Under the pieces are notes generated by a model, which saw only the letters and a list, made by a program, of their open reading frames with translations, was not told where the DNA came from and searched no databases. From the NCBI GenBank assembly GCA_030550675.1, contig JAUQOW010000009.1, positions 1 to 40,210 on the forward strand: a stretch of DNA of 40,210 bases, given 5' to 3'. Each line of letters starts with the position of its first letter. Position 1 is the first letter of the stretch. Of the stretch, positions 1-40,210 are shown piece after piece. This DNA is from Chloroflexota bacterium (lineage in GTDB: Bacteria > Chloroflexota > Chloroflexia > Chloroflexales > Roseiflexaceae). The translations under genes were made by a program, and so were the position numbers.

Positions 1-115
1 CGCCGACCACCGCGATAGTGGCGCGATCAGCGCGCAGCCAGGGCCAGCGCCCGATGGCGATCCCTGCAATCGTGGCAACGACAATCGCCACCGTCAGCCA
101 GGACATCCAGGTCAT
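1..115 (-). CDS. Probable SLC13/ArsB-type anion permease, N-terminus only
   Basis: The reading frame starts at an ATG at 115 and runs off the left edge, so only 38 residues are visible. They begin MTWMSWLTVAIVVATIAGIA, a hydrophobic first membrane helix, followed by a loop with GRWPWLRADRATIAVVG. That helix plus 'R.PWLR.DRA.IA..G' loop is typical of the start of citrate/arsenite-type (SLC13, ArsB) permeases. An AAGGA lies about ten bases before the ATG. The gene follows pnp on the same strand but is separated from it by a terminator. Substrate cannot be told from this fragment, and the family call is moderate. Confidence 0.5.
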   Translation of the reverse strand, partial: MTWMSWLTVAIVVATIAGIAIGRWPWLRADRATIAVVG

Positions 116-140
116 AGACCATCATCCTTCCGCGCACAAC

Positions 141-172
141 GAAAAGGAGCGACGCATCTGCTGCATCGCTCC
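141..172 (-). terminator. Rho-independent terminator after pnp
   Basis: Arms 146-156 and 162-172 form an 11-bp stem with one mismatch and a five-base loop. Read on the minus strand, the stem is followed by TTTTCG. It lies about 47 bases after the pnp stop codon, which fits an intrinsic terminator that separates pnp from the permease gene. Confidence 0.75.
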
Positions 173-218
173 ACAGGACGACAACCGGGTCGCACAATGT
201 TCATCAGCGCTGCGCTGC

Positions 219-2492
219 TTACCGCCGGCGCGGACGCGGGCGATCATCGCTGCGCGGACCTCGATCGCCGCCGCGATCGCCCCCGCCACGATCACTGCCG
301 CTGCCGCGCTCGCTGCTGCCGCGCCCGCCGCCATCGCGCAGACCGCGTCCCGCGCCCGCTGCGCGGCGATCCTCCGCCGTTTCGCCAGTCAGCAGCGCCC
401 GCCGCGACAGACTGACTTTGCCGGTGCCAGGCTCGATGCCGATGACCATGACGTTGATCTCGTCACCCATCTTGATCACGTCTTCGACATTCTCAACCCG
501 ACCGACATCGAGTTCGGAGACGTGCACCATGCCATCCTTGCCCGGCGCCAGGTTAACGAACGCGCCGAACGGCATAATCCGCACCACTTTGCCGAGGAAA
601 ATATCGCCGACTTTGATCTCGCGGGTCAGCGCCTCGACCATTGCCACCGCCTGTTGCGCAGCGGCAGCATCCGGCGTCGAGATGTACACCCGCCCGTCTT
701 CTTCGATATCAATCTGCGCGCCGGTGGATTCGGTAATGCTGCGGATCGTCTTGCCGCCAGGACCGATGAGCGCGCCAATCTTATCCGGGTTGATCTGCAG
801 CGTAATAATACGCGGCGCATACGGCGACAGATCCTTGCGCGGCTCGCTGATCACCGCGTTCATCTTTTCCAGGACATACAGGCGACCCTCGCGCGCCTGA
901 GCGAACGCCTCGCGCATAATCTCATAGGTGATGCCGGTGGTCTTGATATCCATCTGCAACCCGGTGACACCCTTCGCTGTGCCGGCGACCTTGAAATCCA
1001 TATCGCCCAGGTGGTCCTCGATGCCCTGAATATCCGTCAATATGCGCCAGCGACCATCCTTGCCGGTAATCAACCCCATGGCAATGCCAGCGACCGGCGC
1101 TTTGATCGGCACGCCAGCGTCCATGAGCGCCAGCGACGATCCGCAGACCGCCGCCATCGACGAGGAGCCATTTGAGGAGAGCGTTTCGGACACCAGGCGC
1201 ATTGTGTACGGGAACTCCTCCTTCGAGGGCAACACCGCGAGCAGCGACCGCTCCGCCAGCGCGCCATGGCCAATGTCGCGGCGGCGCGGCGAGCCGAGGC
1301 GCCGGATCTCGCCGGTGCTGAACGGCGGGAAATTGTAGTGATGGATGTAGCGCTTGGTCGTTTCGATGCCCAGATCATCGAGGCGCTGCTCTTCCGCCGG
1401 TGAACCAAGCGTCGCCAGCGTCAGCACCTGCGTCTGCCCGCGGGTGAACAGACCCGACCCGTGCACGCGCGGGATCAGACCGACCTCAACCGAGATCGGG
1501 CGAATATCTTTTGGACCGCGCCCATCGACGCGCTCGCCGCGCTCGAGGATCATGCGTCGCACTTCTTCGTAGAGAATGTTCTCGAATGCGGCAGCGACCG
1601 CCGCAGTGCGCGCTTCGAGTTCCTCTTCCGGTTCATCAGCGGTAAAGTGCGCGATCACCTCGCGCTTAAGCGCTTCAGTGCGCTCCTCGCGCACCATCTT
1701 ATTGGCATCGGTAATCGCCTCGTACAACCGATTCCCCAGCCACTGCCGGATCGCCTCTTCGAGCGACGTATCAACCGGCGGCGGAACGAATTCCTTCTTC
1801 GGACGACCAGCCAGTTTCACCAGTTCATTCTGCAAATCACAGATCTGCTTGCAGACCTGGTGCCCCTGAATGACCGCTTCGAGCATCACCTCTTCGGGCA
1901 GCTCCTTCGCCCCGGCCTCGACCATCAGCACCGCGTCCTTTGTACCAGCCACCACCAGGTCAAGCTCGCTGTTCGCCATGTCGGGCATCGTCGGGTTGAT
2001 CTGCAGTTTGCCATCGAAATACCCGACCTGCACCGCGCCAACCGGGCCAAGGAATGGAATATCGGAGATCGCCAGCGCCGCCGATGCGGCAATGATCGAT
2101 AGCGGCGCCGGATCATTCACCATATCGATCGAGAACGTTGTAACAATGATCTGCACCTCATGGCGATACCCCTCCGGGAAGAGGGGGCGCAGCGGCCGGT
2201 CGGTGAGCCTGGCTGTCAGGATCGCACCCTCAGAGGGCTTGCCTTCACGCTTGAAAAAGCTGCCGGGAATCTTACCGGCAGCATACATTTTTTCCTCGTA
2301 ATCAACCGTCAACGGAAAGAAATCCGCATCAGCGCGCGGTTCCTTCGATGCCACGGCTGTCGCCAGCAGCATCGTATCGCCGTACCGCACCACGACCGCA
2401 CCATTCGCCTGTTCGGCGAAGCGGCCCGTTTCCAGGGTCAGGGTACGGCCTGCAATCTCCATACTGACCGAATGAATCTGACGTTCTGACAT
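219..2492 (-). CDS. pnp: Polyribonucleotide nucleotidyltransferase (PNPase)
   Basis: PNPase degrades RNA 3' to 5' using phosphate and is a core part of the RNA degradosome. The 757-residue protein has the full layout: first RNase PH core (about 10-145, with the FFKREG RNA-binding stretch), an alpha-helical linker, second RNase PH core (about 320-530, with TRGQTQ and the GHGALAER / SNGSSSMA stretches), KH domain with GxxG seen as IGPGGKTI, then S1 domain with [13 protein letters not shown]. The last 55 residues are a Gly/Arg/Asp-rich, probably disordered tail. The ATG at 2492 is chosen because AAGGAAG precedes it and the family N-terminus starts there; a 12-codon upstream extension is not needed. 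It follows rpsO, as in many bacteria. Confidence 0.98.
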
Positions 2493-2621
2493 AGTCCTTC
2501 CTTGCACGCGGACCGTTGCCCGGTCCAATGCGGGGCGTCAGGCACTGGAGGCTGCGGTCGAACGCCTTTCGACCCCAAGCTCCAATTCCTGACCGCCCCG
2601 GATATTCCCTCCAATAAAGAC

Positions 2622-2647
2622 GAGCCTGAGGCGCGCACCTCAGGCTC
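2622..2647 (-). terminator. Hairpin in the rpsO-pnp intergenic region
   Basis: Arms 2622-2631 and 2638-2647 are a perfect 10-bp inverted repeat with a six-base loop. On the minus strand the stem is followed by GTCTTTATT, which is moderately U-rich. It sits about 160 bases after rpsO and 130 before pnp. It may be a partial terminator or an RNase III processing stem, as the equivalent region in E. coli holds both. No gene is seen in the rest of 2493-2810. Confidence 0.6.
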
Positions 2648-2810
2648 ACACACTCACAATGGGCTACGATTGGGTGTACACAAAAACGACACTACATGCC
2701 GTCCAAGAACCAGACCTCTTTCAGCGACGGGGAAACCTCGCGCACCTGCACCCGCGCTTCCTCCCATAACGGCGCATTGATCGCTCGACGCACACACCTC
2801 TGACGCCATG

Positions 2811-3080
2811 CTAGCGACGCAACCCCAGCTTGTCGATCAACTTCCGATACGCCTCTTTGTCTCTGCTCGCAAGATACGCCAGCAACCGGCGGCGGCGACC
2901 GACCAGTTTCAGCAGCCCGCGCCGCGAGTGATGGTCGTGCGGATGCACTTTCAGGTGCTCGATCAACCCGTTGATCCGTTCCGTCAGCAGCGCCACCTGC
3001 ACCTGTGGTGAGCCGGTGTCGGTGCTGTGCATCTGATAATCAGCGATGATTGCCGTCTTTTCGTCTTTTTCCAGCGCCAC
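2811..3080 (-). CDS. rpsO: 30S ribosomal protein S15
   Basis: S15 binds the central domain of 16S rRNA and helps start assembly of the 30S platform. The 89-residue length is standard. The family hallmarks are visible: [16 protein letters not shown], then [20 protein letters not shown] and [10 protein letters not shown]. The start is a GTG at 3080-3078 with AAGGAG eight bases upstream; the next residues [11 protein letters not shown] match the family N-terminus. The gene is transcribed toward pnp, 318 bases away. Confidence 0.98.
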
Positions 3081-3152
3081 GAGGAAACTCCTTGCATCTA
3101 ATCGCGATCAGGCCGGCGCAGCCTGTCGTTCAGTTCTTCCAAACCGCGTATA

Positions 3153-3161
3153 AGTATACCA
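3153..3161 (-). promoter_or_regulatory. Extended -10 promoter of rpsO
   Basis: Read on the minus strand, this is TGGTATACT: an extended TG motif plus a TATACT -10 box. It lies 73 bases before the rpsO start. No good -35 box is seen, which is usual for extended -10 promoters. Confidence 0.65.
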
Positions 3162-3230
3162 CAAGATACACGATGATGCAGCGCCCCCTGTAACGGAAAA
3201 AAGCCCGATTTCGAGCAAGGAAAGATCGCT

Positions 3231-3305
3231 GCGGGTTGAAGCCCTGGCTGAGATTGTGAAAGTCCCGATAGGGCTTCCGTGTCCTGAGCGATGGCTTTAG
3301 CCCGC
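3231..3305. repeat. Imperfect inverted repeat, dispersed-repeat type
   Basis: GCGGGTTGAAGCC at 3231-3243 pairs with GGCTTTAGCCCGC at 3293-3305, with two mismatches that are G-U pairs as RNA on one strand. Flanking bases extend the fold. The 'gggctTtagccc' style resembles intergenic repeats I associate with Chloroflexota genomes; no function can be assigned. Confidence 0.5.
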
Positions 3306-3385
3306 AACAGTGCGATCAAATACAACCTGGACCATCGAGCCTGCGCCTTCGGCGCGGTGAGGGTCGGCTTCGACAGAATCAACCT

Positions 3386-3414
3386 GCGCTGGCTTCGACA
3401 GGCTCAGCCAGCGC
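3386..3414. repeat. Short palindromic element with 'ttcgacaggctcagcc' core
   Basis: GCGCTGGCT at 3386-3394 and AGCCAGCGC at 3406-3414 form a perfect 9-bp stem around an 11-base loop. A degenerate partial copy of the 'ggcttcgaca' part lies just upstream at 3365-3374. It looks like a dispersed intergenic element rather than a terminator, since no T tract follows. Confidence 0.5.
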
Positions 3415-3537
3415 CGATCACAAGGATCGTCCAATAATTATTCAACAACCATAAGCTCGCCGTGCCAGAATGCGGTCTGATCATTATTCGTTTATGCCCG
3501 ACGCTGGAGAAACGCGAGCGGTTTCCGCGCCTGAACG

Positions 3538-3546
3538 TGGTATACT
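3538..3546 (+). promoter_or_regulatory. Extended -10 promoter of the CYTH-CHAD gene
   Basis: The sequence is TGGTATACT, identical to the rpsO element, with the -10 box 45 bases before the start codon. The leader shows no clear Shine-Dalgarno sequence. Confidence 0.6.
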
Positions 3547-3590
3547 GGCATGGATAGTTATTCTGACAAGTCTTCACACAACGAACGCTT

Positions 3591-5756
3591 ATGGATCAAC
3601 AACGCACCAATCCGATCGAAATCGAACTGAAGTTTCGCGTCGATGATCCAGCAATTTTTCGCGCGCTGTCTCGCCCGACAACTATCGGCGATTTTCGCTT
3701 GCAACCGGTGGGGGATGGCGAACACCAGCATAACACATACTACGACACGCCCGACTTCCGGCTGCGCGCGCAACGTTACGGCTTACGCGTGCGCACCGTC
3801 GGTCATTCCCGTATTGCCACATTAAAAGGCGAAACTCAATCGCACGACGGTCTCCACCAGCGCCCCGAATGGGAAATGCCCGTCGAGAGCGACGATCCGC
3901 AGCGCTGGTCCCCCGGCGATGTGCGCGATCGCGCGTTTGCGCTGGCAGGCGACGCGCCGCTGCGACCGGTGCTGACGATCGAAACCCTCCGCCGTCCCGT
4001 GCGGGTCTGGCGGGGTTCGCGGTGCATCGCCGAAATGGCGCTCGATGAGGGGGTCATCTATGCTGGCGGGCGCGAGCAGATGTTCTATGAACTGGAGATC
4101 GAATTGCTTCCCGAAGGCACACGCGACGACCTCGATGCATTCGGCGCGGCGCTTCAACAAACGTTCCCGTTGCAGCCCGACAATCTAAGCAAACTGGCGC
4201 GCGGTCTGGCGTTGCTCGATGAAGCGATGGCGGACGCAGAGGATGCGGCACAACGAGTGAAAGGGAGTGTTACGATGCCTGTGGCGACTGAACGTGTGCT
4301 CATCCGTCCCCTGGCGCTGACGCTGCTGGATCGTGCGGCGTCAACCGGCGCGCTTCTGCCGGTGCATCGCCGGTTGCTGGGGCTTGCCGCCGCATGCTAC
4401 GACGCTGCGCTGGCGGCTGGCGTCGACGCTCCAGAGCGCGCAGCGCGCGACATGCTGCTCTCGGCGCGCATTGACGACCTGGATGCCGATCAGCAGGCGC
4501 TCGCCGCTGCGCTGCCGGGCATGGCGCGCGCCAGAGTGCGCCCGCGCCGTGATCCGGCGTTTATTCGTCTCAGCGATGGCGATCAGAAGGCGGCGTTGCG
4601 TCTCGGCGCCATCCTTCGCCTGGCTGCGGCGCTGGCTGAGCAGGGTATTCGTACGCTTGCCGTTGCGCATACCAATGGTTCCGTCGCTCTGACCCTGTCC
4701 CCTGGAAATGACGAATGGCTGGAACAGATTGATGCGCGCAGCGATCTCTGGCGCGATCATATCGGTCCAATCACGTTCGCCTTTGTGGAACACGACACGC
4801 TGCTTCCGCCGCCGGTCGAACCGCTCGACCCGGCATTCACTGCGCTGAAACTTACCGACGGGTTGCAGGGAGGCGAGCCGCTGGCAGAGGGAGCGCGCCG
4901 CATGCTGCGCCGCACCTTTGAGCGCCTGCTCGCCCGCATCGACGCTGTCGCAAAGGACGAAGACCCGGCAGATGTGCACGATGCACGGGTAGCCACCCGG
5001 CGTCTGCGAGCGTCGCTCCAGGTGGTTGAGGGGATCTTCGACCCTGATCTGGTGCGGGAATTGCGGCGCGGGTTGCGCCGCGTAGCGCGTTCCCTCGGCG
5101 CCGTGCGCGACTACGATGTGTTCCTGGAGTCGGTGCGCGCCTTCCGCGATCAACTGCCAGAGGAGCGCCGGTCGATTATGGCACCGCTCGTGACCGCCAT
5201 TGAGTCGGCGCGCGCGCCTGCTCGCGCACGCCTGATCGCCGACCTGGGGTCAAAACGTTTTGAGCGGTTTCTCCACCAATTCGCTGTATTCCTCACTACT
5301 CCCGGCGCGGGAGTCGTCGATCAGAGCGAAACCGGCGCGCCAACGCGGGTGCGCGATTTCGCGGGCAGCGCCATCTGGCGACGCTACGAACAGTGGCGCG
5401 CCTTCGACGCCGTGCTCGACGGGGCGCCGGATGAGGTGCGGCATATGGCGCGCATTGCTGGCAAACGCCTGCGCTATACCCTGGAGTTCTTCGCCGATGC
5501 GCTCGGACCAGGCGTGGACCAGGCGCTTGGTCCGCTGATGGAACTGCAAGAACTGCTCGGCAATCTCCAGGATGCAGCGGTTGCGCGCGAACACATTCGG
5601 GCGCTTGGGATGACCGACGATCCCGGCGCGCAGGAATATCTCGCGGCGCTTGACGCAACCCACGACCGGTTGCTCACCGGCTTCGCGCGGCTGTGGGCGA
5701 AAGTGGACAGCGCCACCTATCGGCGGCGGTTGTTTGAGCTGATCATTCGGATGTGA
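3591..5756 (+). CDS. CYTH / Ppx-like / CHAD domain fusion protein
   Basis: Of 721 residues, about 8-213 are a CYTH (triphosphate tunnel) domain: EIELKF at 10-15 is the ExExK metal/phosphate signature, and Arg/Lys-rich strands follow (GLRVRTVG, ATLKGE, YELEIELLPEG). About 435-715 are a CHAD domain, with VHDARVATRRLRASL and RIAGKRLRYTLEFFADAL, the conserved His and Arg/Lys-rich helices that bind polyphosphate in this family. The middle (about 230-420) is helical and resembles the C-terminal part of Ppx/GppA exopolyphosphatases (DGDQKAALRLGAILRLAAAL), but lacks an evident HD metal site. CYTH enzymes hydrolyse or bind inorganic triphosphate or polyphosphate; a polyphosphate role is inferred. It is convergent with tyrS, 12 bases away, and stands alone. 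Confidence 0.88.
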   Translation: MDQQRTNPIEIELKFRVDDPAIFRALSRPTTIGDFRLQPVGDGEHQHNTYYDTPDFRLRAQRYGLRVRTVGHSRIATLKGETQSHDGLHQRPEWEMPVESDDPQRWSPGDVRDRAFALAGDAPLRPVLTIETLRRPVRVWRGSRCIAEMALDEGVIYAGGREQMFYELEIELLPEGTRDDLDAFGAALQQTFPLQPDNLSKLARGLALLDEAMADAEDAAQRVKGSVTMPVATERVLIRPLALTLLDRAASTGALLPVHRRLLGLAAACYDAALAAGVDAPERAARDMLLSARIDDLDADQQALAAALPGMARARVRPRRDPAFIRLSDGDQKAALRLGAILRLAAALAEQGIRTLAVAHTNGSVALTLSPGNDEWLEQIDARSDLWRDHIGPITFAFVEHDTLLPPPVEPLDPAFTALKLTDGLQGGEPLAEGARRMLRRTFERLLARIDAVAKDEDPADVHDARVATRRLRASLQVVEGIFDPDLVRELRRGLRRVARSLGAVRDYDVFLESVRAFRDQLPEERRSIMAPLVTAIESARAPARARLIADLGSKRFERFLHQFAVFLTTPGAGVVDQSETGAPTRVRDFAGSAIWRRYEQWRAFDAVLDGAPDEVRHMARIAGKRLRYTLEFFADALGPGVDQALGPLMELQELLGNLQDAAVAREHIRALGMTDDPGAQEYLAALDATHDRLLTGFARLWAKVDSATYRRRLFELIIRM

Positions 5757-5768
5757 GACAGAGAGCGC

Positions 5769-7043
5769 TTACGCCAGCCTGATCAGGTGGTAGTTCTTGC
5801 GCCCCTTGCGCAGGACGATAAACCGTCCGCCGATGCTGTCGTTCAGCGTCAGGCGACGCCCCAGATCGGCGCTCTGGACGTTGTTGACGTAGATGCCGCC
5901 GCCCTCAATCGCGCGCCGCGCGTCGCTCTTCGATGTGGCGACGCCGCAGCGCACCAGGGCATCGACCAGAGCCATCCCCTCCCCTTCAAAGTCGTGGCGC
6001 GGGAGCGTCGTTGAAGGCACATCCTCAAAGATATCCGCTACATCATCGGCGCTGAGGCTCGCCAGCGATCCGCCGAACAGCGCCTGCGACGCCTCTTCAG
6101 CGCGCGTCAGCGCCGTTTCGCCGTGCACCATGCGCGTGACGTCGCGCGCCAGACGCTGCTGCGCAGCGCGACGCTCCGGCTGACGCGCCGTGATCTGTTC
6201 CAGCTCTTCGATTTCGGCGGCGCTCAGCCAGGTGAAATACCTCAGATATTTCCCGACGTCCGCATCGTCGACGTTGTACCAGAACTGGTAGAACCGGTAG
6301 GGCGACGTGCGCTTCGGATCGAGCCATACCGCACCCGACTCGGTCTTGCCGAACTTCGTGCCATCCGCCTTCGTCACCAGCGGATAGACCAGCCCATACG
6401 CCTTTTGCCCGAACGTGCGCCGGATCAATTCAATGCCGGCAGTAATGTTTCCCCACTGATCACTGCCGCCCGCCTGGAGTTTGCAGCCATGATGCTCGAA
6501 GAGATAGGCGAAATCGTATGCCTGGAGCAGCATGTAACTGAACTCGGTGAACGAAATGCCGGTTTCGCTGCTCATGCGTGAACGGACCGAGTCCTTCGCC
6601 AGCATGTAGTTGACCGTCAGATGCTTGCCGACGTCGCGCAGAAAATCGATGAGCGACAGGCGCGTCAGCCAGTCGGCGTTGTTGAGCAGTCTGGCGGAAT
6701 GGTCACCGGCGTTGAAGTCGAGAAACTGAGCCAGTTGACGTTTGATCGCCTCGACATTTGCGGCGACCTGTTCTTTGCTGAGCAGGGGACGTTCCTGCGT
6801 TTTGCCGCTCGGATCGCCGATCAGCCCGGTGCCGCCGCCTGCCAGCGCAATTGGCGCGTGCCCCCAGCGCTGAAAACGCGCCAGGGTCAGCAGCGGCAGT
6901 AAATGACCGATGTGCAGACTGTCGGCGCTGGGATCGAACCCGATGTAGAGCGTCACCCGTTCGCGCGCCAGCAGTTCTTCAAGACCTTCACTGCTTTCGT
7001 AGAGCAGCCCGCGCCAGCGAAGTTCGTCAAGTATTGTTGTCAT
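5769..7043 (-). CDS. tyrS: Tyrosyl-tRNA synthetase
   Basis: The enzyme charges tRNA-Tyr using ATP. The 424-residue protein has a class I catalytic core with the HIGH motif as HIGH in [10 protein letters not shown], and the KMSKS loop as KFGKT. The tRNA anticodon side ends in an S4 domain (about 355-424, [20 protein letters not shown]). The start at 7043 gives the family N-terminus [13 protein letters not shown]; a longer frame upstream only translates the heptamer repeats. No Shine-Dalgarno sequence precedes this ATG, which is unusual. It is transcribed from an extended -10 promoter through a repeat-made leader. Confidence 0.97.
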
Positions 7044-7120
7044 GGAACTGAGAACTGAGAAACTGAGAACTGAGAACCGAGAACCGAGAACCAAGAATTG
7101 AGAACCGGGAGTCGAGAACT
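7044..7120. repeat. Heptamer tandem repeat in the tyrS leader
   Basis: About eleven imperfect copies of GAGAACT/GAGAACC stand head to tail on the plus strand, so the tyrS leader reads as repeated (A/G)GTTCTC. The block fills nearly all of the space between the tyrS promoter and its start codon. Copies vary at the last two bases, with one 8-base unit. Confidence 0.85.
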
Positions 7121-7121
7121 T

Positions 7122-7130
7122 AGCATACCA
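7122..7130 (-). promoter_or_regulatory. Extended -10 promoter of tyrS
   Basis: On the minus strand the sequence is TGGTATGCT, one base different from the element before rpsO. It lies just upstream of the heptamer block and 79 bases before the tyrS start codon. Confidence 0.55.
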
Positions 7131-7211
7131 GCAATGCCGCAGATCGTCAAAAGTGAATGAATATTTCCTCTGAGTCGTCACTTCTGCCTGGATTGGCAGA
7201 GAGTCGTCGTG

Positions 7212-7217
7212 TATACT
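7212..7217 (+). promoter_or_regulatory. -10 box of the YbaK-domain gene
   Basis: TATACT lies 32 bases before the start codon. The bases ahead are GTG, so the TGn extension is not exact. A TTGGCA at 7193-7198 is only 13 bases upstream, too close for a normal -35. Confidence 0.4.
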
Positions 7218-7248
7218 GGGAGATTAACAGGCACAAGGAGGTGCTGCA

Positions 7249-7740
7249 ATGACGTGTCTCGAACGCCTGAGCGCATACCTGCGCGAACATCGCGTTTCGT
7301 ACACGATTCGCCATCATCCCACCGCGTACACTGCTTCCGACGTTGCCGCTTACGAACACGTGCCGCCTCACACCTTCGCCAAAGTCGTGATGGTTTTCAT
7401 CGACGGACGACTGGCAATGCTTGTCGTGCCCGCCGACACACGCGCTGACCTGGTGCGCCTCGCCGAGATCATTGGCGCCCGTGAAATCTGCCTGGCGGAC
7501 GAGCGGGAATTCGCGCCCGTATTTCCCGACTGTGAGCCTGGCGCAATGCCGCCATTCGGCAATCTGTACAACATACCGGTGTACCTGGACCGTGACCTTG
7601 CCGAATGTGAAACGATAACATTCCAGGCTGGCACACACCAGGACGCCATCAGTATGCGAAGTGAGGATTTCATCCGTCTTGCGCGTCCATTTATTGCATC
7701 GTTTGAACGCGACATCCACATGCTGGCGGGTCATTTCTGA
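7249..7740 (+). CDS. YbaK / prolyl-tRNA editing-domain protein
   Basis: The 163-residue protein matches the YbaK/ProX fold: N-terminal RLSAYLREHRVSYTIRHHP, then TASDVAAYEHVPPHTFAKVVMVF with the conserved Lys that places the substrate, and the PPFGNLYNIPVYLD loop near the C-terminus. Members remove wrongly attached amino acids from tRNA. Which amino acid is cleared here cannot be read from the sequence. AGGAGGTG lies six bases before the ATG. It lies next to tyrS but is divergent from it and has its own promoter. Confidence 0.88.
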   Translation: MTCLERLSAYLREHRVSYTIRHHPTAYTASDVAAYEHVPPHTFAKVVMVFIDGRLAMLVVPADTRADLVRLAEIIGAREICLADEREFAPVFPDCEPGAMPPFGNLYNIPVYLDRDLAECETITFQAGTHQDAISMRSEDFIRLARPFIASFERDIHMLAGHF

Positions 7741-7826
7741 TAGCGCCAATGAGCGGATCATGCGCTCGCCCAATCAGGTGAGCGAAGGGATTGTTTCTGA
7801 TAAGAGCTTGTGAAAGGAGGGAAGCC

Positions 7827-8039
7827 ATGTCCGAGAGCGTGTACAAGATCATCGAGGTTGTCGGCACCAGCCCTGAGTCATGGGAAAAAGCGGCAGCGAA
7901 CGCCATCGAGACCGCCTCGCGTCACCTCCAGGACCTTCGGGTTGGCGAGGTGGCAGCGATGGATATTCACCTGGAAGACGGCAAGATCATGTATCGCACG
8001 AAACTGAAACTGTCGTTTAAATATCACGAAGATATCTGA
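7827..8039 (+). CDS. Dodecin (flavin-binding dodecamer)
   Basis: The 70-residue protein has the dodecin pattern: SVYKIIEVVGTSPESWEKAA, with the flavin-stacking Trp at residue 19, an amphipathic helix, then VAAMDIHLEDGKIMYRTKLKLSF. Dodecins form hollow 12-subunit shells that store or buffer riboflavin, FMN or FAD. The ATG at 7827 is preceded by AAAGGAGG, better than an in-frame start 36 bases upstream. It may be on the same transcript as the YbaK-domain gene, 86 bases away. Confidence 0.93.
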   Translation: MSESVYKIIEVVGTSPESWEKAAANAIETASRHLQDLRVGEVAAMDIHLEDGKIMYRTKLKLSFKYHEDI

Positions 8040-8097
8040 AACGCAGCAGAGCGATCCATATCGAGCAACGCAGTCGGTTTTGACGAATGATGCCGCT

Positions 8098-8152
8098 CTC
8101 CCCCTCTCCATCTCACGTTCCCGACCGCAGACAGCGAGATGGAGAGGGGGAG
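8098..8152 (+). terminator. 17-bp perfect GA/CT-rich hairpin after the dodecin gene
   Basis: CTCCCCCTCTCCATCTC at 8098-8114 is exactly complementary to 8136-8152, around a 21-base loop. The next bases are ACGATTCTTTT, so termination is possible but the T tract is late. The sequence is like another intergenic hairpin at 33227-33259, so it may be a dispersed element that acts as a terminator. Confidence 0.55.
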
Positions 8153-8211
8153 ACGATTCTTTTCAGAACCATATCCCGCGTTCGTCGCCAACTGGACTCT
8201 TGCAGGGTTTG

Positions 8212-8220
8212 TGCTACAAT
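8212..8220 (+). promoter_or_regulatory. Extended -10 promoter of the 81-residue protein gene
   Basis: TGCTACAAT carries the TGn extension and a TACAAT -10 box, 70 bases before the start codon at 8291. CTGGAC at 8192-8197 is 17 bases upstream and is a weak -35 match. Confidence 0.5.
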
Positions 8221-8290
8221 ATGACCAGATCCTGATAGACATCTGACAGGACGTTGAAACGGTTCTGCAAGCCGCTTATTCAAGGGAGAT

Positions 8291-8536
8291 ATGCGGATGT
8301 CCGCTGCTGAACTGGATGCACTCATTGACCGTCTTTTGCCCCGTGTACTCGCAGATCGCGATCTTGGCGACGGTCGTGTGTTCACCCGTTTGCACCTCCA
8401 ACACCTCTGGGCGCTGAGTTGTCTCCATGCCGGGCAGTGCTACGATGAGACGCTGCTGATCGATCGCCTCAGCAAACGCCTGCCGCGGCACGTCGCTTTG
8501 AGCCAGGATATCAGCGCAGCGCTGGCGACAGCATAA
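8291..8536 (+). CDS. Small hypothetical protein, 81 residues
   Basis: I do not recognise this protein. It begins MRMSAAELDALIDRLLPRVL, is mostly helical and soluble in character, and contains LGDGRVFTRLHLQHLWALSCL with a Cys, followed by CYDETLLIDRLSKRLP. AAGGGAGAT lies just before the ATG, and a promoter lies upstream, so it is probably real. It ends 12 bases before the CDF-like transporter start, so the two are likely on one transcript. Confidence 0.6.
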   Translation: MRMSAAELDALIDRLLPRVLADRDLGDGRVFTRLHLQHLWALSCLHAGQCYDETLLIDRLSKRLPRHVALSQDISAALATA

Positions 8537-8548
8537 GGTTGACTGTTT

Positions 8549-9160
8549 GTGAATGTCGAAAACGCTCCTTTCCAGACATCGAAGGACTCGGCGTTGCGCA
8601 GCGCTGTACGTTTTGTAGCGCTGGCAAACTTCGCCTATTTTGGGGTGGAGTTCGCCATCGCCCTCGCCATTGGCTCGGTTGCTCTGTTTGCCGACAGTAT
8701 CGACTTCCTTGAAGATACGGCGCTCAATCTGCTCATCCTTATCGGTCTGAGCTGGTCGCCTGTCTGGCGCGGGCGGCTGGGGATGGTCCTGGCAGGCATC
8801 CTCCTGATCCCTGGTCTGGCAACCATTCAGACAGCGTGGGAGAAATTCTTGCATCCCACCCCGCCCGAGCCGGTGTGGCTTGCTGTTGCGGGCGCAGGCG
8901 CCCTGGTCGTCAACCTGACCTGCGCGCTGGTGCTTGCCCGTCACCGGAAGCATCAGGGGAGCCTGGCAAAAGCCGCCTTTCTCTCAGCGCGCAATGACGC
9001 ACTGGCGAATATCGCAATTGTTGCGGCAGGTCTCCTGACCGCCGTGATTCTTTCGGGATGGCCTGACCTGATCGTGGGGCTGGGAATCCTGGTGATGAAC
9101 GCCGATGCTGCGCGGCAGGTCTGGATCGCGGCGCGGCGTGAGGTTCGTGCTGAGAACTGA
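8549..9160 (+). CDS. Cation diffusion facilitator-like membrane protein
   Basis: The 203-residue protein has five or six hydrophobic segments. The second holds LFADSIDFLEDTALNLL, which matches the Asp-containing TM2 zinc-site region of cation diffusion facilitators; a later segment has FLSARNDALANIAIV, matching the TM5 N/HxxxD site. These proteins exchange divalent metal ions for protons. The usual cytoplasmic metal-binding C-terminal domain is absent, so this is a short form. The start is a GTG at 8549 with a weak ribosome site, so translation may be coupled to the small gene before it. Confidence 0.8.
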   Translation: MNVENAPFQTSKDSALRSAVRFVALANFAYFGVEFAIALAIGSVALFADSIDFLEDTALNLLILIGLSWSPVWRGRLGMVLAGILLIPGLATIQTAWEKFLHPTPPEPVWLAVAGAGALVVNLTCALVLARHRKHQGSLAKAAFLSARNDALANIAIVAAGLLTAVILSGWPDLIVGLGILVMNADAARQVWIAARREVRAEN

Positions 9161-9221
9161 GTTGCACCACAACCTGCAACGATCACCCTCAACCCCTCGT
9201 AACCGTCGCTTTGCCTCCGAT

Positions 9222-10697
9222 TCAAGCAGACGCTGATCGTCCCACTTCCTCATACGACAGTTCCACGGCAGGGAGCGCGACGCACATCACAGAACCGTCG
9301 CAGCCAGTCCGTTCCAGCCAGATCTGCCCGCCGAGCGCTTCGATGTCGCGGCGCGCCAGGCTCAACCCTAATCCAACGCCCGGCTGTTCCGCCAGGGCGC
9401 GGGTCCGCCGTCCGCGGTAGAAGGCGTTGAACAGCAAATCACGTTCATCGGGCGGGATTCCAGGTCCCTGATCTTCAACAGTAATAACAGCGAGGCCGTC
9501 ACGAACTGCAGCGGAGATCGTCACCGTCCCCCGGTCGCTATAGCGGACAGCGTTGTCGATCACCTCGTGCAACGCGCGACGCAAATTGGTGACTTCGCCC
9601 CATACTGCCAGTCCTTCCGGCGCTTGCACGCGCAAGTGCAGCCCTTTTGCGCGCACGGCGGGCATAAATGTCTCGGCAACCTCCTCAAGCAGCGGCAACA
9701 GTTCGATTGATGATGAGGACCGGTGCATATGGGTTGTAGCGTTCTCGAAGGAGTGATCCAGCAAAAGGACACGATCAACCAGCGCTTCGAGCTGCAGAAT
9801 GCTATTGCGCACCACATGACTGAGTTCGCGCATCAGTTCGGGTTGATGGGTGAGCAATTGCAGCGCAAGCGAGAGGCTTGTGACCGGCGTGCGCAATTCG
9901 TGCCCCACATGCTCAATGAATTCGTCCTTCAGTTTGTCGAGGCGGCGCAGTTGATTGTTCAAACGCGCAATTTCGGTGTAAGCGCGGGTATTCTCGATGG
10001 CGCTGGCAATAGCTGGCGCCAGCGTCACGAGCAGATTGATCGTCTGGCGTGAGTATCCTCGACGGCTCATCGGCCATCCGCATCCATACATGCCAACCAG
10101 ACGACTCCCAATCCGGAGCGGGACAACCAGCCCCACCCCCTGGGCAGCGAAGGGGCGCGACCATTCGTCATCGGAATGTGCGGGAATGCGAAGATAATCG
10201 GTACACCGACGCACCTTGCTGACGCTTACCCCCTGCGCCAGGATCGTGGCGCCCGGCAGATGCGCTTCCTGACCAAGCGCGACAAAGATGTGGTCATGCG
10301 GCGGTTCGAGCATCCAGAGCGTCGCGCCATACAACCGTAATCGGCGCGGCAGATCGTCAATGAGGAGGGTCCGCAGCGCATCGGGTTCGATGGTATGACT
10401 GAGGTTCGCGCTGAACTCGCGCAGAATCTCTTCGCTATCCTGCCAGCGCATGCGCAAAAGCCAGTTGCTGAGCGAGACCAGCCGCCGCCGCACAGGAATG
10501 ACCAACACGGCGATTCCTACCGATGCCAGCATATGAATCGTCGCCAGATCCTGAAGCCCTATTGCTGACAGAATCGTGAGCAGACCAACATACAGGGCGA
10601 TCAGGATGAGCGCCAGACTGACATTGACCAGCACTATGCCGAGCAGACGCGCCCGCAAGTAAGTATCCACCAATGTGGATCTTCTTTCCACGGTCAT
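9222..10697 (-). CDS. Membrane-bound GAF sensor histidine kinase
   Basis: The 491-residue protein has two N-terminal membrane helices (about 16-44 and 55-70), a GAF-like sensor region (about 90-240), a HisKA dimer helix with phospho-acceptor His266 in HVGHELRTP, and an ATPase domain with the N box HEVIDNAVRYSD, G1 box VEDQGPGIP and G2 box GVGLGLSLA. It should autophosphorylate and pass phosphate to a response regulator, but none is nearby, so it is an orphan. The start is uncertain: the ATG at 10697 has GGAG touching it, too close, so a TTG two codons upstream is possible. Frames further upstream translate repeat DNA. Confidence 0.9.
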   Translation of the reverse strand: MTVERRSTLVDTYLRARLLGIVLVNVSLALILIALYVGLLTILSAIGLQDLATIHMLASVGIAVLVIPVRRRLVSLSNWLLRMRWQDSEEILREFSANLSHTIEPDALRTLLIDDLPRRLRLYGATLWMLEPPHDHIFVALGQEAHLPGATILAQGVSVSKVRRCTDYLRIPAHSDDEWSRPFAAQGVGLVVPLRIGSRLVGMYGCGWPMSRRGYSRQTINLLVTLAPAIASAIENTRAYTEIARLNNQLRRLDKLKDEFIEHVGHELRTPVTSLSLALQLLTHQPELMRELSHVVRNSILQLEALVDRVLLLDHSFENATTHMHRSSSSIELLPLLEEVAETFMPAVRAKGLHLRVQAPEGLAVWGEVTNLRRALHEVIDNAVRYSDRGTVTISAAVRDGLAVITVEDQGPGIPPDERDLLFNAFYRGRRTRALAEQPGVGLGLSLARRDIEALGGQIWLERTGCDGSVMCVALPAVELSYEEVGRSASA

Positions 10698-10940
10698 CTC
10701 CAATGGATAGTTTCCCGCATGAAAGAAAACGCTACTACCGGTTGTCGCAGGTACGGGCAAAACTGCGTTGCCCGTCAAACCGCAGAGACACAGAGGTGGC
10801 GGGAGGAGAGTTTGAGGAGCGCCGTTCAAAGAAGCCCACACAAAGGAATAAAGACAAAAAAAGACGCAAAGGCGAGCGCTCAACTGTGGAGCTTTGCGCC
10901 TTTGCGTCTTCGCGTCAATCTTTCCGAGGAATGAGAAGGC
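10698..10940. other. Repeat-rich intergenic region
   Basis: No gene is seen. The stretch around 10778-10800 (ccgcagagacacagagg) and the hairpin at 10861-10910 belong to the same loose 'gcagagacgcagagg / cacgaagg' repeat style as the arrays at 18.5 and 26.6 kb. The terminator listed next is part of it. Confidence 0.6.
10856..10910 (-). terminator. Rho-independent terminator of the alcohol dehydrogenase operon
   Basis: AAGACGCAAAGGCG at 10861-10874 pairs exactly with 10897-10910, a 14-bp stem with a 22-base loop. Read on the minus strand the stem runs straight into seven T residues and then GTCTTTATT. It lies 31 bases after the dehydrogenase stop codon. Confidence 0.8.
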
Positions 10941-12107
10941 TCACCAGGCAGCGCGGAGGATCGCCAGCGCGTCCTCATACTCTACCGGGCGCGGGTTGCT
11001 CATAATGGCGCCATCCATCAGGGTTCCCTCGGCGAGGGCAGGCAGCGCATCCTCCGGCACGCCGACATCGCGCAGGCGCATGGGCAACCCGCAATCGGCG
11101 GCGAGTTTGGCGACAGCCGCAATCCCGTCAGCAATGACATCCTCTTCGGGGCGTCCGCCCGCATTGACGCCCATGGCGCGCGCAATCCGAACCATGCGGT
11201 TGGGAACGACGGATGCATTGAAACGCATGCCGTGCGGCAGGAGGATTGAATTGGCGGTGCCGTGGTGAACGTGATAAGCCGCGCCGACAGTGTGGGAGGC
11301 GGCGTGGACGATTCCGGTGTTGACGCCAATGCCCGTCGTAGAGAATGCGATCCCCGCGATAGCGGCGGCAATCAGCATGTTGCCGCGCGCTTCGAGATCA
11401 TCGCCGTTGTGCGTGGCGGCGCGCAGGTTGTTCGAGATCATATCGATCGCCTGCAGCGCCAGGCAATCGGTGATGGGATTGGCGCCGACGCCGACAAACG
11501 TCTCGATGGCATGACTGAGCGCATCCATGCCGGTGGCGGCAGTCAGGCGCGGCGGCAGGGTGCGCGTCATCTCCGGGTCGAGGATCGCCAGTTCCGGTCC
11601 CAGGTAGGGGCTGAGGAAGAAGAGTTTCTGTTCGGACTGCTCGTCGCGAATGACCGCAACCGGCGTGACTTCGCTGCCGGTGCCAGCGGTCGTCGGAATG
11701 GCGATCATAGGAAAGAGCGGACGTGTGAGCAGATTGGCGCCCTGATAATCATACAGTGTCCCGCCCTCCGTCAACAGAATGCGCATGGCTTTGGCGGTAT
11801 CGAGAGCGGAACCGCCGCCGACCGCGATCAACACATCGGCGCCGGCGTCACGCGCCACGGCTGCGCCCTGTTCCACCGTCGCCACCGACGAGTCGGACGG
11901 AACGTCGGTAAAGGCGCCGACGACGGTAATGCTGCCTTCCAGCCCCTCGCGCACCCGGTCGAGCAATCCTGCTTGCACAACGCCGGGATCAGCGACGAGC
12001 AGCGCGCGCTGCACGCCGAGTTGCGCAACTTCGTTGGCGAATTCGCGCGCCAGCCCAATCTTGTACATCAAGCGGGTGCGCATGTGGTATTCGAAGAAGT
12101 CAATCAT
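10941..12107 (-). CDS. Iron-containing alcohol dehydrogenase
   Basis: The 388-residue protein is a group III (Fe-dependent) alcohol dehydrogenase, which interconverts alcohols and aldehydes or ketones with NAD(P). Seen in order: the N-terminal nucleotide fold with GGGSALDTAKAMRIL, the conserved PTTAGTGSEVTPVAV, the metal-ligand region DALSHAIETFV, and a second His-rich metal site in HAASHTVGAAYHVHHG. AGGAGG lies seven bases before the ATG at 12107. The start is one base past the stop of the CpXC gene, so translation is coupled. The substrate is not predictable; butanol-type or 1,2-propanediol-type activity is known in the family. Confidence 0.93.
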   Translation of the reverse strand: MIDFFEYHMRTRLMYKIGLAREFANEVAQLGVQRALLVADPGVVQAGLLDRVREGLEGSITVVGAFTDVPSDSSVATVEQGAAVARDAGADVLIAVGGGSALDTAKAMRILLTEGGTLYDYQGANLLTRPLFPMIAIPTTAGTGSEVTPVAVIRDEQSEQKLFFLSPYLGPELAILDPEMTRTLPPRLTAATGMDALSHAIETFVGVGANPITDCLALQAIDMISNNLRAATHNGDDLEARGNMLIAAAIAGIAFSTTGIGVNTGIVHAASHTVGAAYHVHHGTANSILLPHGMRFNASVVPNRMVRIARAMGVNAGGRPEEDVIADGIAAVAKLAADCGLPMRLRDVGVPEDALPALAEGTLMDGAIMSNPRPVEYEDALAILRAAW

Positions 12108-12108
12108 G

Positions 12109-13335
12109 TCACTCCTCCTGAAGCCCTTCTCGAACACGACGAAGCAAGGCGCGACACTCAACCGCATATTCCGCCAGCGCGCGGTCGCCGCGAGCGCGAG
12201 CGCCAGCGGCGAGTTCAAACAGTGCGGTTTGCGCCGCGTCCGTCAGCAGCGCGGGATACGCGCCGACGACCGCCGCCAGCGCATCAGCGTCATCGCCAGC
12301 GCGCAGCAGCGCATCAATCGCCTCGTGCAACCCCTGATCGCCAGTCATTTCGGCGCGCAGGCGCGCCAGCGCCTCACGGCGCAGTTCAATCGCCTGCGCC
12401 AGGTGTTCGTTTCCCTCATCGAGGGCGGCATCGACGCGCGCCGCGAGTTCACCGTCCGCCCACGGCTCGAGCAGCGCCGGGTAATCGGCGACGGCTTCAC
12501 GCAGCGCGCGCGGGCTTTCAGCGCGCAAAAACGCATGATACGCCGGATCAGCAAGGCGTGATCCCTCACCGTCAGTGACAGACGATGAGGAAGGATAGGA
12601 GTCGGAAGAGACGACTTGCCGCTCGCCAGGCATGATGCCAACGCGCAGGTCATTGAGCAAGACTCGCGCCTCCGTCAGTGCGCGAGCGATGTCGTGTTCT
12701 CCGTGAGCGCGGGCGGCGCTGATGAGGTGTTCAATGACTGCATCGGCGTCCGGCGTTGTAAGCGCAGGATGTCGCTCGACAATCACAGCCGCCTCAGCGG
12801 GCGTATCGGCGGTGAGCAATTCCTCAAGCGCAGCAACCAGCACGCCGGGGATGAGCGAGGATGTTGACGGCTCCACCGACGACAGAGCGGCGTGAACCTC
12901 GCGGGAAGCGTCGGGAGCAGGCGACGGGCGCTGCGGGAAGCGCCTGCCGCGTCGCAACATCGCCCGGCGCACGCCGCTGGCTTCGACCTCCACCTGGACA
13001 TCGCTCAAGTAGGGCAGGCGCGCCTCCTCCGGCAGGCTGCCGACCAGCACATACAGCAACTCCTGCGCCCGTTCGCGCCACACGTGCTCCGGCGCGTCAG
13101 CCGGCGCCGCAAAATAAACGCGCCGTCCGTCCGGGTCGTGAACCAGCAGCGGACCGCCAGCGTCCGCCTGATGACCGCACTGCGGGCAGGTCACCACGTT
13201 GAGCGCGCCCGACAGCAGCATATCCGCCAGATCGGGGCGTTCCCGCGCATCGAGAATTGTCCAGATCTCCGCCTCGAATGGCGTGCGGCAGACCGGGCAT
13301 GTCAGCGAGGCAAGTTCAGCATACGAAATCGACAT
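12109..13335 (-). CDS. CpXC domain protein
   Basis: The 408-residue protein opens with a CpXC domain: LTCPVCRTPFEAEIWTILD, then VVTCPQCGHQADAGGPLLVHD. Two CPxC pairs probably hold zinc. After about residue 135 the protein is helical, Ala/Glu/Arg-rich and built of loosely repeated segments such as EAVADYPALLEPWADGE and AVVGAYPALLTDAAQ, which suggest a helical repeat scaffold. Function of the family is unknown to me. It lies between an acyl-CoA ligase and an alcohol dehydrogenase, on the same strand, one base from the latter. Confidence 0.82.
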   Translation of the reverse strand: MSISYAELASLTCPVCRTPFEAEIWTILDARERPDLADMLLSGALNVVTCPQCGHQADAGGPLLVHDPDGRRVYFAAPADAPEHVWRERAQELLYVLVGSLPEEARLPYLSDVQVEVEASGVRRAMLRRGRRFPQRPSPAPDASREVHAALSSVEPSTSSLIPGVLVAALEELLTADTPAEAAVIVERHPALTTPDADAVIEHLISAARAHGEHDIARALTEARVLLNDLRVGIMPGERQVVSSDSYPSSSSVTDGEGSRLADPAYHAFLRAESPRALREAVADYPALLEPWADGELAARVDAALDEGNEHLAQAIELRREALARLRAEMTGDQGLHEAIDALLRAGDDADALAAVVGAYPALLTDAAQTALFELAAGARARGDRALAEYAVECRALLRRVREGLQEE

Positions 13336-13344
13336 ACCAGTAAC

Positions 13345-13410
13345 AGGCGACAGACGCCAGGCGAAGCGTACTGCCTAAGGCGCAACTCATCGCCTGAACG
13401 TCTGTCGCCT
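13345..13410. repeat. 12-bp inverted repeat between the ligase and CpXC genes
   Basis: AGGCGACAGACG at 13345-13356 and its exact complement at 13399-13410 enclose a 42-base loop that itself contains CAGGCGA and TCGCCTG as a second stem. A further small stem (13424-13430 with 13435-13441) lies just after the ligase stop. Neither is followed by a T tract, so they may shape mRNA stability rather than end transcription. Confidence 0.55.
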
Positions 13411-13446
13411 CCCCTGCATCAACCGTTGCACGGGTGCAACGCAGCG

Positions 13447-15222
13447 TTAGGAATTTGCCGAAGGCGCACCCGCAGTTTCCATCGCTGGCGCTGGAGCGCC
13501 GGCGAGCTTCGCCTTTTCTTCCTCGACCAGCACGCGTCGCAGCACTTTGCCGACCATCGTCTTAGGCAGCTCGGTGCGGAACTCAATCTCACGCGGCACC
13601 TTGTACGGCGCGAGGTGCTGTTTGCAAAACTCGCGAATCTCGTCCGGCGTCGCCGTTTCACCCGGCTTGAGCACAATAAACGCCTTAATCGTATCATCGC
13701 CGCGAGCCGGGTTCGGAATGCCGACAACCACCGCTTCGAGCACCTTGGGATGCGCGAAGAGCACTTCCTCGACATCGCGCGGCAGCACCTTGTACCCCGA
13801 CGCGATCATCATGTCCTTCTTGCGGTCCACGACGTAGAAGTACCCTTCCTCATCGACCTTGCAAATATCGCCGGTGCGCAGCCAGCCATCAGGCGTAAAC
13901 GCCGCTTCCGTTTCTTCGGGGCGGTTCCAGTACCCCTTCATCACCATCGGACCCTTGACGACCAACTCGCCTTCTTTGTCCGATCCGAACGGAATGTCCT
14001 CCCCGGTTTCCAGGTCGATGATCTTCGCATCGACATCCGGCAGCGGAATGCCGATCGACCCCTTCTTGCGCTTGCCGAACACCGGGTTGCAGTGCGAAAC
14101 CGGCGAGAGTTCCGTCATGCCGAAGCCTTCAACCAGGCGACCGCCCGTGATCTGACCGAACTTCTCCTGGATTTCGATCGGCAGCGGCGCTGAACCGCTG
14201 ATGCAGGCTTTGATCGACTTCAGATCGTACTGATTGATGCGCGGATGATTGACGATGCGGATATACATCGCCGGCACGCCGGGGAACAGGGTCGAGCGTT
14301 CGCGCTGCATCACCTCCATCACGTGATCGATGTCGCGCGGGTTGGGAACAATCGTCAACTCGCCGCCCAGGTACAGACCATAGATCATCGCCACGGTCAT
14401 GCCATAGACGTGGAAGAACGGAATGGCGCACATCATCTTTTCCCTGCCATAATCCGTCTTCGTCAGCCACGACGCCACCTGCACCGTATTCGCCACCAGA
14501 TTGCGATGGGTGAGCATCGCCGCCTTAGGCAGACCCGTGGTGCCGCCGGTGTACTGGAACAGCGCGACATCTTCAGGCTGCACATCGACCGCTGGCGGGT
14601 TGGGTCCATAACGTTCAAGCAAGTGCTGGAAGAGATAGACGCTCGAATCGTTCGAGACATCGACCCAATCCGGCTGTTTGCTCTGTTTGGCGTGCACCAG
14701 GAAGCGCGACAGCGGACCAAGCGTATCGTAGATATACGCAACGATGACGCGCTTAAGCGGCGTTTCAGCGCGGATTTCCTGCAGGCGAGGATAGAACAGG
14801 TTCAGCAGCACAATCGTCTCAGAGCCGCTGTCAACCAATTGATGCTTCAATTCGCGCGCGGTGTACGTCGGGTTGTTGTTAACGATAATAGCGCCGATGC
14901 GCATCGCTGCAAAGAACGCAATCACATAATGCGGCGAGTTGGGCAGCATCAGCGCAACGCGGTCGCCCTTTCGCACTCCCAACTGATAGAGCGCATTGGC
15001 GAAGCGGTCAACCATCTCGTTGAGCTTCTGGTAGGTCATTTTACCGCCAACGGTGTACAGACCGCGCGCCAGGTAGCTCAACACAAAATTCGTTGCAGTG
15101 TTGTACGGATACTTCCTCGTGCTTTCCGCCAGAAAATGGTTCAGGGTGACATTGGGGATTTCGACAGAACGCGGTACATTCGGCTCATAGCTCGCAAACC
15201 AGGGTCGATCCATGTTGTTCAT
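13447..15222 (-). CDS. Long-chain fatty acid-CoA ligase (AMP-forming)
   Basis: The 591-residue enzyme activates a carboxylic acid to its CoA thioester through an acyl-AMP. The adenylation P-loop is YTGGTTGLPKAAMLTH, followed by FHVYGMTVAMIYG, the GFGMTELSPVSHCNP nucleotide motif, TGDICKVDEEGYFYVVDRKKDMMI hinge region and the C-terminal catalytic Lys in PKTMVGKVLRR. These fit the FadD/long-chain group. The ATG at 15222 has AAAGGAG eight bases ahead. The C-terminus has a short Ala/Pro-rich tail. The CpXC and dehydrogenase genes follow on the same strand, so an operon is likely. Confidence 0.93.
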   Translation of the reverse strand: MNNMDRPWFASYEPNVPRSVEIPNVTLNHFLAESTRKYPYNTATNFVLSYLARGLYTVGGKMTYQKLNEMVDRFANALYQLGVRKGDRVALMLPNSPHYVIAFFAAMRIGAIIVNNNPTYTARELKHQLVDSGSETIVLLNLFYPRLQEIRAETPLKRVIVAYIYDTLGPLSRFLVHAKQSKQPDWVDVSNDSSVYLFQHLLERYGPNPPAVDVQPEDVALFQYTGGTTGLPKAAMLTHRNLVANTVQVASWLTKTDYGREKMMCAIPFFHVYGMTVAMIYGLYLGGELTIVPNPRDIDHVMEVMQRERSTLFPGVPAMYIRIVNHPRINQYDLKSIKACISGSAPLPIEIQEKFGQITGGRLVEGFGMTELSPVSHCNPVFGKRKKGSIGIPLPDVDAKIIDLETGEDIPFGSDKEGELVVKGPMVMKGYWNRPEETEAAFTPDGWLRTGDICKVDEEGYFYVVDRKKDMMIASGYKVLPRDVEEVLFAHPKVLEAVVVGIPNPARGDDTIKAFIVLKPGETATPDEIREFCKQHLAPYKVPREIEFRTELPKTMVGKVLRRVLVEEEKAKLAGAPAPAMETAGAPSANS

Positions 15223-15372
15223 GATACATGCTCCTTTGCATGGCGTCAGGCGGCGCACCAGACCCCATCACTTACTCCGAATCAAACAAAGCAGCGCCGT
15301 CGAGCAAACCTTCGACCAACCGCGCTGCCAGGCGACCTGCACCCGGCAGCGACGTTCCCTGAATCCGCGACG

Positions 15373-15543
15373 CTAGACGTCGTCGCGCAACCAACCGCGC
15401 TCACGCGCGATAAACTTGATCGTGGCATCATCGGGCGGGTAGAGACCGGCAGCCTGATAGGCGTATGCCAGCAGCGCCGCTCCGCCGATCATGCCGATGC
15501 CCAGACCGATGAGAAACGCTATGGCGCCCACAACGTTGCGCAT
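15373..15543 (-). CDS. Small single-pass membrane protein, 56 residues
   Basis: The protein starts MRNVVGAIAFLIGLGIGMIG, a Gly-rich hydrophobic helix that continues through GGAALLAYAYQAAGL, followed by a short charged C-terminal tail with KFIARERGWLRDD. GAGAGGAG lies nine bases before the ATG, which supports a real gene. It could precede the acyl-CoA ligase on a shared transcript (150-base gap). I do not recognise a family. Confidence 0.6.
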   Translation of the reverse strand: MRNVVGAIAFLIGLGIGMIGGAALLAYAYQAAGLYPPDDATIKFIARERGWLRDDV

Positions 15544-15874
15544 GGCCGAAACTCCTCTCGCAGTATCCGAAGCCGCACCCTGCACGGCTAAACACAGATG
15601 CAACGGTATGATACCGCATAGCGCGCCATTGCGTCAACTGCTTTCGGACGCGGCGCGTCATCCGCGGATCGCGCGCCGCAGGCGTTTGTGTTCAGCTTCG
15701 CGCTGATCTGGAACAGCCCTGTGCTATAATACATGACGGCAGACCCCGACTCACTGGAGAGTCGACGACGCACAGAACAGGCGCCGGCGCCGTCATTCCA
15801 ACACCCATTTCCACCAGGCGCATCTTCTCCACGAGGACGGGTTTCGTCCAGTATAGAGCAGGCGGAGGTGCGTC
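15544..15874. other. Divergent intergenic region
   Basis: This gap separates the small membrane gene (minus) from the RAM-domain gene (plus). It carries the extended -10 at 15722-15730 and a short dyad, GGTAT-G-ATACC, at 15605-15615 that overlaps a possible TATCAT -10 for the minus-strand gene. No coding frame is convincing. Confidence 0.5.
15722..15730 (+). promoter_or_regulatory. Extended -10 promoter of the RAM-domain gene
   Basis: TGCTATAAT is a perfect TATAAT -10 box with a TGn extension, in a GC-rich setting. The start codon is 145 bases downstream, leaving a long leader with no recognised riboswitch. Confidence 0.6.
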
Positions 15875-16105
15875 ATGCTTGCCAGAGCCTATGTGCTGAT
15901 CGAAGCCGAAGCCGGACAGGTAAGCTCAGTTCTCGCCACACTGCGCGCAATCAAAGGCATTACCCTTGCCGATCCGGTCACCGGTCCATATGACATCATC
16001 GTGACGATCGAAGTGCCTGATCAGCGCGACATTGGTCGTCTGGTGATGAACGAACTGCACGGCATTCCAGGGATCAAGCGCACGGTCACGTGTCTGGCGA
16101 TTTGA
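15875..16105 (+). CDS. Stand-alone Lrp/AsnC ligand-binding (RAM) domain protein
   Basis: The 76-residue protein is only the alpha-beta sandwich that binds effectors in Lrp/AsnC regulators: AYVLIEAEAGQVSSVLATLRAI, then GITLADPVTGPYDIIVTIEV and the helix RDIGRLVMNELHGIPGIKRT. No DNA-binding helix-turn-helix is present. Such proteins form decamers and may bind amino acids or partner full-length regulators. GGAGGTG lies just before the ATG. It sits 112 bases upstream of the potassium uptake genes, on the same strand; a link to them is only inference. Confidence 0.88.
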   Translation: MLARAYVLIEAEAGQVSSVLATLRAIKGITLADPVTGPYDIIVTIEVPDQRDIGRLVMNELHGIPGIKRTVTCLAI

Positions 16106-16217
16106 TGCTGCACGACAAGCGTCTCGCACGCGTGCAGGACGGATGAAGCGCGGAGCCTGACACTGAGCGTCATACGAGGCGGTCACTGTTCAACAAGGTG
16201 TCTGACAGGGAAATACC

Positions 16218-16886
16218 GTGCCCCGGCTCAACGGAAAACCAGAGTTTGCAGTCATCGGTCTCGGGCGATTCGGCAGCAGCCTGGCGCTCACGCTGGCTGA
16301 ACGCGGGTTCAGCGTTCTGGGCATTGACCGTGACCGCACGATCGTCCAAGCGCTCGCTGATCGCCTGACCCAGACCGTCGCCCTCGACTCGACCGACGAA
16401 CAGGCGTTGCGGGCGGTCGATATTCCTTCATTTGATACCGTGGTCGTCGCCATCGGATCAAACTTCGAGGCGAACCTGTTGACGACAGTGGCGGTCAAGT
16501 CGCTCGGCGTCCCTCATGTCATCTGCAAGGCGACGACGGATCGCCAGCGCACGATTCTGCTGCGGGTCGGCGCTGACCGCGTGATACTGCCGGAGCACGA
16601 AGCCGGTTGCCGTCTGGCGCAGGAACTCGCAGCACCGGGCATGGTCGATCAGATTGCGCTGGGCGTTGAGCACAGCATCACCGAATTGCGCGTCCCGTCG
16701 TCGTTCGTCGGTCATACGTTGCGCGAATGCGATTTACGTCGTCGCTACGGCGTGACGGTGCTGGCAGTCAAGCGCGGCGAGCATCTGACCGTTTTTCCGG
16801 CGCCAGATTTCACCTTTGCCCAGGGTGATCTGCTGGCGGTCATTGGCGAGAATCAGAGCGTTGCACGGCTTGCCGAACTGAAATGA
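16218..16886 (+). CDS. ktrA: Potassium uptake regulatory subunit KtrA/TrkA
   Basis: The 222-residue peripheral protein has an RCK-N Rossmann domain (about 9-130) with FAVIGLGRFGSSLALTLAERG and the acidic end of strand 2 in GIDRDR, which together bind ATP/ADP or NAD, and an RCK-C domain (about 145-222) with LRVPSSFVGHTLRECDLRRRYG. It gates the KtrB channel-like pore. It starts at a GTG (16218) with AGGGA seven bases upstream. Its TGA overlaps the next ATG by four bases, so the two are translated together. Confidence 0.94.
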   Translation: MPRLNGKPEFAVIGLGRFGSSLALTLAERGFSVLGIDRDRTIVQALADRLTQTVALDSTDEQALRAVDIPSFDTVVVAIGSNFEANLLTTVAVKSLGVPHVICKATTDRQRTILLRVGADRVILPEHEAGCRLAQELAAPGMVDQIALGVEHSITELRVPSSFVGHTLRECDLRRRYGVTVLAVKRGEHLTVFPAPDFTFAQGDLLAVIGENQSVARLAELK

Positions 16887-18244
16887 TCTTCCCCCCGCGC
16901 TCACCGGCGCGTTCATCCGTCCGACCGCGTCCAATACCTGCTGCGTTGCGCCTGGTGATAGGCCTGGCGTTTCTGATTGCCGCAGGCACGTTGACCCTTA
17001 TGCTGCCGTGGATGGGCACGGAGCGTCCGCTGAGGTGGAATGAGGCGCTGTTCACCGCGGTCTCAGCCTTGAGCGTCACGGGCCTTTCCATCATTACCCC
17101 CGTTCACGACCTCAGCCTTGCTGGTCAGATCGTCCTGCTGCTGTTGATCCAGATCGGCGGCGTCGGATTCATGGTTATGGCAGTGATTGTCTTCCAGTTG
17201 CTGGGACGACGCATCTCACTGACAGATCGTCTGGCGTTGACCGACTCGATGGGGCTGCTGGTGCCTGGCGCGATTGTCCAGTTGGTGCGGCGCGTGCTGC
17301 TGACAGTGGTCTTGATCGAAGCTATCGGCGCCGTCCTGCTCTGGTTTCACTGGCACGAACTGCTGGGACCGGAACGCGCTCTGTTGTATGCGATCTTCCA
17401 CTCCGTTTCTGCGTTCTGCAATGCCGGTTTCGATCTGTTCAGCGGACTGCCGGAGCATCCCTACGGCATTCCTAACGACAGCGTGTCGCTGGCGATTCTG
17501 GGGACGCTGATCTTCCTTGGCGGGCTGGGCATCCCCGTGCTGGCGGAATTGCTTACCTTCTGGCGCGTTCGCTTTTCGCTCCATACACGCATCACGCTGA
17601 CCGTCGTCATCACGCTGGTGTTGATCGGCGCAGGCGGACTTTTCCTGACGGAGCAGCAACCTGGTCATCCCCTGGCGCACGAGCCGCTGGACCGTCAGGT
17701 GGCGCTGGCGTTGTTTCAATCGATCTCAACGCGCACCGCCGGGTTTAGCGCCTTTCAGCCGCTCGACGAACTGTCGCCTGCTGGTCGGTTGCTGACGATT
17801 GTGCTGATGTTCATCGGATGTGCGCCAGCATCAATGGGCGGGGGGATTACGACCGGAACGTTTGCCGTGTTGATGCTGGCAGTTGGCGCGTATGCACGCG
17901 GTCTGGCGTCGCCGCAGATCGGCGGGCGCACTCTGGCGCCGCAGACGGTGCGCAAAGCAGCGGCTATTCTGACCATTTCGCTCATGGTGGTGCTGACGGC
18001 GACCTGGCTGCTGCTGGTGACGCACGAGGCGCCGCTTGATGACGCGCTGTTCGAGGTTGCGTCCGCGTTTGCGACGTGCGGACTATCGCTGGGTATGACC
18101 GGTGAATTGAACCTGTTTGGTCAACTGGTGATCTGCGTCATGATGTTCTGGGGGCGTCTGGGAGCGCTGACGCTCGTGGTGGCGCTGGCGCGCCAGCGCC
18201 CGCAGTTGGTGGCGTACCCCGAGGAACAGGTGCTGATCGGGTAA
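16883..18244 (+). CDS. ktrB: Potassium uptake membrane subunit KtrB/TrkH
   Basis: The 453-residue membrane protein has four repeats of the helix-loop-helix pore unit. The selectivity-filter loops are seen as ALSVTGLSI, AFCNAGFDL, STRTAGFSA and FATCGLSL, each with the conserved Gly. The third has the positively charged RTAGF typical of this family. It imports K+ (often coupled to Na+ or H+) with KtrA. It overlaps ktrA by ATGA. The short N-terminal, Pro/Arg-rich stretch is cytoplasmic. Confidence 0.95.
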   Translation: MIFPPRSPARSSVRPRPIPAALRLVIGLAFLIAAGTLTLMLPWMGTERPLRWNEALFTAVSALSVTGLSIITPVHDLSLAGQIVLLLLIQIGGVGFMVMAVIVFQLLGRRISLTDRLALTDSMGLLVPGAIVQLVRRVLLTVVLIEAIGAVLLWFHWHELLGPERALLYAIFHSVSAFCNAGFDLFSGLPEHPYGIPNDSVSLAILGTLIFLGGLGIPVLAELLTFWRVRFSLHTRITLTVVITLVLIGAGGLFLTEQQPGHPLAHEPLDRQVALALFQSISTRTAGFSAFQPLDELSPAGRLLTIVLMFIGCAPASMGGGITTGTFAVLMLAVGAYARGLASPQIGGRTLAPQTVRKAAAILTISLMVVLTATWLLLVTHEAPLDDALFEVASAFATCGLSLGMTGELNLFGQLVICVMMFWGRLGALTLVVALARQRPQLVAYPEEQVLIG

Positions 18245-18258
18245 CGCTGGCTGCTCCG

Positions 18259-18411
18259 TCAGGCGCTGAAGACAAAGGCGTTGAGCAGCAGCGTCAGCCC
18301 AATCAGAGCCAGGGCTGTGACCAGGACCGCAATCGCCTGCGCCACGCCCAGGGGCAGCGATTGGGTGAATGCAAGCGATCCGAGTCGTGTTTCCGGCGAC
18401 GAGCGTGCCAT
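18259..18411 (-). CDS. Small membrane protein, 50 residues
   Basis: On the minus strand an ATG at 18411 with AAGGAGGA nine bases upstream opens a 50-codon frame that ends TGA at 18259. The protein begins MARSSPETRLGSLAFTQSLP and continues as one hydrophobic helix (AIAVLVTALALIGLTLLLNAF). The strong ribosome site and a TATGCT -10 box upstream support a real gene. It is convergent with ktrB, 14 bases away. No family is recognised. Confidence 0.65.
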   Translation of the reverse strand: MARSSPETRLGSLAFTQSLPLGVAQAIAVLVTALALIGLTLLLNAFVFSA

Positions 18412-18435
18412 AGCGCATTCCTCCTTTTTTCTTCT

Positions 18436-18441
18436 AGCATA
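18436..18441 (-). promoter_or_regulatory. -10 box of the 50-residue membrane protein gene
   Basis: TATGCT on the minus strand, 25 bases before the start codon, matches the -10 form seen at tyrS. The bases ahead are CGG, so the TG extension is missing. Confidence 0.4.
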
Positions 18442-18509
18442 CCGGTATGGCCGTCAGTCGGGAAGGGCAGGGCATCCCCTGAATCGCCGGGTATTTTTCC
18501 CTCTGGTGA

Positions 18510-18774
18510 TCCACCCAGAGCGCGAAGGGGCACGAAGCAAATATTTCTTCGTGTCCCTTCGTGGATGCGCTGAGTTTTGTCCACCAAGAGCACGAAGGAA
18601 CACGAAGCGAATATTCTCCCCTTCGTGTCCCTTCGTGGCCTTCGTGGATGCGCTACTTTTATCCACTAAGAACACCAAGGAACACGAAGCGAATATTCTC
18701 CCCTTCGCGTCCCTTCGTGGCCTTCGTGGATGCGCTGAGTTTTGTCCACCAAAAGCACGAAGGAACACGAAGCA
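18510..18774. repeat. Tandem repeat array A, about 82-bp units
   Basis: Units start at 18510 (70 bp, shortened), 18580, 18662 and 18745 (cut after about 30 bp). Each runs TCCACCAAGAGCACGAAGG, CACGAAG, a short AATATTCTCC spacer, CTTCGTGTCCCTTCGTGG, TTCGTGGATGCGCT and a T-rich joint. The CACGAAGG and CCTTCGTG parts are complementary, so each unit can fold into a hairpin. The same unit occurs at 26564-26866 in the same orientation. Open frames running through it on either strand are not genes. Confidence 0.9.
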
Positions 18775-19042
18775 ATGGATGAAACGCCGTTTTGCACTGG
18801 TCTTTGCTTGCGACCATCCAACAGTTTGGCGCGAGACGCCTCTAGCCAGAGACAACCATATCGGCGGACATTGGTTCCCGGTTGGCTCAATTCGCCTCTC
18901 ACGAATGACTTTGGGGATGTACCTGGCGCGGTCGTGTCTGTTGCCTTGCGAAAGTTTCAGCCAGAGCAGCAGTTTGAACAGGCTGCAGCGTTCCAGAGCA
19001 TGTCAGCAGCGCACCTGCGCGCCCCGTTTTCGTTCACAATCT
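18775..19042. other. Unassigned region between array A and the AraC gene
   Basis: This 268-base stretch has open frames on the plus strand but no ribosome site, start or family match that I can support. It may be a gene remnant or simple spacer. Confidence 0.4.
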
Positions 19043-19903
19043 CTAGAGCGTTTTTCCCACACGCCGACGCACGTACACCGACGGCGGCTCGCCAAAGTGC
19101 TGTCGGAACACACGGCTGAAGTGGGTCAGATCGTGAAAGCCCCAGCGTGTAGCAATGGCGCCGATGCTGCCGCGATCGCCGCCGCGACGGAGCAACTCCC
19201 TTCGAATCACATCCAGACGACGAATCGTAATCCAGCGGGCGACAGTAACGCCGGTGGGAGAGAAGAGCGTATGCAGATAGCGAACAGAGATACCGAATTG
19301 GTTGGCAATAGAGCGCGGGTTGAGTTGATCATCATCGAGGCGCCGCTCAATGTAGGTGCAGATAGCGGTAAGCAGCTCACGACGATGGGTTGACAGGCGT
19401 CTGCTCAACGTCTGCTCACTGCGAAGCCACACAATGATGGCATCGAGTGCGCCGTCTCCCAGCGCCTGGCGCTGCTCAGCGCTGAGCTGCGGCGCTTGCG
19501 ATGCAAAGGCTGCCAGCATGTGCGCACAAATAGCGCCGCTTCCCTGGATGGCTGACAGCTTCCTCCCGATTACATCTGTGATGCTGCCCAACCGGGCGGT
19601 CAGTGCGGCTGCGGGAATCATCGCCAGCAAAGCACGCCCTGGAGGATGCGGCGTGAGCGTCAACGAAGCGTGCCCATCCCACAACCATCCAGCGCCAGGG
19701 TCTAATTCAGTGTACCGCTGTTGATACGTCGATCCCGACTCTTCGACGCTGATTGCGAGCGTACCTCCATCTGCTAGCGCCAACATCAGTACGTGCGATT
19801 CGGATGCCAGCGCAGGCGTAAAGTGGACTGCCTGTTCCAGCCATGCCACCTCAATCGTCCCGTACTGCCACAGGGCAGGCTTCACATCGTTGTGTTGATC
19901 CAT
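19043..19903 (-). CDS. AraC-family transcriptional regulator
   Basis: The 286-residue protein has an N-terminal sensor domain (about 1-170) of the AraC-binding-like type, with DPGAGWLWDGHASLTL, and a C-terminal double helix-turn-helix (about 180-280): LNPRSIANQFGISVRYLHTLF followed by GSIGAIATRWGFHDLTHFSRVFRQHFGEPPSVY, the AraC signature. It is divergent from the acetone carboxylase operon, with 162 bases between starts, so it is the likely regulator. This differs from the sigma-54 activator AcxR known beside acetone carboxylase in Proteobacteria. Confidence 0.92.
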   Translation of the reverse strand: MDQHNDVKPALWQYGTIEVAWLEQAVHFTPALASESHVLMLALADGGTLAISVEESGSTYQQRYTELDPGAGWLWDGHASLTLTPHPPGRALLAMIPAAALTARLGSITDVIGRKLSAIQGSGAICAHMLAAFASQAPQLSAEQRQALGDGALDAIIVWLRSEQTLSRRLSTHRRELLTAICTYIERRLDDDQLNPRSIANQFGISVRYLHTLFSPTGVTVARWITIRRLDVIRRELLRRGGDRGSIGAIATRWGFHDLTHFSRVFRQHFGEPPSVYVRRRVGKTL

Positions 19904-19922
19904 GTCATCTCCATTGCTGACA

Positions 19923-19967
19923 GATTGTTCGCGGAGATTGTGCGCAAACAGACAAGAAACTGTTCGC
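19923..19967. promoter_or_regulatory. Candidate AraC-type operator, three direct half-sites
   Basis: Three 10-base copies near GATTGTTCGC lie at 19923-19932, 19936-19945 (GATTGTGCGC) and 19958-19967 (AACTGTTCGC). Start-to-start spacings are 13 and 22 bases, the latter near two helical turns. They sit between the AraC gene and acxA. AraC proteins usually bind direct repeats, so this is the best operator candidate, but it is untested. Confidence 0.35.
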
Positions 19968-20065
19968 TATGAGCCATGCACATAGGGGGCATTTCTGCCA
20001 TGATAACAGAGATCCCACTATCCTCGAAGTGCATATCACCTGCAGTGAGCAAAGGAGCACACCGC

Positions 20066-22213
20066 ATGAGCAACGGCACGGGGTCCCGTCCGCGCATCCT
20101 GGCGATTGATGCCGGGGGCACAATGACCGACACGTTCATCATCAACGAACGGGGTGAGTTCGTCGTGGGCAAAGCGCAGACCACGCCGCACGACGAGTCG
20201 ATAGGCTTCCTCAACTCAACCCGCGATGCGTTGCACTATTGGGGTATGAGCGTCGAAGAAGCCTTCAGTACGATGGTCAGCGGCATCTATTCGGGCACTG
20301 TCATGCTCAATCGCCTGCTCGAGCGCAAGGGGCGCAACGTCGGCGTGATCGTCACCGCTGGGATGGAAGACTATCTGCGCATGGAGCGCGCCATTCAAAC
20401 CTATTTGGGATACTCCTATTCGGATCGCCTGCATATTGTGACTCACCGTCACAATCCGCCGCTGGTTCCGCGCAAACGTATTTTTGGCGTGCGCGAGCGG
20501 ATCGATGTGTTTGGCAAAATCGCCATTCCGCTCTACGAGCACGAGGCGCGTGCAGCCGTGGAGCAGTTGCTAGCGATGGGTGTGGACTCGATTGTCGTCA
20601 ACCTGATCTACTCCTTCAAGAATCCGGCGCACGAACGGCGGATACGGGAGATTGCCGAGGAGGTGATGGCAGCGGAGGGACGAAGCGTGCCCATCTACCT
20701 TTCATCGGAACTCTACCCGCTGCGCGCCGACTTTCCCCGCCTGAATGCAACGCTGCTTGAAGCGTATGCCGCTGAGCCTTCGCGCGAACAATTGCAGAAG
20801 GTGCGTGACGTAACCCGCGCTCACGGAGCAAAGTTTGACCTGCGGGTCATGGCCAGCCACGGCGGCACAATCTCCATTGATGCACGCGAACTGGCGCGCA
20901 CTCTAATCTCTGGTCCGATTGGAGGGGTCATTGGCGCGAAGTATCTGGCGGAACGGATCGGGGTGCAGAACGTCGCCTGCACTGACATCGGCGGCACATC
21001 GTTTGACATCGCTCTGATCACTGACGGCGAATTTCAGATTAAGAATGTGCCGGACATGGCGCGTTTCCTTCTCAACATTCCGCTGGTGCAGATCGACTCG
21101 GTCGGTGCAGGAACCGGCTCATTCGTGCGAGTCAATCCCGGCAATCGACGTATCGAGATAGGTCCCGACAGCGCTGGCGCCCGGGTCGGCGTCTGTTATC
21201 CTGAAGGCGGCGTCGATACCGTGACCATCAGCGATTGTAATGTCGTGTTGGGCTACCTCAACCCCGACAACTTCCTGGGCGGCGAGATCCGGCTCGACCG
21301 GCAGCGGGCGATTGCCGCTGTGCAGCAACAGATCGCCGAACCGCTCGGTCTTGATGTCTATGCGGCGGCGGCAGGCGTGATCGAGCTGTTTGAGGATAAT
21401 CTGAAGAACGATCTGCTGGGGCGGATCATTGGCAAGGGGTATGGTCCTGAAAATTATACACTGCTTTCCTACGGCGGCGGCGGACCGTTGCACGTGGGCG
21501 GATACTCGGCAGGGCTCAATTTCGAGGACGTGCTCATTCCCACCTGGGCGCCGGGCTTCTCAGCGTTCGGATGCGCCTGCGGCGACTTCGAGTATCGTTA
21601 TGATCGTTCGATTGACCTGCCTATCCTCCCCGGCATCGACGATGCAGCACGCATGCAACTCGGCGCCGTCATCAATGCTGCGTGGGACATGCTCGCCGAC
21701 CAGGTAGCCGCCGAGTTCGCCAAGAGCGGCATTCCGCGTGAGCAGATTCATTTCAAACCAGCCATTCGCATGCAGTATTACGGGCAGCTCAACGACCTGG
21801 AGTTTCGTTCGCCGGTGCAGCGAATCGAGGAGCCGGGCGACATTTTCCAACTACTCCGCGCTTTCGACGATCTCTATGCCAAAATCTACTATAACGCAGC
21901 ACGCACGCCCGATTTCGGCTATCTGGCAACGCGAGCGATCATGACTGGCTCGGTGGATGTGGAGAAACCCGCCCTGCCGCATCGCGCCGAGACGGGTCCT
22001 GATCCCGACCCGGAGGCACAGGTCAGTACTCGCGAGATCTACTGGAAAGGCGCATGGATTCCCACGCCGATCTTCGCCATGGATCGATTGCATGCAGGCA
22101 ACCGGATTGTCGGACCAGCCATCATTGAAGCGCCGGCATGCACCCTGGTGGTTCCACCCGGTCGGCAGGTGTGGCTTGATCAAAATGATATCTTCCATAT
22201 GCGGCAGGCATAA
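20066..22213 (+). CDS. acxA: Acetone carboxylase beta subunit (HyuA/oxoprolinase family)
   Basis: Acetone carboxylase makes acetoacetate from acetone and bicarbonate with ATP. The 715-residue protein is close to the known beta subunit length. It has the ATP-binding fold of the hydantoinase/oxoprolinase A family: ILAIDAGGTMTDTFI near residue 11-25, ACTDIGGTSFDIALI in the middle and LLSYGGGGPLHVGGYS later, all phosphate- or adenosine-contacting loops. The start at 20066 has AAAGGAG eight bases ahead; an in-frame extension upstream has no ribosome site. The alpha and gamma genes follow in the same direction, which separates it from plain hydantoinases. Confidence 0.9.
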   Translation: MSNGTGSRPRILAIDAGGTMTDTFIINERGEFVVGKAQTTPHDESIGFLNSTRDALHYWGMSVEEAFSTMVSGIYSGTVMLNRLLERKGRNVGVIVTAGMEDYLRMERAIQTYLGYSYSDRLHIVTHRHNPPLVPRKRIFGVRERIDVFGKIAIPLYEHEARAAVEQLLAMGVDSIVVNLIYSFKNPAHERRIREIAEEVMAAEGRSVPIYLSSELYPLRADFPRLNATLLEAYAAEPSREQLQKVRDVTRAHGAKFDLRVMASHGGTISIDARELARTLISGPIGGVIGAKYLAERIGVQNVACTDIGGTSFDIALITDGEFQIKNVPDMARFLLNIPLVQIDSVGAGTGSFVRVNPGNRRIEIGPDSAGARVGVCYPEGGVDTVTISDCNVVLGYLNPDNFLGGEIRLDRQRAIAAVQQQIAEPLGLDVYAAAAGVIELFEDNLKNDLLGRIIGKGYGPENYTLLSYGGGGPLHVGGYSAGLNFEDVLIPTWAPGFSAFGCACGDFEYRYDRSIDLPILPGIDDAARMQLGAVINAAWDMLADQVAAEFAKSGIPREQIHFKPAIRMQYYGQLNDLEFRSPVQRIEEPGDIFQLLRAFDDLYAKIYYNAARTPDFGYLATRAIMTGSVDVEKPALPHRAETGPDPDPEAQVSTREIYWKGAWIPTPIFAMDRLHAGNRIVGPAIIEAPACTLVVPPGRQVWLDQNDIFHMRQA

Positions 22214-22259
22214 GAAGAACTGAGGTCGCCAGGCATCATTGTCGAAGGAGACGTGACGT

Positions 22260-24473
22260 ATGACAACCATCACGGACAATCCGGCTGGCGTTGGCATTGG
22301 ATGGGGTGGGCGATCGCTCCGATCGATGCTTGAAGAGAGCGAGCGCCTCTTTGCTGAAACCGGGCGCTATTACGGCATCGAACGCCTGACACTTAAGGAA
22401 GAAGATCCAATTCGCTATGAGAAACTCTTCTCGCGTCTGCGCGGCGGTATGGTCAATGCCCGCGAAACGGCGTTGAATATCTCTGCATCGCCGATTGTGC
22501 GCGAGATTGGCGAACTCTGCTTCGCCCTTTATACGCCTGAAGGTGATAGCATCACCCTCTCAACCGGGATTATGGTCCACGTGCATACGATGTCCGATGC
22601 CATCAAGTGGATGATCCGCAACGATTACGAAGAAAATCCTGGCATCGAAGATGGTGACATCTTCTGTAACAACGACGCTTTCATCGGCGATGTCCACAAT
22701 GCCGACGTCCAGGACATCCTGCCGATCTTCTGGGAGGGCGAATTGATTGGATGGGCGGCTGGCGTGACCCACGTGATCGATGTCGGCGCGCCTCTACCTT
22801 CCGGCATGCCAATGGGTCCCATCCATCGCTATGAGGACGGCTTCATGCTCTCGGCGCAAAAGGTCGGCTCGAAAAACCGGCTTCACCGCGACTATGTGCT
22901 GCGCTGCCAGACTGCTGTGCGGCTGCCGTTCTACTGGATGCTCGACCAGCAAACGCGCATTGCTGGCTGCCAGATGATTAAGGAAGCCGTCCACCGGGTC
23001 ATCCGTGAAGAAGGCATTGAGACCTACAAACGGTTCATCCGCGAAGTGATCGAAGACGGACGCCGTTCGTTTATCCAGCGCGTCAAGGAATTGACCATTC
23101 CCGGCAAATACAGCGTGCCGAGCTTTATGGATGTCACGTTCGGAGGCGAAGTGGGCCGACTCCCGCCGGAGGCGGCCAAAGATACGCTAATGCACGCGCC
23201 GCTCAGTGTAGAGATTGGTCCCAAGGGCGAATTCAAGGTCAGTTTCGAGGGGGCGAGCAAGTGGGGCTACCACTCGTTCAATGCCCCGCCGAGTGCGATG
23301 CAGGGTGGACTATGGGTGCTGCTCAGTCAGACGCTCGTGCCCAACGACAAAGTCAACGACGGCGCCTATTTCGCCATCCAAAACAATTTGCCCTACGGCT
23401 CGTGGGCCAATCCTGACAATAAGTTCTGCTCGGTGAGCATTGCCTGGGTGTACCTCATTCCCGGCTACTCGGGTATTTTCCGCGCTTTGAGCATGGCGTA
23501 TGTCGGGCGGGGATATCTGGAAGAGGTCATTGCCGGGTATCCCGGCACCTGGAACATGACGCAGGGCGGCGGTCCCAATCACTATGGTCAGCAAGGCGGC
23601 TGGACGAACTTCGAGATGAGTTCGTGCGGCACATCGGCGCGCTATGTCATGGACGGCGAGGATACCTGCGCGGCGATGTGGAACCCTGAAGGGGATATGG
23701 GAGATGTGGAAGCCTGGGAAATCCTCGAACCGCTGCTCTACCTGGGACGGCGGATTCGCCCCAATTCGTTTGGCCCAGGCAAGTTCCGCGGCGGCAGCGG
23801 GTTTGAGTCGATCCGCATGGTCTACAATACTCCCAGCCAGGTGTTGTACAACCTCGGCGAAGGCAACGTTTTCCTTGGCACGGGTCTCTTTGGCGGATAT
23901 CCGGCATTTGCAGGCTATCGCCAGAGCATCAAACACACCGACATGGCACGCCGCATCGCCCACCAACTGCCCTACCCGATCAGTGATGAAGACCCGGAAA
24001 ACAGCCAGATGATCGCCCATGTCGAAGGGGTGCTCGAACGCGATAAGCGCACCATTCACCTGCCCGATCCACACTCAGAGTATGATCTCTACCTGAGCGT
24101 ACTGCGCGGCGGCAACGGTCTAGGCGATGTGCTGGAGCGCGATCCGGCGGCAGTCGTGCGCGATCTGAACGAAGGGTATCTGCTGCCGCGCTTCGCCGCC
24201 AGCACCTATGGCGTGGTCGCATTCCAGAACGCCGCTGGCGAATGGGAACTGGATGTCGAGGCGACGGAAGAACGGCGATCAGCCATGCGGCGTGAGCGTA
24301 TCGAGCAGAGCATCCCGGTGGAAGAATGGATCGCTCAGCAACGAACCAGGGTCGTGCAGAAGGATTTCATCGCGCCAGTGCGACAGATGTACCAGGAGAG
24401 CATGAGCCTCAGCCCGACATGGGCTGCCCACTTCCGCTCGTTCTGGGGTCTGGACGACAACTGGTCACTGTAA
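22260..24473 (+). CDS. acxB: Acetone carboxylase alpha subunit (HyuB family)
   Basis: The 737-residue protein belongs to the hydantoinase B/oxoprolinase family and would be the Mn-binding subunit that joins activated acetone and carbonate. Features include NARETALNISASPIVREIGELC, the DGDIFCNNDAFIGDVHNAD block with several Asp/His/Asn candidates for metal, WAAGVTHVIDVGAPLPSGM, and the Gly-rich GPGKFRGGSGFES. It begins 46 bases after acxA with GAAGGAG seven bases before the ATG. Length is a little shorter than the Xanthobacter subunit. Confidence 0.9.
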   Translation: MTTITDNPAGVGIGWGGRSLRSMLEESERLFAETGRYYGIERLTLKEEDPIRYEKLFSRLRGGMVNARETALNISASPIVREIGELCFALYTPEGDSITLSTGIMVHVHTMSDAIKWMIRNDYEENPGIEDGDIFCNNDAFIGDVHNADVQDILPIFWEGELIGWAAGVTHVIDVGAPLPSGMPMGPIHRYEDGFMLSAQKVGSKNRLHRDYVLRCQTAVRLPFYWMLDQQTRIAGCQMIKEAVHRVIREEGIETYKRFIREVIEDGRRSFIQRVKELTIPGKYSVPSFMDVTFGGEVGRLPPEAAKDTLMHAPLSVEIGPKGEFKVSFEGASKWGYHSFNAPPSAMQGGLWVLLSQTLVPNDKVNDGAYFAIQNNLPYGSWANPDNKFCSVSIAWVYLIPGYSGIFRALSMAYVGRGYLEEVIAGYPGTWNMTQGGGPNHYGQQGGWTNFEMSSCGTSARYVMDGEDTCAAMWNPEGDMGDVEAWEILEPLLYLGRRIRPNSFGPGKFRGGSGFESIRMVYNTPSQVLYNLGEGNVFLGTGLFGGYPAFAGYRQSIKHTDMARRIAHQLPYPISDEDPENSQMIAHVEGVLERDKRTIHLPDPHSEYDLYLSVLRGGNGLGDVLERDPAAVVRDLNEGYLLPRFAASTYGVVAFQNAAGEWELDVEATEERRSAMRRERIEQSIPVEEWIAQQRTRVVQKDFIAPVRQMYQESMSLSPTWAAHFRSFWGLDDNWSL

Positions 24474-24489
24474 TTTGCAGGGGAGCGCT

Positions 24490-24978
24490 ATGACGCACTA
24501 CGACACATCGACCATCGCTGGTCTGGTTGACGGCAAGCTGGAATGGCCGCAACTCAAGGCGATGATGAGCAATTTCAAGGATCCAGACCGGTTTGACAAG
24601 TATATCGCTGTGTTGCAGGAACGGGTTCCCTGGGACGATCAAATCCTTTTGCCGTTGGGACCGCACCTGTTTATCGTGCGCAAAACTGACGGCAGCATCG
24701 TGACGAAGAGTCGCAGCGGCTATGAATTTGGCGACTACCGCCAGAACTGGAAGCTGAAGGCGCGCATCCGCGTCCGTGATACCGAAGCGAGTCTTCAGGA
24801 ACTCTACCCGGCAATGATGCACTGCACGCCGGGATGGATGGAACTGCGCGAGTACATTGACCCACTCGACGGTACGTTGCTCGAAGTTGAGGCGGTGCCG
24901 CCGGGGTATCCGATTATCCACAGTTTTCAGCCCGATCTGGAGACCTTTTATCGTGAGTGGCTGGGACGCGAGTTGTAG
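24490..24978 (+). CDS. acxC: Acetone carboxylase gamma subunit
   Basis: The 162-residue protein matches the small gamma subunit, which is specific to acetone carboxylase and separates it from hydantoinases. Clear blocks are YEFGDYRQNWKLKARIRVRD, LYPAMMHCTPGWMELREYIDP with a Cys/His-type zinc-site region, and the C-terminal PIIHSFQPDLETFYREWL. The ATG at 24490 follows GGGGAGCGCT. It is 16 bases after acxB. Confidence 0.9.
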   Translation: MTHYDTSTIAGLVDGKLEWPQLKAMMSNFKDPDRFDKYIAVLQERVPWDDQILLPLGPHLFIVRKTDGSIVTKSRSGYEFGDYRQNWKLKARIRVRDTEASLQELYPAMMHCTPGWMELREYIDPLDGTLLEVEAVPPGYPIIHSFQPDLETFYREWLGREL

Positions 24979-24982
24979 CCAG

Positions 24983-25017
24983 AACCCTGCGGAAGGATCA
25001 ACTCCTTCCGCAGGGTT
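24983..25017 (+). other. 15-bp perfect hairpin between acxC and the ligase
   Basis: AACCCTGCGGAAGGA at 24983-24997 and its exact complement at 25003-25017 enclose the loop TCAAC. It begins four bases after the acxC stop codon and ends 13 bases before the ligase ATG. No T tract follows, so it is probably an mRNA stability or expression-ratio element rather than a full terminator. Confidence 0.7.
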
Positions 25018-25030
25018 GATCCAAGGTTCT

Positions 25031-26560
25031 ATGGACGCATCACTCTACGCACTGCTGGAACGGCAGGCCGCTGCTCGCGGCGAACAGATCTATCTCTACT
25101 GGCGCGATGAAGAGGTCAGTTATGCTGAGTTTGCCCGGCGGGTGCGCCGGGCGGCTCATGGACTGAGCGAGCTCGGTGTAAGCCACAGCGACAAGGTCGC
25201 ACTGTTGCTTGGCAACTGCCCGGAGTTTCTGATCGTTTTCTTTGCCTGCGCGGCGCTTGGCGCAGTTGCAGTGCCCATCAACCCGCGCCTGAAGGCGGAA
25301 GAGGTGCAGTACATTCTGCAAAACTCCGACAGCGTGTTGCTGGTCATCGCCGATGCGCTGTTGTCGGTTATCGCTCCAGCGCTCGACGGATGCCCGGTGC
25401 TGCGCCACATCGTTATTGTCGGCGCTGTTCCGGAGTCGTCACTCAGCCTGCCGCTCCATCCCTTTGCCAGCCTCTCTGATGCCGCCGATCATCCAGTCAG
25501 CGCAACTGTCGGACCAGATGACATCGCCAGCATTATTTACACCTCCGGCACCACAGGGCGTCCGAAGGGCGTTCTGCTTTCGCACGGCAACTACCTGTTT
25601 GATGTCTGGTCGTATGCGACAGCCTGCCAGATCAGCGATGCGGATCGACTGCTCTGCATGCTGCCCCTCTTTCACGTTAATGCACAGGTCGCCAGCGTTC
25701 TGTCGGCGCTGCACCAGGGTGGCGCGTTGATTCTCCTGGAGGGCTTTTCACCACGCGAGTTTCTGCCAGCGCTGGCGCGTTACCGCGCCACCAGTTTCAG
25801 CGCCGTGCCGACAATTTACGCAATTCTAAACAACCTTCCCGATGCCGGGCAGTATGACCTGCGTAGTCTGCGCGTGTGCATCTGCGGCGCCGCGCCAATG
25901 CCCGTCGAGGTCTTTGAGCGTTTCGAGCAAACATATCGGGCGTTTATTCTTGAAGGCTACGGACTGAGCGAGGGCACATGCGTCAGCACCCTCAATCCGC
26001 TCGATGGTCGTCCGCGCAAGATTGGCTCTATTGGTGTGGCGCTCCCTGGACAGGAGGTGCGTATCGTGGACGACCAGGGACAGCCCGTGCCGCCAGGGGT
26101 CGTGGGTGAGATCGTCATCCACGGACCCAACGTGATGCAGGGGTACTACAAGAACTCCGAAGCAACCGCTGCTGCTATCCGCGATGGATGGCTCTATACC
26201 GGCGATCTCGGCTCGTATGACGCCGATGGCTACTTCTACATCGTCGGGCGCAAGAAGGAAATGATCATCCGCGGCGGCGAGAATATCTATCCCAAAGAGA
26301 TCGAGGAGGTGCTCTACCGGCATCCGGCAGTGGCGGAGGCGGCTGTAGTCGGGTTACCTGATCCGATCTGGGGCGAGCAGGTCGCTGCATTTATCGTTCC
26401 GCGCCCCGATGTGCCGGTGAGCGTCGAGGCGATTATCGCACACTGCCAGGCGCTCCTGGCTGACTTCAAGTGTCCGCAGGTCGTGAAGTTTGTTGAGTCT
26501 TTCCCCAAAACGGCAACCGGGAAGATTCAAAAGAACCGGTTGGTGGAGCAGTATGTCTGA
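25031..26560 (+). CDS. AMP-forming acyl-CoA ligase, candidate acetoacetate activator
   Basis: The 509-residue enzyme has the adenylation P-loop YTSGTTGRPKGVLLSH, the FHVNAQVASVLSAL and EGYGLSEGTCVSTLNP motifs, the hinge YTGDLGSYDADGYFYIVGRKKEMI and the catalytic Lys in PKTATGKIQKNRL. It resembles medium-chain or FadD-like ligases. Placed directly after acetone carboxylase, it may turn acetoacetate into acetoacetyl-CoA, which thiolase could split; this is inference from position. The ribosome site is weak (AAGG, four bases before ATG). Array B begins almost at its stop. Confidence 0.88.
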   Translation: MDASLYALLERQAAARGEQIYLYWRDEEVSYAEFARRVRRAAHGLSELGVSHSDKVALLLGNCPEFLIVFFACAALGAVAVPINPRLKAEEVQYILQNSDSVLLVIADALLSVIAPALDGCPVLRHIVIVGAVPESSLSLPLHPFASLSDAADHPVSATVGPDDIASIIYTSGTTGRPKGVLLSHGNYLFDVWSYATACQISDADRLLCMLPLFHVNAQVASVLSALHQGGALILLEGFSPREFLPALARYRATSFSAVPTIYAILNNLPDAGQYDLRSLRVCICGAAPMPVEVFERFEQTYRAFILEGYGLSEGTCVSTLNPLDGRPRKIGSIGVALPGQEVRIVDDQGQPVPPGVVGEIVIHGPNVMQGYYKNSEATAAAIRDGWLYTGDLGSYDADGYFYIVGRKKEMIIRGGENIYPKEIEEVLYRHPAVAEAAVVGLPDPIWGEQVAAFIVPRPDVPVSVEAIIAHCQALLADFKCPQVVKFVESFPKTATGKIQKNRLVEQYV

Positions 26561-26563
26561 TCA

Positions 26564-26866
26564 TCCACCAAGAGCACGAAGGAATACGAAGTGTTTTTCC
26601 CCCTTCGTGTCCCTTCGTGGCCTTCGTGGATGCACTACTTTTATCCACTAAGAACACCAAGGAACACGAAGCGAATATTCTCCCCTTCGTGTCCCTTCGT
26701 GGCCTTCGTGGATGCGCTACTTTTATCCACTAAGAACACGAAGGGACACGAAGTGCTTTTCCCCCTTTCGTGTCCCTTCGTGACCTTCGTGGATGCGCTA
26801 CTTTTATCCACTAAGAACACCAAGGAACACGAAGCGAATATTCTCCCCTTCGTGACCTTCGTGGAT
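26564..26866. repeat. Tandem repeat array B, about 81-bp units
   Basis: Units begin at 26564, 26644, 26726 and 26807; the last ends near 26866. They are near-identical to array A and in the same orientation. One unit (26726) has CACGAAGGGACACGAAG in place of CACCAAGGAACACGAAG, and two have GTGTTTTTCCCC- or GTGCTTTTCCCC-type spacers in place of GCGAATATTCTCC. Each can fold as a hairpin. Open frames on both strands here are repeat artefacts. Confidence 0.9.
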
Positions 26867-26895
26867 TATTTACGACCTACAAATACTCGTTGGCA

Positions 26896-27327
26896 TCACC
26901 TGCCCGCATCCCGCGCATCTCCCAGCGGACCGGTACCGCGCTGCAGGCGTCGTGATGCGCCATCGACGCCGCTCAGGGTGCGGCGGCGCGTGTCGTAATG
27001 CCCTTTGAGCTCGTCGACGACCGTTCCTTTCCACAGCGGAACGCCGATCATATATGCCGCGCGCCCGATCATATGCGAGGCGACCGGCGCCGTGAGAAAC
27101 AGAAAGAGCACGCCAGCGACCGCGCGCACCGTAATTGCAATATCAGCCGCCGATACTGCCACCGCCAGAAGCACGCATCCCGCACCGAGCGACGACGCTT
27201 TTGACGCCGCCGACATGCGCAGAAAAATGTCGGGCAGGCGAACGATGCCGATGCCTGCCAGCAGGAGCAGGAATGTTCCGATAATCAGCAATGCTGAGCT
27301 GACAATGTCTTGAATCAGACTGATCAT
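26896..27327 (-). CDS. mnhG: Na+/H+ antiporter subunit G
   Basis: The 143-residue protein has three membrane helices (about 10-30, 45-60, 65-85) with the family stretch GIVRLPDIFLRMSAASKASSLGAG. It is the last gene of the Mnh/Mrp operon. The C-terminal 50 residues (after GVPLWKGTVVDELKG) are a longer charged tail than usual. Its ATG overlaps the mnhF stop by four bases. Confidence 0.93.
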   Translation of the reverse strand: MISLIQDIVSSALLIIGTFLLLLAGIGIVRLPDIFLRMSAASKASSLGAGCVLLAVAVSAADIAITVRAVAGVLFLFLTAPVASHMIGRAAYMIGVPLWKGTVVDELKGHYDTRRRTLSGVDGASRRLQRGTGPLGDARDAGR

Positions 27328-27587
27328 AGGCGGCGCTCCGCATAATACGCAAAGGCGATAGTGCCAATGAAGCCGATCAGCCCGACGACCAGCGCCGCAT
27401 CGAGAAAGGCAGGCTGACTGTTAATCAGCGCATATGCAGCAAAAATCGCAATTGCAATCGTTCCCATTACATCGAGCGCCACCACCCGATCCGGCAGGCT
27501 TGGCCCCCGCACCAGGCGGATGACCGGCAGCGCCACCGCAATGCTCAGGAGCGGCAAAACCACCCAGAGTGCAATCGTCTGTACCAT
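27324..27587 (-). CDS. mnhF: Na+/H+ antiporter subunit F
   Basis: The 87-residue protein has three helices and the conserved RLVRGPSLPDRVVALDVMGT, with the Asp that is important in MrpF. Its start codon shares one base with the mnhE stop (TGATG), so translation is coupled. The whole complex exchanges Na+ (or other cations) for H+ across the membrane. Confidence 0.93.
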   Translation of the reverse strand: MVQTIALWVVLPLLSIAVALPVIRLVRGPSLPDRVVALDVMGTIAIAIFAAYALINSQPAFLDAALVVGLIGFIGTIAFAYYAERRL

Positions 27588-28057
27588 CAGTTAAACACCT
27601 CGTACACTAATCGCTCGAACCCGTCCTTAATCTCGCGCCGAAACTGTTCCGGATCGCCAATATCGATGGCGTGCACATACAGGCAACTTCGATCGTCAGA
27701 CACATCGAGGCTCAGCGTGCCCGGCGTCAGCGTGATCAGATTGGCGAGCATCGTAATTTCTGCATCGGAGCGAATATCAAGCGGAATAGCGACGATGCCC
27801 GGCTTAATCTGCGCTTTTGGCGTCAGCAGCACAACGCGCGCCACATTAATGTTCGCCAGAATGATCTCCCACAGGACATAAACAACGAAACGGACGACCT
27901 GCGGCGCTTTGACGAAATAGCGTTCACCGCGCAACTGTCGGCGCAGCGCCCAGAGCACGCCATATCCGAGCATAAAGCCAAACGCCAGGTTGACCGGACT
28001 GAACACGCCAGTCAATGCGCTCCAGGCGATTGCCAGCAGAATATTCAGCAAAAACAT
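27587..28057 (-). CDS. mnhE: Na+/H+ antiporter subunit E
   Basis: The 156-residue protein has two N-terminal helices and a cytoplasmic domain with the family block IKPGIVAIPLDIRSDAEITMLA and LTPGTLSLDVSDDRSCLYVHAID. It lies nine bases after mnhD. Confidence 0.93.
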   Translation of the reverse strand: MFLLNILLAIAWSALTGVFSPVNLAFGFMLGYGVLWALRRQLRGERYFVKAPQVVRFVVYVLWEIILANINVARVVLLTPKAQIKPGIVAIPLDIRSDAEITMLANLITLTPGTLSLDVSDDRSCLYVHAIDIGDPEQFRREIKDGFERLVYEVFN

Positions 28058-28066
28058 GGCTGCACC

Positions 28067-29587
28067 TCACCGGAGCGCCAGCGACGCGCTCTGCACCGCT
28101 GCGATATACTCCGCTGGATTGAGCAGTTGCCCCGCGGCGCGCATCATCACCTCGTAGAACGGCTGGATCGCTACACCAAGGATAATCGTCGCCAGCGCCA
28201 TGCCGACGGCTGGCGCCACCATCCATCCTGAAGGAGACCCGGCAGCCGCAGGCTGCACAGCAGGCGTCTCCGAAGCGGGCGTTTTCTTCCAGAACGCCTC
28301 CGACCAGATCTTCACCATTGAAAAGGCGGTCAGCAACCCCACGCCAAGCGACACGGCGACGACGACATACTGCTCGACTTCCAGCCCGGCCTGCACGAGG
28401 ATCAGCTTGCCCCAGAAGCCGGAGAGCGGCGGAAATCCTGCCAGCGAAAACGCCGAGATGAGAAACAGGACCGCCAGCCACGGATGCGATTTATAGACGC
28501 CGCCGAGATCCTTCAGTTCATATGATCCGCGCAACCGATGCACAATCCCGCTGATCAGGAAAAGGTTCATCTTCGCCAGGATGTTATGCACAATGTAATA
28601 GATCGCGCCCGCCAACGCCAGCGGCGTAAACAGCCCCAGTCCCATAAGCATGTAGCCAATCTGGCTGACGATATGCACCGAGAGAATGCGGCGAAACTCG
28701 TTCTGCGCCACTGCGCCAAGCACGCCGGTCACCATCGTCAGTGCGCCAATCACCAGAATAATTGTGTGGGTCAGCGCAATATTCTGCGTAAAAAGCAGCG
28801 AAAACACCCGAACCAGCGCATAGACGCCGACTTTTGTCAACAGCGCCGAAAAGATGGCTGACACCGCAATTGGCGGCGTATGATACGATGCCGGCAACCA
28901 TGAGAAGACCGGAAACATCGCTGCCTTAATGCCGAACGCCGCCAGGAACAGCATCGCCAGCGTCGTCACCAGACCAGGCTGATCGAGTAACGATAGCTGC
29001 TGCGAGAGGTCTGCCATGTTGAGCGTGCCCACCGCGCCATAGGTGATGCCAATAGCGCTCAGAAACAGCGCCGACGACACCAGGTTCAACGTCACATACT
29101 TGATTGACCCCTCGAGTTGCGCCCGCTCGCCGCCCAACGCCATCAACACAAACGACGACATCAGCAGCACCTCGAACCAGACGTACAGATTGAAGATGTC
29201 GCCAGTCAGGAACGCGCCGCAGATGCCCATGAACATCAAATGCAGCAGCGGATAATAGCCAAACTGTTCACGCGCCTCGTCCATGGCGCCCAGCGAGTAA
29301 ATGGCGATAGCAAGCGCCGTCACTCCTGTGATAACCACCATGATCGCACTGAAGAGGTCGGCGACGAGTGAAATGCCAAATGGCGCGGGCCAGTTGCCCA
29401 ACTGCGTCGCCTGAATCCCGTTGCGCATCACGCTGTCCAGCAACGCGACTCCGGCCGCCAGCAGCAAAGCGGCGCCAGCGACGTTCAGCAGGCGGTGAAT
29501 GTCGCGCCGCCCCCACACCAACAGCATGAGAATGCCGGTCACAAATGGGATGAATACTGGCAGGATCAACAGAATATCCATGACCAT
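28067..29587 (-). CDS. mnhD: Na+/H+ antiporter subunit D
   Basis: The 506-residue protein is a proton-pump-type antiporter subunit related to NuoM/NuoN of complex I, with about 14 helices. Key charged sites are the Glu near residue 139 ([12 protein letters not shown]) and the Lys of [21 protein letters not shown], followed by [13 protein letters not shown] second ATG is at 29581; neither has a good ribosome site, so the start is approximate. Confidence 0.95.
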
Positions 29588-29609
29588 CTCGCAAACTCAT
29601 TCAATCGTC

Positions 29610-29957
29610 TTATCGCTCTGTTGTTCGCAGCTCATCAATGTCATCCGCGCCGCAACTGCGATAGGCGCGTCGGAACAGCACAATTGTAAACGCCTGCACC
29701 CCAAAGCCAATGACGATCGCCGTCAAAATCAACGCTTGCGGCAACGGATCGGCATACGGCGCTATCGGCGCCTCGGCGCCGACCGGAACCAGCGGCGGAT
29801 TGCCGCGCGTCAGATGCGACACGATGAAAATGAGCAGATTGGCGGCATACGCCAGCAATGCCAGTCCGATAATAATCTTGACAATGCTGCGACGCATCAT
29901 CATATACAACCCGGCAGCGTACAGGACGCCAATAACAATCGCCCAGATGAACTCCAT
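29610..29957 (-). CDS. mnhC: Na+/H+ antiporter subunit C
   Basis: The 115-residue protein is NuoK-like, with three helices: N-terminal AIVIGVLYAAGLYMMMRRSI, then KIIIGLALLAYAANLLIFIV, then DPLPQALILTAIVIGFGVQAF. It lies six bases after mnhB and 22 bases before mnhD. Confidence 0.95.
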   Translation of the reverse strand: MEFIWAIVIGVLYAAGLYMMMRRSIVKIIIGLALLAYAANLLIFIVSHLTRGNPPLVPVGAEAPIAPYADPLPQALILTAIVIGFGVQAFTIVLFRRAYRSCGADDIDELRTTER

Positions 29958-29963
29958 CGTTGC

Positions 29964-30380
29964 CTACTCTCCTTCCGCCTCGAAGAGGGCGAACATAATG
30001 GTCGTGGTGACGCCGATCACCACCAGATAGACGCCGACATCGAACAGCAACGGCGTGCCAATTTTGCCGATCACTGGCAACGTTTGCTGATACCAGAGCC
30101 CGGTCATGAGCGGCAACCCCAGCGCCAGCGCGGGCACTGCGCTGACGACTGCAACCAGCAATCCCACTGCGATCAGGGCTTTCGGGTCGAACCGCAGGGC
30201 ATTCTGCGCCTGCGACACACCATATACTGCAGCGTAGAGCGTAAAGGCGGCGCCTGCGACCAACCCGCCGACGAACCCCCCGCCCGGCTCATTATGACCG
30301 CGCATAAGCAAAAAGATTGAAAAGATCAACATCAGCGGCAACAGCAACCGGGTTGCAGTCGCCAGAATAAGTGAAGGCAT
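29964..30380 (-). CDS. mnhB: Na+/H+ antiporter subunit B
   Basis: The 138-residue protein has four helices and the family motif [20 protein letters not shown]. It follows mnhA by 11 bases. In many species MnhB is also found fused to MnhA; here they are separate genes. Confidence 0.95.
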
Positions 30381-30391
30381 CGCGTCACCTG

Positions 30392-32782
30392 TCAGGCATC
30401 AATCGTTTCTGCACGCTCACGTTGTACGACATCGTCAGGCACACCATCACGCCCTTCACGGGACGTCTCCTGCTGCTCATGTTCCGGCGCCAGCGTCAAC
30501 TTGAGCAGGGCGAAAATCCCAATTGCAGCCAGTCCCAGCACCGTGATCTCCCCCAACGTATCGAGCGCGCGAAAATCGACCAGAATAACATTCACCACAT
30601 TGCGCCCGTATCCCTGAGGAACGCTGTTCTCCGCCAGGAATGCGCTCACACGCGACTCGGTCGGCGCCGCCAGCGCCATGAGGGTGAGCACCGTCATCAG
30701 CGCACCGCCAGCAATCGCAAGCGCAGCCGAGCGCACCCGCGCTCCCAGCGTCGAAAGGTTGTTAAACCGGGGCAAACGGTACACGACCAGCACAAACAGA
30801 ATGGCAACCAGCGTTTCAACGGCGAACTGCGTGATCGCCAGATCGGGACCGCCAAAGAGCAGAAATGCCAGCGCCAATCCATACCCGACAAACCCCAAAC
30901 CGACGACCGCCGCCATGCGGGATGTGGTGCGAAGCACAAAGAGCGTGGCTGAGATAATGATCAGCGCCACTACCAATTCATACACGCGCACGTCAGCCCA
31001 GTCGGCTGGAATGGCGATGACAACCTGCCCAACCGCCAGCGTGAAGGTGGTCAGCGCCAGAACGGTCGTAATGATGAGTCCGATGTAAAACCGCAGGTAG
31101 CCATTTTGCAGGATGCGAGTTTGCCAGGCTGCCAGCGCGAGCATGCCATTGACGGCGCGCTGATACCACCCCTCCGCTCCCCACGGCGCCAGCGGCTCGG
31201 CGGCGGCGGCGAGGCGCGCAAAGATGCTGCGCGCGCGGTACAACCCTGCGCCGACCACGAGCGTGACAACGCTCAACGCCAGCGCCTGACCAGCCGCCCC
31301 TTCAATGCCAGCCCACAGGAGCAGTTCAATCTCCTTCGTCTTCCCGATCACGGAACCGGTCGCCGGTCCGATCAGAGCATTCCCGATCTGAACCGAGAAC
31401 AAGCCTGTGCCAAGCCCTGCGAGCGCTAGCGCGACCGGACCCAGTCGCATGCTCAGCGGCGCTTCATGCACATGCGTCGGCGTATGCGCCAGTTGACCGA
31501 AGAATACCCGCAGCGACACCAGACCCGCCGCGACAACGGTGAGCATATTCGTCAGGAGCGCCACAGCAATCAGGATCGGCTCTTCCAGGTTCGCCTTGTA
31601 CTGAACTTCTTTGGCGATGAACCCAAACATCGGCGGCAAGCCAGCCATCGAAATCGCCGCCAGCATCCCGGCTGCCGCCGTGACGGGCATGGCAGCGCGC
31701 AAGCCGCCGAGATTCGTAATCTCACGCGTGCCGGTCTCGTGATCGACCGACCCGGCAACCTGGAACAGGGCGCCCTTGTACAATGCGTGGCTCAGCGTAA
31801 AGACCATCGCCGCCTTGAGTGCATCATCAGTGCCAATACCAATGAGCGTGACCAGCGTCCCCAGCGCCGAAACGGTGGTGTACGCCAGAATGCGCTTCAA
31901 ATCGGTCTGCTGCACTGCCAGGAACGAGCCGACAATCATCGTCGCGCCGCCAAAGCTGGTGAGCAGGAACTGCCACGCCTCAGTGCCGCCGAGCGCCGGA
32001 TTGAGGCGCGCCAGCAGGAAGACGCCCGCCTTGACCATTGTCGCCGAATGCAGGTATGAACTCACCGGCGTCGGCGCTTCCATTGCGCCGGGAAGCCAGA
32101 AGTGGAACGGAAACTGCGCCGACTTGGTGAATGCGCCAAAAAGGACCAGCGCCAGAATGCCGCCGTACAGCGGATGCGCGCGCACCGTATCGCCCTGCTT
32201 CAGAATCTCGCTGATCTCCAGCGTCCCGGCGACCTGTCCGAGCAGCACCATTCCTGCCAGCAGCGCCAAACCGCCAATACCGGTCACCAGCAGGCTCTGT
32301 AGCGCCGCCTTGCGCGCTTTTTCATACTCGTGCTTGTAGCCGATCAGCAAATAGGAACTGATCGTGGTCAATTCCCAGAAAACAAACATGCTGATCAGAT
32401 TGTCGGACGTGACGATGCCGAGCATCGCTGCCATGAAGATCAGCAGCAATGTCAGCATCCGCCCCAACATCGGATCGTTTGCCAGGTAGCCCCCGGCATA
32501 GATCAGCACCAGCGCGCCGATGCCGGTGATCAGCAAAGCAAAAAGCAGGCTCAACCCGTCGATGCGAAATGAGAGGTTGACCCCCAGGCTCGGAACCCAT
32601 GCATAACTGAAGCGCAACGCCTCGCCGCCAGCCACTGCCGGAACCAGAGTGATAAAGTAGATCATCAACGCGAACGGCAGCAGCGCCGCGATCCATCCCG
32701 CGTGGCGCGGTGCGAAGCGGTGCAGCCATGGCGCAATGATGGCGCCGCCAAACCCTGAAAGAACTGCTGTCAGCATCTGCAT
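30392..32782 (-). CDS. mnhA: Na+/H+ antiporter subunit A
   Basis: The 796-residue protein is the large subunit: a NuoL-like antiporter domain (about 60-480) with Glu137 in [20 protein letters not shown] and the Lys-rich [29 protein letters not shown] region, then extra C-terminal helices (about 590-770) of the DUF4040/MbhE type, with [17 protein letters not shown] and [17 protein letters not shown]. It is the first gene of a complete A-G operon. The operon should give salt and alkali tolerance and pH control. Confidence 0.96.
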
Positions 32783-32849
32783 TGCCTAGAAACAGCACGG
32801 GGTCCGAAGCGTTCCGCCCACTCCGGCCCCGCAATCTCTTACACTCTAC

Positions 32850-32858
32850 AGTATATCA
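32850..32858 (-). promoter_or_regulatory. Extended -10 promoter of the mnh operon
   Basis: On the minus strand the sequence is TGATATACT: TGn plus TATACT. It lies 68 bases before the mnhA ATG. Confidence 0.6.
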
Positions 32859-33226
32859 CGCTTTGCTGGCGCGCTGGCAGGGTACTCTTTCCTGCTTCAC
32901 CGGCAAACTTTGCCTGAATATTGCAAGGCTGGGAGCGCAGGCGTCGCGCCAGCATACGACGAGCACTGAATGTCGAGTGATGAGCGTCTAACGCACTGAG
33001 CCTGTTCCTTTGAGCGAGTTTGTCCTGTTTAGGGATGATACGAGGACAACCGCAGTGCGGATGATCAACCGCCAGCGCCAGGTGATGACATGCGCCGCTG
33101 CCCGCCGCCCCGCCAGCGGCGGCGCGCCTGGATGCTGCCGATAATCGCCGGGGCGCAAGTGTGAAGTTTTTGGATGGCGAGGGGCGTTTGCCGCGTCCCG
33201 ATGCCTGTTCCCCCTCATCCCCCCTG

Positions 33227-33259
33227 CTCCCTTCTCCCGCGCTGTGGGAGAAGGGGGAG
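33227..33259. repeat. GA/CT-rich hairpin, dispersed type
   Basis: CTTCTCCC at 33231-33238 pairs with GGGAGAAG at 33246-33253 around GCGCTGT; the outer CTCC and GGAG extend the stem past a two-base bulge. It is the same style as the hairpin at 8098-8152. Confidence 0.6.
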
Positions 33260-33436
33260 TTCGTCCATCCTGATGCCTGAAACAAGCGATGCATCACGAG
33301 GGCGCGCCTGAAAATTCTACGCGTGTGAGCTGATCCAACCCTCTACGTGACCGTCATCGCCGCCAGAGTTGCCGAGTCTTCACTGAATCGATCAATCAAC
33401 GCCTGATAGAATCCTCCTGACTGTCTGAATCAATCA

Positions 33437-34073
33437 ATGGAGACGGTGATGGCGGCAGCGGACGACAGTGATTCACGCGACCGGCGACGCCAGATTATGG
33501 ATGCGGCGCTGCAGGTGTTCAGCACGAAAGGGTTTCAGAAAGCGACGAACCGTGACATTGCCGAAGCTGCCGGGGGCATTTCGCCAGGGCTGATCTACCA
33601 CTACTTCAAAGACAAGCAGGATCTCTTTCTCTCCATGCTGCACGAGCGCGCTGCGATTATGGCGCTCGTCGATCATCCGCAGCAGTTGATGGACCTGCCG
33701 CCATGCCGGGGATTGACGCTCATCGGTCGATCCTACCTGATGATGATGAGCGTTCCCGAAAATGTTGCGGTGTTTCGCATTATTCTGGCTGAAGCGCTGC
33801 ACTTCCCCGAAGCGGCTGTCCTGATCCGGCAGCACGTCGTTGATCGCATCTTTAGCGTGCTACGCGCCTATCTGCAACACCAGATCGATCAGGGGCGCCT
33901 GCGTCCGCACGACACTCAGTGTGCGCACATTTCTTGGCAGCATTTTCATCCATATTGTTGCGCGCGAAGTGATGCGCCAGCCTGAAGCGCTCCAGATAAC
34001 CGATGATGAGGCGGTTGCCATGGCGGTCGATGTCTTTCTCCACGGGCTGAGCTTCGAAGGAGGTGATACGTGA
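33437..34073 (+). pseudogene. TetR-family regulator, frameshifted
   Basis: The N-terminal 165 residues are a normal TetR start: RRRQIMDAALQVFSTKGFQKATNRDIAEAAGG, then ISPGLIYHYFKDKQDLFLSML. Near 33921-33925 the frame fails: the first frame goes on to CAHISWQHFHPYC, while the plus-one frame carries the expected ending VRTFLGSIFIHIVAREVMRQ to ADVFLHGL-type sequence and ends at 34073. Removing one T at about 33920 restores a full protein. It could be a real mutation or a sequencing error. A second ATG at 33449 has a better ribosome site. It would have controlled the exporter operon downstream. Confidence 0.85.
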
Positions 34074-34258
34074 TGTTCAGCCGCCTCTGGCCCGTGATGC
34101 CCAAGGAATTTCTTCACATCCGGCGCGACCCGCGCACACTCGCGGTCATGTCGGGAGTGGACGCCTCTATCCTGCTGCCGTAGATCGGCGCACTGGCATT
34201 GTGCGGCACAATTCTGATTGTCGCAGCCACGGCGCGTTTCCGCAAACGACTTGACTGA
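34073..34258 (+). pseudogene. ABC-2 type permease remnant (ends only)
   Basis: The ATG shares a base with the TetR stop (TGATG), as in coupled operons. The frame reads MFSRLWPVMPKEFLHIRRDP, then RTLAVM, the usual start of a drug-type ABC-2 permease. It continues for ten residues, meets a TAG at 34181-34183, then goes on in the same frame with IGALALCGTILIVAATARFR, KRLD and a stop, the usual end of such permeases. The whole middle (about 300 residues of a normal 370) is missing. This is a deletion scar of the transmembrane half of the exporter. Confidence 0.8.
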
Positions 34259-34277
34259 TGAAGGTTGGGAGGCGATC

Positions 34278-35906
34278 ATGCACCCACGCGCACGTATCAT
34301 CATTCTGCTGTTCCTGATAGCAGCGTCAATCGGCGGCGGGTACTGGTGGTTTCAACGGTCGGCGCAGGCGCGGAACGGCGCTCTCACCGGTTCGGGCGCT
34401 ATCGAAGCCGAAGAGGTGCTGGTGACGGCGGAGATTGCCGGACGTGTGGAGCGCCTCTTTGCGGATGAAGGGTCTGAGGTGCGCGCCGGGCAAGACCTGG
34501 CGCAGATCGATACGGCGCTGCTCGAAGCGCAACTGGAGCAGGCGAGGGCAGCGGTTGCGATGGCTGAGGCGAATCTGGCGCAGATCCGGGCTGGAACGCG
34601 CAGTGAGGAGATCGCCATCGCCGAGGCGCAGGTGAAACAGGCAGAGGCAGCAGCAACTGGCGCTGCACAGGCGTATGAGCACGCGCTTGCGATCCTGAAC
34701 AATCCGCGGGAACTGGAGCTGCAACTGGCGCAGGCGCGCGCCAATCGTGATGCGGCGTTGCGCGCGCTGGAAAAAGTGCGTGCCGGGACGCGCCAGGAGG
34801 ACATCGACGCCGCACGCGCGTCACTCGCGCTGGCGCAGGAGAACCTGCAAGCCGCGCGCGATAAGCTTTCCGCCGCCAAAACGCTGGCGGAAGCGCAGGT
34901 CGAACAGGCGGCGGCGCTCACGCAGGCGCAGGCGCGCTACGCGCAGGCGAAGAGCAACTGGGAATATGTGCGCGATACGGGGCAGGATGCCTTGATGCCC
35001 TCAGTGCTGGTTACGACCCCGGCTGGCATTCAGCGCCTGCCGAATACTGTGAGCGATGGAGCGCGCGAGAATTATTACGCGCAATTCGTTCAGGCGGAAG
35101 CGGCGTTGCACCAGGCGGAGACAGCGCTGGAACAGGCGCTGGTGCAGGCGGAACAGGCGCGCCAGGCGGAAGCCGTCGGCGTGCGGCAGGCGGAATTGCA
35201 GGTCAGCGCCGCACAGACGACGCTGGCAAAGGCTGAGGCAGGACCGACGCGCGAGGATATTGCAGCGGCTGAGACGGCGCTTGCAAATGCGCAGCGTCTC
35301 CTTGACGTCGTTGAGGCGATGCGCGCCGATCCACAGCAATTGCGCGCTGCGGTTGATGCGGCGCGCACGCAGAAAGAGATTGCCGAAGCGCAACTGGTGC
35401 AGGCGCGGGCGCGCCTCGAGATGGCGCGGAACGGCGCACGCCCGGAGCAGATCCAGGCGGCGGAAGCGCAACTGGCGCAGGCGCGGGCGGCGCAGCGTCA
35501 GGTGGAGGTGATGATCGAGAAGGCGACGTTGCGTGCGCCGCGCTCCGGTATCATTCTGAACCGTCCGATCCACGAAGGGGAGCAGGTGACGCCTGGCATG
35601 CCGCTGATGACGATTGGCTCGCTCGACACCGTGCGCCTGACGGTCTACATCAGCGAAGCCGATATCGGGCGCGTGCGCCTTGGGCAAACGGCGGAAGTCA
35701 CGGTTGACAGCTTCCCAGGACGTGTTTTCCGCGGCACGGTAACGTTCATCGCTCAAAACGCCGAGTTTACGCCGCGCAACGTCCAGACGCGCGAGGAACG
35801 CGCGACCACGGTGTTTGCGGTGCGGGTTGAGTTGCCGAATGCTGATCACGCGCTCAAGCCCGGTATGCCGGCGGATGTGACGCTGTTGGAGGGGGGTGGA
35901 AGTTAG
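34278..35906 (+). CDS. HlyD-type membrane fusion (adaptor) protein, YbhG-like
   Basis: The 542-residue periplasmic-type adaptor has an N-terminal membrane anchor (IIILLFLIAASIGGGYWW), half of a lipoyl-like barrel (about 45-80, TAEIAGRVERLFADEGSEV), a very long Ala/Gln/Glu-rich coiled coil (about 80-415), the other half-barrel (ATLRAPRSGIILNRPIHEGE) and a C-terminal beta barrel (VRLTVYISEADIGRVRLGQT). A motif near AGTRxEEI repeats at about 104, 168, 320 and 384, symmetric about residue 248. GGGAGG lies six bases before the ATG. It would link an ABC exporter across the envelope; in this likely single-membrane or thin-walled host its partner is unclear. Confidence 0.93.
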   Translation: MHPRARIIILLFLIAASIGGGYWWFQRSAQARNGALTGSGAIEAEEVLVTAEIAGRVERLFADEGSEVRAGQDLAQIDTALLEAQLEQARAAVAMAEANLAQIRAGTRSEEIAIAEAQVKQAEAAATGAAQAYEHALAILNNPRELELQLAQARANRDAALRALEKVRAGTRQEDIDAARASLALAQENLQAARDKLSAAKTLAEAQVEQAAALTQAQARYAQAKSNWEYVRDTGQDALMPSVLVTTPAGIQRLPNTVSDGARENYYAQFVQAEAALHQAETALEQALVQAEQARQAEAVGVRQAELQVSAAQTTLAKAEAGPTREDIAAAETALANAQRLLDVVEAMRADPQQLRAAVDAARTQKEIAEAQLVQARARLEMARNGARPEQIQAAEAQLAQARAAQRQVEVMIEKATLRAPRSGIILNRPIHEGEQVTPGMPLMTIGSLDTVRLTVYISEADIGRVRLGQTAEVTVDSFPGRVFRGTVTFIAQNAEFTPRNVQTREERATTVFAVRVELPNADHALKPGMPADVTLLEGGGS

Positions 35907-35946
35907 GATTCAGGAGTCAGGAGTCGGAAGGAAGTTGGAGGGAATG

Positions 35947-36717
35947 ATGATCCATCCACGTGAGTACACCGTTGCCGGTCCCGAGAATGCGCCAGCCATC
36001 GTCCTGATCCATGGCGCACGTATGACGCGCGCGCTGTGGCAACCGCAGATCGACGCACTTGGCGACTCCCTTCGCGTGATTGCTCCCGATTTGCCGGGGC
36101 ACGGCGCGCTGGCAGGCGTGCCATTTTCGCTCGATGCGGCGGTAGAGCGAGTTGCTGCCGTGATCGACGCCGTCGCTGGCGGGCGAGCAATAGTCTGTGG
36201 TTTGTCGTTAGGCGGGTATGTGGCGCTGGCGTTTGGCGCCCGCCATCCCCAACGCACAATCGCGCTGGTGCTGTCCGGTTGTTCCTTCTCATTCCGCAAG
36301 CTGCCCGGTCGTCTCATCGGAGCGCCGTATATCGCCGTGTCCCGCCTCGTGACGCGCACCTTCTCGCCGTTGCTGGCGCGCGCCGAAGAGCGTGCGCTGC
36401 GCAAAGCTTACCCCGCAGCGCTGGCGGAACCGATCATCGCACGCGGGTTCTTCTACCGCTTCTACGCTGATATTTCCGCTGAACTGCTTGCCTTCGACCC
36501 GCTGCCTGCGCTCCGCGCCTGCGATGTTCCCGTGCTGTTGCTCAACGGCGCCAGCGATCGCTTCTTCCGGCGCGATGAGCAATTCTACCTGCGCGCCCTG
36601 CGGCACGGTCGGCTGCGCCTGATAGAGGGCGCATCCCATCTGGCGAATCTCGATCAACCGGAAGCGTACACCACAGCGTTGCGCGAGTTTGTGTCCGAGA
36701 TTGTGGCGGTGCAATGA
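35947..36717 (+). CDS. Alpha/beta hydrolase
   Basis: The 256-residue protein has the alpha/beta hydrolase core: oxyanion region IVLIHGARMTRALWQPQ, DLPGHG, nucleophile Ser87 in GLSLGGYVAL, acidic residue in LLNGASDRFF and catalytic His in EGASHLANLDQP. The substrate is unknown. The ATG at 35947 is preferred because GGAGGG sits five bases ahead; an ATG just before it and a GTG at 35896 are possible. Its TGA overlaps the ATG of the next gene by four bases, so it is part of the exporter operon. Confidence 0.9.
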   Translation: MIHPREYTVAGPENAPAIVLIHGARMTRALWQPQIDALGDSLRVIAPDLPGHGALAGVPFSLDAAVERVAAVIDAVAGGRAIVCGLSLGGYVALAFGARHPQRTIALVLSGCSFSFRKLPGRLIGAPYIAVSRLVTRTFSPLLARAEERALRKAYPAALAEPIIARGFFYRFYADISAELLAFDPLPALRACDVPVLLLNGASDRFFRRDEQFYLRALRHGRLRLIEGASHLANLDQPEAYTTALREFVSEIVAVQ

Positions 36718-37649
36718 ACGACGCGCCTGCAATCGAAACCATCGATCTGAGCCGATCCTTCGGTCCGGTGCGCGCTGTCAACCGCCTGAACCTGACGGTG
36801 AGGACCGGGCGAATCCACGGCTTGCTCGGGCCAGACGGCGCTGGCAAAACGACGACGCTGCGCCTGCTCTGCGGCGCGCTGCGCCCCGACAGCGGGCGCG
36901 CTATCGTCGTCGGGATCGACGTAGTGCGCGACCCGGAGGGCGTCCGGCAGCGCATCGGCTATATGCCGCAACGCTTCAGTCTGTACGGCGACCTGACCGT
37001 GCTCGAAAATCTGCGTTTCTACGCCGACGCCTACGGCGTCCCGCAGGCGGAACACGCTGCGCTGCTGACCCGGCTGCTCAGATTCAGCCGTCTGGAAGCG
37101 TTTCGCAACCGGCGCGCCGACGAACTTTCCGGCGGGATGCGCCAGAAACTGGCGCTGGCATGCGCGCTGATCCATCGCCCGCAGGTGCTGTTGCTCGACG
37201 AACCGACAACCGGCGTCGATCCGGTGTCACGGCGCGAATTCTGGGATCTGTTGCACGAAGCGGTGCACGACCATGGCATGACTGTGCTGCTTACCACACC
37301 ATACATGGACGAAGCCGAGCGTTGTCATGAGGTGAGTTTCATGCGCGCAGGCGACGTACTGGCGCATGGAACGCCGCGCGAACTGCAACGTCTCGTGCCT
37401 GGCATCGTGCTGGAGATTCGCGCCGAACCGCGTCACACGGCAGAAGCAGCGATCCGCGCCCTTCCTGGCGTGCGGGATGTGCACGTCTTCGGCGATCGTC
37501 TCCATGTCATTGCCGAACCGTGTTTCGACGACGCCACCCTGCGCCAGAGCCTCGCCAGGGCGAATGTCGCGCTGCATGCGATCCGTCCGGTGGCGCCTGG
37601 CATGGAGGATATCTTCCTGTATCTGCAACGAGAAAGGACAACGCAATGA
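36714..37649 (+). CDS. ABC transporter ATPase 1 (YbhF N-half type)
   Basis: The 311-residue ATPase has Walker A GPDGAGKTTTLR, Q-loop YMPQRFSLYGDLTV, signature LSGGMRQKLALA, Walker B VLLLDEPTTGVDP, and a C-terminal regulatory domain. The H-loop reads TTPYMDEAE, so the catalytic His is replaced by Pro. Together with ATPase 2 this suggests a heterodimer with one degenerate site, as in YbhF, where both halves are in one protein. It overlaps the hydrolase and the UspA gene by ATGA on each side. A permease partner is not present in this window apart from the scar at 34073. Confidence 0.93.
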   Translation: MNDAPAIETIDLSRSFGPVRAVNRLNLTVRTGRIHGLLGPDGAGKTTTLRLLCGALRPDSGRAIVVGIDVVRDPEGVRQRIGYMPQRFSLYGDLTVLENLRFYADAYGVPQAEHAALLTRLLRFSRLEAFRNRRADELSGGMRQKLALACALIHRPQVLLLDEPTTGVDPVSRREFWDLLHEAVHDHGMTVLLTTPYMDEAERCHEVSFMRAGDVLAHGTPRELQRLVPGIVLEIRAEPRHTAEAAIRALPGVRDVHVFGDRLHVIAEPCFDDATLRQSLARANVALHAIRPVAPGMEDIFLYLQRERTTQ

Positions 37650-38542
37650 CGCGCCAGATCCTTGTCCCGCTTGATGGTTCCATCACCGCCGAGGCTGTGC
37701 TTCCCTACGCCACGTCCCTGGCGCACGCAACCGGCGCCTCGATCCTGTTGCTGCGGGTCGTCACTCCTGGCGAGATCAGCCAGTCCCTTTTCTGGAAGAC
37801 AACTATTCCGGCGGAGCTGCGCCGTGAATGGACCGAAGAAGTGCTGGCGCGCGCCAACATTTACCTTGCGAGCGTGGCGGAACGGTTACGCTCGATGGGG
37901 TTGCACACATCGTTCGACGTTCAACCATCCGAGGACGCAGCTGCCGCCATCGTCACGCGCGCCGAACATGAACCCGGCGTTGGGCTGATTGCCATGACAA
38001 CCCACGGCTACGGCGGCGCGCTGCGCTGGGCATTTGGCAGCGTCGCCGCAAAAGTCCTGCACGCCGCACCGACGCCGCTGCTCGTTGTGCGCTCAAATGG
38101 CGGCGTCCGTCCGCCGGTGACCGAAGTTGCATACCGCACCATTTGCGTTCCGCTCGACGGATCGCTGCTCGCAGAACAGGCGCTTGCCGAAGCCCAATTG
38201 ATAGCCGCCTGCACCGGCGCAACACTCGTGCTGGTGAGCGTCGTCGCGCACGCAGACGACGGCGCCGCCGAAGCGCGCGAGTACCTGGAGCGGATCGCCA
38301 ATCGATTGCGCGCCCATCACATCAACGTGCGCACCAGGGTCATCGAAGGCGCGCCCGCTGACCAGATCATCCACACCGCAGAAGCGGAGAGGGCTGACCT
38401 GATCGTTATGGCGACGCACGGTCGCACCGGTTTGCAACACCTGTGGCTCGGCAGCGTTGCAACGAAGGTCGTACACGACTCAGCGCTGCCGGTGTTGCTT
38501 GTACGGGCGCGCGATGAGGAAACTGTGAGCGTTGAAGGTTGA
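37646..38542 (+). CDS. Tandem UspA-domain universal stress protein
   Basis: The 298-residue protein has two Usp domains (about 1-145 and 155-295), each with a start like QILVPLDGSITAE or TICVPLDGSLLAE and an ATP-binding loop of the G-2x-G-9x-G-S/T form: THGYGGALRWAFGSVAAK and THGRTGLQHLWLGSVATK. It probably binds ATP. It begins inside the ATPase 1 stop (ATGA), an unusual place for a Usp gene, and may tune or sense the exporter. It ends 286 bases before ATPase 2. Confidence 0.93.
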   Translation: MTRQILVPLDGSITAEAVLPYATSLAHATGASILLLRVVTPGEISQSLFWKTTIPAELRREWTEEVLARANIYLASVAERLRSMGLHTSFDVQPSEDAAAAIVTRAEHEPGVGLIAMTTHGYGGALRWAFGSVAAKVLHAAPTPLLVVRSNGGVRPPVTEVAYRTICVPLDGSLLAEQALAEAQLIAACTGATLVLVSVVAHADDGAAEAREYLERIANRLRAHHINVRTRVIEGAPADQIIHTAEAERADLIVMATHGRTGLQHLWLGSVATKVVHDSALPVLLVRARDEETVSVEG

Positions 38543-38685
38543 GCGCCATTCGCTGGCGCCATTCGTTGACGACTCACTCACAACCCTCTCCCCGCGCCTC
38601 GTCCGACCTCGAAGGTCGTAGGGAAAGAGCCCAGGGATCTTGCTGTCAACGAATAGGGATACGAATAAACGAATGATCTGCCCCT

Positions 38686-38814
38686 TCGCGTATTCGCTGA
38701 CGCCATTCGTTTATTCGCTGACGCATTCGTTTATTCGCTGACACCATTCGTTTATTCGTTGACGCATTCGCTTATTCGTTGACGCCATTCGTTTATTCGC
38801 GGACGCCATTCGTT
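38686..38814. repeat. 20-21 bp tandem repeat upstream of ATPase 2
   Basis: Six imperfect copies of CATTCGTTTATTCGCTGACGC run head to tail, plus a last half copy. Units alternate 20 and 21 bp. A looser inverted copy (ACGAATAAACGAATG) precedes them at 38661-38675. They fill the gap between the UspA gene and ATPase 2. The rest of the gap (38543-38685) holds a small hairpin near 38604-38618 and no gene. Confidence 0.85.
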
Positions 38815-38828
38815 CAAAACTCCTGAGC

Positions 38829-39797
38829 ATGACCGATGACGCCATCACAACCGACCGCCTGACGCGCCGCTTCGGGTCATTCGTTGCGGTCAACGAGGTG
38901 TCGCTGCAGGTGGCGCGCGGCGAGGTCTTTGGCTTCCTGGGACCGAACGGCTCCGGCAAGACCACCACGATCCGCATGCTCTGCGGCTTGCTGACGCCGA
39001 GCAGCGGCAGCGGGCGCGTTCTGGGGTTCGACATTGCCCGCGATCAGGAGGCGATCCGCCAGCGCATCGGCTATATGTCGCAGAAGTTCAGTCTTTACGG
39101 CGATCTGACAGCGCGTGAGAACCTGACGTTCTATGCCGACGTCTACGGTCTCCCGCGCGCACAGCGCGCCACGCGCATCGACGAATTGATCGATCTTGCG
39201 GGACTGCGCGGACACGACCGGGTGCTGACCGCCGAACTGCCAGGCGGCTGGCGGCAGCGTCTGGCGCTGGCATGCGCCATCGTTCACCGTCCGCAGGTTC
39301 TCTTCCTGGACGAACCGACCAGCGGCGTCGATCCAGAGGCGCGCCGTCAGTTCTGGGACCTGATCGACGACCTGGCGGGCGAAGGTGTGACCGTCTTTGT
39401 CACAACCCACTTCATGGATGAAGCCGAGCACTGCAACCGCATTGGTCTCATGTACGGCGGCAGTCTGGTGGCGCTCGACGCGCCGCTGGCGCTGAAGCGC
39501 ACAGCGTTCGACGGCGCCGTGCTGGAAGTTGAAGGAACGCCGCAGGAACGGGCGCGCGCAACCCTGCTGGCGCAACCCGGCGTGCGCAGCGTCGCGCCGC
39601 ATGGCGCGCGGCTCCACGTGATCGTCGACGATGCAGCGCTGCGTCTGCCGCACCTCGCCGCAGCGCTGCACGCGGCTCAGGTATCTGACATTCACATGGA
39701 GCCAATTGAACCGTCGCTTGAAGATGTGTTTGTCGCTATCATGGATCGGTATCTGGGGAGGCAGCCAACTCCTCGAGACGAGTCAACCACTCGTTGA
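38829..39797 (+). CDS. ABC transporter ATPase 2 (YbhF C-half type)
   Basis: The 322-residue ATPase has Walker A GPNGSGKTTTIR, Q-loop YMSQKFSLYGDLTA, Walker B VLFLDEPTSGVDP and a normal H-loop TTHFMDEAEHC. The signature motif reads LPGGWRQRLALA, with Pro in place of the usual Ser, which may weaken the site that pairs with ATPase 1. It is close to ATPase 1 in layout. It begins ATG at 38829 with only a weak ribosome site. Normally one or two ABC-2 permease genes would follow; here the next gene, 250 bases on, is an Mrp/ApbC gene. Confidence 0.93.
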   Translation: MTDDAITTDRLTRRFGSFVAVNEVSLQVARGEVFGFLGPNGSGKTTTIRMLCGLLTPSSGSGRVLGFDIARDQEAIRQRIGYMSQKFSLYGDLTARENLTFYADVYGLPRAQRATRIDELIDLAGLRGHDRVLTAELPGGWRQRLALACAIVHRPQVLFLDEPTSGVDPEARRQFWDLIDDLAGEGVTVFVTTHFMDEAEHCNRIGLMYGGSLVALDAPLALKRTAFDGAVLEVEGTPQERARATLLAQPGVRSVAPHGARLHVIVDDAALRLPHLAAALHAAQVSDIHMEPIEPSLEDVFVAIMDRYLGRQPTPRDESTTR

Positions 39798-40001
39798 AAT
39801 GGGGGCAGCGAGCTGTGATGCTCCCGTCTCACAATGCGCGTGCCATCAGTATATCGGATACGCTTCTGACTCACAAGCCGCCCCATCAGTGACAGACACA
39901 TGACCAAAGCATGGTACAATGTCGCTTACCCTCTGCACACCTGACAGGAAGTCGGACGCGCTCGCGCCTCCACACTTATGATAGTTTTTGCTATAAAAAT
40001 A

Positions 40002-40010
40002 TGGTATACT
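40002..40010 (+). promoter_or_regulatory. Extended -10 promoter of the Mrp/ApbC gene
   Basis: TGGTATACT is identical to the elements at 3161-3153 and 3538-3546, inside an AT-rich block (39976-40016). It lies 37 bases before the start codon. The rest of 39798-40001 holds no gene. Confidence 0.65.
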
Positions 40011-40047
40011 AAAAACAGCGGGGAGCGACGCTGAGAAGTGAGGGTCC

Positions 40048-40210
40048 ATGGGTCTCTTTTCACATCGTCACGACACATTGAGCGAGCAGGTGGTGCTGCA
40101 GGCGCTGTCGACGGTGCAGGAGCCGGAACTCGGCGGCGACCTGGTGTCGCGCAAGATGATCAAGAACCTGGTCATCGATGGCGACAGGGTGCGCTTTGCG
40201 GTTGAATTGA
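40048..40210 (+). CDS. Mrp/ApbC Fe-S cluster carrier ATPase, N-terminus only
   Basis: The frame opens MGLFSHRHDTLSEQVVLQAL and continues STVQEPELGGDLVSRKMIKN, then LVIDGDRVRFAVEL before the window ends. This is the MIP18/DUF59-type N-terminal domain (VQEPELG...VSRKMIKNL) that precedes the P-loop ATPase in bacterial Mrp/ApbC proteins. These carry and transfer Fe-S clusters. Only 54 residues are seen, so the ATPase part is assumed. Confidence 0.85.
   Translation, partial: MGLFSHRHDTLSEQVVLQALSTVQEPELGGDLVSRKMIKNLVIDGDRVRFAVEL

Follow-up and report, generated by a model that had tools for sequence, protein, structure and literature searches.

Organization of the module

The stretch of DNA analyzed here (the window, 40,210 nucleotides) belongs to a genome of the genus Roseiflexus that contains reaction-centre genes, which confirms the Roseiflexus-like phototroph supposed as host in a preliminary description of this DNA. 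Positions 19043-26560 harbor a set of five genes, all of them open reading frames: a divergent AraC-type regulator, the beta, alpha and gamma subunits of a carboxylase, and an AMP-forming acyl-CoA ligase. The regulator gene (19043..19903, minus strand, 286 aa) is divergent from the carboxylase operon. The gap between them includes a candidate operator or promoter stretch (19921..19968), for which the evidence is weak and consists of a block around AACAG-CAAGAAAC that is kept in four loci when their intergenic regions are aligned. No sigma-70-like promoter site was found in this gap. The beta gene (AcxA, HyuA-type, nucleotide-binding; 20066..22213, plus strand) encodes 715 aa. Its open frame begins at 19976; the start was taken as 20066 because the ATG at that position, preceded by AAAGGAG, is conserved in all four Roseiflexus-type loci. 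The genes for alpha (AcxB, HyuB-type, with the catalytic metal site; 22260..24473, plus strand, 737 aa) and gamma (AcxC; 24490..24978, plus strand, 162 aa) follow, and the start of gamma is most likely the ATG at 24490, located behind GGGGAG. The FadD-like ligase most likely extends over 25031..26560 (plus strand, about 509 aa) and contains both AMP-binding domains, PF00501 and PF13193. Only alpha, beta and gamma are present between regulator and ligase.

The stretch 18537..26890 is an optional module, absent between the same flanks in another genome of the genus (G002). A left array of ~82-nt repeats with a CCCTTCGTGGCCTTCGTGGAT core is located at 18509..18786, and a right array of the same repeats at 26563..26881. 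The flanks encode K+ transport (TrkA, TrkH) and Mrp/Mnh antiporter genes, and no beta-oxidation genes were found among the flanking genes scanned. Some neighboring frames chosen by length were antisense artefacts; at nine loci the choice was based on codon GC, and a subset of the genes there was scanned.

Alpha and beta subunits

In phmmer comparisons with PDB chains, beta scored 876 bits to acetone carboxylase (5m45_B) as against 410 to acetophenone carboxylase, and hydantoinase/oxoprolinase-type chains reached no more than 282. For alpha the values were 771 bits (acetone carboxylase, 5m45_A), 131 (acetophenone carboxylase) and no more than 68 (hydantoinase-type chains). Beta contains the Pfam domain Hydantoinase_A with both flanking domains, and gamma scored 133.7 bits with PF08882 (cut-off 21). 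Chance is excluded as the source of such scores for alpha, beta, gamma, ligase and regulator. Thus, the three subunits are of the acetone carboxylase type, as had been proposed from the letters alone, and a grouping with acetophenone carboxylases or hydantoinases did not occur: the phmmer scores rule out either identity, and models NF042975, NF042976 and NF042960 remained far below cut-off.

The catalytic metal ligands, in the numbering of the Xanthobacter alpha subunit (PMC5543143), are Glu89, His150, Asp153 and His175. All four are kept in the window, as are alpha His111 and beta Phe405, Ser391 and Asn578. Across 66 alpha rows, His150 is present in 62, Asp153 in 64, His175 in 65 and Glu89 in 57 (with Asp in five more). 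Glu85, the channel switch of the Xanthobacter enzyme, is Arg in the window and Glu in only 6 of the 66 rows.

In trees of a quick kind, without bootstrap, a joint clade with the characterised acetone carboxylases was rejected for alpha (p-AU 9e-5) and not rejected for beta (p 0.31). Alphas and betas below 560 residues were left out of the respective trees (for alpha these are L044, L049 and L055), as were the distant, long-branched L091-L095 from the trees behind the earlier and later AU tests; the last beta tree also lacks L012, whose beta match is a 29% paralogue, and the long-branched L018. The AU tests given here supersede earlier ones (alpha p 1e-33, beta p 0.42), in which just the four Roseiflexus-type rows had been united with the characterised enzymes, splitting a supported clade. 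Alpha identity to acetone carboxylases is about 47% (46.8% to CH34, 47.2% to Cereibacter). Since the characterised enzymes form another alpha clade, acetone as substrate is inferred only across this distance.

Compared with the acetone carboxylase of Xanthobacter autotrophicus Py2 (PDB 5m45, 5svb, 5svc; PMC5543143), the window thus has the same three subunits, all similar over their full length, with the metal ligands and beta Phe405 kept and the same predicted gamma fold. It differs in its alpha clade, in the FadD-like ligase encoded within its operon, in its regulator, which is of the AraC rather than the sigma-54 type (a sigma-54-type regulator is seen beside the relatives L059 and L061), and in the absence of the gamma zinc cysteines.

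A gamma subunit without zinc cysteines

The only PDB matches of gamma were acetone carboxylase gamma chains (two distinct sequences, E up to 1), with 178 bits to 5svb_C. The predicted gamma fold (pLDDT 92.9) resembles 5svb_F with Z 19.9 and also the small subunit of acetophenone carboxylase with Z 9.2, and chains of these two enzymes were the only ones above Z 3 in the structural comparison. All four zinc-cysteine columns are replaced, by S, S, D and D. These cysteines are named a signature of the family in a passage of PMC5214803, and the literature considered here describes them as conserved and probably structural. Their loss, the fold shared with the acetophenone carboxylase small subunit, and the gamma-bearing operons of Sinorhizobium and Shinella that adjoin a gene for a choline transporter speak against the earlier view that gamma makes the assignment specific.

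Among 60 gammas compared, 22 lack three or four of the cysteines, and the cysteine state changed at least five times on the alpha tree. The cysteine-poor set includes Cereibacter L059, a neighbor of Xanthobacter in the tree; hence the cysteines do not mark the whole acetone carboxylase branch. Neither does their loss exclude acetone, because another cysteine-free gamma, that of L024, has a true acetoacetyl-CoA ligase directly behind it. Given that all four cysteines are absent, we do not claim the window enzyme as a canonical acetone carboxylase. Any PF08882 match was found in 17 of 400 Chloroflexota genomes; four of these are gammas without the cysteines, and the other 13 are cysteine-bearing gamma-like stretches. 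Acetone carboxylase genes, of the same enzyme branch and in other lineages of the phylum, are reported in passages on RBG-1351 (PMC3971608) and DEH-C11 (PMC4959651). The passages mention neither a linked ligase nor an AraC gene, and that on RBG-1351 proposes a 3-oxoacid CoA transferase and thiolases for the product (PMC3971608).

The regulator

The regulator scored above cut-off with HTH_18 (PF12833, 75.6 bits) and HTH_AraC (PF00165, 43.2 bits). Its N-terminal sensing part is weakly recognised, AraC_binding_2 being below its cut-off, and the FeaR model NF007243 gave 107.7 bits against a cut-off of 199. Matches to the regulator (E up to 1e-20) were obtained only in the three of six genus genomes that have the carboxylase.

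AcxR is the name of the sigma-54 regulator of acxABC, and the Xanthobacter regulator is of this type. The preliminary description contrasted the AraC-type regulator with AcxR of Proteobacteria. As to the window this holds: a divergent AraC-type gene is present at all four Roseiflexus-type loci, and no sigma-54-type regulator was found within 6 kb of alpha in the DNA available for these loci. The contrast between host phyla does not, because eight Pseudomonadota loci also have AraC-type genes near the carboxylase. Of 65 loci, 7 have a sigma-54-type regulator; the profile used to detect it had been derived from five of those seven. An AraC-type gene lies near 12 of 22 cysteine-poor gamma loci versus 1 of 35 others, in raw counts across related loci, many on short contigs; eight of the genes counted had served to make the profile.

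The linked ligase

The ligase passed the cut-off of subfamily NF004837 (526.7 vs 476 bits), and among the 25 models listed this broad "long-chain-fatty-acid--CoA ligase" model is the only subfamily model it passes. With the acetoacetyl-CoA synthetase model TIGR01217 it scored 68.1 bits against a cut-off of 520.9 (scored stretch G000:C317:25109-26527). It is therefore not an acetoacetyl-CoA synthetase; within the AMP-forming superfamily that both share it falls on the FadD-like side. True acetoacetyl-CoA ligases are located directly behind gamma in L014 and L024 (882 and 827 bits). All three genus genomes that have the carboxylase also encode an orthologue of the window ligase (85-100% identity). 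The three that lack the carboxylase do not; their best match is 44-46%. Among 400 Chloroflexota genomes, for most of which the three best first-look candidates were scored, the orthologue was found in four, the same four that have this carboxylase and a cysteine-free gamma. The earlier proposal that acetoacetate needs activation and that the ligase serves this step therefore stands as to the tie between ligase and carboxylase. As to acetoacetate it is not supported, given the family of the ligase and a true acetoacetyl-CoA synthetase encoded elsewhere in all six genus genomes. We propose that the linked ligase would activate the carboxylation product, with acetoacetate as a putative substrate.

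Thiolases scored above cut-off in all six genus genomes. A succinyl-CoA:acetoacetate transferase was rejected as partner, PF01144 matches being present in only two of the six. In the window genome the PF01144 pair adjoins catechol-dioxygenase-type and iron-containing-alcohol-dehydrogenase-family genes, a setting that we take to be hydroxyquinol/maleylacetate breakdown.

Presence and absence in the genus

The module occupies one site in three of six genus genomes, and the same site is empty in the other three. At the empty site of G002 the same flanks, with trkH and mnhG-type genes, were identified by blastn of the window flanks to L106, L107 and L108 and by Pfam. Each of the two subgroups of the genus includes genomes with and without the module, which suggests that the module is old and was lost at least twice; it may instead have been gained by recombination. 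A recent foreign insert is ruled out, since the module diverged between species about as much as its flanks: identity to L089 is 86.0% (flanks 84.1-86.3%), and to L088 it is 81.3% for acxABC, 76.8% for the ligase and 70.7% for part of the regulator (flanks 80.0 and 77.4%). The repeats are not a required vehicle, as the module is present in G003, where the repeats gave no match. Contamination was rejected for the relative in L007, whose GC content (64.6% vs 58.5% in the module of the window) points to another genome. The frames are intact in three genus genomes, and the difference between DNA identity (81-86%) and protein identity of alpha and beta (91-97%) indicates selection.

A proposed cassette for ketone use

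We consider it about an even chance (roughly 0.5), judging from sequence comparisons, that the module is a cassette for ketone use and that its ligase activates the 3-oxo acid so formed, with acetone as the likeliest main substrate and a larger ketone as the main rival. The cassette is dispensable and probably inducible. In this scheme a small ketone would cause the AraC-type protein to activate expression of acxABC and the ligase gene. By analogy with the Xanthobacter mechanism, of which the window has the residues, beta would use ATP to phosphorylate the ketone and bicarbonate, and alpha would join the two at the metal site formed by Glu89, His150, Asp153 and His175. Gamma may play a structural part without a zinc ion. 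Carboxylation would give a 3-oxo acid (from acetone, acetoacetate), which the FadD-like ligase would convert to the CoA thioester; a thiolase encoded elsewhere could then yield acetyl-CoA. This reading is favored by the scores of the three subunits, the kept metal ligands, the co-occurrence of ligase and regulator, the thiolases in all six genomes, and enzymes for 3-oxo acids, of other families, beside other operons of the branch: the acetoacetyl-CoA ligases mentioned above, a beta-keto acid cleavage enzyme encoded divergently from the operon of L046, and FadD-like ligases at L025, L026, L047, L052, L048 and L060. Against it, a second acetoacetate ligase looks redundant beside the acetoacetyl-CoA synthetase, alpha forms a separate clade, the gamma cysteines are missing, and Glu85 is Arg. 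Moreover, ligase and AraC gene are mostly absent beside the genes of clade relatives outside Chloroflexota. Of the seven alpha-clade relatives outside that phylum (L008-L012, L027 and L048) only L048 combines an AraC-type gene with a ligase behind gamma. Neither gene was found near the operon in L009, L010 and L011 (about 22 kb each), although a 25% match to the ligase is located about 5.5 kb upstream in L010.

A larger or different ketone could be the main substrate, with the linked ligase specific for its 3-oxo acid and the unlinked acetoacetyl-CoA synthetase serving other needs; we regard this as rather unlikely, though it is the strongest competitor. The model for it would be the benzoylacetate-CoA ligase of the acetophenone pathway. 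According to passages of PMC5214803, the acetophenone carboxylase operon of Aromatoleum aromaticum (PDB 5l9w) likewise encodes an ATP-dependent ketone carboxylase of this family together with a CoA ligase for its 3-oxo acid product. The window operon differs from it in having no alpha-prime or epsilon gene and in its alpha, which is far closer to acetone carboxylase. A dedicated ligase outside the acetoacetyl-CoA synthetase family, tied to the carboxylase in a genus where all genomes have that synthetase, argues for a larger ketone. So do the genes behind the carboxylase of L048 (ligase, enoyl-CoA hydratase, AraC, a hydratase/3-hydroxyacyl-CoA dehydrogenase fusion, thiolase and acyl-CoA dehydrogenase), which exceed the needs of acetone, and the 2-hydroxyglutaryl-CoA-dehydratase-type, hydratase and GMC genes near that of L008. 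However, the Roseiflexus module lies between K+ transport and antiporter genes, none of the flanking genes scanned belongs to beta-oxidation, and L024 combines a cysteine-free gamma with an acetoacetyl-CoA ligase. The ligases of L048 and L047, in addition, are only ~33% identical to that of the window and are thus no guide to its substrate.

In another reading, which we judge improbable, the enzyme carboxylates acetone, the unlinked acetoacetyl-CoA synthetase activates the product, and the linked ligase, of fatty-acid type, does no more than share the operon. The broad model that this ligase passes and the presence of that synthetase would agree with this, but co-occurrence in the same four of 400 genomes and in the same gene order is unexpected for a passenger. 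Least likely is a reading in which the complex would not carboxylate ketones: the lost zinc ligands of gamma and the unlike settings of related gamma-bearing operons would fit it, but the intact frames, the protein identity relative to DNA identity and the kept metal ligands speak against it.

Returning to the ketone-use cassette, it is either present or absent at a single site, so that ketone use may vary naturally among members of the genus Roseiflexus as a presence/absence trait. The ligase, tied to the carboxylase and yet outside the acetoacetyl-CoA synthetase family, is a testable handle on substrate range, and the changes of cysteine state make the role of the gamma zinc directly testable by comparing natural cysteine-free with zinc enzymes. 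A broader and doubtful proposal is that the recurrent ketone carboxylases with zinc-free gamma, often with an AraC-type gene nearby, use ketones other than acetone, and that Roseiflexus and some others pass the 3-oxo acid to a dedicated ligase. If true, the module would allow Roseiflexus to incorporate CO2 by an optional route that starts from some ketone of hot-spring mats, yet to be named.

Gene content and host

The module lies at 19043-26560 of the window, itself contig C317 of a 5,056,782-base genome (G000). All five genes named in the preliminary description were found with intact open frames: an AraC-type regulator gene on the minus strand, followed by the genes for beta, alpha, gamma and an AMP-forming acyl-CoA ligase. 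Pfam assigned Hydantoinase_A with both flanking domains, Hydantoinase_B and Acetone_carb_G to the carboxylase genes, AMP-binding with its C-terminal domain to the ligase, and AraC-type helix-turn-helix domains to the regulator. Alpha is 96% identical to that of an uncultured Roseiflexus record, its nearest named relative, and reaction-centre genes (PF00124 over cut-off) are present in five of the six genomes of the genus, including G000; the sixth, which is 82% complete, gave only a weak PF00124 match. Together, the nearest relative and the reaction-centre genes indicate that the host is a phototroph of the genus Roseiflexus, which the preliminary description had raised as a possibility. A literature search returned no paper naming both acetone carboxylase and Roseiflexus. 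Elsewhere in the genome, unlinked to the module, a second HyuB-type protein (L001, G000:C116:9124-10665) is only 23% identical to alpha.

Family assignment and catalytic residues

In phmmer searches of the PDB, beta scored 876 bits with the Xanthobacter acetone carboxylase, 410 with acetophenone carboxylase and at most 282 with hydantoinase/oxoprolinase-type chains; the corresponding scores of alpha were 771, 131 and, for hydantoinase-type chains, at most 68. The sole PDB family matched by gamma was acetone carboxylase gamma (178 bits). All three subunits thus score best to acetone carboxylase, and the original call of an acetone-carboxylase-type enzyme stands. The window alpha keeps the residues that, according to PMC5543143, are metal ligands in Xanthobacter (Glu89, His150, Asp153 and His175) or lie near the site (His111). 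In beta, the nucleotide-stacking residue Phe405 is conserved in all 52 rows, and the window beta also has Ser391 and Asn578. Alpha Glu85, a residue involved in channel opening in Xanthobacter, is replaced by Arg in the window; just 6 of 66 rows have Glu at this position.

In the alpha tree the window and the Roseiflexus-type sequences of G003, G005 and L007 belong to a supported group of 11 rows, the other members of which come from Nitrospinota, Gamma- and Alphaproteobacteria and Cupriavidus MAGs. The characterised proteobacterial enzymes, those of Xanthobacter and Cupriavidus metallidurans (the latter cited as characterised in PMC3971608), form a separate alpha group; identity to the window alpha is 46.8% for CH34 and 47.2% for Cereibacter. 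A clade joining the window group and the characterised group was rejected for alpha (p-AU 9e-5) and not for beta (p 0.31). Acetone-carboxylase-like alpha/beta/gamma operons in Shinella and Sinorhizobium (L062, L063) are neighboured by genes for an SDR and for the binding protein of a choline ABC transporter, and these carboxylases probably act on another substrate.

A gamma subunit without the zinc cysteines

In Xanthobacter the gamma zinc is bound by Cys74, Cys76, Cys124 and Cys127 (PMC5543143). PMC5214803 counts these four cysteines as family signature motifs and takes the zinc to be structural, and PMC10865871 describes it as apparently structural. In the window gamma the aligned positions read S, S, D, D, from which we infer that the zinc would be absent; the accessible portions of these three papers contain no mention that we found of a zinc-less gamma. 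Apart from Xanthobacter, 60 gammas were compared: all four cysteines are present in 35, three or four are missing from 22 (11 SSDD, 7 SWDS, 2 SACS, 1 TACS and 1 SSDS), and the remaining three, which are distant, differ at the first position only. Within the 11-row alpha set, all ten rows with a gamma are SSDD. Across the 55 labelled rows of the alpha tree (33 have the cysteines, 22 do not) the cysteine state changed at least five times, and the Cereibacter locus L059, which adjoins Xanthobacter in this tree, has a cysteine-poor gamma. A model of the window gamma, folded from a 26-row alignment (mean pLDDT 92.9), superposes on Xanthobacter gamma 5svb_F (Z 19.9, rmsd 2.2, 159 aligned), so that the fold is predicted to persist without the zinc cysteines; the next best match was the acetophenone carboxylase small subunit 5l9w_C (Z 9.2, rmsd 3.3, 105 aligned).

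Alpha and gamma look fused at nine mostly actinobacterial loci (L031, L034-L039, L045, L050), where a single long open frame has matches to each of them. PF08882 is also matched weakly at 12 loci of other Chloroflexota genomes (L076-L087), in every case with cysteines; ten of these matches fall within open frames of 737-1098 aa and may be gamma-like domains joined to large subunits.

An AraC-type gene lies within 6 kb of alpha at 12 of the 22 cysteine-poor loci versus one of the 35 four-cysteine loci (there 5.8 kb away), and a sigma-54-type regulator gene at 1/22 versus 6/35, counts that are uncorrected for relatedness and that leave eight further loci, with no gamma or an unclear one, outside both groups. 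In the window's clade outside Chloroflexota an AraC gene was found only at L048 (one of seven rows). A short block in the gap between regulator and operon appears conserved across four loci.

The ligase

The preliminary description had the ligase activating acetoacetate. Its tie to the carboxylase held: an orthologue (83-100% identity, E up to 1e-145) was found in only four of 400 Chloroflexota genomes, G000, G003, G005 and G396 (another family), and these four have an SSDD gamma. PF08882 was matched in 17 of the 400 genomes, and in the remaining 13 the gamma-like stretches contain cysteines. Carboxylase, ligase and regulator are common to the same three of the six genus genomes. The carboxylase of G396 sits at one contig end and its ligase at the end of another; the next gene after the ligase, a PAS-GGDEF gene, has its match in the stretch that follows the ligase in G003. 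Identity as an acetoacetyl-CoA synthetase (AACS) was rejected (68 bits versus a cut-off of 520.9). A true AACS is encoded elsewhere in all six genus genomes (868-886 bits; contig C161 in G000), and 13 of the 17 genomes that hold 18 compared carboxylase loci gave matches to AACS models. The window ligase exceeds the cut-off of the broad subfamily NF004837 (526.7 versus 476 bits), its best-scoring solved chains being feruloyl-CoA synthetase, fatty-acyl-CoA synthase and oxalate-CoA ligases.

At other carboxylase operons a true acetoacetyl-CoA ligase directly follows gamma (L014, L024), a beta-keto acid cleavage enzyme (BKACE) gene is divergent from the operon (L046, Amaricoccus, 6579-7508), or a FadD-like ligase is present, with an SDR gene (L025, L026, L047, L052) or at L048 and L060. 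By analogy, these differing enzyme families at the expected 3-oxo-acid step support a role of the window ligase on a 3-oxo acid, which might be of any chain length. The lack of a ligase close to the operon at three loci of the window's alpha clade (L009, L010, L011; ~22 kb each) counts against this role. L060, a Natronorubrum plasmid, has two HyuB-type genes, gamma and the ligase directly behind it, an archaeal parallel to the window order.

A second AMP-binding ligase gene (13450-15258) lies ~4.7 kb from the module; since similar genes are found on the corresponding contigs of all six genus genomes, it falls outside the optional module. Another region of G000 (L105, C380:8000-24000) holds a catechol-dioxygenase-type gene, an iron-containing-ADH-family gene, which we take to encode maleylacetate reductase, a CoA-transferase pair present in two of the six genus genomes, a thiolase gene and, judged by eye, ABC transporter genes.

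An optional module

The module lies between trkH and an mnhG-type gene (Pfam) in the window, G003 and G005. The other three genomes have empty sites, with the flanks separated by 2 bases in G002 (window 18536/26891), ~200 in G004 and ~280 in G001. Flank identities pair G001 with G003 (93.2%) and G002 with the window (90.1%), so that each of the two subgroups includes genomes with and genomes without the module; the simplest history is that the module is old and has been lost at least twice. G003 carries an additional gene, for a TauE/SafE-type exporter (L088, 3044-3808), between trkH and the regulator gene. Arrays of ~82-nt repeats with CCCTTCGTGGCCTTCGTGGAT flank the module on both sides (18509-18786 and 26563-26881). 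At up to two mismatches there are 28 copies in G000, 24 in G005, seven in G004, four in G002 and none in G001 or G003, though G003 has the module.

Overall, the module is real and had been largely well read. New are a gamma without zinc cysteines, a tied ligase that is not an AACS, and the optional nature of the module, with its empty sites. That it is a ketone carboxylase cassette is our working hypothesis, with acetone as the likeliest substrate.
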